Shown here: one piece after another, positions 1 to 64,000 of the stretch
Numbering within the stretch: the stretch's first letter is position 1
How the letters are laid out: each line of letters begins with the position of its first letter
Assembly: GCF_004799665.1 (NCBI RefSeq)
Contig: NZ_CP031310.1
Span: forward strand, 1,294,887-1,358,886
Reading direction: 5' to 3'
DNA: 64,000 bases
Source of the DNA: Halapricum salinum
Lineage (GTDB): Archaea > Halobacteriota > Halobacteria > Halobacteriales > Haloarculaceae
Notes under the pieces: model-generated
Databases searched by the model: none
Told to the model about the DNA's origin: nothing
Seen by the model: only the letters and a program-made list of their open reading frames with translations
Program-made: the position numbers and the translations under genes

Positions 1-390
1 GTCCACCTCGCCCGCCAGGCCTTCGAGGTCGCGCTCGACCTGCTGGACTCGGGCGGGGACTTCGCGGCCAAGGTCTTCGACGGCCAGGATCTGGACGGCT
101 TCGAGGCCGACGTCGAGCAGGAGTTCGAGTACGTCCGGCGGGTCCGCCCGGACGCCACGCGCGACGAGTCCTCGGAGGTCTATCTCGTCGCGAAAGGACG
201 ACTCACGGCCCCAGTTCGGGAGGGCGACACCCGCGAAGTCGAGATCGTCGACGTGGGCCGGGACGGCGACGGGATCGCCAAGATCGAGGGCTTCACGATC
301 TTCGTCTCGGGCGTCGAAGAAGGTGACGTGGTCGAGATTCGCGTCGACGACGTGAAGCCGCGGTACGCGTTCGGCCAGCCGGTCGAGTGA
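1..390 (+). CDS. rlmE: RlmE/FtsJ-type 23S rRNA 2'-O-methyltransferase, C-terminal part with TRAM domain
   Basis: The 5' end lies outside the window; about 129 C-terminal residues are visible, open from base 1 to a TGA at 388-390. The first part matches the end of an FtsJ/RrmJ methyltransferase fold (VHLARQAFEVALDLL, then VYLVAKGR). The last 60 residues form a TRAM RNA-binding domain with the typical VGRDGDGIAKIEGFTIFV core. Haloarchaeal RlmE proteins carry exactly this methyltransferase-TRAM fusion. The enzyme would methylate a uridine ribose in 23S rRNA using SAM. The catalytic N-terminus cannot be inspected here. Confidence 0.85.
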   Translation, partial: VHLARQAFEVALDLLDSGGDFAAKVFDGQDLDGFEADVEQEFEYVRRVRPDATRDESSEVYLVAKGRLTAPVREGDTREVEIVDVGRDGDGIAKIEGFTIFVSGVEEGDVVEIRVDDVKPRYAFGQPVE

Positions 391-434
391 TCTCAACGGT
401 TTTGTCCGTTCAGTCCGAACAGTGAGAAGAGTCG

Positions 435-980
435 ATGTCCAGAGCCGTCGCACCGGTCGTCTCGACGATTCTCATGGTCGCTGTCGTGGTGATTCTGGCG
501 GCCGTGCTCTCGGTATTCGCACTCGGGTTCACTGAGGACACTGGCGGTGAGGCACCCATCGTCGGCCAATCCAGCGGGGCCTTCGAGGCGTTCGAGGACG
601 GCTCGGACGAACAGATCGTGACGATCCGCCACGTCGCGGGCGATACGATCCCTACCGAGGAGATGGAAGTGGCAGTCAGTGCGACCTGCAAAGGGGGGAC
701 AAAACGGGGACGGCTGGTCGAACTGCCGGTCGACGGTTACTACGGTAACGCCATCGGAGAGCAAAACGTCGAGGGTTCGGACATCTTCGATGGATCGTAC
801 GGACAGTTCTATGGTGACGTCGGTGCGCTTGACGACGACACGTTCACCGCTGGCGAAATGATCCAGTTCCGGATCGGGAAGGGCGACTGCGAGGTGCCCG
901 ACTCAGGCACAGTCACCGTCCGGGTGATCCACGTTCCGACGAACGCCGTCGTGATTACCCAGGAACTGACCGCACGATAG
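435..980 (+). CDS. Archaeal type IV pilin-like secreted protein
   Basis: A 181-residue protein that starts with MSRAVAPVVSTILMVAVVVI, the signature of the archaeal type IV pilin N-terminal domain (PF07790-type): a short basic stretch, the RAVAPVV processing region, then a hydrophobic helix to about residue 30. The rest is an acidic, mostly beta-like exported domain with two cysteines (residues about 84 and 152) that could form a disulphide. By family knowledge it is cleaved by the prepilin peptidase PibD and displayed on the surface as a minor pilin or stand-alone membrane-anchored protein. No pil assembly genes are adjacent, so its pilus is unknown. Confidence 0.85.
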   Translation: MSRAVAPVVSTILMVAVVVILAAVLSVFALGFTEDTGGEAPIVGQSSGAFEAFEDGSDEQIVTIRHVAGDTIPTEEMEVAVSATCKGGTKRGRLVELPVDGYYGNAIGEQNVEGSDIFDGSYGQFYGDVGALDDDTFTAGEMIQFRIGKGDCEVPDSGTVTVRVIHVPTNAVVITQELTAR

Positions 981-983
981 TGA

Positions 984-1832
984 TCACAGCGCGTCGGCGA
1001 TCGCCGGCGCGACGCTGACCTCGCTGACGGCGCGTTCGAGCGTGTCGGTCCCGAAGATCGAATCGACGCCCGCAGCGGAGAGTTTGAGGACGGCGTTGCG
1101 CGCGAGCATCGGGTGGACGCAGGTGACGAACACGCGCGCTGCGCCCAGTTTCTGCAGTACGCCGACTGACTCGGACATCGTCGAGCCAGTGGCGATGATG
1201 TCGTCGGTCAAGACCACGTCTCGACCCTCGACGACGGCGTCCCGCGGCTCGATCTCGACCTCCGTACTGGAGTGGCGAGTCTTCTCGAAGAAGTCGATCG
1301 CGCCGCGGCCGTAGGCCTCGCTGACGGTCTCTGCGATGTCGACCGCGCCCTCGTCCGGCGAGATAAAGACTGGGTCGGTCAGGTCGCCGGGCAGCGGCTC
1401 TGCGAGGCGGCCGGCGGCGTCGACCGACTCGGCGGGCACGTCGAAGCAGTCGGCGACGGCGGGCTCGTGGGGATTCACGGTGAGCACGCGGTCTGTTCCG
1501 GTCGAGATGGCACGGGCCATCGCACGGGCCGAGACGGGTTCGCCCGTCTCGAACGCGCGGTCCTGGCGGCCGTAGCCCATGTACGGCAGGACGGTGGTGA
1601 TCTCGGAGACGCCGGCTTCACGGAGGGCGTCCTGGAGTTGCAGGAGTTCGACGTGGGCGTCACTGCTTGGCGTGGCGGCGACGACGACCGCGCGCTCGGC
1701 GGCCGGGTCGGGCACGCGCACGTGCAGTTCGCCGTCGGGAAAGCGGTCGTACTCGACGCGGGCCAGCGATTGGCCGGTGACGGCTGCGAGTTCGGCCGCC
1801 AAAACTTGCGACTGGGAGCCGCTGACGATCAT
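984..1832 (-). CDS. prs: Ribose-phosphate diphosphokinase (PRPP synthase)
   Basis: Makes PRPP from ribose 5-phosphate and ATP, for nucleotide, histidine and tryptophan synthesis. About 282 residues from the ATG at 1832 (MIVSGSQSQVLAAELA); an upstream in-frame start at 1856 would add eight residues but is less like family members. Visible motifs: the YMGYGRQDRAF flexible loop, FISPDEGA, and the PRPP-binding loop VVLTDDIIATGSTMS. It resembles the short archaeal-type enzyme. The MFS gene lies 63 bases upstream on the same strand. PRPP is also what PhnN would make at the end of the C-P lyase pathway encoded further along. Confidence 0.93.
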   Translation of the reverse strand: MIVSGSQSQVLAAELAAVTGQSLARVEYDRFPDGELHVRVPDPAAERAVVVAATPSSDAHVELLQLQDALREAGVSEITTVLPYMGYGRQDRAFETGEPVSARAMARAISTGTDRVLTVNPHEPAVADCFDVPAESVDAAGRLAEPLPGDLTDPVFISPDEGAVDIAETVSEAYGRGAIDFFEKTRHSSTEVEIEPRDAVVEGRDVVLTDDIIATGSTMSESVGVLQKLGAARVFVTCVHPMLARNAVLKLSAAGVDSIFGTDTLERAVSEVSVAPAIADAL

Positions 1833-1895
1833 GTGCGGTCGCAAGCGGCCGGGCATAAACCCGTTTTCGGTCTGGTCAGCGTATGCGACTGCCAG

Positions 1896-3086
1896 TCACT
1901 GGACAGCCTCGATCGCGCCGGCGTCGAACTCGATCGACCGGACGGCTGGCGCAGCCACGACCGCGATGGCGAGTTCGAGGCCGCCGACCAGGACGAACGC
2001 CGGGAGATACCCCCAGACGTCGGCGGCGACCCCGCCGACCAGAAAGCCCGAGAGGAAGCCGAGGCTGCCGAAGACGTTGAACCCGCCCATGGCCGTCCCC
2101 GACTCCTCGGGATCGGCCAGATCCGAGACCAGCGCCATCGTCGTCGGCGAGACGAGCGCGCCGAAGACACCGACGACGACCATCAGCACGGCCGCCAGCG
2201 GGTAGACCGGCGCGAGCCCGACTGCGACGATTCCGAGGCCGTAGGCGATCGACCCGCCGACCACGGGGAGAAAGCGGCCGATCCGGTCGGACCACGATCC
2301 GAAGGGATACTGCAACAGGGCGAAAGGAACGAAAAACAGCGCGAGCGTCAGCCCGACCGCGCCCGCGTCGAGGCCGAACGCTTCCCGGAAGTAGAAGACG
2401 CCGACGAGCGAGAAGAAGCCGGCCGTCATCCGGTCGACGAACCCGAACGCGTAGGGGATCGCCAGTCGGCGACGGGCGCGGAGGCGAGTGAGCAAACCTG
2501 TTGCACGCCGAGCAGAGCCGACCGCGCGGTCGGGGACCGTCGCGACGACGCCAGCGGCGAGGGCCAACACCGCGGCGCTGGCGAGTAGTGGTGCGAGCGG
2601 ATTCACAGTCGAAAGCTGGCCCCCGACGACCGAGCCCAGCGCGGCCCCGAGACCGATCGCGATCCCGGCCGCACCCATGTTCCGCCCGTGGCTCGCAGAG
2701 AGGTCCATCAGCATCGTGATCGACAGCGAGAACGCGCCGATGGTCAGCGCCCCGCCGAGTACCCTGACGGCGAGGACGGCGTCGAATCCCAGCCCGAGCG
2801 ACGGAAACAGCGTCAGTGAGACGTAACAGCCCGCGCCGCCGAGCGCGCCGAGGACGATCCAGGGCGTCCGCCGCCCCGAGGCGTCGCTGAGCGCGCCCCA
2901 GACGACTGCACAGGTGATGAACGCCGCGAACTCCGCGACGAGAAACCACATCCCGGCCTGAATATCCCCCGGCGCACCGAGTGCGACGATCAGGTCTTCG
3001 AGGCCGGGATAGAGGAACGTCTGGGAGACCAGCACGCTCCAGACGACGACCGCGAGGCGGGCGCGCTCGCTCACGGGGACGTCCAT
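1896..3086 (-). CDS. MFS transporter
   Basis: A 396-residue polytopic protein with about 12 predicted membrane helices. The typical MFS loop is present (WGALSDASGRRTPWI after helix 2) and the second half has an equivalent GSWSDRIGRFLP loop, so both six-helix bundles are complete. No substrate-specific residues are recognisable; homologues are often annotated as drug or sugar efflux carriers. It reads in the same direction as prs downstream and may be cotranscribed with it, though no functional link is evident. Confidence 0.85.
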   Translation of the reverse strand: MDVPVSERARLAVVVWSVLVSQTFLYPGLEDLIVALGAPGDIQAGMWFLVAEFAAFITCAVVWGALSDASGRRTPWIVLGALGGAGCYVSLTLFPSLGLGFDAVLAVRVLGGALTIGAFSLSITMLMDLSASHGRNMGAAGIAIGLGAALGSVVGGQLSTVNPLAPLLASAAVLALAAGVVATVPDRAVGSARRATGLLTRLRARRRLAIPYAFGFVDRMTAGFFSLVGVFYFREAFGLDAGAVGLTLALFFVPFALLQYPFGSWSDRIGRFLPVVGGSIAYGLGIVAVGLAPVYPLAAVLMVVVGVFGALVSPTTMALVSDLADPEESGTAMGGFNVFGSLGFLSGFLVGGVAADVWGYLPAFVLVGGLELAIAVVAAPAVRSIEFDAGAIEAVQ

Positions 3087-3137
3087 ACCCGTCGTTCGGC
3101 CCGATCCCGATAAAACGCGTCGATCACGCGGCAGAGA

Positions 3138-3950
3138 CTACTGCTCGGGGACGGCCAGCGCGGCCGTCTCGGGCAGTCCCAGCGAGCGCGAACGCCACCC
3201 GCTCGCGCCGTCTTTCGCTGCCACAGGATCGACCAGACACGTGCCCGACTTCGTGATTCCAACGACGCCCCCATCTTTGACGTAGCCGACGTCGACGATC
3301 GGTTCGTCCGTCGGAACGTCACGCTCGCGCCAGGAACCGCCCTCACGGGTGTACAGCGCGTCGGCAGTCGCGGCGTGGGCCTGCTCGCCGGCAGCGCTCA
3401 CGACCCGAAAGTCACCCTCTAGATCACGGGTCCAGCCCGGGCCGAGGCGGTAGAGGCCCTCGCTCGTCGCCGCGTAGGGCGTCTCGCGCCCGACGACGTC
3501 GAAGGCGTCGTCTAATCCGACGTGTTCCAGCGTCTCGTCGACCCGAAACACGCCCTCGAAACTCGCCACGAGGTCGCCGTCGATCGCTCGCACCGACGCG
3601 ACGGTGCCCAGCGGTTCCCAGTCGTCGGTGAGCGCGTAGACCGTGCCGTCGGGGGCTGCGGCCAGCGGCGCGTCAGCGACCCCCACTGCGACGGCCGGGC
3701 CAAAGTCCAGGGGCTCGACAGGCAGGTCCGGGCCGCCGGTCTCGATGGCGAGGACGTCCTCGTCAGTGGCGACGAGCACGCGCGTGCCGTCGGCAGCCAC
3801 GTCGTGCGCCTCACAGCGATGTGCGAGGCTGAACTGGCCGATGCGGTCGTTCGAGACCGACACCGCCGCGACGCCCAGGCCGGTCGCGACGTACAGGTCG
3901 GTCTTCCCTAGCGTGTCGGCGTAGATGCGGTCCTCCTCGATGTCACCCAT
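3138..3950 (-). CDS. Haloarchaeal beta-propeller-like protein (HVO_0234-type)
   Basis: A 270-residue cytoplasmic protein built from repeating strands of about 40 residues (for example LYVATGLGVAAVSV, VLVATDEDVLAIE, PYAATSEGLYRLG, AHAATADALYTREG), consistent with a beta-propeller. From memory it corresponds to a conserved haloarchaeal family named after HVO_0234. No signal peptide, catalytic motif or metal site is seen, so a scaffold or ligand-binding role is only a guess. It sits 51 bases upstream of the MFS gene on the same strand. Confidence 0.65.
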   Translation of the reverse strand: MGDIEEDRIYADTLGKTDLYVATGLGVAAVSVSNDRIGQFSLAHRCEAHDVAADGTRVLVATDEDVLAIETGGPDLPVEPLDFGPAVAVGVADAPLAAAPDGTVYALTDDWEPLGTVASVRAIDGDLVASFEGVFRVDETLEHVGLDDAFDVVGRETPYAATSEGLYRLGPGWTRDLEGDFRVVSAAGEQAHAATADALYTREGGSWRERDVPTDEPIVDVGYVKDGGVVGITKSGTCLVDPVAAKDGASGWRSRSLGLPETAALAVPEQ

Positions 3951-4042
3951 ACGCGAACGCGGGCGGCCGAGCGTCGAAAGCGTGTCGACATCCAGCGCTC
4001 AACGTCCCGAATACGTTCGGTTTCGGCCGTGAAAACGGGGTA

Positions 4043-4516
4043 TCAGGCGATCGTCTTTCGGTAGGAGACCAGTTCAGTCCCCAGGTGGACGTCCCGGTCG
4101 GCCACCTCGTAGCCGTGGGACTCGAGGAACGCCTGAGCGGACTCGTTGAGGCCCATCTCGTCGATGATGGTCGCCTCGTAGCCGGCCTCGTCGGCGCGTT
4201 CTTCGAGTGCGTCGAGGATCTTCGTTCCGTATCCCTCGCGCTGATAGGCCGGATCGACGCGGATCCGACGGAGAACCGCCGTCTCGTCGTCCAGGCGCTC
4301 GAACGCCCCGGTCGCGACCAGATGGCCGTCGTCGAGTCCGACGAGGAACTCCCCACCGTCTTCGAGATACTCGTCCTCGACGTCGTCGAGGTCGGCGTAC
4401 ATGTTGGGGTGCTCAGACTCGGGGTGTTCGACGTCCCACGACCACTTGTCGTGAAGGTTGCGCACGTCTTCGGCGTCGTCAGCCTCGTAGCGACGAACCG
4501 TGAAATCGCTCGACAT
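4043..4516 (-). CDS. GNAT family N-acetyltransferase
   Basis: About 157 residues from the ATG at 4516 (MSSDFTVRRYEADDAEDV); an in-frame start five codons earlier is possible. The acetyl-CoA pyrophosphate-binding motif A is clear (RIRVDPAYQREGYGTKILDALEE would be its span, residues about 90-112), followed by FLESHGYEVADRDVHLG, a typical motif B/C region. GNAT proteins transfer acetyl groups from acetyl-CoA to amines; the substrate cannot be told. Monocistronic, divergent from nothing obvious. Confidence 0.85.
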   Translation of the reverse strand: MSSDFTVRRYEADDAEDVRNLHDKWSWDVEHPESEHPNMYADLDDVEDEYLEDGGEFLVGLDDGHLVATGAFERLDDETAVLRRIRVDPAYQREGYGTKILDALEERADEAGYEATIIDEMGLNESAQAFLESHGYEVADRDVHLGTELVSYRKTIA

Positions 4517-4661
4517 GGGAATCACCCACACTATGTGACCGGGGGCCTTTAAAACATCGTAATCCGCGATCGTTACAGTTCGGTGAGGAGTATGGGCCGA
4601 CCATTACAACTATCGAGAAACCGAATCGGTGTTTCCCGGCCGTGAGCGCCGCTCGCGCCGG

Positions 4662-5675
4662 TCAGTCGGGGAGTGCGGAGACGAGCCGTTCGAACTGTTC
4701 GCGATAGTAGGCTTTCGCCCGGGCTTCGGCGAGGCCGCCGGCGTCGCTGAACGCGCGCTCGAAGCCGGCCATCCGCCACAGTAGCGTCGAGAGCTGATAG
4801 AGGGGCCGGCGACGCTCGTAGCCGTCGTCGATGGGGAACTCGTGGAACTCCCGGTAGCCGTCGTGGAGTTGCTCACGGAGGCTCGCACGCACTTCGGGAT
4901 CGCGGAACACCGAATCGATAAAGAGGAACTCAGTCTGGGCGACGTTGTACTCGGGATGGCCGGCCAGGGCGTTCTGCCAGTCGAGGACGGCCGTGATGGG
5001 CTGATCGGCCTCGTCGTTGTACATCAGGTTCGCGGGCCGGAAGTCGTCGTGGACCAGCCGCGGCGTTGCGGTCGTCGGGATGGAGTCGATCGCGCCGTCG
5101 ATGGCCTGCCCGGCCGTCTTCGAGAGGTCCGCAAACGGCGTCGACTCGAGACGGTCGAGGTGGCCGCGGGTCAGATCGTCGAAGAACTCCCGCCAGTCCC
5201 AGGTGAGGTTCTCGACGACGAGCCGGTCGTTCTGCAGGCCGAAGTAGCCGAAGCCCTCGAAAGCGATGTTCGAGTGGAGTTCGCCCAAGATTTCGCCGAC
5301 CTGGGTCATGATCCGCGAGCGGAGATCGGCGTCGAGTCCGTCGAACTTATCGGAGAGGCTGTCGCCCTCCATGCGCTCGGTGACGAAGTAGGGCGGGACG
5401 TTCTGTTCGGGATCCTGCTTGAACACCAGGATCCGCGGGACCGGGATCTCGGTTCGGTCGGCGACGTACTCGTGGAGATACGGTTCGAGTGCGAAGTTGA
5501 CGCCGTTGGGCGGCTGGAACTTCACGACGACCTCGTAGGTCTCCCCGCGGTAGTTCAGCGTCACCAGATAGACGTCAGTCTGACTCCCGCCGGTCGGCTG
5601 TTCGTAGCTGAAGTCCTCGTAGTCCGGCCCGGACTCCTCCAGCACAGCCTCGATGTTGGTCGCGGGAGATGACAC
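4662..5675 (-). CDS. Aminoglycoside phosphotransferase (APH)-family kinase-like protein
   Basis: I place the start at a GTG at 5675 ([16 protein letters not shown]), giving 337 residues. The frame stays open to 5963, but that extension would run antisense across the ribosomal L40e promoter and start and looks non-coding. Family motifs are present: the catalytic loop [16 protein letters not shown] (HDD-x4-N) and the following [18 protein letters not shown] (DW/DFG-like metal-binding aspartate). Such enzymes phosphorylate small hydroxylated molecules; the substrate is unknown and antibiotic resistance should not be assumed. Confidence 0.82.
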
Positions 5676-5852
5676 GTGGCTACATACGCGGACCCCCCAA
5701 GTGAATGTTACCCTGCCGGACCGTCCCGAATTCGGTGGTCGACCGGCCGTATTGCCGGTCGGTACGTAGTAGTCGTCGGCTGTCCTACCGATCGACACGG
5801 GATCCGTCGACTCGCAAAAGTTAAACGCGCCCATCCGGAAGGACAGCACACC

Positions 5853-6002
5853 ATGGCCAGTTTCGAGAAAGCCGAGGGTCGAATCCTCGACAAGCAGATC
5901 TGCATGCGCTGTAACGCTCGCAACCCCAAGCGCGCCGATAGCTGTCGCAAGTGCGGCTATCACAACCTCCGTCCGAAGGCCAAAGAGCCCCGGACCGCTT
6001 AA
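5853..6002 (+). CDS. rpl40e: 50S ribosomal protein L40e
   Basis: A 49-residue basic zinc-ribbon protein, [20 protein letters not shown] to start, with two CxxC-type knuckles (CMRCNARN and CRKCGYHN) and a basic C-terminus. This is the full length of archaeal L40e. The start is the ATG at 5853; an AT-rich promoter-like stretch (AAAGTTAAAC, 5817-5826) lies about 30 bases upstream, fitting a leaderless mRNA. Its last four bases overlap the end of the convergent FG-GAP lipoprotein gene. Confidence 0.95.
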
Positions 6003-7333
6003 CGCTCGAGGACGAACGCCGAACCCGGAACTTCCGGGTCGTCGTCCGCGCCGGGCGCACCGACGACTGCGAGTCCCGATCCGAGTTCGACCGCCACGCC
6101 GAAGCGACCGTTCTCGGTTGGCGTCGCCGCGCTGTAGCTATTGCTCTCGGTCCATTCGGTGCCGTCCTGTCGGAAGACGACGGCGGAGCCGGCGCCGTCG
6201 ACGTCGTCGACGTCGTGATTCGGCGCGCCGACCAGCGCCGTCCCGCCGTCGAGTGCGACCGCGAGCCCGAAGGCGTCGTTCGGTTCGCTCGACTCGGCCG
6301 CGAGTTTCGCCTGCTGTCGCCACCGCCCATCGCGGCGCTCGAAGACGTAGGCCGATCCCGCACCCTCGAAACGGCCGTCACCGACCGGATCTTCGTCTCC
6401 ATAGGCCCCGACCAGCGCCGTCTCGCCGTCGAGCGCGACGGCCTCGCCGAAGCGGTCCCAGGTGTCGGTATCGTGCGGCCAGAATTTCTGCTGCTGACTC
6501 CAGGTCTCTCCGCTGCGTTCGAAGACGTACGCAGCCCCGGCTTTCTCGCCGCCGAGTAGCGTCGTCGCCCGTCGCGCACCGATCAGTGCTCGATCGCCGT
6601 CGAGGTCGACCGACCGCCCGAAGTAGTCCTGTTCGTCGCCGTCCTCGGCGGTGAGTTTCGCCTGCTGGCTCCAGCTCCCCCCTGTGCGTTCGAAGACGTA
6701 CGCCGCGCCGGCGGAGTCGCCGTGCGGATCCTCGTCGTTGAACGCGCCGATCAGGGCGGTCCCGTCATCGAGCGCCAGCGAGTAGCCGAAGCGATCGTAT
6801 GCGTCGCCGTCGTCCGGCACGAGTCGGGTCTGCTCGGCCCACTCGCCGCCCGCTCGCTCGAAGACGTACGCCGCGCCGGCCGCGTCGGTGTCGGGGCCGT
6901 CGCTTCCGGGCGCCCAGCCGTACGCGCCGACGAGTAGCGTGTCGCCGTCGACTGCCAGCGCCGAGCCGAACCGGTCGCCGGTCTCGCCGTCGGACGGGCC
7001 GAGCGTCGCCACGCCGGTCCAGTCGGCCCCGTTCCACTCGAAGGCGTCGAGGCGACCGCCCCCGTCGGAGCCAGCGCCCGGCGCACCGACGAAGACTGCG
7101 TCGTCGACCGCGACCGCGCTACCGAAGCCATCGCCGGGAATCCCGTTGGAGGCGCTGAGCGTCCCCCCACCGGGCGGGTCGGGTGTCGACGTCGGTGTGG
7201 GGTCCGCGGTCGGGCTGTCTGTCGGTGGTGGGTCGGTCGGCTCACCGTCACCTTCACAGCCGGCGAGTGCGCCGGCGAGGCCGACACCGAGCAATCCGAG
7301 CAGGTCGCGTCGCGAGCGTCGGAGGGCGTCCAT
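5999..7333 (-). CDS. FG-GAP repeat Tat lipoprotein
   Basis: About 444 residues from the ATG at 7333 ([20 protein letters not shown]); a start four codons earlier is possible. The N-terminus is a twin-arginine signal with a lipobox ending LAGC, followed by a Pro/Thr/Asp-rich linker (residues about 30-60). The body carries about seven repeats of roughly 50-60 residues with an FG-S-A-LDGDTALIGA core, typical of FG-GAP/integrin-type seven-bladed propellers. The protein would be anchored outside the membrane; the family often binds Ca2+ or mediates adhesion. Function unknown. It converges on rpl40e with a 4-base overlap. Confidence 0.85.
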
Positions 7334-7399
7334 CACCCGGGACAACCCGGCAGGCCGGCAAATGTCTTTCCCCAGGTCGTCTGTCGGGTCGCGACGCGG

Positions 7400-8272
7400 T
7401 CAGCTATTTACTCGTTCGAGATACTGATTGACGACGATCTGCCCCTTCGCGGTGAGGACGGGAGCGTTCTCGCCGGACTCGATCAGCCCCTTCTGGTGGA
7501 GTGCGTGGAGAATCCGCTTGACCGTCTGGGGGCCCTCATCGAGAACGCTCGTCAGCGAGACGTCCATGTCGCCAGCCGAGTACAGCGTCGCCAGCGTCTC
7601 GGTCTCGGGTTCCGAGAGGGAGAGCTGCTGGAGGGATTCGAGAACCGTGTCGTAGGTCTGTCGCAGGTATCGGCCGAGGATAGACAGTTTTCGCGGGGAG
7701 TCGGTCGCCGCCAGCGTCGTCAGCGCCTCGCCAGTGTCCACGTGGCTGACGACCAGCACCGGCCGGTCGGTCCCGTCGACCGCCCTCGTCTCGCGGTCGA
7801 AGTCGACGATCGACGACAGGGGAATCGTCACCGGTCCCTCGTCAGTGTCGAAGACCACGCCGCCGGATTTGAGCGTGAGCAGGCCGCCCTTGAACGCCGT
7901 GTCGAGGACGCGCCCGCCGACTTTTGCCGGGTGTTGCAGCGTCACGCGCGTCCCGTTGAGCAGCGCCTTGAACAGCACCGTGGTGAACTTGCCGATCGTG
8001 GCCTCCTCGGCCGCGACGACGGCGGTCGTCCGGCTCGTCTCGTTCTCGTAGGCGACGGTGACGGGCGTCCCGGGGATGGCGTCGAGCATCGCGGCCTCGT
8101 TGCCCGAAACGACGTCGAACACCGCCGACAGGGGAATCGTGACTCGATCGTCCTCGCTGGCCGCGAGCACGAGGCGGTCTTCACCGAGGACGATCCGCCC
8201 CTCTGCCGGGCCGTCACGCTCGGAGCCAGCGACGCTGAACCGGCCGGGGAAATCCGCGAGGACCGACGACAT
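7400..8272 (-). CDS. CheF-family taxis protein (archaellum/chemotaxis adaptor)
   Basis: A 290-residue protein with two similar halves (residues about 20-110 and 110-200), each a small beta domain with a VTIPLSxxxDV/FD core, then a C-terminal winged-helix-like segment (about 215-290, LYSAGDMDVSLTSVL...LHALHQKGLIESGE). This pattern matches archaeal CheF (DUF439), which links the Che signalling proteins CheY/CheD/CheC2 to the archaellum. No che or arl gene is nearby, so it would be a stand-alone paralogue. The assignment is by recognition of the sequence. Confidence 0.72.
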   Translation of the reverse strand: MSSVLADFPGRFSVAGSERDGPAEGRIVLGEDRLVLAASEDDRVTIPLSAVFDVVSGNEAAMLDAIPGTPVTVAYENETSRTTAVVAAEEATIGKFTTVLFKALLNGTRVTLQHPAKVGGRVLDTAFKGGLLTLKSGGVVFDTDEGPVTIPLSSIVDFDRETRAVDGTDRPVLVVSHVDTGEALTTLAATDSPRKLSILGRYLRQTYDTVLESLQQLSLSEPETETLATLYSAGDMDVSLTSVLDEGPQTVKRILHALHQKGLIESGENAPVLTAKGQIVVNQYLERVNS

Positions 8273-8325
8273 TGAGACTCGTCAGTGAGTTCGCCAGTGT
8301 ACTATTGAAATTTTGGTTCCGGTTC

Positions 8326-8937
8326 TCACTCGGAATACTTCGGCTCGCGCTTCTCCGCGCGTTCGAGCGCCGTCGCGACGACGTCCCGGACGTCGCCGTG
8401 GAAGACGCCGCCGTGGCCAGAGTACATGTGCTCGACGCCGTCGGGCATTCGCTCAAGGAGGCGCTGGATGCTCTCGATCAACTGCTCGCGGGACTGGCCC
8501 GGGCGATCGGTCCGGCCGAAACTGCCGTACTCGAACGCGCCGTCGTCGTGGACCACGACGTCACCGCTGAACAGGGAGGCGTCGCCCACGAGCGAGACGT
8601 GGTCGTCGGCGTGGCCCGGCGTGTAGACGACCTCACACACCTCGTCGCCGATGGTGATCGTGTCCCCATCGGCGAGTTCGTGCGTCCGGCGTGGGTGGTC
8701 GGCGTAGGCGTAACAGTCGGCATCGAAGGCGTCGAGGACGGCGTCGAGTTCCGCGACGTGGTCGCCGTGCTGGTGAGTCAGGACGACCGCGTCGAGTTCG
8801 TCGGTATGCTCACGGATCGCCTCGACGACGCCCGGCATGGCACCGGCGTCGACCAGCGTCGCCCGGTCGTCTGCGACTGCGAGATAGACGTTGGCGGTGA
8901 ACGTCTCCGCGTCGGCTGTGACGGTGTGGACTTCCAT
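8326..8937 (-). CDS. MBL-fold metallo-hydrolase
   Basis: About 203 residues from the ATG at 8937 (MEVHTVTADAETFTANVYLA). The metallo-beta-lactamase signature THQHGDHVAELDAV is complete (HxHxDH), followed by the third histidine in TPGHADDHVSLV, the bridging aspartate in LFSGDVVVHDDG, and a C-terminal MYSGHGG histidine. These bind a dinuclear metal centre, usually zinc. The layout resembles glyoxalase II or lactonase-like hydrolases; the substrate is not determinable. Confidence 0.87.
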   Translation of the reverse strand: MEVHTVTADAETFTANVYLAVADDRATLVDAGAMPGVVEAIREHTDELDAVVLTHQHGDHVAELDAVLDAFDADCYAYADHPRRTHELADGDTITIGDEVCEVVYTPGHADDHVSLVGDASLFSGDVVVHDDGAFEYGSFGRTDRPGQSREQLIESIQRLLERMPDGVEHMYSGHGGVFHGDVRDVVATALERAEKREPKYSE

Positions 8938-9053
8938 GTCCGAGCGGTCGCTCGCAACCGGCTTCAGTCTGGTGGACGGCGTCGTTTCACCCAACGTGTG
9001 AAGGGAATTTTCAGCGAGCTTTTTGTACACGAATCCTAATGTTCTAGACGAGC

Positions 9054-9233
9054 ATGGGGTTCGGGAGCTACGACGAGTCCGAGCAAGAAAACCAGGAGTA
9101 CGACACAGACTTCGAGGACGACGACGGCGTCTCCGCCGAGGAGAACACCCACGACGGCGACGTCGAGTACGAGTTCACCGCCTCGAACGACGAACTGATC
9201 GACCAGCTCTCGGAGATCAAGGAGAACACCTAG
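9054..9233 (+). CDS. Small acidic haloarchaeal protein (DUF5786-like)
   Basis: A 59-residue, strongly acidic protein, MGFGSYDESEQENQEYDTDF to start, ending in a predicted helix (NDELIDQLSEIKEN). From memory it matches a conserved haloarchaeal small-protein family (DUF5786). No catalytic or metal motif is visible. The stop codon at 9231-9233 is one base before the GTG of the DUF99 gene, so the two are almost certainly cotranscribed. Confidence 0.72.
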   Translation: MGFGSYDESEQENQEYDTDFEDDDGVSAEENTHDGDVEYEFTASNDELIDQLSEIKENT

Positions 9234-9234
9234 C

Positions 9235-9789
9235 GTGAAGTCGGGGGTTCGCGCCCTCGGCGTGGCCGAGTCCTTCCGCGAGGACCGGAGCACGCTCGCC
9301 GGTGTCGTCTGTCGAGTCGACCGTAGCGTCGACGGCTTCGTTTTCGGCCAGTGCACTGTCGGCGGCAGCGACGCCACCGCCACCGTGATCGAGATGATCG
9401 AGCGGCTGGACCGTCCGGACGTCAGCTATCTTCTCCTTGCGGGGATCGCGCCCGCCTGGTTCAACGTCCTCGATCTCGCCGCCATCGCCGACGCTGCCGA
9501 CCGACCCGCCATCTCGATCAGCTTCGAGGCAAGTGCGGGCCTGGAATCTGCGCTCCGAGAGGCCTTCGAAGGCGACGCGCTGGAATGGCGACTCGAAACC
9601 TACCGCGCCCAGCCCGAGCGCCACGCGGTCGCGGTCGGCGACGAGACGGTCTTCGTCCGGGCCGAGGGCTGTCCGCGCGAGGAGGCCGTCCAAACTGTGC
9701 GGGCGTTCACACCGGAGGGCGGGCGGCCCGAGCCACTCAGGGTGGCGCGGCAGGCTGCGCGGGCGGTCGCGGCGTTCGATCGGCGCTGA
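9235..9789 (+). CDS. DUF99/UPF0215 family protein (endonuclease V-like fold)
   Basis: 184 residues from a GTG at 9235. It starts KSGVRALGVAESF and has YLLLAGIAPAWFNVLDLAAI followed by PAISISFEASAGL, the pattern of archaeal UPF0215/DUF99 proteins, whose structure resembles endonuclease V. Family proteins have no firmly established activity. The start is set by its position one base after the preceding stop. A family-4 UDG gene follows 39 bases downstream on the same strand, giving a loose DNA-repair theme. Confidence 0.78.
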   Translation: MKSGVRALGVAESFREDRSTLAGVVCRVDRSVDGFVFGQCTVGGSDATATVIEMIERLDRPDVSYLLLAGIAPAWFNVLDLAAIADAADRPAISISFEASAGLESALREAFEGDALEWRLETYRAQPERHAVAVGDETVFVRAEGCPREEAVQTVRAFTPEGGRPEPLRVARQAARAVAAFDRR

Positions 9790-9828
9790 CCCGGCGGATT
9801 CTTGCCGACGCGGGTTCGATTCGAGACC

Positions 9829-10407
9829 ATGGACGAGCAGTTGTGCGTGTCGGAGTGTTCGCGCTGTCCCGCACTGGTCGACTCCCGCAGCCGAATCGTC
9901 AACGGCGTCGGCCCGGTTGAGGCCGACCTGTTGTTCGTCGGCGAGGCCCCGGGCGCACAGGAGGACGAGCAGGGCGAGCCGTTCGTCGGGCGCAGCGGCG
10001 ACGTGCTCGACGACGCGCTCCGGGACGCCGGCCTCTCGCGGGCGGACGTGCGGATCACCAACTGCGTGCGCTGTCGCCCGCCCGACAACCGCGATCCCAA
10101 AAGCGCGGAGCTTGAGAACTGTCGTGGCTACCTGGACGAAGAGATCGACCGCGTCGATCCGGACGTGATCGTCACGCTCGGGAAAGTGCCGAGTCAGCAC
10201 CTCCTGGAGCGGGACGTGGCCGTGACGAGCGAAGCAGGCGAGATCTTCGAGGTCGCTATTTCGGGTGCGTCGCGGCGTGTGATCGTGTCTGTCCACCCCG
10301 CGGCGACGCTGTACGACCGCAGCCAGGAGTCGACCTTTCAGCAGACGATCGAGCGCGCCGGTGAGTTCGTCGACGACGGCGGGCAATCTCGACTTGGAGA
10401 ATTTTGA
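9829..10407 (+). CDS. udg: Family 4-type uracil-DNA glycosylase
   Basis: 192 residues from the ATG at 9829 (MDEQLCVSECSRCPALVDSR). Family signatures: the GEAPGAQEDEQGEPFVGRSG water-activating and uracil-binding loop, a mid-protein NCVRCRPPDNR, and the C-terminal SVHPAATLYD motif. Cysteines in SECSRC, NCVRC and LENC can provide the four [4Fe-4S] ligands typical of family 4. The enzyme excises uracil from deaminated DNA. It is followed by the first palindromic repeat array. Confidence 0.9.
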   Translation: MDEQLCVSECSRCPALVDSRSRIVNGVGPVEADLLFVGEAPGAQEDEQGEPFVGRSGDVLDDALRDAGLSRADVRITNCVRCRPPDNRDPKSAELENCRGYLDEEIDRVDPDVIVTLGKVPSQHLLERDVAVTSEAGEIFEVAISGASRRVIVSVHPAATLYDRSQESTFQQTIERAGEFVDDGGQSRLGEF

Positions 10408-10818
10408 GTTAGCAGTTGTTCACTCGGTTTTCTAAACAACTCTGGAACAAAAACGACCTCTCGAAAGCCCTCACCACGCTCGCTAGCAATCACAACCACG
10501 TGAGACAACAACTCCTCGAAAGCCCTCTCCACGCTCGCGCCGAAGGAGAGTCGCTGAGCAGGCCCTATCGATCGAACGGAGTGAGCGAGATATCCTGCTC
10601 AGCGGCCGCCAGCGAGTCGAGGGCTTTCCCTGCTTGGTAGCGTTGTTGTCACCGTTTCCTAGCCAGCGAGTCGAGGGCTTTCCCTGCCTAGTAGCGTTGC
10701 AGTCTCCGATTCCTAGCCAGCGAGGCGAGGGCGTTCCCTGCTCGTTCGCGAGTGAATCACCAGTTCCAGCGAGCAAGATTCGAGAAGGTATTTATCCACC
10801 AACGAGTTTGACACAAGT
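10408..10818. repeat. Intergenic palindromic repeat array (locus 1)
   Basis: This 411-base gap has no convincing gene. On the left are two copies of CTCGAAAGCCCTC (10460-10472 and 10515-10527). On the right are three units of about 54 bp starting near 10610, 10664 and 10718, each beginning CAGCGAG(T/G)CGAGGGC, the reverse complement of the left motif. The centre (about 10550-10606) is a hairpin with arms CGCTGAGCAGG and CCTGCTCAGCG. The whole is a large imperfect inverted array with the same design as the one at 46.9-47.46 kb. Confidence 0.85.
10789..10795 (+). promoter_or_regulatory. TATA-like box of the geranylgeranyl reductase gene
   Basis: TATTTAT, centred about 27 bases before the ATG at 10819. 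This is the expected spacing for a leaderless haloarchaeal transcript and supports that start. Confidence 0.6.
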
Positions 10819-11904
10819 ATGCGCGATTTCGTCGTCGTCGGCGCTGGCCCCGCAGGCTCGCGCTTCGCCCGCCGGGCGGCCGAGGCGGGCTACGACGTGC
10901 TGGCGTTCGAGGCCGGCAGCGTCGGCGAGCCACTGGCGTGTTCGGGCCACGTCTCGACGGACATCTGGGACTTCACGCCCGAGGGCGCTCGCGAGGCCCT
11001 CCTGCAGAACGAGATCTACGGCGCTCGCTTCCGACTGGGCGGCCCCGAGAGCAAACCCTACAAATTCTACAAGGACACGACGATCTCGCACGTCATCGAC
11101 CGCGTCGGCCTCGACCGCTGGCTCGCGGACGCGGCCCGCGACGCCGGCGCTGACCTCCGCGAGAACCACACCGTCACGGGCGTCGAGGAACACCCGGACC
11201 ACGTCGCGGTCACAGTGAGGGGTCCCGAGGGTGTCGAGACCCACGAAGCGAAGATGGTCGCCGGGGCGGACGGGCCGCGCTCGAAAGTCCGCAGCGAGGT
11301 CGGCCTGCCCGAACCCGACGAACTGCTCCACGGTGTCCTGGGCTTCGACGAGACGCCCGACGACCAGGACTTCGTGGACGTCCATCTGACTGTGCCGGGA
11401 TTCTTCGCGTGGCGCATCCCCCGCGGCGAGGCGGGCGTCGAGTACGGACTCGCGGCCCGACCCGGAACCGAGGTCCGCGAGTGGTTCGACACCTTCACCG
11501 AGAGCTACGACGCCGACACCACCAATCGCTGCTCGGGGCTCATCCCGATCGGCCCGCCCGACACTGTGACCTCGCGGCGGGCGTTCCTGCTGGGCGACGC
11601 CGCGGGCCAGACCAAGCCGTTCACCGGCGGGGGCATTCGCTACGGCATGTTCGCGGCCGATCACGCCGTCGAGACGATCGATCCCCGAAATCCGATGACA
11701 CTCGACGACTACGAGACGGCCTGGCGTGACGATCTGGGTCGGGAGATCAAGCTCGGATCGTGGGTCCGGCGCTGTTACTCGCTGCCTCGCGGCGTCCAAC
11801 GTGTGGGACTGTCGCTGTTTTCGGGCAAGATCGGCGTCCACATGGACAAGCCCTCGACGCTCTTCTCGCGCGAACAGCTGAAGGCGATGTTCTCGCGATC
11901 CTGA
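10819..11904 (+). CDS. Geranylgeranyl reductase family FAD-dependent oxidoreductase
   Basis: A 361-residue flavoprotein. The N-terminal dinucleotide-binding motif is VVVGAGPAGSRFARRAAEAG, followed by acidic FEAGS. The second FAD motif is GDAAGQTKPFTGGGIRYGMF (residues about 258-277), and SGHVSTDIWDF resembles the family's CSG-H segment. This family reduces geranylgeranyl groups of archaeal lipids or of menaquinone side chains. Which lipid this copy acts on cannot be decided, as haloarchaea have several paralogues. It has its own promoter and no operon partners; the HAD gene downstream is convergent. Confidence 0.87.
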   Translation: MRDFVVVGAGPAGSRFARRAAEAGYDVLAFEAGSVGEPLACSGHVSTDIWDFTPEGAREALLQNEIYGARFRLGGPESKPYKFYKDTTISHVIDRVGLDRWLADAARDAGADLRENHTVTGVEEHPDHVAVTVRGPEGVETHEAKMVAGADGPRSKVRSEVGLPEPDELLHGVLGFDETPDDQDFVDVHLTVPGFFAWRIPRGEAGVEYGLAARPGTEVREWFDTFTESYDADTTNRCSGLIPIGPPDTVTSRRAFLLGDAAGQTKPFTGGGIRYGMFAADHAVETIDPRNPMTLDDYETAWRDDLGREIKLGSWVRRCYSLPRGVQRVGLSLFSGKIGVHMDKPSTLFSREQLKAMFSRS

Positions 11905-11946
11905 GCGGGCACTGCTGATCTACTTCGGCCACAGGTCCTGCCACGG

Positions 11947-12615
11947 CTACCGTAGCGGACCAGCGGCTGTCGACCGATCGACCAACTCCCGAAGGCTGGA
12001 GATTTCGACGGTCGGTTCGACGGAGAGGTCGACGTCCGCGACGTGCTCACGGCGGAGAAACGCCGAATCGATCCCGGCCGCGTGGGCAGCCACGACGTCT
12101 TTCTCGGAATCGCCGACGTACAGCGCCTCCTCGACGCCGAGGTCGGCCAGCGCGCGCTCGATGTAGTCCGGTTCGGGCTTTCGCCGTGCCGCGCCAGTGA
12201 GCGTCGGTTGTCGGCCGTAGGCCGTCTCGAACGCGGGCAGATCGTGGTAGGCGAGCAGGAACTCGATCGTCGCGTGCTGGTTGTTGCTGACCACGCCCAG
12301 CGGCACGTCGAGCTCGTCGAGCACAACCACGTCGTCGTACACCGGCTTCCCGCCCTCGCGGACGTGGGCCTGCTGGGCGAGACTCGCGGTCAACTCCCGG
12401 TGGTGCCAGAGCGCCTCCGGATCGATCCCGTGCTCTTCGGCCGCCTCGACCGGGACGGCGTCCTTCTCGACCGTCCGACGCGCGAGCGAGCGGTCGATGT
12501 CAACGTCGAACGCCCGGAAAGACTCGACGACGGCGTCGACGAGGACCGCGCGGTCGGTCGGTTCGACCAGCACGCCGTCGTTGTCGAAGACGACGGCCTC
12601 GTAGCGATCAATCAC
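11947..12615 (-). CDS. HAD-family phosphatase, last gene of the phn operon
   Basis: 222 residues from the GTG at 12615 (VIDRYEAVVFDNDGVLVEPT), which overlaps the preceding stop by four bases. HAD motifs: DNDGVLVEPT (nucleophile and acid aspartates), GVVSNNQHATI (motif II), RKPEPDY (motif III lysine) and VGDSEKDVVAAHAAG (motif IV). It is a phosphoglycolate-phosphatase-like HAD with a helical cap. Being the distal gene of the C-P lyase operon, which lacks phnP and phnN, it may dephosphorylate a ribose bisphosphate intermediate or another phosphorylated product; this is inference. Confidence 0.87.
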   Translation of the reverse strand: MIDRYEAVVFDNDGVLVEPTDRAVLVDAVVESFRAFDVDIDRSLARRTVEKDAVPVEAAEEHGIDPEALWHHRELTASLAQQAHVREGGKPVYDDVVVLDELDVPLGVVSNNQHATIEFLLAYHDLPAFETAYGRQPTLTGAARRKPEPDYIERALADLGVEEALYVGDSEKDVVAAHAAGIDSAFLRREHVADVDLSVEPTVEISSLRELVDRSTAAGPLR

Positions 12616-13445
12616 CCGCCGACACCCCCCGATTCGAGCGGCGCGACGTCTGCACCGATACTCCTCGCCACGTCCGAGACGGATTTCATCTCGAAGACGA
12701 AGTAGCTCGCCGGGACCGACTCGACGACGGACTCGTAGCCGGGGAACGGCTCGTGCTGGTCGGCAGTGGCGTCGTTGTCGTGGAGGTGGACGACCTCGAT
12801 CCGGTCGCCGAACCGCTCGGCGAAGTCGCGCCAGTCGACGCCGTTGACCTTCGCGTGGCCGACGTCGAGCGTGATCTTCAGAACCTCGGGGGAAGCGTTG
12901 ACGGAATCGAGCATCGCCGCGAGGTCGTCGGGCGTTGTGGTGTGGCGCTCGTCGCTGTCGCTCTCGGGCTGATTTTCGAGACACAACGGGACGCCGACGT
13001 CGGCCGCGTGGTCGGCACACGCCTGCAGCGACTGGCGAGCGTTCTCGCGGGCCGTCTCGCGGACCCACTCGGGGTACCGCCGCGGGACAGCCCCGCCGTG
13101 GACCACGACCGCGCCCGCCTCGGCAATGGCGGCGTCGGTCAGCGTCTGTGTGACCATCCCCACTGACGCCCGACGGACCGACTCGTTGAAGCTGCCGAGA
13201 TTCCAGTCTCGAAAGGGTGCGTGCAGCGTGAGCGAGCAGTCGAAGGCCTCGCTGAGCCGACGCAGTTCGGCAGGCGTGGGCGTCTCGGGATGGCCCGCCA
13301 GATACTCGGCCTTCAGTTCGACGTGGTCCAGTCCCCACTGCTGGCACTGCTCGGCGAACTCCCCAACGGTGTCGGCAAAGCGGACGTCCATCGCCGCGCC
13401 GAGGTGCTGGTCCGGGTCGAGCGCTTCCGCGGGCGCGTCGGTCAC
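12612..13445 (-). CDS. TIM-barrel sugar-phosphate isomerase/epimerase-like protein in the phn operon
   Basis: 277 residues of the xylose-isomerase-like TIM-barrel family (AP_endonuc_2). Candidate metal ligands: HAPFRDWNLGS, VVVHGGAV, LCLENQPES (Glu), ITLDVGHAKV (Asp/His) and VVHLHDND (His). The start overlaps the phnM stop by four bases and the stop overlaps the HAD start by four. Members isomerise or epimerise sugars, or cleave abasic DNA. Translational coupling to phnM points to the ribose-phosphate branch of C-P lyase metabolism; the reaction is unknown. Confidence 0.85.
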   Translation of the reverse strand: MTDAPAEALDPDQHLGAAMDVRFADTVGEFAEQCQQWGLDHVELKAEYLAGHPETPTPAELRRLSEAFDCSLTLHAPFRDWNLGSFNESVRRASVGMVTQTLTDAAIAEAGAVVVHGGAVPRRYPEWVRETARENARQSLQACADHAADVGVPLCLENQPESDSDERHTTTPDDLAAMLDSVNASPEVLKITLDVGHAKVNGVDWRDFAERFGDRIEVVHLHDNDATADQHEPFPGYESVVESVPASYFVFEMKSVSDVARSIGADVAPLESGGVGG

Positions 13446-14611
13446 CGCGCCCCCTCCCGGTAGACCTCCTCGCCGGCGACGAACGCGCGCTCGACCGTCG
13501 GCGTCGGCTCTCGATCCACGACGAGCAGGTCCGCACGAGCGCCCTCGTCGATCCGGCCGCGATCGGCGAGTCCGACCGCTTCTGCAGGGTTGAGCGTCAC
13601 CCGAGCCACGCGTTCGTGCAGCGGTTCGCCCGTGTCGACGAACGGCGCAGCAAGCAGCGACGGCGGGTGATAGTCCGCACAGAGGACGTCCACGACGTCT
13701 GCCGCGATGGCCTCGGCAGTGCCCAGATTACCCCACTGGCTTCCCCCGCGGACGAGGTTCGGCGCGCCCATCGCCGTGGTCATCCCCAGTTCCGTGGCGC
13801 GTTCCGCCGCCGCCAGCGTCACGGGATACTCGCTGATCTCGATTCCCCGGTCATGGAGGCGTTCGACTTCGAGAGCCGTCTCGTCGTCGTGCGACGCCAG
13901 CGCGACACCCGCCTCCCGTGCCCGTTCGACGATCGTCGCGATCCGGTCGTTCAGCGTCTCCTGGTCGACGCTGGTCCGCTGGGCGATCAACTCGTCGACG
14001 CGCTCCTCGCTGATGTCGCGGTTGTCCAGATACCACTGCTTGAACGCCTCCGGGCTGCCGAACTGCCCCTTCCCGGGGATGTGGGCCATCACCGAGGCGA
14101 GTTTCACCGCCGGCATCTCCAGAATGCCTTCGACGGCATCGACGCAGTCAGGGTCGGTCAACTCACAGCGGGCGTGGACGTGGTGGTCGGCCAGGAGGTG
14201 GTCGGCCTCGTGGATCGACTCGACCATCTCGATGGCGATCTCGGCCGAGCGGTGGTCGTCCGGTGCGTCCTGGAAGGCGATCGCGTGGAACTTCGTCGTC
14301 ACGCCCGCAGAGAGATTGGTTCGATCCACAGTCCGGAAGGCGATGTCCTCGTCGACGGGTGACCCTCGCGGAAAGCGGTGGCGCTCGATGTCGTCGCCAT
14401 GGATGTCGATCAGTCCCGGGATGAGAAGCTTCCCGCTGGCGTCGACGGTCCGGTCGGCCCGCTGGCCGCTCGCCGGATCAGACTCGACCGCAACGATCCG
14501 GTCACCCTCGATCAGAATACTTCCTTCGAAGGAATTGATTGGTGTGACGACCGTCGCGTTCTCGACGAGGGTCCGTTCGACCTCGATCGGATCGACCTCG
14601 GGGTGGCTCAT
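13442..14611 (-). CDS. phnM: PhnM, ribose 1-methylphosphonate 5-triphosphate diphosphatase
   Basis: 389 residues from the ATG at 14611 (MSHPEVDPIEVERTLVENAT), overlapping the phnL stop by four bases; the longer open frame upstream is antisense noise. It is an amidohydrolase-fold protein: LLIPGLIDIHGDDIERHRFP has the PhnM-type metal-binding histidines, then VTTKFHAIAFQ, LADHHVHARCEL, LASHDDETALEV and LCADYHPPSLLAAPF. PhnM removes pyrophosphate from the triphosphate made by PhnGHIL, leaving the 5-phosphate substrate for PhnJ. Length fits the family. Confidence 0.93.
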   Translation of the reverse strand: MSHPEVDPIEVERTLVENATVVTPINSFEGSILIEGDRIVAVESDPASGQRADRTVDASGKLLIPGLIDIHGDDIERHRFPRGSPVDEDIAFRTVDRTNLSAGVTTKFHAIAFQDAPDDHRSAEIAIEMVESIHEADHLLADHHVHARCELTDPDCVDAVEGILEMPAVKLASVMAHIPGKGQFGSPEAFKQWYLDNRDISEERVDELIAQRTSVDQETLNDRIATIVERAREAGVALASHDDETALEVERLHDRGIEISEYPVTLAAAERATELGMTTAMGAPNLVRGGSQWGNLGTAEAIAADVVDVLCADYHPPSLLAAPFVDTGEPLHERVARVTLNPAEAVGLADRGRIDEGARADLLVVDREPTPTVERAFVAGEEVYREGAR

Positions 14612-15345
14612 GCCGTCACCTCCTCGCGGTAGGCCGAACAGTCGAGGACGCGCTGGACGCGGGCGTCGTCCATCTCGACGACGCGGTCGGCGATCCGCTC
14701 GACGACGTCGCGGTTGTGGAAGACGCCGACGACCGTCGTCCCCGAGTCGAGATACGATTCGAGCAGATCGAGGGCGTGCTCGCGTGTCTCGGGATCGAGC
14801 GCACTCGTCGGTTCGTCGAGCAGGAGCAGTCGGGGTCGAGGGGCAATCGCCCGCGCGAGGTTGACGCGCTGTCGCTCGCCGCCGCTGAACGTCGCCGGGT
14901 AGGCCTCGAACAGTTCCTCGGGCAACTGCAGGGTCTCCAGCAGGTCGCGGGCAATCTCTCGGGCAGTCTCGGGTGACTTGCCCTGTTCGCGCAGCGGGCG
15001 GGCGACGACATCTACGGCGGGGACGCGGGGAATCTCGTGGAGGAACTGTGAAGCGTAGCCGATCTCCGCGCCGCGAAGTGCGAGGACTGTTCGTTCGTCG
15101 CAGGTCGCCAGATCCACAGTTTGGTCGCCCTTGTGGTACGCCACCGTGCCGCTCGTAGGTTCGTAGGTGCGGTGGATGCACTTCAACAGCGAGGACTTGC
15201 CGCTGCCGGATTCGCCGACGACCGCGAGGAACTCGCCGTCGCGGACGTCGAACGTGACGTCTTCGAGGCCGGCCACCTCCCGGCCATCGATCACGTGCAT
15301 CTCGAAGCGTTTCGTCAGGCCGTCGATGGTGAGGATGTCGCTCAT
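14608..15345 (-). CDS. phnL: PhnL, C-P lyase system ABC-type ATPase
   Basis: 245 residues. Walker A GESGSGKSSLLKCIHRTYEP, signature FSGGERQRVNLARAI, Walker B LLLLDEPTSALDPETR, and HNRDVVERIADRVVEMD as H-loop region. PhnL works with PhnG, H and I in the transfer of phosphonate to the ribose of ATP and docks on the C-P lyase core; it is not a transport ATPase. The ATG follows the phnK TAA directly and the stop overlaps phnM. Confidence 0.93.
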   Translation of the reverse strand: MSDILTIDGLTKRFEMHVIDGREVAGLEDVTFDVRDGEFLAVVGESGSGKSSLLKCIHRTYEPTSGTVAYHKGDQTVDLATCDERTVLALRGAEIGYASQFLHEIPRVPAVDVVARPLREQGKSPETAREIARDLLETLQLPEELFEAYPATFSGGERQRVNLARAIAPRPRLLLLDEPTSALDPETREHALDLLESYLDSGTTVVGVFHNRDVVERIADRVVEMDDARVQRVLDCSAYREEVTA

Positions 15346-16167
15346 TTAGATCACCGAGTTGATCAGCGTCTGTGTGTACTCGTGATGGGGATCCTCCATC
15401 ACGCGGTCCGTCAGGCCCCGCTCGACGATCCGACCCTGGCGCATGACGAGGGTACGGTCGGCGAGCAGTCGAATCACACCGAGGTCGTGGCTGACGACGA
15501 TGGTCGCCAGGCCCTGCTCGCGCTGGATCTCGCGGAACATGTCCAGCACGCGTGCCTGGACGCTGACGTCCAGGCCAGTCGTGGGTTCGTCGAGCACGAC
15601 CAGCGACGGGTCGTTGGCGATGGCTTTGGCGATCTGGACGCGCCGTTGCATCCCGCCGGAGTAGGTGTCGGTCGCGTCGTCCATCCGGTCGGTCGGGACC
15701 TCCGTGTCCTCGAACAGTTCTCGTACTCTGTCGCGGATATCTCCGTAGTCGCGCCAGCCCGCAGAGAGCAACTTCTCGGCGACGTTGCCGCCGCCAGAGA
15801 AGTCCAGATTCAGGCCGTCTCGGACGTGCTGGTGGACCATCCCGACGTGGAAGTCCTGTAACTCGCGGCGCTGCTGGTAGTCGGTCTCGAGGAGGTCGCC
15901 GTCGATCGCGTGGTAGTCGACGCTTCCACCTGTGGCTTCGAGATCCAGCGAGAGCATCTCGGCGACGCTGGATTTGCCGCTGCCGGACTCGCCGACGATT
16001 CCCAGGACCTCGCCCTGGAAGACCTCGAAGTCGACGTCGGCACAGGCGACGACGCTGCCACACTCGGGACACTGATTGCGCCCCATCTCCGGACCGGTCA
16101 AGTCGAGACAGTCGGGGCAGCCCTCGCCGTAAATTTTGGTGAGGTTCGAGACGTCGAGGACGGTCAT
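15346..16167 (-). CDS. phnK: PhnK, C-P lyase system ABC-type ATPase with an N-terminal Cys cluster
   Basis: 273 residues. ABC motifs: Walker A GIVGESGSGKSSVAE (about 57-70), signature YSGGMQRRVQIAKAI, Walker B SLVVLDEPTTGLDVSVQ, H-loop VSHDLGVI. PhnK binds the PhnGHIJ core. Between the first strand and the Walker A there is an insert carrying C17, C20, C33, C36 and C42 (GCPDC and NQCPECGSVVAC), a likely zinc ribbon absent from the E. coli protein as I recall it. The start overlaps phnJ by four bases. Confidence 0.93.
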   Translation of the reverse strand: MTVLDVSNLTKIYGEGCPDCLDLTGPEMGRNQCPECGSVVACADVDFEVFQGEVLGIVGESGSGKSSVAEMLSLDLEATGGSVDYHAIDGDLLETDYQQRRELQDFHVGMVHQHVRDGLNLDFSGGGNVAEKLLSAGWRDYGDIRDRVRELFEDTEVPTDRMDDATDTYSGGMQRRVQIAKAIANDPSLVVLDEPTTGLDVSVQARVLDMFREIQREQGLATIVVSHDLGVIRLLADRTLVMRQGRIVERGLTDRVMEDPHHEYTQTLINSVI

Positions 16168-17306
16168 TGGTCGTCACCTCCCTCGACTCCAGCGACGCCA
16201 TCCGCGTCGACGTGCCCGCTGGCGGCCTCGACGCCGCCCGTGGCCGGTCCCCACGTCACGCCCTCGCAGTCGAGGTGGTGATCCTTGGCGAGATCAGGGT
16301 CGGCCTCGCGTTTCTCGCAGAAACTGGTGTCGTTGCAGACGACCAACCGATCGCCGTCGTCGGTCTCGATCTCGGTGCGATAGGTGTCCTCGCTCCCGCA
16401 GTGGGCACACGGCTCGTCGAAGCGTTCGACCTGGAAGGACTTGTCCGCGAAGGCCAGCGGTTCGACGTCGGTGTGGGGCGGGACGGCGTAGATCCGGGCT
16501 TCTCGACCCGCAGCGAAGACGTAGAGGTTGTCGGCGTCGTGGAGTTTCGGGACGTCCCAGCGCGGGATCGGCGAGGGGTCCATGAGGTAGCGGCCGGCGA
16601 CCATCACTGGATAGCGAGAGCCGACGTTGATCTCGCCCCACTCGACGACGTTCTCGTAGAGGGCGACCCACATCTTCGCGTAGTCCTTGTGGGCGTGGCG
16701 GCGACGGTTGGCGTCGTCGCTCGGGTCGACCCGTCGAAGCGGGTCCGTGATCGGCACCTGCAGGACGAGGATCTGGTCGTCGTCGAGGACCTCCTCGGGG
16801 ATGCGGTGGCGGGTCTGGATGATCGACGCCTTCGTCGTGTCGGTCGTGCCGTCGACGTCGGCCGTGGTCTTCGCGAGCCGTCGGATGTTGGCGGCGTTGA
16901 CGCTCTCGTCACTACCCTGATCGATCACCTTGAACGTGTCTTCGGGACCCAGCAGCGACATCGAGGCCTGGATGCCGCCGGTCCCCCAGCCGCGGGCCAG
17001 CGGCATCGCCCGGGAGGCATAGGGGACCTGATGGCCCGGGATCGCGATCGCCGACAGGGTAGCGCGGCGGACCTCGCGTTTGGTGTGCTCGTCGAGGTAG
17101 GCGTAGTTGTACCCCGTCATGCCCGAATCCTCGGTGTCGAGCAGATCGTCGACCGAGTCCGGATCGGCGGCAGCGGCGCCTGCTGCAGTCGGCCCGCCGT
17201 CCGAGCAGAGATCCTCGTCCTGCTCGTCAGCGTCTGTGTCGGTTCCACAAGCAGTGTCGTCGCTACTCGCACCTTTCGGGGCCCAGCGCGGCAGTTCCTC
17301 AATCAT
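16164..17306 (-). CDS. phnJ: PhnJ, carbon-phosphorus lyase (radical SAM-like)
   Basis: 380 residues. It cleaves the C-P bond of ribose 1-methylphosphonate 5-phosphate by a SAM-dependent radical mechanism. The cluster ligands and thiyl cysteine align with E. coli C241, C244, C266 and C272: here C300 and C303 (EPCAHCGS), C324 and C330 (VVCNDTSFCEKR). The Gly32 radical position is G91 in AIPGHQVPYASRAMP, followed by the invariant GWGTGGIQ. It has a 60-residue acidic N-terminal extension and about 40 extra C-terminal residues compared with the 281-residue E. coli protein. It overlaps phnI by eight bases. Confidence 0.95.
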   Translation of the reverse strand: MIEELPRWAPKGASSDDTACGTDTDADEQDEDLCSDGGPTAAGAAAADPDSVDDLLDTEDSGMTGYNYAYLDEHTKREVRRATLSAIAIPGHQVPYASRAMPLARGWGTGGIQASMSLLGPEDTFKVIDQGSDESVNAANIRRLAKTTADVDGTTDTTKASIIQTRHRIPEEVLDDDQILVLQVPITDPLRRVDPSDDANRRRHAHKDYAKMWVALYENVVEWGEINVGSRYPVMVAGRYLMDPSPIPRWDVPKLHDADNLYVFAAGREARIYAVPPHTDVEPLAFADKSFQVERFDEPCAHCGSEDTYRTEIETDDGDRLVVCNDTSFCEKREADPDLAKDHHLDCEGVTWGPATGGVEAASGHVDADGVAGVEGGDDQ

Positions 17307-18414
17307 CGCCGCTCACCTCCCCGGCCGGCGCGGCGTCGTCTGTGACGGGGCTGCCTCGCTGCTTGCGTTCTCGGATCGACCGGATGCGGTCGAGGATGCT
17401 CTGGAAGGTCACGTAGTGTGGGAGTTTGAGGTGTTCGATGAAGCCGAAGGCGTCGAGGCCGTCGATCGTATCGAGGACGAACTCGGCGTCTTCGGCGGGC
17501 GCGTCGCCGTCGAGCTGGATGGCGGCATCGAGCATCGCCATCCCGATCGCCTTGCGCTCGGTCCGGCCGAACACGAGGCCGTAGCCGAAGGCGAACTGCG
17601 GGTCGTCGCGCTTCTCGTAAACCGGGACGACGCCGCCCGCCTCGGTGACCTGGGTCGTCGTCACCGTCGCCTCCTCGCCGGTGTAGGGGTGTTCGATCAC
17701 GACCGGAAGCGCACCAGTACGGACCTCCGAGAGCGTCGGGTGGACCTGGCCGTAACCCCGGAGCACGCTATACGAGAGGCCCGTCACCGACCCCGTCTCG
17801 CCGCGGGCGAGTTCCTGCAGGACCGCCGAGCGCGGTGCGGGATGTGTCACGGGCGTGCGCGTCGTGTCGTGGGGCTCGTCCTCGGGCGGCTCGTCGGGCG
17901 GGTCGGCCACGAGTCCCTCCTCGCGGAGGACGTCCAGCACGTTGCGTAGCGACTCGGGTTCCTCGATATCGAGATCCCACTCCGCTGTGGGGTCCTCGGG
18001 GTCGCTCTCACCATCGAGGTCGAAGTCGAGCAGGCGCTGGGTGTAGTCGTTGGTCGCGCCGAGCAACTGCCCGCCGGGGACGTCCTTGTAGGCGGGCGAG
18101 ACACGGCGGCGAGCGAACATATCGGCGGTGTCGACCGGGACGCTGTAGTCCCACAGTTCCAGGGTCGAGCGATAGGCTCGCAGGAGGAAGGCGGCCTCCA
18201 TCGTGTCGCCCTGGGCCTGTTTGACCGCGAGCGCCGCGAGTCGTGGCGCGTAGAGGCCGGCTTCGCTCATGGCCTGGCCTGTGAGCCGGCCGAACTGGTC
18301 GTCGATCGCCTCGACGTCGATCGACTCGCTCTCGCCTTCGATCCGCCCTCTCTCGAACAGCTCCTCGGCCTTTCGGATCGTCTCCTCGCCGGCTTCGACT
18401 GCGACGTACCCCAT
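17299..18414 (-). CDS. phnI: PhnI, C-P lyase core subunit
   Basis: 371 residues, starting MGYVAVEAGEETIRKAEELF, the canonical PhnI N-terminus, with the conserved DQFGRLTGQAMSEAGLYAPR and the later SVLRGYGQVHPTLSEVRTG and GYGLVFGRTERKAI segments. PhnI displaces adenine from ATP and, with PhnG, H and L, attaches phosphonate to ribose. An acidic insert (residues about 155-195) lies mid-protein. The ATG is directly after the phnH stop. Confidence 0.94.
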   Translation of the reverse strand: MGYVAVEAGEETIRKAEELFERGRIEGESESIDVEAIDDQFGRLTGQAMSEAGLYAPRLAALAVKQAQGDTMEAAFLLRAYRSTLELWDYSVPVDTADMFARRRVSPAYKDVPGGQLLGATNDYTQRLLDFDLDGESDPEDPTAEWDLDIEEPESLRNVLDVLREEGLVADPPDEPPEDEPHDTTRTPVTHPAPRSAVLQELARGETGSVTGLSYSVLRGYGQVHPTLSEVRTGALPVVIEHPYTGEEATVTTTQVTEAGGVVPVYEKRDDPQFAFGYGLVFGRTERKAIGMAMLDAAIQLDGDAPAEDAEFVLDTIDGLDAFGFIEHLKLPHYVTFQSILDRIRSIRERKQRGSPVTDDAAPAGEVSGDD

Positions 18415-18987
18415 TCAGACCACCTCCAGGTCGATCGAGCGGGGCAGTGCGGCCAGTCGATCCTCGGTCGTGAGGACGACGTCGACGCCGCGGGGGAACG
18501 TCGACTGTGCCTGGGCGATCGCCTCGAACTCACTCGCCGGGAGGGCGGCGGTCAGCGTCCGTCGGTCGGGAACGCCCGGCCCCTCGATTGCGACAGTCGT
18601 GCCGTCGTAGGCGTCGTCGAGTGTGACGTCGCCGGCGGCGAGCGTGGGGATACGGTAGACGACCGTCGCGCCCTGGCTCGGTTCTTTGAGTGAGCCACGC
18701 GGTGCCTCTGCGACGCCGCCGTCGGTCGACCCGTGGCTGTGGACGATCGTCGCCTCATCGAGGTCGGCGGCGTCGAGTCGGCCCTGGCTGGCCAGCGCTT
18801 CGCACAGCGCGTCGTCGGGTGAGTACAGCCGCGTCTCACCGTCGACCAGCGTCGCGAGGACGGCCCGATCGACCGGTGTCGTGATATCGTCGAGTGGCTG
18901 GATCGTGCCCGGGCGGCTGTAGGCGTCGACCAGGCGGCGATAGCAGTTCCGGGTGTCGTGAACGGGGTCCATGCCGAGGGCGTTCAC
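18415..18987 (-). CDS. phnH: PhnH, C-P lyase core subunit
   Basis: 190 residues from the GTG at 18987 (NALGMDPVHDTRNCYRRLVD), which overlaps the phnG stop as GTGA; an ATG five codons later is an alternative. PhnH is part of the PhnGHIJ complex. The conserved HDTRNCYRRLVDAYSRPG opening, the RGSLKEPSQGATVVYRI middle and the STFPRGVDVVLT end all fit the family. Confidence 0.92.
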   Translation of the reverse strand: MNALGMDPVHDTRNCYRRLVDAYSRPGTIQPLDDITTPVDRAVLATLVDGETRLYSPDDALCEALASQGRLDAADLDEATIVHSHGSTDGGVAEAPRGSLKEPSQGATVVYRIPTLAAGDVTLDDAYDGTTVAIEGPGVPDRRTLTAALPASEFEAIAQAQSTFPRGVDVVLTTEDRLAALPRSIDLEVV

Positions 18988-19427
18988 GTGTCTTCCTCCA
19001 TCGCGTCGAATTCGACGGCCGTCTCGCGGGTGTGGGCCCACTGCTCTCGGCGCTCGGCCGCCTGCTCGTCGGCGGCCTCCCGAAGCTGGGATTCGATCTC
19101 GGACCGACACTCGTGGTCGGCGGCGACCGCGGCGTCGACGATGGCACCCGAGAGCGCACGGCGTTCGTCCTTGCCGGGGACCATCGCGAAGCCCTTCGCG
19201 CCGTCGACCAGCACCTCGGCGACGGTGACGACGACCTCGCCGAGGTTGAACGGCTGGCCCTCGACGGGCTCGACGGCTCGTTGCATCACGAGCTGTGCGG
19301 TCGGCTCCTGGCGGATCGACAGTTCACAGCCAGCCGAGAGGACGCTATCGGCGAGCGTGCCGAGGCGATCCCCGTCGCTGACGGCGATCAGTTCGAACCG
19401 GTCTGTTCGATCTTCGACTGTGTGCAT
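18984..19427 (-). CDS. phnG: PhnG, C-P lyase core subunit and first gene of the phn operon
   Basis: 147 residues. Conserved PhnG segments are EPTAQLVMQRAVEPVEGQPF, FNLGEVVVTVAEV and KGFAMVPGKDERRALSGAIVDAA. It forms the dimeric core with PhnI. It is the promoter-proximal gene of a nine-gene leftward operon in which every junction overlaps or abuts. A perfect 8-bp inverted repeat sits just upstream. Confidence 0.92.
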   Translation of the reverse strand: MHTVEDRTDRFELIAVSDGDRLGTLADSVLSAGCELSIRQEPTAQLVMQRAVEPVEGQPFNLGEVVVTVAEVLVDGAKGFAMVPGKDERRALSGAIVDAAVAADHECRSEIESQLREAADEQAAERREQWAHTRETAVEFDAMEEDT

Positions 19428-19448
19428 CGTTTTCGGACGAACCCTTCC

Positions 19449-19471
19449 GCGAATCCCGCAAAAGGATTCGC
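19449..19471. promoter_or_regulatory. Inverted repeat in the divergent phnG/phnD promoter region
   Basis: GCGAATCC (19449-19456) and GGATTCGC (19464-19471) form a perfect inverted repeat with a 7-base A-rich spacer, 22 bases upstream of the phnG ATG. A TATA-like GTATAC (19473-19478) is adjacent. The position suits an operator for phosphate- or phosphonate-responsive control. It lies in the 277-base gap between the two divergent phn operons. Confidence 0.5.
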
Positions 19472-19704
19472 TGTATACTCTCCAGTCCGTCCAGTGAGTA
19501 GGGGATCGAACACCCGACTAGAAAGGCGAGTACGGACCGGTCTGGACGCAGAGCACTGATCAGAGACGGACGTGCAGCCATCGAGACAGAGAACGGAGAA
19601 TCCGAACTAGTCTCGACCGCTCGGGGGGAAAACCCGGCCCCACATATTCGGCCGTACTGTACCCAGACAACGCTTAGGGGAGGTTGTCTGTTCTCCCCGA
19701 GTGC

Positions 19705-20715
19705 ATGGATTCGAACTCGCGATCGGACCGGAGTGGGATCGACGGGACAACGACGCGCCGACGCTTCCTGCTCGGTGGGGGTGCGACGGCCGTAACCGCA
19801 GGACTGGCCGGCTGTGGCTCCGTCCTCGGTGGCGGCAGCAGTTCCAAAGAACAGATCACGATGTTGTTGACACCGGGGACACCGGGTGACCTCCGGCCCC
19901 GGTACAAGCCGGTCGTCGACATGCTCAACGACAAGGTCGACGGTGTCGACATCGAAATGAAGGTTCCGCAGAACTACTCGGCGATCAAGCCCGCACTCGA
20001 GAGCGAACAGGCCGAGATCGGGATGGACGACGTGACGCTCATCTCCAATCCCGACCTCATGGACGTCTACGGCACGAACGTCACTGACGGGTCGGCGTTC
20101 TACTTCTCGGTAATGCTCGTCCCGCCGGAGTCTGACATTCAGGGCCGTACGGACGTCGAGGGCAAGACCTGGGCGTTCGCCGACCGCCTGAGCACCAGCG
20201 GCTCGATCTTCGCACTGTACACGCTCCAGCAGGCCGGCCTCGACATCGGCGAGGCTCCGACTGGTCCACCTGGCGATTTCGAGGGGAGCTGGACCGACCA
20301 CAACCAGGCGATCCAGCGCGTCGCCAACGACGAGGCCGACGGCGCGACGACCTGGGGTGGCAACGGTATCCCGCATATCGGGGCCGAGTACGAGTCGGAC
20401 TTCCCGCAGCGAGTCAAGGACAAGAGCTCCTTCCTCGGGAACATCGGCACGGAGACGCCGACACTTCGCCCCATCTGGTGGTCGTTCCCGATTCCGAAAC
20501 AGCCGTGGTACGCCCGCAAGAGCTGGGACTCCGAGAAGAAACAGGAGATCGGCGAGGTACTGCGAAACTCCAGCGAGGAGAAACTCTCGGAGTACTACCC
20601 CGACGATTACAACACGGACAGTCCCGCGTTCACCACGCTGCGTGACACCTCGATGGAGACCTATCAACCAGTGATCGAGCGGATGAACGCCGTCGGCATC
20701 GACCCCGCGGCCTGA
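19705..20715 (+). CDS. phnD: PhnD, phosphonate ABC transporter substrate-binding Tat lipoprotein
   Basis: 336 residues from the ATG at 19705 (MDSNSRSDRSGIDGTTTRRR). The N-terminus has a twin-arginine signal (TRRRFLLGGG) and a lipobox (TAGLAGC), so it is exported folded and lipid-anchored outside the membrane. The rest matches PhnD/SsuA-like periplasmic phosphonate-binding proteins: LTPGTPGDLRPRYKPVVDML, the helix-start SGSIFALYTL, and GATTWGGNGIP. It delivers phosphonates to PhnCE. First gene of the rightward phn operon. Confidence 0.92.
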   Translation: MDSNSRSDRSGIDGTTTRRRFLLGGGATAVTAGLAGCGSVLGGGSSSKEQITMLLTPGTPGDLRPRYKPVVDMLNDKVDGVDIEMKVPQNYSAIKPALESEQAEIGMDDVTLISNPDLMDVYGTNVTDGSAFYFSVMLVPPESDIQGRTDVEGKTWAFADRLSTSGSIFALYTLQQAGLDIGEAPTGPPGDFEGSWTDHNQAIQRVANDEADGATTWGGNGIPHIGAEYESDFPQRVKDKSSFLGNIGTETPTLRPIWWSFPIPKQPWYARKSWDSEKKQEIGEVLRNSSEEKLSEYYPDDYNTDSPAFTTLRDTSMETYQPVIERMNAVGIDPAA

Positions 20716-20742
20716 TCGGGTGAGGACCTACGATTTTCCACC

Positions 20743-21552
20743 ATGAGTACACTCAAAGTAGAAAATTTGACGAAAGAATACGGCGACGTCATCGCCCTGG
20801 ACGAGGTATCCTTCGAGATCGAAGACGAGTTCGCGGTGCTGCTCGGCGAGTCCGGTGCGGGCAAGTCGACGCTGTTACGCTGTGCCAACGGCCTGACCGA
20901 CCCCACCGAAGGCGCGATCTATCTCGACGACGAGGAGATCACCGGCTCACAATCGGACGTGGGAATGATCTTCCAGCAACACAACCTCGTCGACGGCGTC
21001 TCGGCGTACCTGAACGCACTGACCGGTTCGCTCGACCACGTCTCGCTGGTCCGAAGTCTCTTCCAGTGGCAGCCCCGCGAGGACAAGCTCCGCGCACTGG
21101 AGGCGCTGGAAACCGTGGGCCTGCTGGACGAAGCTCACCAGCGGGTCAGCCAGATGTCCGGCGGCCAGCAACAGCGCGTCGGCATCGCCCGGGCACTGGT
21201 ACAGGACCCCCGACTGCTGCTGGCTGACGAACCCGTCGCGAGCCTCGACCCCGCAAGCGCCGAGACCGTGATGGGCTACCTCCGGAAGGCCGCGATGGAG
21301 CACAACGTCACCGCGCTGGTGAGCCTCCATCAGGTCAACATCGCCGCACACTTCGGCGACCGATTCATCGGCCTCCGGGACGGCGAGAAACTGTTCGACG
21401 TCGGCCGTGACGAACTGACACCCGAGTTGATCGACGAACTGTACGGCAGCGTCGAGACAGTCGGGCTGGCCGAGACAGACGATGGGGGCGCTCCCGAGGA
21501 AGCCGACGCTGTCGAAGAACTGCTCGAAGAAAGCCGGAGGGTCGAAGCGTGA
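20743..21552 (+). CDS. phnC: PhnC, phosphonate ABC transporter ATP-binding protein
   Basis: 269 residues. Walker [15 protein letters not shown]-loop [17 protein letters not shown], signature [15 protein letters not shown], Walker [17 protein letters not shown], and SLHQVNIA as H-loop, all typical of PhnC. It energises phosphonate import. An acidic tail of about 30 residues is added. It lies 27 bases after phnD and its stop overlaps the phnE GTG. Confidence 0.93.
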
Positions 21553-22646
21553 GCACCGATTCCACCGGTGGCTGGCGACCCACCGAGTACTTCGGGTTCG
21601 CCGAGATTGGCGACAGCCCCGCCGAGCAGAAGCTTCAGGACATGAAGCGGCGCAAGACCAAGCGCCGTCTCTGGACGCTGGCGGGTGTGATCGGTGGCGG
21701 GATTCTCTTTTACTTCAGCCTGCTTCTCATCGAGTTCGACCTGCTGATGCTCTACGAACAGCTCCCGTTCTTCATCGACGCCCTCTACGGACAGAACGAC
21801 TACTTCCCGCCGGCGGAACTGTTCGGACTGCCGTTCATCGACTTCGGGCAGTACTGGTCGTTCATGATGGAGGAGAACCTGATCCTGCTGGTGGAGTCCT
21901 CGCCGATCGTCTTCGAGTTCGTCTCCGACTGGGTCCCCTATCCCGTCTGGACCGGTGACCCGCTCGTCATCGAATGGGGCGCGATGTTCGTCACGCTGGG
22001 CGTCGCGTTCGCCGGCTCGGTCCTGGGCCTGCCCGCCGCGCTGTTCTTCGGCGTGATGGCCAGCGAACGTGTCGTCCCCTACCCCTTTAACTTCGTCTTC
22101 CGGGCGACGATGAGCCTCATCCGCGCGATCCCGGGGCTGGTGTGGTTCCTCATCCTGATCCCGCTGGGTGGCGTCGGGGCGTTCACCGCGGCGCTGGCGA
22201 TCATGATCGACACCACGGGCTACGCCGGCCGGTTGTTCACCGACGAACTCGAAGAGATCGCCGACGGCCCCATCGAGGGAATCCGCTCGACCGGTGCGAG
22301 CCGCTCGCAGGTGGTCTCCTTTGGGATGCTCAGTCAGGTCTTCCGGCAGTTCATCGCCTGGATCGCCTTCGACCTCGAACACAACGTCCGGGCGGCGATC
22401 GGGCTGGGCCTCATCGGCGGGGGCGGCCTGGGGCTGGAACTGTACATCCAGCGCCAGACGTTCCACTACACCGAGATGATGGCCTGTATCATCCTGATAT
22501 TCCTGCTGGCCGGGTCGGTCGAGCTGGTCAGCCAGCGGGTCCGGTCCTATCTCCGGGAGGACGATGACACCGAGAAGACCGGGTTCCTCGAAGCGATCGC
22601 GAACGTGCCCCGAAAGATCGTCGGCTCGACGATGGGACGACGCTGA
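21549..22646 (+). CDS. phnE: PhnE, phosphonate ABC transporter permease
   Basis: 365 residues from a GTG at 21549 overlapping the phnC stop as GTGA. About six membrane helices; the first is at residues 45-62, followed by a long exterior loop rich in aromatic and acidic residues (about 65-140), and the permease core afterwards. The EAA-type loop that contacts the ATPase is ADGPIEGIRSTGASRSQVVS, followed by FRQFIAWIAFDLEHNVR. It is longer than the E. coli PhnE because of the N-terminal extension and loop. Confidence 0.92.
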   Translation: MSTDSTGGWRPTEYFGFAEIGDSPAEQKLQDMKRRKTKRRLWTLAGVIGGGILFYFSLLLIEFDLLMLYEQLPFFIDALYGQNDYFPPAELFGLPFIDFGQYWSFMMEENLILLVESSPIVFEFVSDWVPYPVWTGDPLVIEWGAMFVTLGVAFAGSVLGLPAALFFGVMASERVVPYPFNFVFRATMSLIRAIPGLVWFLILIPLGGVGAFTAALAIMIDTTGYAGRLFTDELEEIADGPIEGIRSTGASRSQVVSFGMLSQVFRQFIAWIAFDLEHNVRAAIGLGLIGGGGLGLELYIQRQTFHYTEMMACIILIFLLAGSVELVSQRVRSYLREDDDTEKTGFLEAIANVPRKIVGSTMGRR

Positions 22647-22648
22647 CC

Positions 22649-23314
22649 ATGCCCTACTTCGAATCGCACGGCCCCGACCGGACGCGGACGCTCGGCCCCG
22701 AGCCGACGTTGCACGAGCCCGTCGAGATCCGCAAGTCCGAGGTGGGCGCGTGGACCGAACTCCGCGAGCACACCAGGGTCAACGTCTCGGAGATCGGCGA
22801 CTACACGTACCTGATGGAGCGCGTTCAGCTCGACTTCACCACGATAGGGAAGTTCGGCAACGTCGCCAGCGACGCCCGTCTGGGGCCGACGAACCACCCG
22901 ATCGATCGCCCGACCGCCCACCACTTCACCTACCGCGCGGGGATGTACGACCTGGGGCCCGACGACGACTCGGTGTTCGAGTGGCGGGCCGACCAGCCGG
23001 TCGCGATCGGCCACGACGTCTGGATCGGCCACGGCGCGATCGTCCTCCCGGGCGTGACGATCGGCAACGGCGCGGTCGTCGGTGCCGGTGCGGTCGTCGC
23101 CGAGGACGTCGACCCCTACACCATCGTCGCGGGCGTGCCCGCCGAACCGGTCCGGCGACGGTTCGACCCCGAGACCGCCGCCCGGATCGAGGCCACCAAG
23201 TGGTGGCACTGGGATCACGAGACGCTGGCCGAGCGACTGGCGGCGTTTCGCGATCTGGATCGGTTCCTCGACGAGTACGCGCCCGAGCCGGCCGACGCAG
23301 CGGCGATGGACTGA
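22649..23314 (+). CDS. Left-handed beta-helix (hexapeptide) acetyltransferase of the phn cluster
   Basis: 221 residues with isoleucine-patch hexapeptide repeats (VAIGHDVWIGHGAIVLPGVT and NGAVVGAGAVVAEDV) and the ending IVAGVPAEPVRRRF, as in DapH/CatB-type xenobiotic acetyltransferases. The candidate catalytic histidine is in the GPTNHPIDRPTAHHF segment. Such genes recur next to phn operons and are sometimes called PhnO-like or phosphonate-associated acetyltransferases, which may acetylate aminophosphonates before cleavage. Two bases after phnE, so cotranscribed. Confidence 0.88.
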   Translation: MPYFESHGPDRTRTLGPEPTLHEPVEIRKSEVGAWTELREHTRVNVSEIGDYTYLMERVQLDFTTIGKFGNVASDARLGPTNHPIDRPTAHHFTYRAGMYDLGPDDDSVFEWRADQPVAIGHDVWIGHGAIVLPGVTIGNGAVVGAGAVVAEDVDPYTIVAGVPAEPVRRRFDPETAARIEATKWWHWDHETLAERLAAFRDLDRFLDEYAPEPADAAAMD

Positions 23315-23428
23315 GTGGCGTCGTTCTCGTTCAGAGCTGGATTTTTACGAATACCACGATCAGTCACAGAGTTCGAGTAGCTAGCGGGGGCGCTTCTGGA
23401 TACCGAGGACGCACCGCCTACCAACCAA

Positions 23429-23929
23429 TCACTTGAAAATATCAGAAATGGTGTCTGATACACGCTGGGGAAGTGACTGTGACTCCGTCCGGCCAGTTGC
23501 GATCTCTTCGATTTCATCGAACAACGCTCCGACGCGAGTTTCGATTTCGTCACGGACCTCACGGACGGTTTCCATGTCTTCCCCGTCCGGGTTCGTGAGA
23601 TTCCATTCGCGAGACTCGACACCGTAGTGTTCGGGATTGAACTCCGCGACGGTGCAGCCCATCGTAATGACGAAGTGACTCGTTTCGAGGGCTTCCGGCA
23701 CGACGTAGGTCGGCGATCGGTCGGAGACGTCGATATCGACTTCAGCCATCGCCTCGACGACTTCGTCGTGGACGCTTTCTGCCGGTCTCGTTCCTGACGA
23801 GTGGACCTCGACCACCCGTTCAAGTTCACGATCAGCCCGCTCTCGTTCGGCAAACGCCGCCGCCATCTGGCTTCGGCCGGCGTTTTGCGGACAGATGAAG
23901 TCCACTCGAATCGAGTCAGAGTTTGCCAT
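23429..23929 (-). CDS. LMW-phosphatase-type arsenate reductase (ArsC-like) 1
   Basis: 166 residues from the ATG at 23929 (MANSDSIRVDFICPQNAGRS). The phosphate/arsenate loop is C13-PQNAGRS (CX5RS), with the acid aspartate in the NLTNPDGED segment (DP loop), typical of thioredoxin-coupled ArsC. Compared with staphylococcal ArsC, which relays electrons through C82 and C89, only one downstream cysteine is seen (ITMGCTVAEF), so the electron relay must differ. It is divergent from the ArsR/MFS pair. Confidence 0.82.
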   Translation of the reverse strand: MANSDSIRVDFICPQNAGRSQMAAAFAERERADRELERVVEVHSSGTRPAESVHDEVVEAMAEVDIDVSDRSPTYVVPEALETSHFVITMGCTVAEFNPEHYGVESREWNLTNPDGEDMETVREVRDEIETRVGALFDEIEEIATGRTESQSLPQRVSDTISDIFK

Positions 23930-24132
23930 GTAATGTACTACCATTCAATGCCTCAAAGCTTCAGCTATGTTGACTATGTACGTCCCTATAGCTACGAGAC
24001 ACGCAGCCACGCCGATACCATCACCCACCGTCCGGACCAAGGAAAACGGCGACACCGAGGGAGGAGACTGGCGTTCGGTGTCCGAAGTCTCGGTACCGAG
24101 CAAATTTCCGTCCGATATCGAACGGATTCGAT

Positions 24133-24507
24133 ATGGATGAGAACGTCGACGGTCAGGTTCGTGACCGGCTCTCGAAACTGGACGACGAACCGACCGACCG
24201 TATCGAGCGTCTGGTTCGATCACAGACGGACGACGACCGAGCCGAAGCGCGCTACCAGATAGTGGCAGCCCTTTCGAACGCCGAGCGGCTACGAATGCTC
24301 TCGCTGCTGGTCGAGTGTGAGTGTTGCACCTGTGAGCTGCGAGCGGCCCTCGATCTCCCCCAGTCGACCGTCTCGACACATCTGTCGCAGTTGTTCGACG
24401 CCGGACTCGTTCACCGACGGCGCGAGGGGCGGTGGCGGTATTACCGGGCCGCCGAAGGCGTGGAGAAGCTGTTCGCAGCGCTCGATATCGTCTGCGAGGG
24501 TGAGTGA
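24133..24507 (+). CDS. ArsR-family metalloregulator 1
   Basis: 124 residues. A winged helix-turn-helix (ALSNAERLRMLSLLV through VHRRREGRWRYYRA) with the metalloid-binding motif ECECCTCELRAAL at the start of the recognition region, equivalent to the ArsR ELCVCDL box but with four cysteines in six residues. It should leave DNA on binding As(III) or Sb(III). The stop overlaps the start of the MFS gene, and a TTCGATAT-type repeat (about 24112-24134) spans its own start region as a possible autoregulatory site. Confidence 0.87.
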   Translation: MDENVDGQVRDRLSKLDDEPTDRIERLVRSQTDDDRAEARYQIVAALSNAERLRMLSLLVECECCTCELRAALDLPQSTVSTHLSQLFDAGLVHRRREGRWRYYRAAEGVEKLFAALDIVCEGE

Positions 24508-25733
24508 TGGTCGCCCGACGGTGGCGGAATCTGATCGGGGCAAGCGGCGCACTGGCGCTCGCTGCGATGCTCTGGTTCAATTACTCGGCCGTACTGCCGC
24601 TCATCATCGACGACTGGGGACTCTCGGGGTTCGACGCAGGACTCGTCTACAGTGCGTTCCAGGTGGGATATCTCCTGCTCGTCGTTCCCGTGGGCATGGT
24701 CAGTGACCGATACGATCCGAGATACGTAATCGCCTCCGGCGCGACGGTCGCTGCGCTCTCGAGCATCGGGTTCGCGCTGTTCGCAGCCGGAACTCTCTCG
24801 GGGTCAGTACTGCGCTTCGTCGCCGGAGTCGGGGTGGCCGGTGTGTACGTCCCCGGGATGAGATACGTGAGTGCCTCCTTCGACGCTGATCGCGGCCGGG
24901 CGATGGGCATCTACGTCGGGACGTTCTCGGCGGCCAGCGGCGCGTCGTTCGTCCTGGCGTCGTGGGTGGGATCGACGTCGGGGTGGCCGGTCGCGATCGG
25001 CGTCACCAGTCTACTGGCACTGCTGGCCCCAGCGGTCATCTTGCTCGTGGGACGCCCGCCAGTCTCTGCAGATGATGAGCGCGATGCCGACCCAGAGCCC
25101 CGTCGAGAGGGGATCGACTTGCGTATCCTTTCGAACCCCAGGTATCTGCTGACCGTCTCGACGTATTCGGCGCACAACTGGGAGCTCTACGGCGTCCGGA
25201 ACTGGCTGCCAGCGTTTCTCGCATCGACTGCTGCGGTCGCTGGCACTGCCAACCCGGCAGCCACGGCCGGCCTGCTCGCAGGAGCGATGACTGCGGTCGG
25301 TGCGGTCGGCAACGTTTTCGGTGGCACCCTGTCCGACCGGATCGGCCGACCGACCGTCATCGCGGCAGGATTGACGCTCAGCGGGACGGTGAGCCTCTTG
25401 ATCAGCGGTCTCCGGTGGCTCCCGCTCTGGGCGCTCACGGGCGTCGTGCTGGTCTACGGCATCGTCATCACCGTCGACAGTGCCCCGACATCGACGATGA
25501 TCACCGAGGTCGTCGACGACGGTCGTGTCGGGTCCGCGCTGGCGATTCAGGCGTTCGTCGGGACGCTCCCCGGCATCGTCGCACCGGTGCTTTTCGGGGC
25601 GGCTGTCGACCACAGCGGATACGGTCTCGCCTTCCAGACACTGGGTGTCGCCGCCTTCGTCGGTGTCGGAACGGTCGTTCTCGTACGGTCGCAGTTCGAT
25701 ATTGAAACAAATGCCATGGCGAGTTCCGACTAG
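24504..25733 (+). CDS. MFS transporter of the arsenic island
   Basis: About 409 residues with 12 predicted membrane helices and the MFS loop GMVSDRYDPRYVI, plus GGTLSDRIGRPTVI in the second half. Starts at the GTG at 24504 or the ATG at 24507, overlapping arsR. Coexpression with ArsR implies it exports a metalloid or an organo-metalloid, as shown for the MFS proteins ArsJ and ArsK in bacteria; it is not obviously an orthologue of either. No ArsB or Acr3 pump is present nearby. Confidence 0.83.
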   Translation: MMVARRWRNLIGASGALALAAMLWFNYSAVLPLIIDDWGLSGFDAGLVYSAFQVGYLLLVVPVGMVSDRYDPRYVIASGATVAALSSIGFALFAAGTLSGSVLRFVAGVGVAGVYVPGMRYVSASFDADRGRAMGIYVGTFSAASGASFVLASWVGSTSGWPVAIGVTSLLALLAPAVILLVGRPPVSADDERDADPEPRREGIDLRILSNPRYLLTVSTYSAHNWELYGVRNWLPAFLASTAAVAGTANPAATAGLLAGAMTAVGAVGNVFGGTLSDRIGRPTVIAAGLTLSGTVSLLISGLRWLPLWALTGVVLVYGIVITVDSAPTSTMITEVVDDGRVGSALAIQAFVGTLPGIVAPVLFGAAVDHSGYGLAFQTLGVAAFVGVGTVVLVRSQFDIETNAMASSD

Positions 25734-25772
25734 GAGGGAAACCGTCAGTCTAGGTGCCCCAACACGTGACAC

Positions 25773-26888
25773 TCAGTTACACTCTCTGTACACCGAGAGG
25801 AACCGCCGGATGTCCGATTCGGTGTTGAATCCATGGACCGAGAGACGGATGCCATCCGGGTCGCTGATCGGTTTCACCTGGATATCGTGCTTTGCCAGGC
25901 GTTCGACGGTGCGCTCGGGCGTGTCGTCGGCGATAGCGACGAGGCCCGATTCGAACGACTGTGGCGATAGGGGCACCTCCGCCGGAAGTTCGTCTTTCAG
26001 GAGGCCAGTCAGCGACTCGATTCGGCGTTCGATCGTCGGGACACCGACCGACTTCGTTCGTTCGAGCGCCGTCCCGAGTCCGACGTAGGGCGCCGCCGAT
26101 GTCGTCCCGATTTCGAGACGGCGAGCGTCGGGATAGCGGTCGAGCGTCGGCGACTCCCTGTCGACGCCTCGGTAGCTTACGTGGCGCGGGCGCAACTGTG
26201 GAACGACGTCCGAATCGACGTACAGAAAGCCCGCTCCCCAGGGGCCAACGAGCCACTTGTGGCTCGCCGCAGCGACGTAGTCCGCCCCCCAGTCGGTCAC
26301 GTCGACAGGCACCTGCCCGACCGACTGAACGGCGTCGACGAGGACCGCCGCCCCCGCATCGTGGGCAACGTCCGTGATGTCGCTAATCGGCAGTCGCCGT
26401 CCGTATTTTCGTGAGATCGAGCTCACACAGACCAGCCGCGCGCCGTCGACGACGTCTTTCAATCGATCTAGGTCGACGTAACCAGCGTCCGTCTCGAAGA
26501 CGTCCAGATGCAGGTCGTGCTCGCGTTCGAGGGCGTTCCAGGGAACGACAGACGTGGGATGTTCGAGGTCAGTTCGGACGACCGTGTCACCCCTCTCCCA
26601 CTGGATCGCATTTGCGATCCGGCTCACCCCATCGCCGGTGCTCTGGGTGAGGGCAATCTCTTCCGGGCGAGCGTTCAGGAAGTCCGCAACGTCTCGCCGC
26701 GTCTCATCGAAAGTCTCGTAGACCGGTTGGTACATTCCCTCCGCTGTCGGTGACTCGTACCCGTGGTGTTCGAGGAACGCCTGCATCGATTCGACGACGT
26801 CGACGCTGCTCGGGCTACTCGAACCCGTATTCAGGTACGTTGCCTCGGTCGCCGCTGGGATGGTCGCTCTGAACTCGTCTAGGTCCAT
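25773..26888 (-). CDS. Class-V PLP-dependent aminotransferase-fold enzyme
   Basis: 371 residues. The PLP lysine is in AAASHKWLVGPWGAGFLYV, the cofactor aspartate in VLVDAVQSVGQ, and the C-terminal RLSVHGFNTESDIRRFL resembles the SufS/CsdA/isopenicillin-N-epimerase end. The loop that carries the catalytic cysteine of cysteine desulfurases (xRxGxxCAxP) is replaced by QVKPISDPDG, so it is probably not a desulfurase. It lies inside the arsenic island between the two ArsC genes, about 140 bases upstream of nothing cotranscribed; a role in metalloid chemistry is only positional. Confidence 0.82.
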   Translation of the reverse strand: MDLDEFRATIPAATEATYLNTGSSSPSSVDVVESMQAFLEHHGYESPTAEGMYQPVYETFDETRRDVADFLNARPEEIALTQSTGDGVSRIANAIQWERGDTVVRTDLEHPTSVVPWNALEREHDLHLDVFETDAGYVDLDRLKDVVDGARLVCVSSISRKYGRRLPISDITDVAHDAGAAVLVDAVQSVGQVPVDVTDWGADYVAAASHKWLVGPWGAGFLYVDSDVVPQLRPRHVSYRGVDRESPTLDRYPDARRLEIGTTSAAPYVGLGTALERTKSVGVPTIERRIESLTGLLKDELPAEVPLSPQSFESGLVAIADDTPERTVERLAKHDIQVKPISDPDGIRLSVHGFNTESDIRRFLSVYRECN

Positions 26889-27029
26889 CGTTTCGATGTT
26901 GGGTGTATTCGAACAATCCGGGGATAGCTCAGTCTGTCAACCTCGAAGAGCAGTGCCGTCAACTCATCCACAGACGCCTTTCCTGCCACTCGCTGGGCGG
27001 CGACAATAGTCCATGGCCGATATGGACGA

Positions 27030-27455
27030 TCAGTCTTCGGGATGGAACTCGTCGAACAGGGCGACGACGCGCTGTTCGATATCGTCTCGAATCTCCCGGA
27101 CTCGGTCCATGTCTTTTCCATCTGGGTCGTCGAGTGCCCAGTCGCGGACATCGACCGACTCCGCATCGAGTTCGAGCGTCGAACAGCCCATTGTCGCGAC
27201 AACGTCGCACGACTCGAGTTCGGCGGTCGAGACTTCACGCGGCGTCCGGTCAGAGAGGTCGAATCCCTCCTCACCCATCACGTCGACGACTTCCGCGTGA
27301 ACGTGGTCGGCTGGATGAGTTCCACCGGTGAGGATCTCGACGCTGTCTTCGAGGTCACGTCGCTCTCGCTCCCGTTCCGCGAACGCCGTCGACATCTGGC
27401 TGCGGCCGGCGTTCTGGACGCACACGAACGCGAACGTTGTCGAATCAGTAGACAT
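27030..27455 (-). CDS. LMW-phosphatase-type arsenate reductase (ArsC-like) 2
   Basis: 141 residues from the ATG at 27455 (MSTDSTTFAFVCVQNAGRSQ). The CX5RS loop is CVQNAGRS, the acid aspartate lies in DWALDDPDGKDMD. Two further cysteines, in ELESCDVVATMGCSTLEL, are spaced eight residues apart and could act as the relay pair. It is the partner of the arsR gene 102 bases upstream on the same strand and is much closer to the copy at 50.4 kb than to the one at 23.4 kb. Confidence 0.85.
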   Translation of the reverse strand: MSTDSTTFAFVCVQNAGRSQMSTAFAERERERRDLEDSVEILTGGTHPADHVHAEVVDVMGEEGFDLSDRTPREVSTAELESCDVVATMGCSTLELDAESVDVRDWALDDPDGKDMDRVREIRDDIEQRVVALFDEFHPED

Positions 27456-27557
27456 GGTTACTCGATTCAGTGTCGCAGTCTTTAGCGCTCGTATGTGTAC
27501 TATAGGACCCACCGTATCTCTCAATAGAGCCGTCCGGGAGCCTCGCGTGGGGCCGCC

Positions 27558-27947
27558 TCATCTGCGGGACCCGTTGAGTGCGACGAGGAGTGCGTCGGCC
27601 CGCACAGTCGTCTGGTATTTTCGCCATTTCCCGTCTTTCCGACGTGTCACGAGTCCGGCGTCGGTGAGCTGCGAGAGCGCATGACTGATCGCGCTGTCGC
27701 TGACATCCAGAAGCGGCGAGAATTCACAGACACAGAGTTCTTCACCCGCTATGTGCAGGATACGGACTATCTTGTACCGCGTCTCGTTGGCCAGCGCGGA
27801 CAATACACTTACGTCCGCCTCGAGCGCAGGCCCGCCAGCCGCGGCGTCTAGCTCTTCGAGTTCGTCCAGGCGTTGTGCCACCTCGTCGTCGCCACAGCCA
27901 TCGCGCTCCTCTGTAAGATATCGCTGTAACCGCTCGGTTGACGACAT
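27558..27947 (-). CDS. arsR: ArsR-family metalloregulator 2
   Basis: 129 residues. N-terminal acidic extension (1-45), then a winged helix (ALANETRYKIVRIL to RKDGKWRKYQTT) containing the canonical metalloid site EELCVCEFSPLL. It faces the arsDA operon across a 341-base region and reads toward arsC2, so it probably represses both. Confidence 0.88.
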   Translation of the reverse strand: MSSTERLQRYLTEERDGCGDDEVAQRLDELEELDAAAGGPALEADVSVLSALANETRYKIVRILHIAGEELCVCEFSPLLDVSDSAISHALSQLTDAGLVTRRKDGKWRKYQTTVRADALLVALNGSRR

Positions 27948-28288
27948 GGGTTAGATTTGAGCATATGATAAAGTAAGTGTTGTGTACTGAGTCGTGGGCG
28001 CACGTGAGAGACTGCACGCTCGATTGCATAATATCCCCCACTCGTATGTATCGACGGACAACTGTCCCGCCGAGAAAGGTAGAAGCGATAACCGAGATAC
28101 GGACGCAATCACGCTAATCAAGCTGTTGTAGGCAGCCCTACCCACGACACCCACAGATCCCATCGATCAAAGCACTTATACACATATGAACAGACAATAA
28201 AATGAGTTAGATCAGATCATCCTGGACACGACCGGGGATAGATTCGGCGTATCGCCAACTCAATTGAACAAACGCTATCAACTTACGA
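27948..28288. promoter_or_regulatory. Divergent arsR / arsD control region
   Basis: 341 bases without a credible gene and clearly AT-richer than its neighbours. Two CATATG-centred sites lie near each end: GAGCATATGATAAAG (27959-27973), 15 bases before the arsR start, and ACACATATGAACAG (28180-28193), on the arsD side next to a CTTATA stretch (28175-28180). These are candidate ArsR operators. The remaining sequence shows no recognisable structure. Confidence 0.5.
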
Positions 28289-28615
28289 ATGACTGAACTT
28301 ACTCTGTACGAAGAAGCGATGTGCTGTTCCACAGGCGTCTGTGGACCGGATCCAGACGACGAACTCGTCGAGGTCAGTGCCGCCCTCGACCAACTCGAAG
28401 CGGAGTTCGATGTCGATGTGTCCCGAGCGAATATGCAACACAACATCGAGCAGTTCCTCGAAACCCAGCAAATCGCTGATCTGGTCGAGGAGCACGGCCC
28501 GTCGATTCTCCCGATTACCGTCGTCGACGACGAGATCGTCGCCAAAGAGGCGTATCTCTCCTACGACGAACTCGCATCGACTATCGAGCAGTCTGCCGAC
28601 CCACAGGAGGCATAG
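28289..28615 (+). CDS. arsD: ArsD, arsenite metallochaperone
   Basis: 108 residues. MTELTLYEEAMCCSTGVCGP carries C12, C13 and C18, exactly the three As(III)-binding cysteines of E. coli ArsD, on the thioredoxin-like fold (LPITVVDDEIVAKEAYLSYDEL near the end). It hands As(III) to ArsA. Its stop codon is immediately followed by the ArsA ATG. Confidence 0.94.
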   Translation: MTELTLYEEAMCCSTGVCGPDPDDELVEVSAALDQLEAEFDVDVSRANMQHNIEQFLETQQIADLVEEHGPSILPITVVDDEIVAKEAYLSYDELASTIEQSADPQEA

Positions 28616-30541
28616 ATGTCCGGCGAACACACTGCAGCCAGCGAAATCGTCGACCCGGACGGCGACAACACCGAGTTCGTATTCTTCAGCGGGAAGGGTG
28701 GCGTCGGCAAGAGCACTGTTAGCTGTGCCACGGCGACGTGGCTGGCCGACAACGACTACGAGACACTGTTGGTAACGACAGATCCAGCCCCGAACCTCTC
28801 GGACATTTTCGCGCAGGAGATCGGTCACGAAGTAACCGAGATCGACGACATCGACAACCTCTCTGCCATCGAGATCGACCCCGACACGGCGGCTGAAGAG
28901 TACCGACAGGAGACCATCGAGCCGATGCGACAGCTGCTCGACGACGAGCAAATCGAGACAGTCGAAGAACAACTCAACAGCCCGTGTGTCGAAGAAATCG
29001 CGGCGTTCGACAACTTCGTCGACTTCATGGACAGCCCAGAGTACGACGTGGTCGTCTTCGACACGGCACCGACCGGCCACACGATCCGGCTGATGGAGCT
29101 CCCGTCGGACTGGAACGCCGAACTCGAGAAGGGGGGTTCGACCTGTATCGGTCCCGCCGCTTCCATGGAGGACAAGAAGGCCCAGTACGAGCGAGCCATC
29201 GACACCCTGCAGGACGAACAGCGGACGACCTTCGCGTTCGTCGGCAAGCCAGAGGACTCCTCACTCGAAGAGATCGAACGCAGCGCGTCGGACCTCGGCG
29301 AACTGGGCATCGAATCCCAGTTCCTCGTGATCAATGGCTACCTTCCCGAGTCGGTCTGTGAGGACCCCTTCTTCGAAGGGAAACGCGAGGACGAACAGGC
29401 AGTCATCGAGCGAGCACAAACCGAGTTCGACGCCGATGCGATGGCGACATATCCGCTTCAGCCCGGTGAAATCGCCGGTCTGGAGCTGCTGTCAGACGTC
29501 GGTGGTGTCATCTACGATGGCAACGAGCCTACCGTCGACGTGGGCGCGGCTACTGCTGTCGAATCAGGCCACGCCGTCGATATCGATACGCTCGCCGACC
29601 CGGAATCGGTCGCCGACCAACTCCAGCCGGAAGATGGCACGCGGTACCTGTTCTTCACTGGGAAAGGCGGTGTCGGCAAGAGTACCGTGGCCGCAACGTC
29701 GGCAACGAAACTCGCCGAAGCTGGCTACGAGACGCTGGTCGTGACGACTGACCCGGCTGCCCACCTGGAGGATATCTTCGGCGAAACTGTCGGTCACGAA
29801 CCGACGTCGGTGAGCCAGCCGAACCTCGATGCGGCACGAATCGACCAGGAGAAAGCTCTCGAAGAGTACCGAACACAGGTACTGGACCACGTCCACGAGA
29901 TGTACGAGGACAAGGAAGACACCGAGCTAGACGTCGAAGCCGCGATTGCGAACGTCGAGGAAGAGCTCGAATCGCCGTGCGCTGAGGAGATGGCCGCACT
30001 GGAGAAGTTCGTGAGCTACTTCCAGAAAGACGGCTACGATATCGTCGTCTTCGACACCGCTCCGACGGGCCACACGCTTCGCTTGCTGGAGTTGCCCTCC
30101 GACTGGAAGGGCTTCATGGATCTGGGCTCGCTGACGAAGGGGGCCGCACCGGCAAAGGGCGACCAGTACGACGAGGTCATCGAGACGATGCAAGACCCCG
30201 ACCGGAGCTCCTTCGCGTTCGTGATGTATCCGGAGTTCACACCGATGATGGAGGCCTACCGAGCGGCCGAGGACCTCAAAGACCAGGTCGGTATCGAGAC
30301 GGCCTTCGTCGTCGCGAACTATCTCTTACCCCAGGAGTACGGCGACAACGCCTTCTTCGCGAACCGCCGGACACAGCAGGAGAAATACCTCGGAGAGATC
30401 AAGGAGAAATTCGAGACACCGATGATGCTCGCACCGCTGCGTCGGGACGAGCCGGTCGGGCTGGACGAACTGCGCACCTTCGGTGAGGAGATTACCGGTC
30501 TCTCGGAACTCGCGAAGAAACAGGAGGTGACGATGTCATGA
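28616..30541 (+). CDS. arsA: ArsA, arsenite-stimulated ATPase (tandem A1-A2)
   Basis: 641 residues with two homologous halves. P-loops GKGGVGKST at 26-34 and 349-357; signal-transduction motifs DTAPTGHTIRLMELP and DTAPTGHTLRLLELP. C124 (SPCVEE), C177 (STCIGP) and C455 (SPCAEE) match the three metalloid-site cysteines of E. coli ArsA (C113, C172, C422). It should take As(III) from ArsD and energise export. The usual membrane partner ArsB/Acr3 is not encoded in the window. Overlaps the next gene by four bases. Confidence 0.95.
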   Translation: MSGEHTAASEIVDPDGDNTEFVFFSGKGGVGKSTVSCATATWLADNDYETLLVTTDPAPNLSDIFAQEIGHEVTEIDDIDNLSAIEIDPDTAAEEYRQETIEPMRQLLDDEQIETVEEQLNSPCVEEIAAFDNFVDFMDSPEYDVVVFDTAPTGHTIRLMELPSDWNAELEKGGSTCIGPAASMEDKKAQYERAIDTLQDEQRTTFAFVGKPEDSSLEEIERSASDLGELGIESQFLVINGYLPESVCEDPFFEGKREDEQAVIERAQTEFDADAMATYPLQPGEIAGLELLSDVGGVIYDGNEPTVDVGAATAVESGHAVDIDTLADPESVADQLQPEDGTRYLFFTGKGGVGKSTVAATSATKLAEAGYETLVVTTDPAAHLEDIFGETVGHEPTSVSQPNLDAARIDQEKALEEYRTQVLDHVHEMYEDKEDTELDVEAAIANVEEELESPCAEEMAALEKFVSYFQKDGYDIVVFDTAPTGHTLRLLELPSDWKGFMDLGSLTKGAAPAKGDQYDEVIETMQDPDRSSFAFVMYPEFTPMMEAYRAAEDLKDQVGIETAFVVANYLLPQEYGDNAFFANRRTQQEKYLGEIKEKFETPMMLAPLRRDEPVGLDELRTFGEEITGLSELAKKQEVTMS

Positions 30542-30906
30542 ACGACCTCCAGTTCGAAGAGCAAGCCGTCGAAGACGAGCTTCGAACGTTCGTACAGACA
30601 CTCACAGACTCTGAGACCTATCGCGAATTTGTCGAGGCAAGCGAAGCACTCGACGACGACTCGGAAGCGACAGCGTTACTCCGTGAGTTCGAGCAGAAAC
30701 GACAACAGCTGCAACAGGACGAATTCGACCAATCGGTGATGAGCGAGCTGCAGGACATCAAATCGAAGATGACTGACAACGAGACTATCCAGCGACACTG
30801 CCAAGCACAAAAAGCGCTCGTCGACCTCTTGCAGGGGACAAACGACGTGATAAGCGACCAAATCGGTCGGACATTCGCCCAGTCAATCGGAGGTGGCTGC
30901 TGTTGA
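30538..30906 (+). CDS. hcsL: HcsL-type 'halo-CC-star' protein (YlbF-like helical protein ending in Cys-Cys)
   Basis: 122 residues, almost entirely helical and coiled-coil-like, resembling YlbF/YmcA proteins (EASEALDDDSEATALLREFE, then QDIKSKMTDNETIQRHCQAQ). It ends SIGGGCC directly before the stop. I recall a haloarchaeal protein pair named halo-CC-star, large and small, defined by this Cys-Cys-stop ending; this would be the large member. ATG overlaps arsA by four bases, so translation is coupled to ArsA. A role in binding or delivering As(III) thiol-wise is inference. Confidence 0.75.
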   Translation: MNDLQFEEQAVEDELRTFVQTLTDSETYREFVEASEALDDDSEATALLREFEQKRQQLQQDEFDQSVMSELQDIKSKMTDNETIQRHCQAQKALVDLLQGTNDVISDQIGRTFAQSIGGGCC

Positions 30907-31085
30907 GCACTACTGACGAAGACGTGCTGGCGGCGGCCGAAGCACTGGGGGAGGAACTGACGCAGACGCAGTCAGAGGCGACCGAGTCCGAGTTCGAGAC
31001 GATACTGGAGGAGTGTACCGAGGCGATCAGCGAGGAGATCGGAATCCGGTACGACGACGCCTGTGACACCGGCGGTTGCTGTTGA
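30903..31085 (+). CDS. hcsS: HcsS-type small 'halo-CC-star' protein ending in Cys-Cys
   Basis: 60 residues from a TTG at 30903 that overlaps the hcsL stop by four bases; no better start exists. The protein is acidic (STTDEDVLAAAEALGEELTQ), with C38 (EECTEA), a cysteine in DDACDTGG and a terminal GGCC before the stop. The shared Gly-Gly-Cys-Cys ending with the upstream protein and the coupled translation suggest a complex. Presumed small member of the halo-CC-star pair. Confidence 0.7.
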   Translation: MSTTDEDVLAAAEALGEELTQTQSEATESEFETILEECTEAISEEIGIRYDDACDTGGCC

Positions 31086-31088
31086 GAA

Positions 31089-31142
31089 CTGGCGTCGATA
31101 TCGATAGTTTCTCACACCGTATTTTGGCGGTCCCGACGCCAG
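31089..31142. repeat. Inverted repeat after the arsDA-hcsLS operon
   Basis: CTGGCGTCG (31089-31097) and CGACGCCAG (31134-31142) are perfect complements around a 36-base AT-rich loop, starting four bases after the hcsS stop. It may mark the transcript end or protect the 3' end. No other feature is seen in the 31086-31310 gap. Confidence 0.4.
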
Positions 31143-31310
31143 CTCTACCCGGCTGCGGATGAAGCTCGGTAGTCAGTTACCCTCGCTGAACGACCACTCT
31201 CGAATGCCGCCTCACTTCGTGAGGGGTCCCAGCCAACACCGATCCACGGGTCCGGACTCTCCGTACTGATCATAGCAATCGTTTTTCACGTCTATCGAGG
31301 GTGTTTAGAC

Positions 31311-32000
31311 GTGCCTTCGACGTTATCGAGCGAAGATCGACGCGTCCGGCGTCGCGCGGCCGTACTTGTCGTGCTCGGCCTCGCACTGCTTGCCAACGCG
31401 ACGGTAGTCCACGCCCTGGATATCGGCGGCGCGCGCTACGAGTATCGGGCCGGGCCGCTCGACACGGGCGAGGGAGCACTGTACACCGAGATCGTGCCGG
31501 ATCACTTCGACGGCGTCGACTGTCTGCGCGGCGATGAGGACGAACGGCTCTGTGCCATCGAGGCCTGGCTGCTCGAGGAGCGGGGAGTCAACGGGACGGT
31601 GACCGTCCAGCTCTCCGGATCCTCCGGCGTCAACGACGAGGAATACGCGTATCTCGGGGAGTTCTATCGCCGGATCTATCACAGCGACCTGGACAACGGG
31701 ACGACCACGATCGGGCTCGAACGAGTCACGAGAGAGCGCGCACTCGACGACCTCGCGGTCGATCGCGACTCGCTGTCCGATCCCGCGAAGCGAGCCCTCG
31801 AAGACGGGTCGGCCGTGGCACGGTTCGAGCGCGACGAGGGGAAAGTCGTCGAGACCGACGACGGCTACGTCGCGATCGCCGTCTACCAGGAGGTGTGGCC
31901 GGACCCGCTCCTGCAGGTGGCGAGTTTCCTCGTCCAGTTCGGACTCGGGATCGGACTGGTCGGCGTCGGCTGGGCCAGGGTTCGATCGGTCCCCGGGTAG
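31311..32000 (+). CDS. Membrane-anchored exported protein of unknown function
   Basis: 229 residues from a GTG at 31311. One membrane helix near residues 15-36 (AAVLVVLGLALLANATVVHA) and another at about 200-222 (LLQVASFLVQFGLGIGLVGV) enclose an acidic extracellular domain with two cysteines (DCLRG and RLCAIE) that could pair. I do not recognise the family. It is followed by a small membrane protein on the same strand. Confidence 0.65.
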   Translation: MPSTLSSEDRRVRRRAAVLVVLGLALLANATVVHALDIGGARYEYRAGPLDTGEGALYTEIVPDHFDGVDCLRGDEDERLCAIEAWLLEERGVNGTVTVQLSGSSGVNDEEYAYLGEFYRRIYHSDLDNGTTTIGLERVTRERALDDLAVDRDSLSDPAKRALEDGSAVARFERDEGKVVETDDGYVAIAVYQEVWPDPLLQVASFLVQFGLGIGLVGVGWARVRSVPG

Positions 32001-32073
32001 TTCGTCTCGACCCCGGACGACGAAGTGACTGCGATCGGGAAAGGGCGACGGCTTCGGCGATCCCGAACCACAA

Positions 32074-32331
32074 ATGCTTCGTAGCGTCGCCGTGACACCC
32101 CCGAGTGTGCCCCCCGCAATCTTCCAGCTGATGGCCCTCCTGATCGCAGTGCTCGGACTCGTGACTGCAGCGTTCCCCCGGCAGATGGGGCGGTGGCGAA
32201 TGCGCGGATCCGTCGGCACTGCCCAGATCGAACCCGGAAAAGCCAGGTTGCTCGTGACACGGGTGATGGGCATCGTCGTCGCGGGCCTCGCGCTGGTGAT
32301 GGCGTTCGGTGATCCGACGATGTTGCTGTAG
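32074..32331 (+). CDS. Small two-helix membrane protein
   Basis: 85 residues from the ATG at 32074, or 75 from a GTG at 32107 (PPAIFQLMALLIAVLGLVTA), which fits the hydrophobic start better. Two membrane helices (about 18-35 and 62-80) separated by a basic loop, with RVMGIVVAGLALVMAFG at the end; such small proteins are common in haloarchaea. Function unknown. Confidence 0.6.
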   Translation: MLRSVAVTPPSVPPAIFQLMALLIAVLGLVTAAFPRQMGRWRMRGSVGTAQIEPGKARLLVTRVMGIVVAGLALVMAFGDPTMLL

Positions 32332-32348
32332 CGGCCGGACGAGACCGC

Positions 32349-33206
32349 TCAGATCTCGACGTGACCGGGGTCGACGCCGCTGTGGATCCGGGTCGCGGTC
32401 TCGGCGGCGCTGACCCAGTAGTGGATGATCCGTTCGAGCGTCCGAGTGACAGTCACGAGATAGCCGTAGGTGTCTGGATCGTAGGCGGTGACGAGTTCGA
32501 ACAGTTCCTGCAAATCTCGGTGGACGGTCTTCTCGGTGTCGTGCAGCGCCTCCATCGCGTCGAGGTCCCCCTCGAAGAGGACCGATTCGACGTGCCCGTT
32601 GATGCGCTCGCCGGCCTCGAAGATGTCGACGACGCGTTCGTGGACAGCCCCAGTGGGCTCGGCCTCGGCATGGGCGACGGCGTCGGCGATCAGGCAGGCC
32701 CGGTCGCCGGCGATCTCGAAGTTGACGGCGATCGTCGCGAGCGCTGCCGAAATACGGTTGCCCGGCCAGTCGGTCGTGATCGTGAACGACTTGATCTCGC
32801 GCAGGACTGCACCGTAGCGCTCGTTGGCCAGCGGTTCGAGCGTGTCGGCGCTCTCGGTGACGTTCTCGCCGCGGAACGCCGCCGCCGCGGCCTGATACTG
32901 TTCGAGCGTGACGTCGTTGAGGCGTTCGAGACAGGCAAAGAGCGTCTCGAACTGGTCGCCCTCGCAGTTCCACCGGCTCGCGACCTCTTCGACCTGTTCG
33001 AAGATCGCGTCGTCGTCGACGACGTAGGCCTTGCGCACCATCCCCTTGTGTTTCAGCTCCTGGAGGACTTCCGAGAGGTAGTTCTGTGAGAGACCGACCG
33101 TCTCGGCCAGTTCGGCTTTCGTCTCGGGGGCCTCGGTGTCGATTGCCTCGATGACCGTCGCCAGCGTCCGTTCGCGACTGTGGAGATTGCCGCCGGAGTG
33201 TGCCAT
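32349..33206 (-). CDS. HTH-PhoU domain regulator
   Basis: 285 residues. An N-terminal winged helix (about 10-65, ETKAELAETVGLSQNYLSEV) is followed by a PhoU-like all-helical domain (about 85-275) in two three-helix bundles. PhoU proteins sense phosphate transport status; the DNA-binding fusion suggests direct transcriptional control. It is divergent from a second PhoU protein across a 144-base gap, and may bear on phosphate and perhaps phosphonate genes. No pst genes are adjacent. Confidence 0.78.
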   Translation of the reverse strand: MAHSGGNLHSRERTLATVIEAIDTEAPETKAELAETVGLSQNYLSEVLQELKHKGMVRKAYVVDDDAIFEQVEEVASRWNCEGDQFETLFACLERLNDVTLEQYQAAAAAFRGENVTESADTLEPLANERYGAVLREIKSFTITTDWPGNRISAALATIAVNFEIAGDRACLIADAVAHAEAEPTGAVHERVVDIFEAGERINGHVESVLFEGDLDAMEALHDTEKTVHRDLQELFELVTAYDPDTYGYLVTVTRTLERIIHYWVSAAETATRIHSGVDPGHVEI

Positions 33207-33350
33207 CCGTATCTACTCCCCAGAAGCACGCGACATAGGTCTACGCTCCGGACACGACGGCCGTCTATTGGGTTCTATTGACTCGTCCATACGGCTACGA
33301 CCACCACATACAAACGACTACACTCACCCCTTTCGACCCCCAGGACAGGG

Positions 33351-34364
33351 ATGGAAACACGGAAAGTACAGCTCTCGGGTGGAACGACATACACCGTCTC
33401 GCTCCCCAAGTTCTGGGCCGAGGATCACGACATCACCGCCGGCTCGCTACTGTATCTGTACCCCAACGACGACGGCTCACTGCTCGTCGAGGCAGCCGAG
33501 ACGGAGGGTGATACTAGCCGCGCTGTCGTCGAGGTCGGCGACTTCGACGACGGCGAGTTGCGCGAGACGCTGACGGCGCTGTATCTGATCGGCGTCGACG
33601 AGGTGTGTCTGCGCGACCGGACCGACGGCGTGAGCGAGCGCGAACGCGCGCTCCGGTCGGTCGTCGCCGATCTGACCGGCTTCGAGATCCTGCAGGCCGA
33701 CGAGTGCGACCTCGTCGTCCGCAACCTGATGGACGCCGACAACGTCTCGATCCGCAAGAGCACCATCCGGCTCCGGCTCATCGCCGACGCGATGCACGAG
33801 GACGCGGTCAGGGCCGTCGTCGAGGACGACGCGACGCTCGCTCAGGACGTCATCGACCGCGACGCCGAGGCCGACAAGCTGTTCCGGCTCGTCAATCGGT
33901 ACTTCCAGCGGACGCTGACCGATCTCGGCGAGGTACAGAAGCTCGCGTTCTCCCGGGCCGAACTGTTCGCGTACTACTATCTCGCGAGACAGCTCGAGCG
34001 GATCGCCGATCACGCCGAGAAGATCGCCCGCGTCGCCATCGAACAGCCCCACGCCCCCGACGACGACCTCGGTCGCGAGGCCGGGTCGATCGGCCGGGAC
34101 GCCCGGTCGCTGATCTGGGACGCGACCGAGCCGATCCTCTCGAACACTGACGTGAGTCTCGCCTACGACGCCCTTGCCGAACGCGAGGCGATCACGCAGG
34201 CCATCGAGGACCTCGACCGCGCGCTCTACGAGAGCGATCACGCCCCGGAAGCCTACCGCTGGGGACTCCTGCTCGACAGTCTCGAACGCTCGGCGGAGTA
34301 CGGCGCGAACATCGCCGAACTCGCCATCCAGCAACACTATCGCGGACACCGACCCGAGCGCTGA
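33351..34364 (+). CDS. AbrB-PhoU domain phosphate-type regulator
   Basis: 337 residues. METRKVQLSGGTTYTVSLPK and the following AEDHDITAGSLLYLYPNDDG form a SpoVT-AbrB swapped-hairpin DNA-binding domain (1-50). The rest (about 110-330) is a double PhoU domain. This layout is typical of archaeal PhoU-like transcription regulators of phosphate uptake. Its last 28 bases overlap the convergent GcvT-like gene. Confidence 0.85.
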   Translation: METRKVQLSGGTTYTVSLPKFWAEDHDITAGSLLYLYPNDDGSLLVEAAETEGDTSRAVVEVGDFDDGELRETLTALYLIGVDEVCLRDRTDGVSERERALRSVVADLTGFEILQADECDLVVRNLMDADNVSIRKSTIRLRLIADAMHEDAVRAVVEDDATLAQDVIDRDAEADKLFRLVNRYFQRTLTDLGEVQKLAFSRAELFAYYYLARQLERIADHAEKIARVAIEQPHAPDDDLGREAGSIGRDARSLIWDATEPILSNTDVSLAYDALAEREAITQAIEDLDRALYESDHAPEAYRWGLLLDSLERSAEYGANIAELAIQQHYRGHRPER

Positions 34365-35332
34365 CTCCCCTCGACGAACGGCAGCGCCGCGTGACTCGCC
34401 GGGACCTCTCCGTCGTCGGTCAGTACGGCGTCGGGTTCTCCGTCGGCCAGCGCGAACGCGATCGGCTCGCCCAGGGTCGGACTGGCGACCGCTCGCGTGA
34501 CGCGCCCGATCTCTTCGCCCGCTTTCTGGACGGCTGCGCCCCGCTCGGGGACGCCCTCGCAGGTCAGCCCGAGGAGTCGCTGGCCGTTGGTGTCCCCGCC
34601 ATCGAGGACGCCTGGTTCGTGGCCCGCCAGTTCGGTGTCGAACAGCGGCGTCCCCGCTTCCAGCGTCAGCGACTCCCAGGTACGGTAGCCGAAGGGCGTC
34701 GCATTGAGCCCCCGGTTCACGAGGGTGTCGAAGACCCGTTCGGCCTCCTCGACTGCGCAGACGACCTCGTAGCCCTCCTCGCCAGTGGGTGCGTCGCTGG
34801 CGATGACTGTCACGCCCTCGTCACCCATCGACCCGCGCATGAAGGCGTGGGCCGGTTCGGGCGCGCCCCCGCCCGTCGAGAGGACGCTCGCGATCTTCTC
34901 GGTCGCGCTCGCGCCGTGGACGCCGAAGACGGCGAGGTCGGCCGTCACGTCAGTGCTCTCGACGCCCTTACCAGCGAGCGCGTCGTCCAGCACTGGTCCG
35001 CGGCCGGGCGGCAGAAAGACGAGGAGTCGGTCGCCCGCAGCGGCGTTGTAGACGGTCGCTTCGGCGACGATCCGCCCGGACTCGAGCACGAGTCCGTAAC
35101 AGCCCTCGCCATCCGATTCGGGAACGTCGGCAGTCACGACCGAATCGACGGCCGTCACTCGTTCGGGCCCGGTCACCTCGCGGACGTCGTAGCCCATCTC
35201 GATCACGCCGGCGACGTTGCGGACGGCGCGGTGGGTTCGCTCGGAGCGGCCGTACTCTTCGACGACGCGGCGGCCGTCGAGGTCGCGAAACGTCGCGCCG
35301 TGATCGGCGTGGACGGCCTCGATGACACTCAT
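34337..35332 (-). CDS. GcvT/YgfZ-family folate-binding aminomethyltransferase-like protein
   Basis: 331 residues. It has the T-protein fold pattern: an N-terminal RNVAGVIEMGYDVREVTGPE, a middle VTVIASDAPTGEEGYEVVCA and FGYRTWESLTLEAGTPLFDTEL with the family's R-x-E-x(8)P segment, then GLTCEGVPERGAAV. Family members use tetrahydrofolate in glycine cleavage, demethylation or Fe-S cluster assembly. No gcvH or gcvP is nearby, so classical glycine cleavage is unproved. Convergent 28-base overlap with the AbrB-PhoU gene. Confidence 0.8.
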   Translation of the reverse strand: MSVIEAVHADHGATFRDLDGRRVVEEYGRSERTHRAVRNVAGVIEMGYDVREVTGPERVTAVDSVVTADVPESDGEGCYGLVLESGRIVAEATVYNAAAGDRLLVFLPPGRGPVLDDALAGKGVESTDVTADLAVFGVHGASATEKIASVLSTGGGAPEPAHAFMRGSMGDEGVTVIASDAPTGEEGYEVVCAVEEAERVFDTLVNRGLNATPFGYRTWESLTLEAGTPLFDTELAGHEPGVLDGGDTNGQRLLGLTCEGVPERGAAVQKAGEEIGRVTRAVASPTLGEPIAFALADGEPDAVLTDDGEVPASHAALPFVEGSQRSGRCPR

Positions 35333-35392
35333 TAACGGGAGGAAGAGCGCTGGCGAAAAGAACCTCCCGATCGGACGACTGCTTCGACGCGA

Positions 35393-35662
35393 TCAGACGC
35401 CGTCGACGGTCGAGCGGTAGGCGACGATCGCGTCGAGCGCTTCCTCGATAGTCTCGCCCGTGGCCTCGTCGACGTCGGCTTTGACCTCGCCGAGAGCGTT
35501 CTGCCAGCGGGCGAGTCGGCCGTGGTCGGGACCGCGATCCGCGGTCGCGAGGCGTTCGATCTGGGACGCAATCTCGGTGAGGCGGTCCGCAGCGTCGCCG
35601 CTTGTGGTCTCTGCTGCCGATTCGAGCAGATCGCTCGCGTTCGCGAGTTCGTCGCGTGTCAT
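35393..35662 (-). CDS. Small helical haloarchaeal protein
   Basis: 89 residues, acidic and wholly helical (TRDELANASDLLESAAETTS to start, then DRLTEIASQIERLATADRGPDHGRL as the middle, residues about 27-50). It looks like a conserved haloarchaeal protein of a DUF family I cannot name with certainty. No motif suggests a function. It is divergent from the ATP-grasp gene. Confidence 0.62.
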   Translation of the reverse strand: MTRDELANASDLLESAAETTSGDAADRLTEIASQIERLATADRGPDHGRLARWQNALGEVKADVDEATGETIEEALDAIVAYRSTVDGV

Positions 35663-35769
35663 ACGTTATAGCGGACGACATAGGTGCAAAGTAATTCCGA
35701 TGGTGGCCGGTCCTGCACAGACCTATGACGCGGGCTAGGTTCTTGCGCTCGGCGGGCGTCGACTGGGAT

Positions 35770-37077
35770 ATGACCGCGAACTTTCTGTTCGTCTCGGCCG
35801 ACGCCGCCCTGATCACCGACATCGCGTGGCAGGTCCATCAGGAAGGCCACGACGTGCAGTACTACGTCGAGGCCGAGAGCGACCGCGAGATCGGCGACGG
35901 CTTCGTCCCGAAGACAGACGACTGGGAGGCCGAGGTCGCGTGGGCCGACGTCATCGTATTCGACGACATCTGGATCGGAGACGAAATCGGAACCGGGGAA
36001 CTGGCCCAGGAGCTTCGTGAGCAGGGAAAAGCGGTCGTCGGCGGGACGCCGAACACCGATCGTCTGGAGGAGGATCGCGGCTACGCCATGGAGATCCTCG
36101 AAGAGCACGGCGTGAACACGATCGACCATCAGGTATTTCGCGACTTCGACGACGGGGTCGAGTTCGTCCAGCAGAACCCCGCGCCCTACGTCATCAAGCC
36201 GCTCGGCGAGGTCCAGAACGTCAAGCGCTTGCTATACGTCGGCAACGAGGACGACGGCAGCGACGTGATCGACGTCCTGCAGGCCTACAAGAAGGCGTGG
36301 GGCCACCGGATGAAAGGGTTTCAATTGCAGCGAAAAGTCGAAGGGGTCGAGGTCGCCATCTGCGGATTCTTCAACGGGAAGGAGTTCGTCGACCAGGTCA
36401 ATCTCAACTTCGAGCACAAGAAACTCTTCCCCGGGAATATCGGGCCGTCGACCGGCGAGATGGGCACGTCGATGTTCTGGACGAACCACAATCGACTCTT
36501 TCAGGAGACGCTCGGCAAACTCGAAGACTGGCTCGCCGAAGAAGGGTACGTCGGCAGTATCGATCTGAACTGTATCGTCAACGGTACCGGCATATATCCC
36601 CTGGAGTTTACGCCGCGATTCGGCTACCCGACCCTCTCGATCCAGGAAGAGGGCTTCGAGACGCCGACTGGCGAGTTCTTCCTCGACCTCGCCAACGGTC
36701 GTGATCCCGGTCTGGCGGTGCACCGGGGCTACCAGATCGGGATCCGAATCGTCCTGCCGCCGTTTCCCTTCGACGACGAGCAGACCTACGACGAGAATTC
36801 GCGGAACGCGGCCGTGGTATTTGAAACAGACTCGCGAGAGGGCGTTCACATCGAGGATTGCAAGAACGTCGACGGACAGTGGCGCGCCGCGGGCGAGAGC
36901 GGGATGCCACTCGTGGTCACGGGCAAAGGAGAGACGATGCAGGAAGCGCGCGAGCGGTGTTACGCTCGGGTCGACGATATCGTGATGCCCAATCTGTACT
37001 ACCGGGACGACATCGGCGAGCGCTGGATCGAGGGCGACGGCGACCGCTTGCTGGCGTGGGGGTATCTGGGCCCGTGA
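35770..37077 (+). CDS. PurD-like ATP-grasp ligase
   Basis: 435 residues from the ATG at 35770 (MTANFLFVSADAALITDIAW). The N-terminal Rossmann-like part is followed by an ATP-grasp domain with VIKPLGEV, FQLQRKVEGVEVAICGFFNG and the metal-binding GSIDLNCIVNGTGIYPLEFTPR segment (residues about 262-283) that parallels phosphoribosylglycinamide synthetase. It lacks the standard PurD start, so its substrate may differ from phosphoribosylamine. Its final 70 bases are repeated at 38554-38617 beyond the next gene. Confidence 0.8.
   Translation: MTANFLFVSADAALITDIAWQVHQEGHDVQYYVEAESDREIGDGFVPKTDDWEAEVAWADVIVFDDIWIGDEIGTGELAQELREQGKAVVGGTPNTDRLEEDRGYAMEILEEHGVNTIDHQVFRDFDDGVEFVQQNPAPYVIKPLGEVQNVKRLLYVGNEDDGSDVIDVLQAYKKAWGHRMKGFQLQRKVEGVEVAICGFFNGKEFVDQVNLNFEHKKLFPGNIGPSTGEMGTSMFWTNHNRLFQETLGKLEDWLAEEGYVGSIDLNCIVNGTGIYPLEFTPRFGYPTLSIQEEGFETPTGEFFLDLANGRDPGLAVHRGYQIGIRIVLPPFPFDDEQTYDENSRNAAVVFETDSREGVHIEDCKNVDGQWRAAGESGMPLVVTGKGETMQEARERCYARVDDIVMPNLYYRDDIGERWIEGDGDRLLAWGYLGP
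37005..37074 (+). repeat. Direct repeat copy 1: functional 3' end of the ATP-grasp gene
   Basis: Starts GGACGACATCGGCGAGCGCT and encodes DDIGERWIEGDGDRLLAWGY plus LGP before the stop. It matches 38554-38617 except for a 6-base difference and several third-position changes. The two copies flank the ATPase/DUF234 gene. Confidence 0.85.
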
Positions 37078-38451
37078 TCAATAGGCAGCGAGAATCTCGG
37101 AGAGGCCGAACAGTCGCACGTCGTCGCGAGCCTCGGCGACAGCGCTGAGATCGGCAGTGTACCCGGACCGACTGAACAGGACGTATAGCGTCTCTCCGTC
37201 CGCTGGCTCGGCCGACCACCGAACGTCCGACGCTGTGCGTTCCAGATCGGCGAGCACGCCCTCGCCCACCGGCCGAGACGTGAACTTACATTCACCCGCG
37301 ACGAGTCCGTCATCGGCGAGGCCGAGGACGTCCAGTTCGTGTTCTTTGAACCACCACTGTCCGACGTCGCGGAACTGTCGATCGACGAGTTCGGGGAGCG
37401 CGCGCTGGCAGAGTCGTTCGAACAGCGGACTCACGTAGTCCGGTAACTCGGGCGCGACGACTTCCTCGTAGGCGTCATCGCCGAGCATCCGAAGCTGGTC
37501 CTGATTCCCGTAGACGAACCGAAACCAGAACCGGAACAGGGGCGCAACGATACGGTAGCGGCCGCGTTTCGAGGCTGTCGACGATTCCGTCACGGGGATG
37601 TGGCGCTCGACGAGCCGAATTCGGCGGAGTTTCTGGAGGTACGTACTGAGAGAGCCCGACTCCACGCCGGCCATGCCTGCAATCTCGTTCGGGGTTCGGC
37701 GCCCGTGGGCGAGCGCCCGGAGAATACTGAAATACGTGTTCGGCTGTCGGAGTTCGGTTCGGAGCAGAAACTCGGGTTCGGAGTACAGGAGCCCGCGCTC
37801 GGACAGAATCGCCTGCTGAACGTTCGTTGCTAACGGCTCGTCAGGAGCGACTGTCTGGAGATAATAGGGCGTGCCACCGTAGATCGACCACGTGGTGATC
37901 GCCGTCTCGGGGTCGTACGCCGGGAAGAACTGGTGTGCGTTGGCCACCGAAAGCGGGCCGAGATCGATCGTCGCCGTCCGTCGCCCGTACAGCGGCGCGC
38001 TCCCGGAGAGGACCTTGTCTTCCATGACGCTGATCGAGGAGCCGACGAGAACGAGTGTCATTTCCGTCTCCTGGAGTTCCAGGTCCCAGACACGCTGCAT
38101 GCGGGACGGGAGTGACTCGTCTTCCTCGATGAGGAACGGAAACTCGTCGACGACGACGATTGCGTCTTCCTCGCCGAGGGCTTCGAGAATCGCTTCCCAG
38201 TCTCGGCGAACGTTCTCCAGCGAGGGAAACTGTGCGGTCGCTACGTCGACGAACTGTTCGAGCTGGTTCTGCGCCGTCGACTCGACTGCCTGGTAGTAGA
38301 CGGCGTCGTCCCGATCGGCGATCGACTGACGAACGAGCTCGCTCTTGCCGAGGCGACGCCGCCCGTATATCACGACGAAGTCTGCCGTTTCGGAGTCGTA
38401 GCAGTCGCCGAGTTGATCGATCTCTTCCTCCCGGTCGACGAATTGCGCCAT
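37078..38451 (-). CDS. Archaeal AAA ATPase with C-terminal DUF234 nuclease-like domain
   Basis: 457 residues from the ATG at 38451 (MAQFVDREEEIDQLGDCYDS); the frame opens further upstream through tandem repeats, which is unlikely to be coding. P-loop variant VIYGRRRLGKSELVR (27-41), Walker B AIVVVDEFPFLIEE, sensor LVLVGSSISVM, then a winged helix (TPNEIAGMAGVESGSLSTYL). The C-terminus has WWFKEHELDVLGL...VAGECKFTSRPV, a PD-(D/E)xK pattern. Such ATPase_2/DUF234 proteins are common, poorly understood and often in mobile contexts. It ends one base after the upstream gene's stop. Confidence 0.87.
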   Translation of the reverse strand: MAQFVDREEEIDQLGDCYDSETADFVVIYGRRRLGKSELVRQSIADRDDAVYYQAVESTAQNQLEQFVDVATAQFPSLENVRRDWEAILEALGEEDAIVVVDEFPFLIEEDESLPSRMQRVWDLELQETEMTLVLVGSSISVMEDKVLSGSAPLYGRRTATIDLGPLSVANAHQFFPAYDPETAITTWSIYGGTPYYLQTVAPDEPLATNVQQAILSERGLLYSEPEFLLRTELRQPNTYFSILRALAHGRRTPNEIAGMAGVESGSLSTYLQKLRRIRLVERHIPVTESSTASKRGRYRIVAPLFRFWFRFVYGNQDQLRMLGDDAYEEVVAPELPDYVSPLFERLCQRALPELVDRQFRDVGQWWFKEHELDVLGLADDGLVAGECKFTSRPVGEGVLADLERTASDVRWSAEPADGETLYVLFSRSGYTADLSAVAEARDDVRLFGLSEILAAY

Positions 38452-38478
38452 GTCACGAGTCGTTCCTCGATAGTGATA

Positions 38479-38522
38479 GAAATTGCGATTTCGGAAATCG
38501 TGATTTCGGAAATCGTGATTTC
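38479..38522. repeat. Three tandem 15-bp palindromic units upstream of the ATPase gene
   Basis: Units at 38479-38492, 38494-38507 and 38509-38522 follow GAAAT-N-G-N-GATTTC, each a near-palindrome (GAAAT/ATTTC). A TATA-like CTATATT (38522-38528) adjoins. They lie 28-71 bases upstream of the ATPase start on its promoter side, suitable as tandem operators for an autoregulator. Confidence 0.7.
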
Positions 38523-38553
38523 TATATTGGGCCCACAGCCCGAAACTGCTGCA

Positions 38554-38617
38554 GGACGACATCGGCGAGCGCTGGGTCGAGGGTGATCGGTTGCTCGCGT
38601 GGGGCTATCTGGGCCCG
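38554..38617 (+). repeat. Direct repeat copy 2: displaced remnant of the ATP-grasp gene 3' end
   Basis: Begins GGACGACATCGGCGAGCGCT and would encode DDIGERWVEGDRLLAWGYLG. It differs from copy 1 mainly at third codon positions plus a two-codon deletion, and has no stop after the final proline codon. It lies just before the stop of the 38625 gene. It looks like the older end of the ATP-grasp gene cut off when the ATPase gene arrived. Confidence 0.8.
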
Positions 38618-38624
38618 CCCGCAC

Positions 38625-38921
38625 TCACACGCGTTGCAGGCGTTCGGCGAGTTCTGCGGCGGCCGAGACGTGTTCGTCCGCTGCGGGCGCGCCGGTGTCG
38701 TCGACTTCCGCCAGCAGGTCGACGATGTGGCTCGCACGCGTGCGGATCAGCTCGGGGTCGTTCGGGGCGTCGACGAGGTCGGCCGCGACCGCTTCTGCCT
38801 CGCCGATCCATCGATTCGCCGTGCGTTCGATCGGGAGTTCCGCCGTCGCGGCAAGGTGGTCGTGGAGCTCGACGACGGCGGCACGGCGCTCGTCGTCGGT
38901 CTCGATCGGCGTGGTTGTCAT
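38625..38921 (-). CDS. Small helical haloarchaeal protein
   Basis: 98 residues from the ATG at 38921 (MTTTPIETDDERRAAVVELH). Predicted helical bundle with HDHLAATAELPIERTANRWI and ELIRTRASHIVDLLAEVDD. No known motif; looks like a conserved uncharacterised haloarchaeal family. The frame remains open upstream but that part is basic and unlike protein of this genome. Confidence 0.65.
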   Translation of the reverse strand: MTTTPIETDDERRAAVVELHDHLAATAELPIERTANRWIGEAEAVAADLVDAPNDPELIRTRASHIVDLLAEVDDTGAPAADEHVSAAAELAERLQRV

Positions 38922-39070
38922 CACCCCTACTAGGCGGTCACGATAGAAAAGGACTGACAGCGTGCCGGCGACGTGGAACGGACGTACGGCAGCCACTGCG
39001 AGGCGTCGGTGAACGCCTGATCGGGAGATTCGGGCGGTATGCTGGAAGTACAAAACCGCACCGGCAGCCG

Positions 39071-39076
39071 TTTATG
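39071..39076 (+). promoter_or_regulatory. TATA-like box of the flavoprotein gene
   Basis: TTTATG centred about 29 bases before the ATG at 39103, the spacing of a leaderless transcript. Confidence 0.5.
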
Positions 39077-39102
39077 CTCGTCTGGCACGTAGGAATACTG
39101 TT

Positions 39103-40905
39103 ATGAGCGACCGGAGCAGTGCCCGGCGAGAGATCGGTGACCGAGACGTCGAGTACCGCCGGGTCCGGGCGCTGGTGATCGGCGCCGGCGCTGCCGGGGC
39201 CAGGGCGGCGATCGAGCTCGTCGAGCAGGGGGTCGATCCCGCGGACGTCCTGGTGCTCGGCAAACGCGACCACGGCGACGCGCACACGACCTGGGCTCGT
39301 GGGGGGGTCAACGGCGCTCTCGGGACCCACGATCCCGAAGACGACTGGACGATCCACGCCGCAGACACGCTGAACGAAGGACACTTCCTGAACGAGCCCG
39401 CGAAGGTCGAGACCGTCGCCCGAGAGATGCCCGACCGACTGCGCGAACTCGACGACTGGGGGATGGCGTTCTCCCGGACCGAGGCGGGCGAGATCGATCA
39501 GCGCTACTTCGGGGCGCAGTCGTTTCGCCGAACCGCCTTCGCCGGTGATCACACCGGCGAGTCCATGCTGGAGACACTGATCGAGCAGGCCCAGCAGCGG
39601 AGTGTTCCCTACCGAGACCAGGTGATGATCACGCGGTTGCTGACCGAGGACGACCGCGTCCTCGGGGCCGCTGGCTACGACCAGGACAGTGGCGAGTTCC
39701 TGCTGTTCGAGGCCGAACAGGTGATCCTCGCGGCCGGCGGCTATCCCGGAATCTACGAGCGTCACTCCTCGCGAGACGACGAGAACACCGGTGACGGGCC
39801 CGCGCTGGCGCTGGAGGCCGGCGCGCGGCTGATGGACATGGAGTTCGTCCAGTTCCACCCGACGGGGATGGCCGTAGACGAATCGGACCCCGAGTGGGAA
39901 CCGTGGCGGGGTCGTCTGGTCACCGAGGCCGTCCGCGGCGAGGGCGGGCGCCTCTACAACGCTCAGGGAGAACGATTCATGGAGCGGTACTCGCCCGATC
40001 AGATGGAACTCGACGCGCGGGACGTCGTCGCCCGCGCCATCGCTCAGGAGATCCGCGAGGGTCGCGGGACCGACAACGGCGGCGCCTACCTCGACATCTC
40101 ACACAGGTCCAGAGAGTTCATCGCGGAACGGCTGCCCCGGATGTACGAGCGCTTTCAGTCACTGGGCGTCGACATGGCCGAGGATCCCGTCGAAGTTGCG
40201 CCGACAGCGCACTACGGGATGGGCGGCGTACTGGTCGACGACCGCGGTGAGACCGACGTCGAAGGCCTGTTCGCTATCGGCGAGGCGATGGGCGGGGTCC
40301 ACGGCGCGAACCGACTCGGTGGGAACTCCCTGGCCGAGACGGTCGCGTTCGGGCGTGTTACCGGCGAAAGCGTCGCCAAGCGACTCCAGGCGGGCGCCCA
40401 GCACCACGAATCCGGCCGCATCGAGACGCTGGCAGCGTCACACTTCGCCGACCTCGAGGCGACGACCGATCGAGACGGCTCGGACAGCCCCGACTCGGTG
40501 ATGGCCGATCTCCGGGCACTCATGTGGGACCACGCCGGAATCCTGCGGTCGGCCGAGCGGCTTCAGGAGGGTCTCGACCGTCTCCAGACGCTCCGCGCAC
40601 GGACGGCGGATCTGACCACTGGTGACCGAAGGAGTCGATCGTTCGCGGCCGCGCTGGAAGTCGGGTTCGCGATCACCGTCGCCGAGACCGTCCTGCAGGG
40701 GGCACTGGAGCGTCGCGAATCCCGCGGCGCCCACTACCGCACCGACGCACTCGAACCCGACCCCCAGCAGCAGGAGACCATCGTCGCCGATCTGGACACG
40801 TTCGGCGGGATCAGGCTGTCGAGGCGCGAACTCGACGATCCCAGCCCCGCGGTCCAGCGTGCGCTCGACGCCGGCTACGAACTGGACTATCACCAGCTAG
40901 AGTGA
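39103..40905 (+). CDS. Fumarate reductase/succinate dehydrogenase-type FAD flavoprotein
   Basis: 600 residues. FAD-binding ALVIGAGAAGARAAIELVEQ, the flavin-proximal HTTWARGGVNGALG, active-site segments EFVQFHPTGM, LVTEAVRGEGGRLYN (catalytic arginine) and TAHYGMGGV, and the final GANRLGGNSLAETVAFGR. All active-site residues of the SdhA/FrdA/L-aspartate oxidase superfamily are kept. No iron-sulphur or membrane-anchor subunit adjoins, so it is not clearly complex II. It may be a soluble fumarate reductase or L-aspartate-oxidase-like enzyme. Confidence 0.85.
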   Translation: MSDRSSARREIGDRDVEYRRVRALVIGAGAAGARAAIELVEQGVDPADVLVLGKRDHGDAHTTWARGGVNGALGTHDPEDDWTIHAADTLNEGHFLNEPAKVETVAREMPDRLRELDDWGMAFSRTEAGEIDQRYFGAQSFRRTAFAGDHTGESMLETLIEQAQQRSVPYRDQVMITRLLTEDDRVLGAAGYDQDSGEFLLFEAEQVILAAGGYPGIYERHSSRDDENTGDGPALALEAGARLMDMEFVQFHPTGMAVDESDPEWEPWRGRLVTEAVRGEGGRLYNAQGERFMERYSPDQMELDARDVVARAIAQEIREGRGTDNGGAYLDISHRSREFIAERLPRMYERFQSLGVDMAEDPVEVAPTAHYGMGGVLVDDRGETDVEGLFAIGEAMGGVHGANRLGGNSLAETVAFGRVTGESVAKRLQAGAQHHESGRIETLAASHFADLEATTDRDGSDSPDSVMADLRALMWDHAGILRSAERLQEGLDRLQTLRARTADLTTGDRRSRSFAAALEVGFAITVAETVLQGALERRESRGAHYRTDALEPDPQQQETIVADLDTFGGIRLSRRELDDPSPAVQRALDAGYELDYHQLE

Positions 40906-41023
40906 GCCAACTAGTCTGGCGTCGTTCTGAGCCTCACTGTCGCTGCTCGCTGGCATCGCGACTCCTCGATCCTCGTGGGGGCAACTATTTGTGTGGTGAT
41001 CACATGGGCCAATACGCATCGCT

Positions 41024-41293
41024 ATGCAACCGTGCCAACGCTGTCAGGCGGTCATCGACGAGTATACATTGGACAAACAACTCGAACCCCTGCGAGACCT
41101 CACGGTCGACGACTTCAACGTGTGTGCGGATTGCGTGACAATCGTCGCGGATGCGTGCGTGGAGTGCGGCGGCGCGGTCTACGTCCCCCGGAGCGAGTCC
41201 GACGCGCCCGACTACTGTCCAGCGTGTCGGTCCGACCTGATCGAACAGACCGGTCAGGACCCCGGCTGGCGGTGCGAATCGGTGTCGAGCTGA
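41024..41293 (+). CDS. Zinc-ribbon protein with four CxxC knuckles
   Basis: 89 residues with four CxxC pairs: QPCQRCQA, NVCADCVT, DACVECGG and DYCPACRS, enough for two zinc sites. The conserved LDKQLEPLRDLTVDDFNVCA segment suggests a haloarchaeal family. No enzymatic motif; probably a nucleic-acid- or protein-binding adaptor. Monocistronic. Confidence 0.72.
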   Translation: MQPCQRCQAVIDEYTLDKQLEPLRDLTVDDFNVCADCVTIVADACVECGGAVYVPRSESDAPDYCPACRSDLIEQTGQDPGWRCESVSS

Positions 41294-41349
41294 TCGACAC
41301 ACTCCGGGTTGCTGTTCCTCGTGTGACTGCTATCGAGCGTAGCGACTGC

Positions 41350-42435
41350 TCAGAAGCCGAACGCCCGCCGGTACTGTGGCGGACTCTCGACTTCCTCAGT
41401 CGCATCGAGGGTCTCCGCGGCGTGCAGCGCGAAGTAGGGGTCCCGGAGGTGTTCGCGCCCGACAATCGCCAGGTCCGCGCGCTCGTTTGCGAGCAGCGCC
41501 TCGGCCTGTTCGGGCGTGGTGATCCCGCCGACGGCCCCCACCTGAAGATCCGTCTCCTCGCGGATGCGCTCGGCATAGCGAACTTGATAGTTCGGGCCGG
41601 CCTGCTCGGGACGGGAGTCGGGATGGATGCCGCCGCCGCTGACGTCGAGCAGATCGACACCGAGACGATCGGCCAGCCTGACGGAGTCGTCGAGGGTCCA
41701 CGACTCTCGATCCGGGAGCCAGTCGGTCGCGGAGATGCGGACGAACACGGGCTTCTCGTCGGGCCAGACATCCCGCACAGTCTGGGTTACCTCCCGGAGG
41801 AGTCGCGTCCGTCCCTCGAAGTCGCCGCCGTAGTCGTCCTCGCGGGTGTTAGTCACCGGCGACAGAAACTCGTGGAGGAGATAGCCGTGGGCGGCGTGGA
41901 CCTCGGTGACCTCGAAGCCGGCGTTCAGCGCGCGCTCGGCCGCGGTGCGGAAGGAGTCGATCACTGACTCGATCTCCTCGACGCTGAGGCGCTCGGTCGG
42001 CGGGGCCTCGCCCTCGTAGGGCCAGGGCTCGTCGGTCGGGCCGACGACCGCCCAGCCGCCCTCGTCGGGACCCAGTGGGTCGTGGCCGTCCCAGGGCCGG
42101 GACGTGGCGGCCTTGCGCCCGGCGTGGGCCAGCTGGATAGCCGGGACCGAGCCCTGCTCGCGGACGAACTCGGTGATCGGCCGGAGGGCGTCGGCGTGTT
42201 CGTCCGACCAGATCCCCAGATCCTCCGGGGAGATCCGGCCGCGCGGCTCGACCGCAGTCGCTTCGGTCATCACGAGACCGGCCCCGCCGACGGCTCGGGA
42301 ACCGAGGTGCGTGCGGTGCCAGTCGGTGGCCAGCCCGTCCCGCTGTTCGCAGGAGTACTGACACATCGGCGAGACCATCACGCGGTTGGGGATCGTGGTG
42401 TCGCGCAGGTCGAGCGGCGAGAACAGCCGTGTCAT
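41350..42435 (-). CDS. NADH:flavin oxidoreductase (Old Yellow Enzyme, YqjM-like)
   Basis: 361 residues from the ATG at 42435 (MTRLFSPLDLRDTTIPNRVM). OYE motifs: MVSPMCQYS (YqjM-type flavin-proximal Cys), QLAHAGRKA, VHAAHGYLLHEFLSP, and VGAVGGITTPEQAE for the FMN phosphate. The enzyme should reduce activated C=C bonds with NAD(P)H. The LAHAGRK and HAAHGY segments are diagnostic of the thermophilic-like OYE class. Next to, but 43 bases downstream of, cruF. Confidence 0.88.
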   Translation of the reverse strand: MTRLFSPLDLRDTTIPNRVMVSPMCQYSCEQRDGLATDWHRTHLGSRAVGGAGLVMTEATAVEPRGRISPEDLGIWSDEHADALRPITEFVREQGSVPAIQLAHAGRKAATSRPWDGHDPLGPDEGGWAVVGPTDEPWPYEGEAPPTERLSVEEIESVIDSFRTAAERALNAGFEVTEVHAAHGYLLHEFLSPVTNTREDDYGGDFEGRTRLLREVTQTVRDVWPDEKPVFVRISATDWLPDRESWTLDDSVRLADRLGVDLLDVSGGGIHPDSRPEQAGPNYQVRYAERIREETDLQVGAVGGITTPEQAEALLANERADLAIVGREHLRDPYFALHAAETLDATEEVESPPQYRRAFGF

Positions 42436-42478
42436 CAGCGGACCTTGGACGCTGGCCGGAAAACGCGTTCGATCGGCC

Positions 42479-43369
42479 TCAGCGGTCGCCCCCGGCACGG
42501 GCGCGCAGCCACGCGGCCCCGGGGATCGTCTCGCGGACGTCGAAGTCGAAGCGGTCGGTCGCGAGCAGGCCCGCGCCGAAACCGACAGCGATCAACAGCG
42601 GGATCCAGTTGCCGAAGGCGGCGTTGATCGCTCCCCAGAGGATGACGAAACTCACCAGGTCGTCCAGCATGAACCTACAGGATCGCAGGCGGGAAAGTAG
42701 TCGCTTGCCGTCGAAGGCAATATCAAACAGTCCCACTGAGATCGTCGCCGAGAGCACCCAGCCGGCGTAGTTCGACCAGGGGACGCCATAGTACCATCCC
42801 CCGGCGTCGTAGATCCAGAAGCCCAGCGAGACGGCGGCGGGATCGAGGACGAGATCCATCGCGAGGACGAGTGCGATCACGGCGGGCAGTCGGATCGCAG
42901 CCGAGCGGGCGCGATCGCCGAGCAACAGGAGTCCGAGGAGGTAGCTGTTGAGCACGAGTGGGAAGAAGAACACCGGCAGGCCGATCGGCACCTTGTCCAG
43001 CAGCATCGGGCCGAGGTCGATCCCGTACTCGAAGGCGCCGTAGGGCCAGCCAGTCGTGACGCCCAGCAGTTCGATCCCGAAGGCATAGATCGTCAGGAGT
43101 CCGATCGCGAGGGCGGCCCGGCGGTCGAACAGGGGTGCGAGCCCAGCCACGAGCGGCAGGCGCATGACGAGCACGCCCGCGAGGATGAACCAGGGGTTGA
43201 ACGCGAGTGGATCGGGGAGCCAGCCGCGCGCGGAGGCGTACAGCGAGACCGCGCCCACGAGAGGGAAGACCACGGCGATCGTGAATCGATTCTCGGTCAC
43301 CAACTGATCGAGCCACGCCTCTATGGCCTGGCGACCGTCTCCCAGCGGCGGCAACGGGGAGTCAGGCAT
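42479..43369 (-). CDS. cruF: CruF, bisanhydrobacterioruberin hydratase
   Basis: 296 residues with about seven or eight membrane helices and conserved FGIELLGVTTGWPYGAFEYG and FFFPLVLNSYLLGLL, matching the DUF422 carotenoid hydratase CruF. It adds water to both ends of bisanhydrobacterioruberin to give bacterioruberin, the red C50 pigment of haloarchaeal membranes. Its start overlaps the lyeJ stop by eight bases; the order crtD-lyeJ-cruF is the one described in Haloarcula japonica. Confidence 0.92.
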   Translation of the reverse strand: MPDSPLPPLGDGRQAIEAWLDQLVTENRFTIAVVFPLVGAVSLYASARGWLPDPLAFNPWFILAGVLVMRLPLVAGLAPLFDRRAALAIGLLTIYAFGIELLGVTTGWPYGAFEYGIDLGPMLLDKVPIGLPVFFFPLVLNSYLLGLLLLGDRARSAAIRLPAVIALVLAMDLVLDPAAVSLGFWIYDAGGWYYGVPWSNYAGWVLSATISVGLFDIAFDGKRLLSRLRSCRFMLDDLVSFVILWGAINAAFGNWIPLLIAVGFGAGLLATDRFDFDVRETIPGAAWLRARAGGDR

Positions 43370-44249
43370 AGAGCATCACCCAGAGGGCCGCCATGGTCAA
43401 GATCGCGCCGACGACGGTGTTGATCGCGGGATACCACCAGTAGGCCCGGTCGACCGGGACGTCAGCGCCCGCAATCGCGACCACGAGCAGCGGATAGATC
43501 GCGAGGACGCCGCCCAGGAAGGGGTGGACGAGCGCGAACGCGACCGCGGCGGCCGCCCAGACCAGCGCGCAGTAGGCGTAGGTTCGCTGCTGGCCGAGGA
43601 GGGTCGCCGTCGTCCGGATGCCGGCCTCGCGGTCGGGTTCGATGTCGGGGATGGCGCTGAAGGTGTGCATCGCCATCGTCCACAGCCACGCCCCGGCGAT
43701 CGCCGCCACGGGGGGATACGCGCCTTCGATCGCACCGTAGGCGGCGATCCCGGGTAGCGCATAGAGTCCGTTCGAGAGCGAGTCGAGTATCGGCGTGGTC
43801 TTGAACCGGAGGGGTGGGGCGCTGTACTCGGTCGCCAGGAGGTAGAACAGGCCCAGCGGGAAGAGCGCGGCAGCATCGAGGAAGGGGATCAGCGCGAGCC
43901 CGACGGCGGCACAGCCGAAGACCGCGGCGATGACCAGCGGGCCGCCCTCGTAGCGGACCTCCTTGTCGTCTTTCTTGGGGTTGGCCTGGTCGATGTCGGC
44001 GTCGAAGACGTCGTTGATCCCGTAGAGAAAGACGTTCGCGGGAACCAGAAAGTACGCGAACAGCGCGATCGCCAGCGGCGAGAACAGCTCGCTGGGAGAG
44101 TCGGCAGCGTAGGCGACGCCGACGACGACCGGGCCGGCGAGATACAGCCAGAACCGGGGGCGAGAGAGCCAGAACAGATACCCCAGCGTCGACTCCTCGG
44201 AGGGGAGCAGTGAGTCGAGTCGCGTTCTGAGGCCGGTGTCACTCATCAC
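43362..44249 (-). CDS. lyeJ: LyeJ, lycopene elongase/1,2-hydratase (UbiA family)
   Basis: About 295 residues (start at 44249, or the next ATG at 44246), about nine membrane helices. The prenyltransferase Asp-rich motif is NDVFDADIDQANPKKDD (NDxxDxxxD), and the second is SAIPDIEPDREAG (DxxxD). It attaches C5 units to both ends of lycopene, making the C50 skeleton. Second gene of the bacterioruberin set. Confidence 0.92.
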   Translation of the reverse strand: MMSDTGLRTRLDSLLPSEESTLGYLFWLSRPRFWLYLAGPVVVGVAYAADSPSELFSPLAIALFAYFLVPANVFLYGINDVFDADIDQANPKKDDKEVRYEGGPLVIAAVFGCAAVGLALIPFLDAAALFPLGLFYLLATEYSAPPLRFKTTPILDSLSNGLYALPGIAAYGAIEGAYPPVAAIAGAWLWTMAMHTFSAIPDIEPDREAGIRTTATLLGQQRTYAYCALVWAAAAVAFALVHPFLGGVLAIYPLLVVAIAGADVPVDRAYWWYPAINTVVGAILTMAALWVMLYA

Positions 44250-44303
44250 TGCTGGGACGTTCGGACTCGCCGGTCTTTGGGGCGTCGATAACGCATCGCT
44301 GCG

Positions 44304-45857
44304 TTAGCGATCTTTCAAGAGCGCCTCGGCCGTGTGCTCGCCGCTGATGAGACACATCGGGACGCCGATTCCTGGGGTCGTGAACGAGCCCGTGAAGTAC
44401 AGCCCGTCGACCGCCGAGGAGGCGTTGTTCGGCCGCAGCAGCGCGGTCTGTCTGAGGGTGTGGGCGAGTCCGAGCGCCGTCCCCTCGGTGGCGTTGTAGC
44501 GATCGACGAAATCGTCGACGCAGAACTGTTCCTCGACGACGATCCGGTCTCGAAGGGCGACGCCGGTGTTGTCAGCGATGTCGTCGAGGACGCGCTCGCG
44601 ATAGCGCTCGCGCAGGGCCTCCGTATCGCGGAGGCCGGGGGCGATCGGGACAAGCACGAACAGGTTCGAATGGCCCTCGGGCGCGACGTCGTCGTCGGTC
44701 TTGGAGGGGACACACAGATAGTAGGCGGGCTCGTCCGGCCACGCGGGCTGGTTGAAGATCTGCTGGAAGTGTGGGTCCCAGTCTTCTGGCAGGACGAGCG
44801 TGTGGTGGGCCAGTTCCTCGACGTCGCCCTCGACGCCCATGTACATGAGGAACGCCGAGGGCGCGTAGGTGCGCTTGTCCCAGTAGTCGGCGTCGTACTG
44901 GCGTTCGTGCTCGGGGAGCAGTTCCTGTTCGGCGTGGCGGTAGTCGGCGTTGACCACAACGCGGTCGGGCCGATAGATCTCCTCGTCGACTGTTTCGACG
45001 TGGAAGCCCTCCTTGCGGCGGGTGATCTCTTCGACCTCGCTGTCGGTCTCGAAGGTGACGCCCAGTTCCTCGCCCAACTCGACGACGCTGTCGACGACGA
45101 CGCCGATCCCGCCCGGCCCTTCGCGGTCTTTGGGAACGGGGTAGTAGACGCCGAGGTTGAAGTCGACGTGGCTCATCATGTTGTACAGCGCGGGCGTGTT
45201 CCGCGGCGAGCCCCCGAGAAAGACGAGGGTGTACTGCATGATCTGCTGGAGCTTCGGGTGCTCGAAGTAGTCCGAGACGTGGCCCTGCATCGACCCGATC
45301 AACTGGAGACCGATCGGCGCCGCGCGCATGACATCCAGATCGATCCAGTCGCGCAGGCGCGAGCGATCCTCGTAGACGAACTTCTCCATCGCCGTCTCGT
45401 AGTGGGTCTGACTCGTATCGAGATACTCCTCGAAGGCCTCGCCGCCGCCGTCCTCGATCGACGCGAACAGCTCGCGATTTTCGGCCCGGTCCGGGCTGAT
45501 GTCGACCACCGTGTTGTCTCGCGGCTCCGCCGCTCGATCTCCCGAGGCGCGTGGCGCCTCGCCGTCTTTGAAGAAGATCCGATAGTGCGGATCGAGCCGC
45601 TGGAGATCGTAGTAGTCGCCCGGCTCACGGTCGAAGTGCCCGAAGAAGCGCTCGAAGACGTCGGGCATGAGGTACCACGACGGGCCCATGTCGAAGACGA
45701 ACCCATCGCGTTCGAGGCGGCTCGCCCGGCCGCCCAATTGCTCGTTTTTCTCCAGTAGCGTCACGTCACAACCCGCGTCGGCGAGATAGCAGGCCGATGA
45801 GAGTCCACCGAAGCCACCGCCGACGACCACGACTCGCTGTCCCGAAGGCATTCCCAT
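44304..45857 (-). CDS. crtD: CrtD, carotenoid 3,4-desaturase (CrtI family)
   Basis: 517 residues. FAD motif VVVVGGGFGGLSSACYLADA (residues about 9-28) and ending SFTTPGIGVPMCLISGEHTA, the CrtI-type C-terminal cofactor motif. By position before lyeJ and cruF it is the desaturase acting on dihydroisopentenyldehydrorhodopin-type intermediates; a phytoene desaturase role cannot be excluded from sequence alone. An acidic insert with FKDGEAPRASGDRAAEPRD lies at about 95-115. A promoter-like TATA (45883-45888, minus) lies about 29 bases upstream. Confidence 0.87.
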   Translation of the reverse strand: MGMPSGQRVVVVGGGFGGLSSACYLADAGCDVTLLEKNEQLGGRASRLERDGFVFDMGPSWYLMPDVFERFFGHFDREPGDYYDLQRLDPHYRIFFKDGEAPRASGDRAAEPRDNTVVDISPDRAENRELFASIEDGGGEAFEEYLDTSQTHYETAMEKFVYEDRSRLRDWIDLDVMRAAPIGLQLIGSMQGHVSDYFEHPKLQQIMQYTLVFLGGSPRNTPALYNMMSHVDFNLGVYYPVPKDREGPGGIGVVVDSVVELGEELGVTFETDSEVEEITRRKEGFHVETVDEEIYRPDRVVVNADYRHAEQELLPEHERQYDADYWDKRTYAPSAFLMYMGVEGDVEELAHHTLVLPEDWDPHFQQIFNQPAWPDEPAYYLCVPSKTDDDVAPEGHSNLFVLVPIAPGLRDTEALRERYRERVLDDIADNTGVALRDRIVVEEQFCVDDFVDRYNATEGTALGLAHTLRQTALLRPNNASSAVDGLYFTGSFTTPGIGVPMCLISGEHTAEALLKDR

Positions 45858-45990
45858 TGGTTGACATAGCGGCCCGAACCGCTATAAGTACCGTGCCCAA
45901 CTGCTGGGGTCGACCCCCATCGAAGCCTTTATTCGATCTCTTGAGAGAGGTGAGTGTACATGTATAACAACGAAGTCCGAGGAATTAATA

Positions 45991-46848
45991 ATGGAGACTA
46001 ACTCAGATACAAAGATTAACAAACTAGTCGACGGCGAGACGGTTCTGGGGATCGGGTCGGTCGTGGCGTTTCTGGTCGTCACGGCGCTTGGCGTCGTGGC
46101 TGAGGAGTGGAAACTGTTGTCGATTTCGTGGGTCGCGTTCGCGGCGATGGCAGGCGGTGCGGTACTGGGTGCGCGCACGCAGTCGCGTCATGCGACGCGG
46201 CTGGTCTGGGGCTACGGGCTGGCAAGCGGCGCGATGGTGACGAGCGCGGCGGTGTTTCTGGTCCCGCAGGCGATCGGCCAGCACGCCAAGATCGGTGGGT
46301 TCGGGATCGCCGCGGGCGTCCTGTTGGGGTACAACGCCCACACGATCGGGCACCGACTGACCCATCTGGATCTGCCGATGAACACGACCGCGGCCGCGCT
46401 GGCCGCCCACGCTCTCTCGGCGGGGTTGATCATCGGCGTCATCTACACCGCGATGCCCGAACTCGGCCTCCTGCTGGGGCTGGCGATCGTCTCGCACAAG
46501 GGACCCGCTGGGTACGCTGCGGCGCGACGCTCGAATCTGGCCGGCGAGTCCGCCCTGCCGATCCTGCTGCCCGCCGCTGGTGTGGGGCTGACCGCGATTC
46601 CGGTCGCGACGGTCGCGCTCCCGACGGGCGCGGCGTTCAACGCCGCCGTCTTCGGCTTCGCCGCCGGCGTGTTCCTCCACGTCGCGATGGACTTCCTGCC
46701 CGCGTGTGAAGTGGGCGGCGAGATCCAGGAAGTCGCCGGGATCGAGGAGCACTCGCACGGCCTGCTCGACCGACTCCGAACGCACGCGCTCGTCTCGACG
46801 TCGCTGGGCGGCCTGGTCGTCTTCGCCGCCTGGTATCTGATCGCCTAG
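45991..46848 (+). CDS. ZIP family metal transporter
   Basis: 285 residues with about eight helices. The transport helices keep metal-site histidines: AALAAHALSAGLIIG (TM4) and LAIVSHKGPAGYAAA (TM5), and HVAMDFLPACEVGGE near TM6-7. ZIP proteins import or export divalent cations such as Zn2+ or Fe2+. The EG of the bacterial HxxxEG motif is replaced, so ion preference is unclear. Monocistronic; followed by the second repeat array. Confidence 0.83.
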   Translation: METNSDTKINKLVDGETVLGIGSVVAFLVVTALGVVAEEWKLLSISWVAFAAMAGGAVLGARTQSRHATRLVWGYGLASGAMVTSAAVFLVPQAIGQHAKIGGFGIAAGVLLGYNAHTIGHRLTHLDLPMNTTAAALAAHALSAGLIIGVIYTAMPELGLLLGLAIVSHKGPAGYAAARRSNLAGESALPILLPAAGVGLTAIPVATVALPTGAAFNAAVFGFAAGVFLHVAMDFLPACEVGGEIQEVAGIEEHSHGLLDRLRTHALVSTSLGGLVVFAAWYLIA

Positions 46849-47463
46849 GCGGCGTCTCTGGCTCGTTTTCGACTCATTTGCTAGGAAACTGAGTCGCTAC
46901 CGCAGCTACTTCCTCGAAAGCCCTCACCTCGCTCGTTGGCAACTGGAACTACCGTAGCAACACACTCCTCGAAAGCCCTCACCACGATCACGGTCGCTCT
47001 GCCGGATATCCTCACTTCGTTCGGATAGTGCCGGTCAGAGCGACTACATGAACGCGATCGTGGTTCGCCCTTTCATCCACCAGGACCGCAACCGCATTGT
47101 TGTGGCCCCACTCCTCCCCGGTCGCTCGTCGTTCGACGAGCGACACGCTTCCTGATCGCTCCGCGGTGGCCGGGAGCGGCTTTCATGCCGCGACCCGGGG
47201 AAAGGCAGGCCTTCGGTCGCGGTGCTGTCCCCTGGCGGATTGAAAGGGCGAGACTCGCCTCGGGCCGAACGAAGTGAGGAGCGTCGCTGTGCAGGCTCTA
47301 TCTGAGCGAAGCGAAGATATCCTGCACAGCGGCCCCGAGCGAGTCGAGGGCTTTCCTGAGTCGTTGGTGGCAGTGCTGTCTCTGTCTCCTAGCCAGCGAG
47401 TCGAGGGCTTTCCATGCTTGTTGCCGTTGCAATCACCGGTTCCTAGCCAGCGAGCAGAGAGTC
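46849..47463. repeat. Intergenic palindromic repeat array (locus 2)
   Basis: 615 bases without a convincing gene. Two CTCGAAAGCCCTC copies on the left (46913-46925, 46968-46980) mirror GAGTCGAGGG units on the right (47341 and 47398, with a degraded third at 47452), period 54-57. Central hairpins: GTCGCTCTG...CAGAGCGAC (about 46991-47042) and GCTGTGCAGG...CCTGCACAGC (about 47286-47331). An element with its own terminal inverted repeats (47066-47250) sits between the two hairpins. The design copies the array at 10.46-10.76 kb. Confidence 0.85.
47066..47250. mobile_element. Candidate small palindromic element (MITE-like) or structured RNA
   Basis: Ends are imperfect inverted repeats: CGCCCTTTCATCCACCAGG (47066-47084) and CCTGGCGGATTGAAAGGGCG (47231-47250). 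Inside are a perfect 11-bp hairpin GTCGCTCGTCG/CGACGAGCGAC with a 2-base loop (47121-47144) and a GCGGC-TTTCAT-GCCGC hairpin (about 47176-47191). No open frame is plausible. It could be a non-autonomous element or an expressed structured RNA; the sequence alone does not decide. Confidence 0.5.
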
Positions 47464-47937
47464 CTAGCCACGGGGATCAGCGTCAGGCCCGGGATACGCC
47501 CCCTCCTCAACAACCAGATCGTAGACACTGGCCGGATCGAACAATCGAGCGAAGGCGTCGGGCGGCCGGATACTCAACGCAGCGTGCGGCTGCATCGACA
47601 GCCCCATCTTTGCCGACCCCAGACGCTCGTCGTAACTCAGCAGGTGGGCCGCCCCACCACGATAGGCCGTCGCCAGCCCGGGATGATCACCGTCTGGATG
47701 GTCGACGCGCTCGCACATCGCTTCGAGGCGCTCGCGATGGGTTGTGGCCACCTCCGGGTCAGCCAGGTCGGCCACCACGGCCTCGGTGTCGTCGAGCAGC
47801 GCCTCGCTCGCGAGCAGGGTCAGCCAGGAGTGCCGCCGGACGTGATCGAGCGCCGCGCGAGCGTCGCCACCGACCAGCAGGTCCGCCGCGAGCACGTCGG
47901 CGTCGGCGACGATCCGATCGGGAGAGGCCTCAGTCAT
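47464..47937 (-). CDS. PIN-like domain protein, haloarchaeal family
   Basis: 157 residues from the ATG at 47937 (MTEASPDRIVADADVLAADL). Conserved acidic residues fit a PIN-like fold: ADADVLAADLLVGGDAREAL-like start (here VADADVLAADLLVGGDAR), then DTEAVVADL, ERVDHPDGDHPGLATAYRGG and LLSYDERLGS. PIN domains are metal-dependent RNases, often VapC toxins. The start overlaps the stop of a 33-residue ORF as ATGACTGA, a layout usual for toxin-antitoxin or coupled pairs. Confidence 0.72.
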   Translation of the reverse strand: MTEASPDRIVADADVLAADLLVGGDARAALDHVRRHSWLTLLASEALLDDTEAVVADLADPEVATTHRERLEAMCERVDHPDGDHPGLATAYRGGAAHLLSYDERLGSAKMGLSMQPHAALSIRPPDAFARLFDPASVYDLVVEEGAYPGPDADPRG

Positions 47938-48031
47938 CCCGACTCCGGTGAGCAGCGAGCGTCTCTCGAATGTCCGCGACGCTGGTCTCGTACTCGCTCG
48001 CCCGTTCGAAGAGGTCCGCCCAGGTGTGCAT
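47930..48031 (-). CDS. 33-residue ORF translationally coupled to the PIN-like gene
   Basis: ATG at 48031, TGA at 47930-47932; sequence starts MHTWADLFERASEYETSVAD and ends HRSRDD. Helical and amphipathic. It overlaps the PIN-like start by eight bases, and its codon use matches neighbouring genes. It is too short to classify; it may be a micro-antitoxin, a leader peptide or a subunit. Confidence 0.55.
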   Translation of the reverse strand: MHTWADLFERASEYETSVADIRETLAAHRSRDD

Positions 48032-48102
48032 ACCCGAGCTACGATTGCGGGACTCAAAAGTCCACCAGCACCGATTTGTACGAGACGCGAATACCCTCGC
48101 GC

Positions 48103-49410
48103 ATGCCCAGACAGGACGCTCCCGTCTCGCCGCCGGCCGTGTTGACCATCGCCGGCAGCGACTCCGGTGGCGGCGCGGGAATCCAGGCCGACTGCAAGAC
48201 GATCGAAGCCGGCGGTGCGTTCGCCACCAGCGCCATCACCAGCGTCACCGCCCAGAACACCCGCGGCGTCCGGGATTCGCACCACCTCCCCGTCGACCAG
48301 ATCGAAGCCCAGATCGAGGCCGTCCTCGAGGACTTCGAGGTCGCGGCGGTCAAGACCGGCATGTTGGCCACCAGCGAGGTGGTCGAGACCATCGTCGGGT
48401 ACGCCGATCGCCTCCCGAATCTCGTGGTCGACCCCGTGATGGTCGCCGCCTCGGGCGACCGGCTGCTCGAATCAGACGCAGAGAGCGCCTACGAAGACCT
48501 CATTGGCGAGGCGACGCTGGTCACGCCCAACGCCGACGAGGCCGCCGTCCTCACGGGAATCGACCCCGACAACGAGGGCGAGGCCCGCGAGGCGGGTCAG
48601 CGACTCGTCGAGATGGGTGCACAGGCCGCGCTCGTCAAGGGTGGACACGTCCCGAACCCGGAGGTCACGGACGTGCTCGTCACCGACGAAACCGTCGACA
48701 TGCTTCGCCACCCCCGCGTCGACACCGACTCGACGCACGGCTCGGGCTGCACCCTTTCGAGTGCGATCGCCACCCAACTCGCCCACGGCGACGACCTCCA
48801 CGCAGCAGTCGAATCGGGCGTCGACCTCCTCTCGCGTGCAGTGCGGTACAACCTCGACGTCGGCGACGGCCCGGGTGCAGTCCACCACGCAGTCGAGGTA
48901 CGCGACCGGGCCGCCCGCGACGGCACGGCCGAGGCAGTCGAGGGCGTCGTCGCGGCGCTGGTCGACCGCGAGGTCGATCCGATCGTCGACGAGGCGGGGC
49001 TGGCCATCGTCGGCGCGACCCCCTACGCCGAGCACGAGCACGAGATCGCCGCCGTCGAGGGCCGCGTCGCGAAGACGCTCTCGGGACTGCGTCCGAACCG
49101 GGGCGTCCGATTCGGATCATCGAGTCGGACGGCAGAGATGCTGCTGGACGCTCGCGAACCCCGGCCGGATCTATCCTTCGCCTGCCGGTGCCGTCACGGT
49201 TCGCGGGTCGCCGAGGCGCTCGACGAGCTCGAATGGAGTGTCGTCAGGCTCGGCCACGACGCCGACCTCGCGCGGGTCGAGGACGCCTTCGACCCCGACA
49301 CCGTGGCGCTGGTCGACCGCCGGACGAACTCAACGGTACTGTTCGCCAGCGAGGCCCCGACCCTTCGCGAACGGGTCGTCACGCTCGCCGAGACAGTCGA
49401 TCCCCAGTGA
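48103..49410 (+). CDS. thiD: ThiD-ThiN fusion: HMP/HMP-P kinase with thiamine-phosphate synthase domain
   Basis: 435 residues from the ATG at 48103 ([20 protein letters not shown]). ThiD part (10-265): [35 protein letters not shown], and [19 protein letters not shown] with the catalytic Gly-Ser-Gly-Cys. The C-terminal part (about 270-435; [40 protein letters not shown]) is ThiN, which replaces ThiE in archaea. It phosphorylates hydroxymethylpyrimidine twice and joins it to the thiazole phosphate. Confidence 0.92.
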
Positions 49411-49469
49411 GACTGCCGGTAGAGCGAAAATCAACGCTGTCATACTCCCTCAAGACGTAGTCCCAGGCA

Positions 49470-49832
49470 GTGCCCACCGTCGCCTATCGCTGTTCGAGTT
49501 GTCTCGATCACACCCTCACTCGGTCGTTCGACGTCTCGCACATCTCGATCAAGTGCCCGAACTGCGGGGAGTTCGCCCGGTTCGTCCACGAGGGCGTCCT
49601 CGAGCAGTACGAGGCCTTCGAGGAGTCGCCGCCCGAGGATCTCGACTGGGAGCGACTCGGCCGGATGGAGAAGTTCCTCGTCTGCGAAAAGATCGTCCGG
49701 CAAGGCAAGACGATCGAGGATTTCGAGGTGGAAGTTCACGCCGACGAGGAATCCGACGACGAGCCCACTTCTGGCGACCAACCCACGCCCGACGAGCAAT
49801 CTCACGACGACGAATCCACGCCCGACGAGTAG
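49470..49832 (+). CDS. Zinc-ribbon protein with acidic tail
   Basis: 120 residues from a GTG at 49470. YRCSSCLDHTLTRSFDVSHI and IKCPNCGEF provide a CxxC-CxxC zinc ribbon (1-40); a helical middle follows, and the last 30 residues are low-complexity Asp/Glu/Ser/Pro (DDEPTSGDQPTPDEQSHDDE). A haloarchaeal conserved-type protein of unknown function. Confidence 0.72.
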   Translation: MPTVAYRCSSCLDHTLTRSFDVSHISIKCPNCGEFARFVHEGVLEQYEAFEESPPEDLDWERLGRMEKFLVCEKIVRQGKTIEDFEVEVHADEESDDEPTSGDQPTPDEQSHDDESTPDE

Positions 49833-49881
49833 CCCTCGCCAGCACCGACTTTCTTCTCTCTCGGGCTCGCAGACCCGATCG

Positions 49882-50424
49882 ATGGGGCTCACGCGTCGCT
49901 ATCTGTTGCCGCTGGTACTCGCGCCCGGGGTCGCCGTCCACGAACTCGCACACTATCTGGCCTGTCGCCTGCTCGGCATCCGGGTCCGCGAGGTCGTCCT
50001 CTTTCGCTTCGGCGACCCCGTGGGCTACGTCGACCACGACGTCCCGCGGGCCTACTGGCGACGCATCGTCGTCACGATCGCCCCACTCGTGGTCAACACT
50101 GCTGTCGCCGTCGCCGCGTTCTGGGCGAGCGCTCGCGTCGCCGTTCCACTTGCACTCGTGGCGACCTACCTCGGCGTCGTCACCCTGCGCAACTCGATCC
50201 CGAGTTCGATCGACGCCCGCGCACTCTTTCCGCACTCCCGACTCGGCTACCTCCACCCGCTGTTCGTCCTGACGCTGCCGCTGATCGCGATCCTCCTGCT
50301 CGCGAACCGACTGCGAGCCTACGGGTTCTCGGTCGCTTACACCGGTGCAGTCTCGGGTGTGCTACTGCTCTCGTTCCACACCGACGCACTGTCACTGACG
50401 GAGCTGTTCGCGGGCCTGATCTGA
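49882..50424 (+). CDS. M50-like integral membrane metalloprotease
   Basis: 180 residues with four to five helices. The first helix contains VAVHELAHYLACRLLG, an HExxH zinc motif placed within the membrane as in site-2 proteases. A second metal ligand of the NxxPxxxLDG type is not found; RNSIPSSIDARALFP is a possible counterpart providing Asp. It may cleave transmembrane substrates or be a catalytically altered member. Confidence 0.75.
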   Translation: MGLTRRYLLPLVLAPGVAVHELAHYLACRLLGIRVREVVLFRFGDPVGYVDHDVPRAYWRRIVVTIAPLVVNTAVAVAAFWASARVAVPLALVATYLGVVTLRNSIPSSIDARALFPHSRLGYLHPLFVLTLPLIAILLLANRLRAYGFSVAYTGAVSGVLLLSFHTDALSLTELFAGLI

Positions 50425-50428
50425 ACAG

Positions 50429-50869
50429 TCACGACGAGACGCTTCGCTCGGCCAGCTCGGCTTCAATCTCGTCGAACAGCGCCCCGACGCGTCCTTCGAT
50501 GTCGTCGCGGATCGCCCGAACGGCGTCCAGATCCTGGCCGTCCGGGTCGTCGAGCGCCCAGTCGCGGACGTCCGTCTCGGCATCGAGCGTGAGCGTCGAA
50601 CAACCCATCGTCGCGACGTAATCACAGGACTCCAGTTCCGCGTCGCTGATCTCTTTCGGGACGCGATCGGAGAGGTCGAAGTCCAACTCGGACATGATCT
50701 CGACGACTTCCTCGTGGACGTGCTCGGCAGGGTGAGTCCCGCCAGTGAGGATTTCGACATCGTCTTCGAGGCCACGCTCGGCGCGCTCGCGCTCGGCGAA
50801 AGCCGTGGACATCTGCGAGCGACCGGCGTTCTGGACGCACATGAACGCGACGCGGATCGTTTCGGACAT
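50429..50869 (-). CDS. LMW-phosphatase-type arsenate reductase (ArsC-like) 3
   Basis: 146 residues. MSETIRVAFMCVQNAGRSQM contains C11 with the CX5RS loop, and ELESCDYVATMGCSTLTLDA has the same spaced pair as the 27.0 kb copy; DWALDDPDGQDLD supplies the acid. It is highly similar to that copy although it lies 23 kb from the arsenic island. A CATATG (50892-50897) lies 23 bases upstream, as in the ars control region. Converges with the M50-like gene. Confidence 0.84.
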   Translation of the reverse strand: MSETIRVAFMCVQNAGRSQMSTAFAERERAERGLEDDVEILTGGTHPAEHVHEEVVEIMSELDFDLSDRVPKEISDAELESCDYVATMGCSTLTLDAETDVRDWALDDPDGQDLDAVRAIRDDIEGRVGALFDEIEAELAERSVSS

Positions 50870-51030
50870 TGGTCTCGCTACTCGGAGGTCGCATATGTCG
50901 ATTTCGGTCGCTTCGAGACTCTATACCGCTATTGAGTGCTATATTCGGGCGCGCTTCAGGGGGCTGCAACGCCACGAGAGCGCGTTCGGGGACAGGCCCT
51001 CACTCGGTTTTCCATCAGTGGAGGGGAAAC

Positions 51031-51987
51031 TCACGCGAATGCTCGTTCTTCCTCGGGGTCGATGTAGTTCGGATACATCTCCAGTTTGCGGTACTGTTCG
51101 GCGGCCTCGTAGCGGCCGAATCCGAGGACCTGAAACGGTTCAGGTGGCTCCAATCCCATCCTGACAAAGCAATCGCGAATCTGGCAGGCCAGATTGTGAT
51201 TCAGGTAGTCTTGGAACTCCGAGAGTGTGCCGGCTTCCATCGGTGGTAATTCGAGAAGCGTGTCCGGTTCGCGAGCGTACGCATCCTCAGCTGGCTCGCC
51301 GATATGCTCGTGACCGGCCTCGTCCACGTGGGCCATGTACAACGAGGAAACGCCATCGACTGACAGACCCTCGGTGAGCGTGGCGTCATCGTCAGCGGCG
51401 AGTACTCCGAGATCCTCGGTGAAGGCACGCCAACTGTCGATGTCGTCGGTCGCTTCGGACTCGTTGACGGACTCGCCAGTCAGGTCGAGTCCGTACCTTG
51501 CTGCTAGATCCTGAGCCCCGTCGCTGTAGGCAGTGTCGAGCGAGTCGAATCCGAGATAGACGTGCTGGCGATACAACACGCTGTCCGGACCGGCGATATC
51601 CTCAGGTAGATCGAGGACGCGACCGGCATTGCCCTGGTGGCTGGCGATCTGTTGGTGGAGATCGCCGAACAGCCTCTCGAACTCGTCGTCGCTCATCGCG
51701 GCGATGGCTTCGCGGACGGCGTTGATCCGCTCGGGGTGAATCTCCGGCGGGACCGTGTCGTAGCCGCGTTCGAGGTAGACGTAGTACTGGGCGAACTTGC
51801 GGGCCTGTTCGTTGTACTCGTTTTCCGCCGGTGTGCGATTTCGGGGTTTGTCCGCGTAGGCCTCGCATTGGTGATAAACTATCTCGTTAGAATCCTTCTC
51901 GATTGTTATTTCATGGGAAGCCCCATTGTTGTCAATCACATCGACACCGATTCCCTCGTCATTTTCGCCAGGAATTGTTGCCTTCAT
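51031..51987 (-). CDS. Unrecognised protein coupled to the DUF4157 gene
   Basis: 318 residues, acidic and mostly helical, starting MKATIPGENDEGIGVDVIDN. No family recognised. Cysteines at NLACQIRDCFVRMGL. It starts six bases after the DUF4157 stop, so the two form an operon, and its codon use and the gene's AT content are less typical than their neighbours. It might be a cargo, immunity or toxin partner of the metallopeptidase; that is positional inference. Confidence 0.62.
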   Translation of the reverse strand: MKATIPGENDEGIGVDVIDNNGASHEITIEKDSNEIVYHQCEAYADKPRNRTPAENEYNEQARKFAQYYVYLERGYDTVPPEIHPERINAVREAIAAMSDDEFERLFGDLHQQIASHQGNAGRVLDLPEDIAGPDSVLYRQHVYLGFDSLDTAYSDGAQDLAARYGLDLTGESVNESEATDDIDSWRAFTEDLGVLAADDDATLTEGLSVDGVSSLYMAHVDEAGHEHIGEPAEDAYAREPDTLLELPPMEAGTLSEFQDYLNHNLACQIRDCFVRMGLEPPEPFQVLGFGRYEAAEQYRKLEMYPNYIDPEEERAFA

Positions 51988-51993
51988 TGAGGA

Positions 51994-53316
51994 TCACCGA
52001 ACCCCGTCTATGTCTTCGCCACCATGCCCAGATCCACCAAATCGTTCGTCGATTTTCTTGTCGATGTAGTCGGTAATGGAGTCTTTGATCCCGCCGAGTT
52101 TCTCGGCACCGACCTCGGCAACGTCGGTGAGTTTCTCTTTGCCAGGCTGGTAGACCGAGCCGTACATCGTTTTGGCGACGTCACCGGCTGCGCCGCCGGC
52201 GAGCGCACCCATGACGGGATTCTGGGTCACGAGTCCGACGCCCAGTCCGACCGCACCGCCGACGACGCCTTTCCCGGTCGCCTCTCCGACTTTGTCGACC
52301 ATCCCGCGCTGCTGGTCTTCGATGTGGCTCATGATCTGGCGCTGATTCTCGACGAGTGTCCCGACCGTTTCCGAGAGGTCTCCATCGCTCAGTTCCTGGA
52401 ATTGTGATTCTTCGCCGTCGTTGCTTACCCCAGGCAACTTGTCTTTGACCGACGAGATCGCGCCTTTGACCGAACGCTGGACGTGGACTTCCGAATCACT
52501 CATCCGCTGAATGCCCAACTCGCCACCCTCCATGACGCGCTGAGCCGTCTCCTCGGCTTCACGTTCCAGCGCCGGATCTGGATCGATCTCCAAGCCCACA
52601 TCCTCCTGCGGCAACATCGACACCGCCCCGCCAGTCTGCTGTCGCACGTGCGCCAATTCATGAGCAAGCACGTGCTGGCCTTCCGCACTCTCTGGATCGT
52701 ACTCACCCGAGTTGAACGCGACATGGTTCCCCACAGTAAAGGCCCGCGCGTTGATCTCGTCACACGCACTCGCGGCCTGCGGCCCGGTATGAATCCGCAC
52801 GTCACCGAGCGAGTCGCCCATCCGGTCTTCCATCGCGCGCTGAATGCTCGCGTCCAGTGACTGTCCCGAGGAAGAGATCACGTCCCGAACACTCTCGGGG
52901 ACGCCAGTCTCGCCGGCAGGTCCCATCCGCTGGACGGCGTTCTCGCTGCGCTGTTCGGAGTGTTTGTTCCGCCGTTCGATGTCGTAGGGGATCTCGTCAG
53001 ACCGCTCGACCTGACGTTCCTGAAACGCCTCCATGTCCGGCGGAATGCCCATCGTCTCGACTTTCATGCCCTCGTCGATCCACTGTTTGACCTGGTGGGT
53101 GCCGTCGCGCTGTTCGAGGCGCTGCAGGCGTGCCCGCGTCTCCCCGTTAGGCACTTCCACGCCTAACCGCTCGCCCATCGCCTCGCGCGAGCGGTCGGGC
53201 TTCCACCTCGACGATCGCCGCCGTGGCTGCTCGCTCGTTCGATTCTCCCGCGAGGACCCCCGCCCTCGCTTGGATTCTGTGTCGGCTTCAGACCGCCGAC
53301 GTGACCCAGACCCCAT
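51994..53316 (-). CDS. DUF4157 (eCIS-type) metallopeptidase-domain protein
   Basis: 440 residues from the ATG at 53316 (MGSGSRRRSEADTESKRGRG). N-terminal disordered basic region (1-60), helical middle, then the DUF4157 domain (about 160-245): GDVRIHTGPQAASACDEINA, RAFTVGNHVAFNSGEY, and the zinc motif HVLAHELAHVRQQ (HExxH). A Gly-rich hydrophobic segment (about 370-400, GKGVVGGAVGLGVGLVT) could enter membranes. DUF4157 proteins are associated with extracellular contractile injection systems and toxin cleavage or release, yet no eCIS genes are here. TATA-like TTTATATC (53346-53353, minus) is about 33 bases upstream. Confidence 0.85.
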   Translation of the reverse strand: MGSGSRRRSEADTESKRGRGSSRENRTSEQPRRRSSRWKPDRSREAMGERLGVEVPNGETRARLQRLEQRDGTHQVKQWIDEGMKVETMGIPPDMEAFQERQVERSDEIPYDIERRNKHSEQRSENAVQRMGPAGETGVPESVRDVISSSGQSLDASIQRAMEDRMGDSLGDVRIHTGPQAASACDEINARAFTVGNHVAFNSGEYDPESAEGQHVLAHELAHVRQQTGGAVSMLPQEDVGLEIDPDPALEREAEETAQRVMEGGELGIQRMSDSEVHVQRSVKGAISSVKDKLPGVSNDGEESQFQELSDGDLSETVGTLVENQRQIMSHIEDQQRGMVDKVGEATGKGVVGGAVGLGVGLVTQNPVMGALAGGAAGDVAKTMYGSVYQPGKEKLTDVAEVGAEKLGGIKDSITDYIDKKIDERFGGSGHGGEDIDGVR

Positions 53317-53559
53317 GTGTCTCACCTCCGCTTTCTCCACCACCCGATATAAAGGTTCTCCAAAGAGTAGATTTAAATCCGAATAGTAGAGGAAACAATT
53401 CCATCCGACGAACCTCACGGGGGTGGTGGGGAATCATGGCTTACCAAGATACGCAAGCGAATCTTCGACTTCGATCTGAAGGCAGACCGTGACATGCTCG
53501 TCGGCTGATTCGACGCGGGGTTTCCCGGGCCGGAAGCCACGCACCTCGGAGACGGAGAC

Positions 53560-53566
53560 TTTTAAT
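53560..53566 (+). promoter_or_regulatory. TATA-like box of mutS
   Basis: TTTTAAT centred about 27 bases before the mutS ATG at 53590. It supports that start and a leaderless mRNA. Confidence 0.6.
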
Positions 53567-53589
53567 CGATACCGGCCACACCCCATTGT

Positions 53590-56370
53590 ATGACCGAGGC
53601 GACGGGCATCGTCGGGGAGTTTCTCGCCCTCAAAGACGAGACCGACGCGGACGTGCTGACGATGCAGTGTGGGGACTTCTACGAATTCTTCGCGGACGAC
53701 GCCGAACTCGTCGCCGAGGAACTCGATCTGCAGGTGAGCCAGAAGTCCTCCCATGGCTCCTCTTATCCGATGGCCGGCGTGCCCGTCGACGACCTGACGC
53801 CCTACCTCAAGGCGCTGGTCGAGCGCGGCTATCGCGTCGCCGTCGCCGACCAGTACGAGACCGACGACGGCCACGCCCGCGAGATTACCCGCGTCGTCTC
53901 ACCCGGAACGCTGCTGGAAACCACTGATGCCGACGCGCGCTATCTGGCGACGATCGTCGCGGGAACCGAGCGATACGGGCTGGCCTTCGCGGACGTGACG
54001 ACCGGCCAGTTCCACGTGACGACCGTCGACAGCGCCGACGATCTGCTGACCACGCTCTACCGCTTCGCGCCCGTCGAGATCCTGCCCGGGCCCGAGGTGC
54101 GAAACGACGACGGCCTGCTCGAACGGCTGCGCGAGCGGACCGACGCCACGCTGACGCTCCATACGAGCGAGGCCTTCGCTCCCGGCCGGGCGCGCCACCG
54201 CGTCCGCGAACAGTTCGGTGACGGCGCACTCGAGAGCGTAGGCGTCGACGCCGACGTGGCTGTCCAGGCCGCCGGCGCAGTCCTGAGCTACGTCGAGGAC
54301 ACGGGCCAAGGCGTGCTGGCGTCGATCACGCGCTTGCAGGCCCACGGCGGCGGCGACCACGTCGAACTCGACGCGACCACCCAGCGAAATCTCGAACTCA
54401 CCGAGACCATGCAAGGTGAGACGGCGGGCTCGCTGTTCGAGACGATCGACCACACCGTCACCAGTTCCGGCGGACGCCTGCTCAAGTCCTGGCTCCAGCG
54501 ACCGCGCCGGGATCGGGCCGAACTAGAACGCCGCCAGCAGGCCGTGGCCGCCCTCGCCGAGGCTGCGATGGCCCGCGACCGACTGCAAGAGGTACTCGGC
54601 GACGCCTACGACCTCGAGCGACTGGCGAGCAAGGCCGCCTCGGGCAGTGCCGACGCTCGGGATCTGGTGGCCGCTCGCGAGACCCTTGGACTCCTTCCCG
54701 AAGTCAGATCGATCGTCGACGAGACCGACCGCCTCGCCGAGTCGCCGCTCGCACGCGTGCTCGAACGAGCCGACCCCGACCGCGCTGCTGCACTCTACGA
54801 GACGCTCGAAGAGGCACTGGTCGCGGATCCGCCGGGGACGATCACGCAGGGCGAGATCATCCGCGAGGGGTTCGACGACGAACTGGACGAGGTGATCGAG
54901 CGCCACGACGAGATCAACGACTGGCTCGACAGCCTCGCCGATCGCGAGAAGCGCCAGCACGGCCTCAGCCACGTCTCCGTCGACCGGAACAAGACCGACG
55001 GCTACTACATCCAGGTCGGCAAGAGCGTCGCCGATCAGGTTCCCGATCACTACGAGGGAATCAAATCGCTGAAGAACTCCGAGCGGTTCACGATCCCCGA
55101 GCTCGAGGAGAAAGAGCGCGAGATCCTGCGGATCGAAGAACAGCGCCACGACCTCGAACGCGAACTCTTCGAGGCGATCCGCGCCGAGGTCGCCAGCCAC
55201 GCCGAGCTGTTGCAGGATGTCGGCCGTGCACTCGCGGAAGTGGACGTCTACGCGAGTCTCGCGACCCACGCCGTCCGCGCGGACTGGACCCGGCCAGAAC
55301 TCACAGAAGAGAACGAACTCGTCGTCGAGGCGGGCCGCCACCCCGTCGTCGAGCAGACGACCGAGTTCGTCCCCAACGACCTGCAGATGGGTAGGGCGGC
55401 TTCGCCGCCGAACCAGGAGCGTGCCAGTGGGCACGCGGATCGCGAGCGCCAGTTCCTGATCGTCACCGGCCCGAACATGAGCGGCAAATCGACGTACATG
55501 CGCCAGGCCGCCCTCATCACGCTGCTGTCCCAGGTGGGCAGTTTCGTGCCGGCCCGGGCTGCCAGCGTGGGACTGGTCGACGGGATCTTCACTCGCGTGG
55601 GCGCGCTGGACGAACTCGCCCAGGGGCGCTCGACGTTCATGGTCGAGATGCAAGAGCTCTCGAATATTCTGCACTCCGCCAGCGAAGATTCGCTGGTCAT
55701 TCTGGACGAAGTGGGGCGGGGGACGGCGACGTTCGACGGGATCTCGATCGCCTGGGCGGCGACGGAGTACATCGCGAACGAAATTGGGTGTCGAACCCTC
55801 TTCGCGACCCACTACCACGAACTGACCGAACTCGGCGCGGAACTCTCGACCGTGGAGAACGTCCACGTGGCGGTCGACGGCGAGCCACGCTCGCCGTCTG
55901 CCAGCGGGACAGAGTCCCGCCCTGCCGACGAGCGTGACGGCGACGTGACCTTCCTTCGCACAGTGCGCGAAGGGCCAGCAGACCGCTCCTACGGCGTCCA
56001 CGTCGCCGACCTCGCGGGCGTGCCCGAACCCGTTGTCGAGCGCTCGCGCGACGTGCTCGACCGGCTGCGCAACGACGAGGCGATCGACGTCCGCGGTGGC
56101 GACAGCGGCGGGACGACCCAGGCCGTCTTCGATCTCAGCTCGGGACAATTCCAGAGCAGTGCGGACACAGCGAGTGGAGACGCTGCGACGGCAGACGGCG
56201 GAGCGGTCGGGCCTGCGGACGCCGCCGAGACGCGCGACGCAATCGCCGAGCAGTTCGGCGAGGATGCCGACACGGTACTCGAAGCGCTCGCGGAGTTGGA
56301 CGTCGACGAGACGCCACCCGTCGAACTGATGGCCAAAGTCCAGCAGTGGCAAGAAAAGCTACAGGAGTGA
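53590..56370 (+). CDS. mutS: DNA mismatch repair protein MutS (MutS1)
   Basis: 926 residues, starting MTEATGIVGEFLALKDETDA. Mismatch-recognition motif GDFYEFF (F-x-E) in domain I. The ATPase has GPNMSGKSTYMRQAALITLL, DEVGRGTATFDGISIAWA and FATHYHELTEL. The signature is intact, so it should recognise mispairs and recruit MutL. Haloarchaeal low-complexity inserts are seen at residues about 599-617 (before the P-loop) and about 765-785. Its 3' end runs toward the convergent 56457 gene with the first 42-bp repeat between them. Confidence 0.95.
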   Translation: MTEATGIVGEFLALKDETDADVLTMQCGDFYEFFADDAELVAEELDLQVSQKSSHGSSYPMAGVPVDDLTPYLKALVERGYRVAVADQYETDDGHAREITRVVSPGTLLETTDADARYLATIVAGTERYGLAFADVTTGQFHVTTVDSADDLLTTLYRFAPVEILPGPEVRNDDGLLERLRERTDATLTLHTSEAFAPGRARHRVREQFGDGALESVGVDADVAVQAAGAVLSYVEDTGQGVLASITRLQAHGGGDHVELDATTQRNLELTETMQGETAGSLFETIDHTVTSSGGRLLKSWLQRPRRDRAELERRQQAVAALAEAAMARDRLQEVLGDAYDLERLASKAASGSADARDLVAARETLGLLPEVRSIVDETDRLAESPLARVLERADPDRAAALYETLEEALVADPPGTITQGEIIREGFDDELDEVIERHDEINDWLDSLADREKRQHGLSHVSVDRNKTDGYYIQVGKSVADQVPDHYEGIKSLKNSERFTIPELEEKEREILRIEEQRHDLERELFEAIRAEVASHAELLQDVGRALAEVDVYASLATHAVRADWTRPELTEENELVVEAGRHPVVEQTTEFVPNDLQMGRAASPPNQERASGHADRERQFLIVTGPNMSGKSTYMRQAALITLLSQVGSFVPARAASVGLVDGIFTRVGALDELAQGRSTFMVEMQELSNILHSASEDSLVILDEVGRGTATFDGISIAWAATEYIANEIGCRTLFATHYHELTELGAELSTVENVHVAVDGEPRSPSASGTESRPADERDGDVTFLRTVREGPADRSYGVHVADLAGVPEPVVERSRDVLDRLRNDEAIDVRGGDSGGTTQAVFDLSSGQFQSSADTASGDAATADGGAVGPADAAETRDAIAEQFGEDADTVLEALAELDVDETPPVELMAKVQQWQEKLQE

Positions 56371-56388
56371 CTCACCGATCGATATCCC

Positions 56389-56430
56389 GAGAAGGCTCAC
56401 TATCAGCCATTGCGACGAGAAGTACTTAAA
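56389..56430. repeat. 42-bp direct repeat, copy 1
   Basis: Starts GAGAAGGCTCACTATCAGCC and ends GAAGTACTTAAA. Copies 2 and 3 are at 57772-57813 and 58892-58933, nearly identical. It lies between the convergent ends of mutS and the 56457 gene. Confidence 0.9.
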
Positions 56431-56456
56431 CGGGAGACGGTCTCGGCCGAGAATCG

Positions 56457-57704
56457 CTATCGGCCGCGAGCCAGCGGTTCACAGAGCGCCCACTCGTCGG
56501 CCGCGGGATCGAGATTCGACGGCTCGCTCCCGCGTTCGGTGAGGATCCCCGCGTGATAGAGCATGGCCTTCAACTGGAAGACCGTCGGTGAGTGGTACGC
56601 AGCACCCGACTGGAGGATTTCGGGCCGCAGCTCGCCGTCTGCGGTGAGTGCCCGTTGGCGGACATCGTCGTCCCCGCGGAGAAACAACTCGACGGTGAAC
56701 GTCGGGTGCTGTGCGTGCAGCCACTGGACGAGGTCGACCAGCGACGGGGCGGGAAGGCCGTCGTCGTGCATCGTCTGTAGTTCCGTCACGAGCAACTCCG
56801 TCGCCGGATAGTCGAAGACGACCTGGCGGGTGAGCTGGCCCCAGCGCGGCGCGACGTCGAGAAAGCGCTTGGGGGAACCTTGCCACTGCTCGAACGCGGC
56901 GAGGGCAGCCGAAACCGAGGGGTACTCCCGGAGCGCGAACCGGACGACTTCCTGGCCGAGCGAGGTGAGACAGTAGCCCGCGCCGCGTTCGTCGACCAGC
57001 CCGAGGAACGACGCCCCGCGGAACGCACCCTCGACCGCGCTGACGACGTGTTCGTCGATCAGCGTCCGGGCGTCACGGTCGTGATAGACGGCCAGTGGGA
57101 CGGCGAGGTAGTTCTTCGGATGATTGAGACTGAAATTCTGGTCGGCGACGCCCTGGGCGCTGGCCTGAAATCGGATCGCCGTCGCCTCGTCGGCGGTTCG
57201 ATTGCCGACGATCCGCGGGCGTTCGAGCACCTCGATGTTCCCGTGGTCAGTGACCCCGAGGACGCCGACGTTGAGCTGGCGGGCCAGCGTCCGGTCGGTC
57301 GCCGTGATCGCCGTTTCGGGGGCGCTCACGAACGCGACGTTGGCCTCGTGGAGCCGGTCGTAGGCCTGGACGATGCCGCGTTCGACGTCGACGGTCCCGC
57401 CGACGTGGCCCTTGGCTTCGATCGCGACCAGCGGCGGCTCCTCGCCGAGGCGGTCGACTGCTAGATAGTCAGAATCGAGTCGTCGGACGCCCACGAGGTC
57501 GGGATAGCCCGAGCCGACCCGGACGTGGTTGAACGGCGCGAGTCGCGATTTGACCGCGGACGCGATGGGCTGGTCGTCGACCCACCGATCCTGGGCGAAC
57601 TGCGTGTCGGCGACGACGTAGCTGTCGGCGTCGTCCTCGGGAAAGAGCTGTGCTTTCGTCTGTGCCAGCACGTGCGGTTCGGTCAGCGACGCCGCAGCGG
57701 CCAT
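56457..57704 (-). CDS. Haloarchaeal protein with restriction-endonuclease-like N-terminus
   Basis: 415 residues from the ATG at 57704. The N-terminal 130 residues show a PD-(D/E)xK-like pattern: SGYPDLVGVRR, then EPPLVAIEAKGHVGGTVDVE (E-x-K), and GIVQAYDRLHEANVAFVSAP. The rest looks like a winged-helix region (about 225-300). It resembles an uncharacterised haloarchaeal family. It lies between repeat copies 1 and 2, as a cassette. Confidence 0.68.
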   Translation of the reverse strand: MAAAASLTEPHVLAQTKAQLFPEDDADSYVVADTQFAQDRWVDDQPIASAVKSRLAPFNHVRVGSGYPDLVGVRRLDSDYLAVDRLGEEPPLVAIEAKGHVGGTVDVERGIVQAYDRLHEANVAFVSAPETAITATDRTLARQLNVGVLGVTDHGNIEVLERPRIVGNRTADEATAIRFQASAQGVADQNFSLNHPKNYLAVPLAVYHDRDARTLIDEHVVSAVEGAFRGASFLGLVDERGAGYCLTSLGQEVVRFALREYPSVSAALAAFEQWQGSPKRFLDVAPRWGQLTRQVVFDYPATELLVTELQTMHDDGLPAPSLVDLVQWLHAQHPTFTVELFLRGDDDVRQRALTADGELRPEILQSGAAYHSPTVFQLKAMLYHAGILTERGSEPSNLDPAADEWALCEPLARGR

Positions 57705-57771
57705 GGCCCGGCTTCGATCGGCCGCTCCAAGAGTGTTCTGCCGGGAGCCGTTGCTCGACGAGTGGCTCCCT

Positions 57772-57813
57772 GAGAAGGCTCACTATCAGCCATTGCGACG
57801 AGAAGCACTTAAA
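57772..57813. repeat. 42-bp direct repeat, copy 2
   Basis: Identical to copy 1 except for one T-to-C near the end (AAGCACTTAAA). Copies 2 and 3 share further bases on both sides (TGGCTCCCT before, GAGAG after), giving a repeat of about 55 bp. It lies 68 bases upstream of the 56457 gene start on the minus strand and 108 bases upstream of the + strand gene. Confidence 0.9.
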
Positions 57814-57920
57814 GAGAGCGTAGGTCTCCGAAACAGATCGTACCCGGGTACACTAGAGATGGGAAGTGATTAGATCCCGAGACGGTCAAATATTAATATC
57901 AGTCTCCAGAACGGACGGCT

Positions 57921-58355
57921 ATGAGTGTAGAAACGCCAGTTTCTGGGGCGGACGAATCGTGGACGAGACCGCGCCTCGCGAGCGGAGTAGGCACGGTTGG
58001 TGTAATCATCGGGGCGTTCCTGCCGTGGATTTCGGTGTCGTTCATCGCGACCCGGACGGTAAACGGAATCGACGCCGACGGCGTGATCACACTGCTCGTC
58101 GCGCTCGTCGTCGGTGCGGCAGTCGTCTGGAAGTGGTCCAGAGCGACCCAGGTCCTCTCGGCGATCGGCGGACTGATCACTGGCGGGCTCGGACTGATGT
58201 ACATCACCGATCCACTGGCCGGTGTCGAGTTCAGCTCGACCGCCGAAGAGGCGTTCGCCGAACAGGTTGCCTCACCGGAGATCGGCCTGTACGTCACTGC
58301 ACTCGGGGGAGCACTGCTCCTGATCGGCGGCATACTGGGAGTACTCTCGGAATAG
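57921..58355 (+). CDS. Four-helix membrane protein
   Basis: 144 residues with four predicted membrane helices (VGTVGVIIGAFLPWISVSFI first; then ITLLVALVVGAAVVW, VLSAIGGLITGGLGLMY and VTALGGALLLIGGILGVL). No motifs. It could be a small haloarchaeal membrane family with an FLPW signature shared with some prokaryotic DUF proteins. Convergent with the next gene. Confidence 0.72.
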   Translation: MSVETPVSGADESWTRPRLASGVGTVGVIIGAFLPWISVSFIATRTVNGIDADGVITLLVALVVGAAVVWKWSRATQVLSAIGGLITGGLGLMYITDPLAGVEFSSTAEEAFAEQVASPEIGLYVTALGGALLLIGGILGVLSE

Positions 58356-58405
58356 ACTCGACACCTGCCAGAGCCGCGAAGTCGCCATCACGGAAGATAA
58401 AGAAC

Positions 58406-58819
58406 TCAGTTGCGGCGCAGGTCGTCGGCCGACGGGCCCGCCAGCTCGTCGGCTTCGACCCAGTTTTCTTCGGGTAGCACGAGCTGGGCGAGGACGTCTG
58501 CGGTCTCGCGTGCGCCTGCCTCACGGCGGAATGGGCCAACGTTTCCAAGCGACGGCCCGACAGACTGGCTCACTTCTGTCGTCGGATAGGTGTCGTCGCC
58601 GACGATCGCTTCGATGGCCCGCTGGAGGCGTTCGCGGACTTCGGCGTGAGCCGGCGGGGCGAGTTCGGCACCGGCCGGCAGCAGGTCGTAGATCACGGTG
58701 TACCCTCTGTCGACGTGCTCGACGGCGAGGTACGGGCGGCGCTCGCGCTGGGCCGTTCGATACGCCTCGTCACGAGCCGCCTCGTCCTCGTACAGCGGGA
58801 CCGACGCAGTATCTGACAC
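58406..58819 (-). CDS. Uncharacterised soluble haloarchaeal protein
   Basis: 137 residues from the GTG at 58819 (SDTASVPLYEDEAARDEAYR). The frame stays open upstream into repeat copy 3 (MSLLREPVF), but that part is repeat sequence and not conserved with the protein. The visible features are ERRPYLAVEHVDRGYTVIYD and a C-terminal acidic helix. No known family. Confidence 0.6.
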   Translation of the reverse strand: MSDTASVPLYEDEAARDEAYRTAQRERRPYLAVEHVDRGYTVIYDLLPAGAELAPPAHAEVRERLQRAIEAIVGDDTYPTTEVSQSVGPSLGNVGPFRREAGARETADVLAQLVLPEENWVEADELAGPSADDLRRN

Positions 58820-58891
58820 ACCGTCGTGTACTATCCTGGCTCCTATCAACGTTTCCCGGCCACAGCCACGGCTCGCGAAGACTGGCTCCCT

Positions 58892-58933
58892 GAGAAGGCT
58901 CACTATCAGCCATTGCGACGAGAAGTACTTAAA
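58892..58933. repeat. 42-bp direct repeat, copy 3
   Basis: Core identical to copy 1; shares flanking TGGCTCCCT and GAGAG with copy 2. It lies 14 bases after the 58947 gene stop and 73 bases upstream of the 58406 gene start, all on the minus strand. Confidence 0.9.
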
Positions 58934-58946
58934 GAGAGAGTCAGCG

Positions 58947-59801
58947 CTAGCGTCGGTTGCCCTGGTTCTGGTCCTGCTGTTGGTGTCCGCCAGGACCGCG
59001 CTGTTGTTGGCCGGCGTGGCCCTGCTGGCCAGTGTGGCCCTGTTGCTGGCCAGTGTGGCCCTGTTGCTGGCCGGCGTGGCCCTGCTGGGGTGGATTGCCT
59101 CCCTGTGGGGGCTGCTGTTGTGGCGGTTGCTGCTGTCGGGGACTCCGTCGCTGGTAGCCGCCCCCGGTGCTAGATCCAGCGGTCGTCAGTGCGCCGCCGA
59201 CTGCGCCGAGAACGAGCGGATAGGCAACGCCAGCGAGAATGATTGCCGTCGCCATATTGACGCCCATCGAGATCGACGCAGTTTGATCAAACTGAGAGAT
59301 CTCCGCCGACTTGTTGAACAGGAACGCCCCAATAGCTGCGAGAGGCAGATACCCCGCAATTACCGTCGCTCCAGCCTTTGCTGCTTCGCCAGCATCACCC
59401 TGATGATTGATACTCTGCGCCACGATGTACCCCGCCCCAAGGAGTGCAACAACCGGAATCAAGTACCAGATCGCTTCTGGAATACCCAGGTCCGCTGTTT
59501 CGGAAAGTATATTTCCTGAGTTCGATTGAGAGACGCCACCACCTTCGACTGAGTACTCGAACTCCACGAATTGCGTGCTGTAAAACACCCAGCCGACGAC
59601 ATCGGTCGTCCCAATGTCCATTCCTGGAATATCCCCTGACGCCTGAGTGATGGTTTCGACATCCATACTGTCTTCCATCTCCACGAACACGTACGTCAGA
59701 ATATACCCGACCACGTACGCGGCCGCGCCGAGTGCTGCCCCTCTCGCGAGCGGGAGTCGATCTGCCAGTCCGCCACCTGCTCTCTGTTGTCGTCTGGACA
59801 T
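58947..59801 (-). CDS. Haloarchaeal membrane protein with Gln/Gly/His-rich repeat tail
   Basis: 284 residues. Four membrane helices (about 22-40, 110-128, 150-170, 185-210) with an extracellular acidic loop between helices 1 and 2. The last 70 residues are a tandem low-complexity tail built on GQQQGHTGQQ/GQQGHAGQQ units after QQQPPQQQPPQGGNPPQQ. From memory it resembles DUF7978-type proteins, though the name is uncertain. The tail may be a phase- or length-variable surface or cytosolic extension. The coding DNA is unusually AT-rich in the helix region. Confidence 0.7.
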   Translation of the reverse strand: MSRRQQRAGGGLADRLPLARGAALGAAAYVVGYILTYVFVEMEDSMDVETITQASGDIPGMDIGTTDVVGWVFYSTQFVEFEYSVEGGGVSQSNSGNILSETADLGIPEAIWYLIPVVALLGAGYIVAQSINHQGDAGEAAKAGATVIAGYLPLAAIGAFLFNKSAEISQFDQTASISMGVNMATAIILAGVAYPLVLGAVGGALTTAGSSTGGGYQRRSPRQQQPPQQQPPQGGNPPQQGHAGQQQGHTGQQQGHTGQQGHAGQQQRGPGGHQQQDQNQGNRR

Positions 59802-59928
59802 CGAGTGTGAATATATAGCAATCCGACAAAAGAGTATCGGCGGGATTCTCAGTGACTGAACTGTGGCCTATCAGGTGGCGCTTTGGCGTGCCAGTGCAGC
59901 AGAATGTTACAGATCACGAGGGGATGAG

Positions 59929-60465
59929 TCAGTCGCGCTCGAACAACTCGGGATTCTCCAGGGCGAACTCGACCCCCTCACGGAAGCCGGCCCGGAACCA
60001 CGCCCGGCGGCGGTCGTCGACGTCCTCGCTGGCGTCGACGTCGACGCTCATCGTCTCCTCGACCGCCTGCTTGGCGGCCGATTGCGCGTCCGAAGACGAG
60101 TCTGGGGCCGTCTCGACGCCCGCGCCGGGTTCGATGTCCTCGACATCCGGCACCTCGACCTCCGCGTCCTCGTCCTCTTCGTCGTCCGCACTGTCGGCTT
60201 CGTCGTCGCCGCCGTCCTCGGCCCACTGTTCGAGGCTGCCGTACTCGTCTTTCAGGTCGGCGAAGGTCGCGTCGCCGTCGGCCGGGCCGAGGAACTGATC
60301 GAGGACCTGTTTGTAGAACATCTTGACGTGCTGGCCTTCCTCGGCGAGCCGGTCGAGGTCGACTGGCCACTCCTCGGCGATCGTCTCGGCGGCGTCTGCC
60401 TGCTGGTCGGTCTTGAAGTTCGTCGCGACGATCTCGGCGTCGTCGGGATACGCATCGAGCGTCAT
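59929..60465 (-). CDS. Acidic uncharacterised haloarchaeal protein
   Basis: 178 residues starting MTLDAYPDDAEIVATNFKTD. N-terminal globular part (1-80), central strongly acidic disordered segment (about 90-125, DEADSADDEEDEDAEVEVPD), and a helical C-terminus (RRRAWFRAGFREGVEFALEN). No catalytic motif recognised. The 127 bases upstream to the kinase form a divergent promoter region. Confidence 0.68.
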   Translation of the reverse strand: MTLDAYPDDAEIVATNFKTDQQADAAETIAEEWPVDLDRLAEEGQHVKMFYKQVLDQFLGPADGDATFADLKDEYGSLEQWAEDGGDDEADSADDEEDEDAEVEVPDVEDIEPGAGVETAPDSSSDAQSAAKQAVEETMSVDVDASEDVDDRRRAWFRAGFREGVEFALENPELFERD

Positions 60466-60561
60466 CTGTCTCGGTCGTGGACCCGAACCACTATCAAATG
60501 CGTGGGCGTCCCCATCTGGTTGGGTTGACTGTATTTATACTCTGAGTACGTCCTCTGGATT

Positions 60562-62214
60562 GTGGCCACGTATTCGAGCCTCGTGTACGTTTCTGCGTTC
60601 GGATTGACTGCGCTGGCCTGTTTCGCCAGTCTCGTCCGGGCGCGTCAGATCGAGGACCGAGAGACGCGTCTCGGCCTGGTGGGCCTGCTGATCGGCAGTG
60701 GTGCCTGGGCCAGCGCACACGTCGCCGTCCTGCTCCTCCCGGGATTCGAGTTGAAGAACGCGGCCTACCTCGTGGGACTGGTCTTCGGCTTCGGGACCGT
60801 CTGGGCCTGGCTGTACTTCTGTTCGGCCTACACCGGCCGATCCTACCACCGAGATCGGACCTTCCGTCTGGGTGGCCTCGCGGTGTACCTGCTGGTCGTC
60901 CTCGTGAAGCTCACCAATCCGCTGCATCACGGCTACTACACGGCCAGCATGACCAGCGAGGGGTTCACCCACCTGGTGATCGACCACGGGGTTGTCCACT
61001 GGGGAGTCACCGGCCTCTCCTACGCGCTGGCGTCGATCGGCCTGTTCATGCTGTTCGAGCAGTTCACCGAGTCGGACTACGACACCCGGATCGTCGGTGC
61101 GCTCGCGGGATTGACTGCGATCCCCGTCGTGCTCGATCTGGCGGCCTACACCCTTCCGGAGTTGATCAACATCATCCACGCTCCCTTCGGCGTCGCCGCC
61201 TTTGCCATCGGGACGCTGTTTCTCTACCAGGAACGGTTTCTGGCCGTTCACTTCACGACCGACATCGACGACGCGGTCGTCTTTCTGGACGACGACGATC
61301 GGATCCGCGACTTCAACGCCGCTGCCGAAACGATCGTTCCGGGGTTGGCCGACGCCCGCGGCGAGCCGGTCACGGCCGTCGAGCCGCTGGCCGACGCCCA
61401 CGGGGCCGAACGTACGGTACTTGACTTCCGGATCGACGGCTCGCTCAGGCACTACCTCGTGACCGAGAACGACTTCTCGCTCGGCGGGACCGGCCACGGG
61501 CGAATGATCGTTCTGACGGACGTGACCCGGATCGAGCGCCAGCGGCGCGAACTGGAGCGGCACAACGAACAACTCGAAGACCTCGCCGTCGGGATCCGCC
61601 ACGAACTGCGCAACACCCTCCAGATCGTCGCCGGGAACGTCGACGCCGCCGCGCGCTACGTCGAGCGCGAACCGGAGACGGCCCGTCGGGCGCTCTCGAC
61701 GGCCGGCAACACGGCCGATCGGATGCGCGAGATCGTGGACGAACTCTCGATGTTCGCCGAGTACAGCCAGTCCGTCGAGGAGACGGCGTCGCTGCCGTTC
61801 CGCGAGACCGTCGAGATAGCCTGGCAACGGGCCGACGTCGAGGGGCCCGCCCTCCGTATCGAGGGTGACGGCGAGATCGACGCCAACGAGAGTCGCTTCG
61901 AGGAGTTGCTCGACCGCGCGTTCGCGTTCGCCGACGCGGTCGACGGCTCGACGGTCACGGTCGAACTGGGCGAGAACGAATTCGTCGTCGAGACCGACGG
62001 CCAGCGCCCGGCCGCGACCAGCGCGGAGACGTTCTTCGAGTTCGAGGAGTCAGTCCCGACTGCCGAGGCCGGGATGGCACTGCCGAGTTTCCGAACGCTC
62101 GCCCGTGCACACGGCTGGAACCCGACGTTCGACGCCGACTACGACGACGGCGTTCGGATCGTCGTCGAAGGTGTCGGGACGCGTCTCCGAGGAGCAGTCA
62201 CAGCTGGAGACTGA
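60562..62214 (+). CDS. 7TM membrane histidine kinase with degenerate ATPase domain
   Basis: 550 residues from a GTG at 60562. Seven N-terminal membrane helices (about 5-225) form a histidine-kinase 7TM sensor, followed by a PAS-like domain (230-320, DAVVFLDDDDRIRDFNAAAE), a phosphoacceptor helix with H347 (GIRHELRNTLQIVAGNVDAA) and a reduced ATPase-like part. The N-box asparagine is missing (FEELLDRAFAFADA) and the G1 box is ETDGQRPAATS instead of DxGxG. The final AGMALPSFRTLARAHGW keeps a trace of G2. Kinase activity is doubtful. Confidence 0.82.
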   Translation: MATYSSLVYVSAFGLTALACFASLVRARQIEDRETRLGLVGLLIGSGAWASAHVAVLLLPGFELKNAAYLVGLVFGFGTVWAWLYFCSAYTGRSYHRDRTFRLGGLAVYLLVVLVKLTNPLHHGYYTASMTSEGFTHLVIDHGVVHWGVTGLSYALASIGLFMLFEQFTESDYDTRIVGALAGLTAIPVVLDLAAYTLPELINIIHAPFGVAAFAIGTLFLYQERFLAVHFTTDIDDAVVFLDDDDRIRDFNAAAETIVPGLADARGEPVTAVEPLADAHGAERTVLDFRIDGSLRHYLVTENDFSLGGTGHGRMIVLTDVTRIERQRRELERHNEQLEDLAVGIRHELRNTLQIVAGNVDAAARYVEREPETARRALSTAGNTADRMREIVDELSMFAEYSQSVEETASLPFRETVEIAWQRADVEGPALRIEGDGEIDANESRFEELLDRAFAFADAVDGSTVTVELGENEFVVETDGQRPAATSAETFFEFEESVPTAEAGMALPSFRTLARAHGWNPTFDADYDDGVRIVVEGVGTRLRGAVTAGD

Positions 62215-62219
62215 CGCGG

Positions 62220-62975
62220 TCACGCCGTCGCGAACAGCTCACAGGCCAGCGAGACCAGCACCATCGCGAACGATGTTTCGGCGCTCCAGAAGGCGATCTC
62301 TTCCTCGTCGGCGACGTCGTAGGACTGGACGCTCATCAGGATCGTGTCGTCGTCGACCACGAGCAACCGGGCCGTGCTGGCGTCGGGGAAGTGGTCCTCG
62401 GACTGGTAGACGGTCTCGATCGGTGCGTCGTCGTCGATTCGGTCGAGCACGGCGCGGTTCTCACTGGCGACCGTCACTGCCAGCCCCGACTCGGCGGCCG
62501 CAATCAGTGCTGCCAGCAAATCGTCTTCCAGTAGCCCGGGGTCGGGCGCACCGTAGATGATCCGCTCGTCGGCCTCGCCGAGGAGCTCGATCGCCCGATC
62601 GCAGACGTAGTCATGTCCGCGGACCGTCCAGAGCGCTTCGCTCTGTTCGTTGTCCTCTCCGACAGTCCCCCTCACATCTGCGAGATACGCGAAGGCGTCA
62701 CGACCGACCGATTCCAGTTGTTCGAGCAGCCGCGTCTCGGCCTCCGCGGGCGAGACGGGGCGATAGACGGTCGGGCGAGTCTGCTGAACGTCCAGCAGGC
62801 CGCTCTCTTCGAGACCTTCGGCCGCGCCGTAGACCTGCGAGCGCGGCACGTCGGTGATCTCGGCGACGTCGCTGGCGGTCCCGGTCCCGAGTTTTTGCAA
62901 CGCCACGAACACCCGTGCTTCGTAGGTCTTCAGTCCGAGGCGCGTGAGCGCGTCGACGACACCGTCCTCGTCCAT
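62220..62975 (-). CDS. TrmB-family transcriptional regulator
   Basis: 251 residues from the ATG at 62975 (MDEDGVVDALTRLGLKTYEA). N-terminal winged helix of TrmB type (GLKTYEARVFVALQKLGTGT, VPRSQVYGAAEGLEESGLLD), then a C-terminal effector or regulatory domain (about 110-250, YVCDRAIELLGEADERIIYG). TrmB proteins usually repress or activate sugar and metabolic genes. Convergent with the kinase gene; no target gene adjoins. Confidence 0.85.
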   Translation of the reverse strand: MDEDGVVDALTRLGLKTYEARVFVALQKLGTGTASDVAEITDVPRSQVYGAAEGLEESGLLDVQQTRPTVYRPVSPAEAETRLLEQLESVGRDAFAYLADVRGTVGEDNEQSEALWTVRGHDYVCDRAIELLGEADERIIYGAPDPGLLEDDLLAALIAAAESGLAVTVASENRAVLDRIDDDAPIETVYQSEDHFPDASTARLLVVDDDTILMSVQSYDVADEEEIAFWSAETSFAMVLVSLACELFATA

Positions 62976-63131
62976 CAGCGCCGTTCCCCCTCCGGCGGCT
63001 CGATTCTCAGATTCATCTGTTGTGAGGGTACTACTTACACGACCGGCAAAAGTCGTGCGGTCTTCGAACGGCGTCCTCACGACGAGAAAGAAGCGAACAA
63101 CTCTAAGTCGCTTCCGGCCAGAGATGGGGGC

Positions 63132-63791
63132 ATGCAACTCGGGGTCATCTCTGACGTGCACGCGAACATCGTCGCTCTCGACGCCGTCCTCTCGGATATG
63201 CCCGACGTCGACCTCGTCGTCTGCGCCGGTGACGTGGTCGGGTACAACCCCTGGCCGGGCGAGTGTGTCGATCGGATCCGCGAGAGTTCTATCCCGACGA
63301 TCATGGGCAACCACGACCGCGCGGTCGTCACCGGCGAGTATCCGGGCTTCAACGACATGGCCGTCGCAGGCGTCGAGCACGCACTCGACCGCCTCAGCGA
63401 CGACCAGATCGAGTGGCTCGCGACGCTCGAACCCGAACAACGGCTGGTCGACGACCGGGTGCAGATAGTCCACGGCCACCCCGACGACCCGGACCACTAC
63501 ACCCGCCCCGAGGAGTTCGGGCCCGAGCTGCTGGAGGACGAAGAGCTGTTGATCATGGGCCACACGCACGTCCAGCACCACGAGATCTACGACGAGGGGA
63601 TGGTCGTCAACCCCGGGAGTGTGGGCCAGCCCCGCGATCGGGACCACCGCGCAGCCTATACCCTTGTGGACCTCGAAGAGTGGACAGTCGACGAACGCCG
63701 CGTCGAGTACGACACCGACGCCGTCATCCACGAGGTCGTCGACGCGAAACTCCCCCAGCAGATCGGCTTCCGGCTGACCCAGGGTAGATAA
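63132..63791 (+). CDS. Metallophosphoesterase (YfcE/MJ0936-type)
   Basis: 219 residues from the ATG at 63132 (MQLGVISDVHANIVALDAVL). Calcineurin-like motifs: GVISDVHAN, VVCAGDVVGYN, IPTIMGNHDRAV, IVHGHPDD and LIMGHTHVQ, all dimetal ligands present. VNPGSVGQPRD near the end is the usual conserved segment. The family hydrolyses phosphodiesters such as cyclic nucleotides. It follows the minus-strand TrmB gene divergently. Confidence 0.9.
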   Translation: MQLGVISDVHANIVALDAVLSDMPDVDLVVCAGDVVGYNPWPGECVDRIRESSIPTIMGNHDRAVVTGEYPGFNDMAVAGVEHALDRLSDDQIEWLATLEPEQRLVDDRVQIVHGHPDDPDHYTRPEEFGPELLEDEELLIMGHTHVQHHEIYDEGMVVNPGSVGQPRDRDHRAAYTLVDLEEWTVDERRVEYDTDAVIHEVVDAKLPQQIGFRLTQGR

Positions 63792-64000
63792 TCAGACCAT
63801 CGCCCGCAGCGTCGCCCAGAACTCCGGTTTTTCCTCACTGTCCTCGGCGTGGACCGGGACGAATCCCGCGGCACGTGCGCCTTCGACGTCTGCCTCGTAG
63901 TCGTCGCCGACCATGACGTACTGCTCGGCGTCGAGCCGGGAGCGGAGGGACTCGAACGGCGCGGCGTCGGGCTTGTGCGCGCCGGCCCCGTAGGAGGTGA
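63792..64000 (-). CDS. HAD-family hydrolase, C-terminal part (5' end outside the window)
   Basis: The visible 68 codons end at 63792. The visible protein has YGAGAHKPDAAPFESLRSRL (motif III lysine), YVMVGDDYEADVEGARAAGF (motif IV) and ends TLRAMV. A HAD phosphatase of the haloacid-dehalogenase/GPH type; the N-terminal nucleophile region is not visible. Convergent with the metallophosphoesterase gene. Confidence 0.8.
   Translation of the reverse strand, partial: TSYGAGAHKPDAAPFESLRSRLDAEQYVMVGDDYEADVEGARAAGFVPVHAEDSEEKPEFWATLRAMV

Follow-up and report, generated by a model that had tools for sequence, protein, structure and literature searches.

Two small proteins ending in Cys-Cys accompany the ATPase ArsA in haloarchaeal arsenic operons and may serve it as an accessory thiol module

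We analyzed a stretch of 64,000 nucleotides (the window) from Halapricum salinum, whose haloarchaeal genome of 3.45 Mb forms a single contig. The window contains an ars locus (Table 1). At positions 28289-31085, the open reading frames and the sequence itself bear out the gene order arsD-arsA-hcsL-hcsS described in a first-pass annotation, including junctions that abut or overlap by four bases and protein ends GGGCC and GGCC. Specifically, arsD and arsA abut, while arsA and hcsL share four bases (ATGA), as do hcsL and hcsS (TTGA). The hcsS start codon is predicted; relatives often have a GTG two codons upstream, giving a 10-base overlap, and this codon is CTG here.

Table 1. Features of the ars locus and the related chromosomal gene. 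Positions are those of the window unless a locus handle is given.
Feature	Position	Strand	Remarks
LMW phosphatase-type protein, ArsC-like candidate	27030..27455	-	divergent arm; Pfam LMWPc E 4e-32
ArsR/SmtB family regulator	27558..27947	-	divergent from arsD; NF033788 74.3 bits, cut-off 55
Putative arsR/arsD control region	28170..28288	+	TGAACA and TCAATTGAACA repeats
arsD, arsenite metallochaperone	28289-28615, stop TAG	+	NF033727 116 bits, cut-off 90
arsA (ArsA_halo), two-domain arsenical pump-driving ATPase	28616-30541	+	NF041417 1154 bits, over cut-off
hcsL, 122 aa, helical, tail GGGCC	ATG 30538 to TGA 30906	+	NF041416 160.8 bits, cut-off 140
Predicted dual-coding stretch: HcsL tail codons, GGAGGTGG Shine-Dalgarno and TTG start of hcsS	30889..30905	+	
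hcsS, 60 aa, acidic, ends GGCC	TTG 30903 to TGA 31085	+	NF041415 90.6 bits, cut-off 55
Chromosomal YlbF paralogue, window's genome	L002:1492-1917 (G000:C1:2677788-2678132)		relatives L127-L146, L150-L179

The phosphatase-type protein does not reach the NCBIfam cut-offs for arsenate reductases. The repeats between arsR and arsD resemble those 5' of arsD in relatives, and 9-mers such as TCAATTGAA are common to the regions 5' of arsD among the 76 sequences compared; we infer that these repeats are an operator of arsR/arsD. When the locus is compared to that of plasmid pNRC100 (L035), ArsR and ArsD are 93% identical, ArsA is 81% identical and HcsL 46%. Relative to another locus (L036), ArsD is less alike (88%) and ArsA more alike (88%) than they are to pNRC100. 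These sequence identities suggest recombination near the arsD/arsA junction, in addition to fast evolution of HcsL.

The names HcsL and HcsS, used in the first-pass annotation, prove to be those of the NCBIfam families NF041416 and NF041415. The window's ArsA, HcsL and HcsS all score above the curated cut-offs, the two small proteins match their profiles at full length (positions 1-113 of 113 and 1-55 of 55), and the gene order equals that of relatives annotated in RefSeq. It is therefore too strong to call this an undescribed system, as had been done, since the families are already named and annotated. The NCBIfam models carry no function, and our literature search found no paper on HcsL/HcsS or "halo-CC-star", the matches to "HcsL" being unrelated. 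Viral contigs yielded no HcsL.

HcsL belongs to the Pfam family Com_YlbF (67 bits, cut-off 23.9, E 2.4e-18), while HcsS has no Pfam match. Neither protein matches an ArsD family in NCBIfam or Pfam; only the separate arsD gene does. An AF2 model of HcsL (pLDDT 86, with tail residues 119-122 below 50) finds RicF, RicA and YmcA as its best Foldseek matches (6prk, 6prh and 2pih; TM 0.63-0.69). The fold search was decisive here, as a PDB sequence search gave one marginal match, to RicF (E 0.37). On the basis of this model, HcsL has the YlbF/RicA-RicF fold, which agrees with the YlbF-like nature that had been noted from the sequence. The AF2 model of HcsS alone is of low confidence (pLDDT 64). However, the HcsS profile aligns to the C-terminal half of HcsL with an hhalign probability of 94%, or 83% when the tails are removed, in comparison with 0.2% for reversed controls, and because of this match HcsS is probably a half-length relative of the C-terminal half of HcsL. 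HcsL thus resembles RicA/RicF (YmcA/YlbF) of Bacillus subtilis in its predicted fold, its Com_YlbF domain, its disordered, Cys-bearing tail and the pairing of small proteins. It differs in that it occurs in ars operons, that its partner would be half a YlbF unit and that its tail is a terminal vicinal pair.

To see how generally the pair occurs with arsA, we surveyed 391 genomes of the class; 68 of them have a strong HcsL, at 74 places in total. This survey rests on a genome search; a protein scan of genome contigs gave two close relatives only. The first-pass annotation held that its idea would fail if homologues lay mostly outside ars loci, but the homologues that are HcsL proper lie within them: ArsA_halo is directly upstream of hcsL at 72 of the 74 places, and HcsS is directly downstream at 73. 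At the two places where ArsA_halo is not over threshold, there is nonetheless an ArsA-matching frame upstream, one of which (L113) is a 118-aa remnant. The spacing of the domain matches always keeps one reading-frame relation, and therefore the geometry of the overlaps is conserved. Plasmids give the same picture: HcsL occurs in 24 plasmid records, of which 23 are annotated with an adjoining hcsS and one lacks annotation, and the order arsD-arsA-hcsL-hcsS was found in 12/12 plasmid regions that we opened. The ars operon on pNRC100 of Halobacterium NRC-1 also contains hcsL-hcsS. At 73 loci of the class, the neighbours include ArsD (67), ArsR (63), LMWP (49), ArsM (14), an ArsP-like permease (12) and ACR3 (8). 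HcsL and HcsS thus accompany ArsA almost wherever it is present in haloarchaea. There is one full-length exception to the linkage, a divergent ArsA_halo without nearby arsD, hcsL or hcsS (L121:5740-7644, in genome G129).

The association extends beyond haloarchaea. In two other families of Halobacteriota (genomes G455 and G576), we found an operon with the order arsD-ahpD-like-arsA-hcsL-hcsS-acr3, preceded by arsR in G576. Scores in these operons are 1156 bits for ArsA, 453 for ACR3, 100 for HcsL and 53.9 for HcsS; the latter two fall under the curated cut-offs, and hence these proteins carry no family name yet. Their tails are GGCC in HcsL and GGCDCGGKC in HcsS. The AhpD-like protein between arsD and arsA contains CEKC (L202:4972-5346 and L201:9241-9570). 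Because of the linkage to arsA and these two operons with acr3, it is very likely that HcsL and HcsS have a role with arsenite or antimonite alongside ArsA.

A genus in the same family as G576 (genomes G646 and G699) has two tandem HcsL-HcsS pairs, e.g., at L203:7929-9213, and no ArsA was found in its genomes. The HcsL proteins of this genus end in GGCY and GGCR, without CC. In a maximum-likelihood tree (126 columns, unrooted), haloarchaeal HcsL groups with the ArsA-less pairs and with both ars-linked copies from outside haloarchaea (support 95/90); the core GGCC paralogue described below and the remaining YlbF proteins fall elsewhere. Vicinal thiols bind trivalent metalloids, and pairs in genomes that lack ArsA are what might be expected if HcsL-HcsS were a cytosolic buffer of As(III)/Sb(III) acting independently of ArsA. 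Nevertheless, we consider such a sink very improbable, given the tight coupling and co-occurrence with arsA and the fact that the CC end is missing precisely from the HcsL proteins of the ArsA-less pairs.

In the window, HcsL ends in ...QSIGGGCC-stop and HcsS in ...DTGGCC-stop. All 84 intact copies of HcsL end in GGCC or GGECC followed by a stop, and mean pairwise identity is 99% in the last five residues versus 57% in the body; for HcsS, the values are 91% in the last two residues versus 55%. The two tail cysteines are the only conserved ones in HcsL, while HcsS conserves four among 77 distinct sequences: C38 (73/77), C54 (76/77), C59 (71/77) and C60 (75/77). Both genes are under purifying selection, with dN well below dS. 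A chance origin of the tails was considered and rejected, as all 19 closed frames of at least 200 aa ending in CC at the operon loci stop at the stop codon of hcsL or hcsS.

At the DNA level, the tail of hcsL is nearly frozen, synonymous sites included. It reads GGA GGT GGG TGC TGT TGA in 58/84 copies, and TGC TGT is present in 81/84. Among the glycine codons, GGT occupies position -4 in 80/84 and GGA position -5 in 64/84, and 7% of glycine codons in the body are GGA. This freezing is likely due to the GGAGGTGG Shine-Dalgarno sequence and the GTG/TTG start of hcsS, both of which the tail codons appear to spell. One might then suppose that the GGGCC end is mainly a by-product of this signal, with little role in the protein, as the frozen synonymous positions would lead one to expect. 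However, HcsS keeps its CC without any overlapping gene downstream; three loci still encode GGCC with their two Cys codons in swapped order (TGT TGC) and an in-frame ATG just downstream as a possible start of hcsS; and a paralogue outside ars loci retains GGCC with two residues after the CC. Because Cys-Cys is kept in these cases without need of the signal, the signal accounts for the choice of codons in HcsL and not for Cys-Cys as such, and a mere by-product is largely refuted and scarcely credible. Overlapping genes in archaea are reported to undergo coupled translation, and their products are often parts of a single complex (PMC6728339, PMC10666635). By analogy, the overlaps would fit a complex of ArsA, HcsL and HcsS, although they do not prove one.

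The paralogue just mentioned is a second YlbF protein, present in H. salinum and most haloarchaea, in which GGCC (rarely GACC) is followed by two residues; this end was found in 48/48 loci examined. It is a homologue of HcsL by profile comparison (99% probability) and shares GGCC near its end, but it differs in the two additional residues, in its location outside ars loci and in its distinct clade in the tree. It also occurs in many haloarchaea without arsA, and in 223/391 genomes there are only weaker relatives of HcsL and no strong HcsL. Thus, the GGCC motif is broader than its association with ars and probably predates it, making it less likely that the tail evolved to bind arsenite. The tie between Cys-Cys tails and ars genes that the first-pass annotation had drawn holds for HcsL and HcsS themselves, and it does not extend to the GGCC paralogue or to the one ArsA-less genus. 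As a separate observation based on motif recognition only, the paralogue is near a divergently oriented frame with motifs like those of Dph2, a diphthamide-related Fe-S enzyme, in 15/48 loci.

We also investigated whether the known metalloid sites of the ars proteins are intact. In E. coli, C113, C172 and C422 of plasmid-encoded ArsA bind metalloid. These residues align with C124, C177 and C455 of the window's ArsA, which are conserved in 82-84 of 84 sequences. Similarly, C12/C13/C18 of ArsD, the metalloid site in the E. coli protein (PMC4562236), are kept in 80/80 haloarchaeal sequences. The other end of ArsD is different: none of these 80 sequences has a cysteine in its last 20 residues, whereas ArsD of E. 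coli, Providencia and Latilactobacillus has CC..CC C-termini. E. coli-type plasmid ArsD (Cys112-113, Cys119-120) is therefore like HcsL and HcsS in having vicinal Cys pairs, a CC-stop and a position next to ArsA. In haloarchaea, by contrast, ArsD is tail-less and the Cys pairs are found on two helical proteins that are unrelated to ArsD.

Given these observations, our best explanation, to which we give about an even chance, is that HcsL-HcsS assists the ArsD-ArsA export ATPase for arsenite and antimonite as an accessory thiol module, with a composite site for As(III)/Sb(III). Translational coupling would supply matched amounts of HcsL and HcsS, which would pair via their helices, so that their flexible, Cys-rich C-termini could meet, with two cysteines from HcsL and up to four from HcsS. 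The resulting thiolate site would bind As(III)/Sb(III) and either deliver it to ArsA's allosteric Cys site or accept it from there, a task that in enterobacteria the Cys-Cys pairs at the C-terminus of ArsD may perform within one chain. The observed basis comprises the operon order, the conservation, the near-obligate linkage to ArsA, the invariant tails and the intact Cys sites of ArsA and ArsD, while the fold is modelled; that HcsL and HcsS bind each other, bind metalloid and transfer it to or from ArsA is what we infer.

We propose a composite site because the sites of ArsD and ArsA are conserved, because the ArsD tails contrast as described and because the Ric proteins offer a precedent, in that RicA and RicF co-ligate a cluster with a partner through cysteines in disordered tails (PMC6751060). 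The thiol module is further favored by the linkage to ArsA and HcsS across 68 genomes and in similar plasmid regions, by the order arsA-hcsL-hcsS-acr3 outside haloarchaea, by the invariance of the HcsL tail despite its diverging body and by the lack of CC in HcsL of non-ars pairs. Several points count against it. The GGCC or, in a few cases, GACC of every non-ars paralogue examined makes a use other than for arsenite possible, one genus has the pairs without ArsA, and ArsD already supplies a chaperone site. Moreover, it has been proposed that the C-terminal Cys pairs of ArsD act in repression and not as part of the chaperone function (PMC4562236). A more specific version is that the Ric-fold pair was drawn from the archaeal YlbF family and has, between its subunits, a vicinal-thiol site for loading or unloading ArsA, distinct from ArsD; we put this forward tentatively, as a possibility that is rather more likely to be wrong than right.

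The main alternative takes the Ric precedent more literally. RicA and RicF, the closest solved folds to HcsL, contribute tail cysteines to a [4Fe-4S] cluster that in the Ric complex is ligated together with RicT (PMC6751060). The tails of HcsL and HcsS might likewise ligate an iron-sulfur cluster instead of carrying arsenite, as a sensor of redox state or metalloid damage or as an assembly staple on ArsA. The four conserved cysteines of HcsS and those of HcsL would suffice for a cluster, and a general metal role could predate ars, given GGCC in the paralogue. On the other hand, adjacent cysteines seldom ligate one cluster (PMC6751060), and the near-total confinement to arsA operons indicates metalloid chemistry, so that we regard this alternative as unlikely, although worth serious consideration. 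Whichever of the two applies, HcsL and HcsS probably hold arsenite or a metal cluster for ArsA.

A further question is which membrane protein acts with ArsA. The H. salinum genome gave no match over cut-off to ArsB or ACR3, and among sampled genomes ACR3 is over cut-off in 16/40 with HcsL versus 25/40 without. In Halobacterium NRC-1, arsB is dispensable and a novel transporter has been proposed (PMC3600143), a proposal in line with a membrane exporter other than ArsB or ACR3. As NRC-1 also has hcsL-hcsS in its ars operon, the pair might be an adaptor that docks ArsA to such a carrier, with the tails making docking or disulfide contacts instead of transferring metalloid. Yet no membrane gene is conserved beside the pair (ACR3 at 8/73 and the ArsP-like permease at 12/73 loci) and both non-haloarchaeal ars operons contain acr3, which makes an adaptor improbable. 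In H. salinum itself, the gene of an ArsR-type regulator overlaps that of an MFS transporter immediately next to the ars cluster, on its upstream side (24133-25733), and this transporter is a possible candidate for the exporter in that genome. As partners of HcsL, the MFS transporter and a class V aminotransferase near the cluster were rejected, as they have no homologue at other HcsL loci. An SBF/ACR3-like transporter is also encoded upstream of the window, at a distance of about 18 kb (G000:C1:1275619-1276434, L147); its 95.8 bits are well under the ACR3 cut-off.

In summary, the NCBIfam names of HcsL and HcsS were already known, and what is new is the predicted link to the Ric fold, the probable origin of HcsS as half a protein, the wider GGCC paralogue, the apparently dual-coded tail and the occurrence with acr3 outside haloarchaea. 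Haloarchaeal ArsA is among the few archaeal arsenic systems for which there is genetics, in NRC-1, and the pair sits in that very operon on pNRC100. If the more specific version of our explanation is true, the Ric-fold thiol pair would be a type of metalloid chaperone that was missed in the classic studies of arsenic in Halobacterium NRC-1, and it could help to explain export where ArsB and ACR3 are both absent. Binding of a metalloid or of an Fe-S cluster, if true, would give a function to an orphan pair of NCBIfam families and a new type of chaperone, and it would connect the Ric/YlbF fold with the handling of metals in archaea, in which GGCC-tailed YlbF proteins are widespread.
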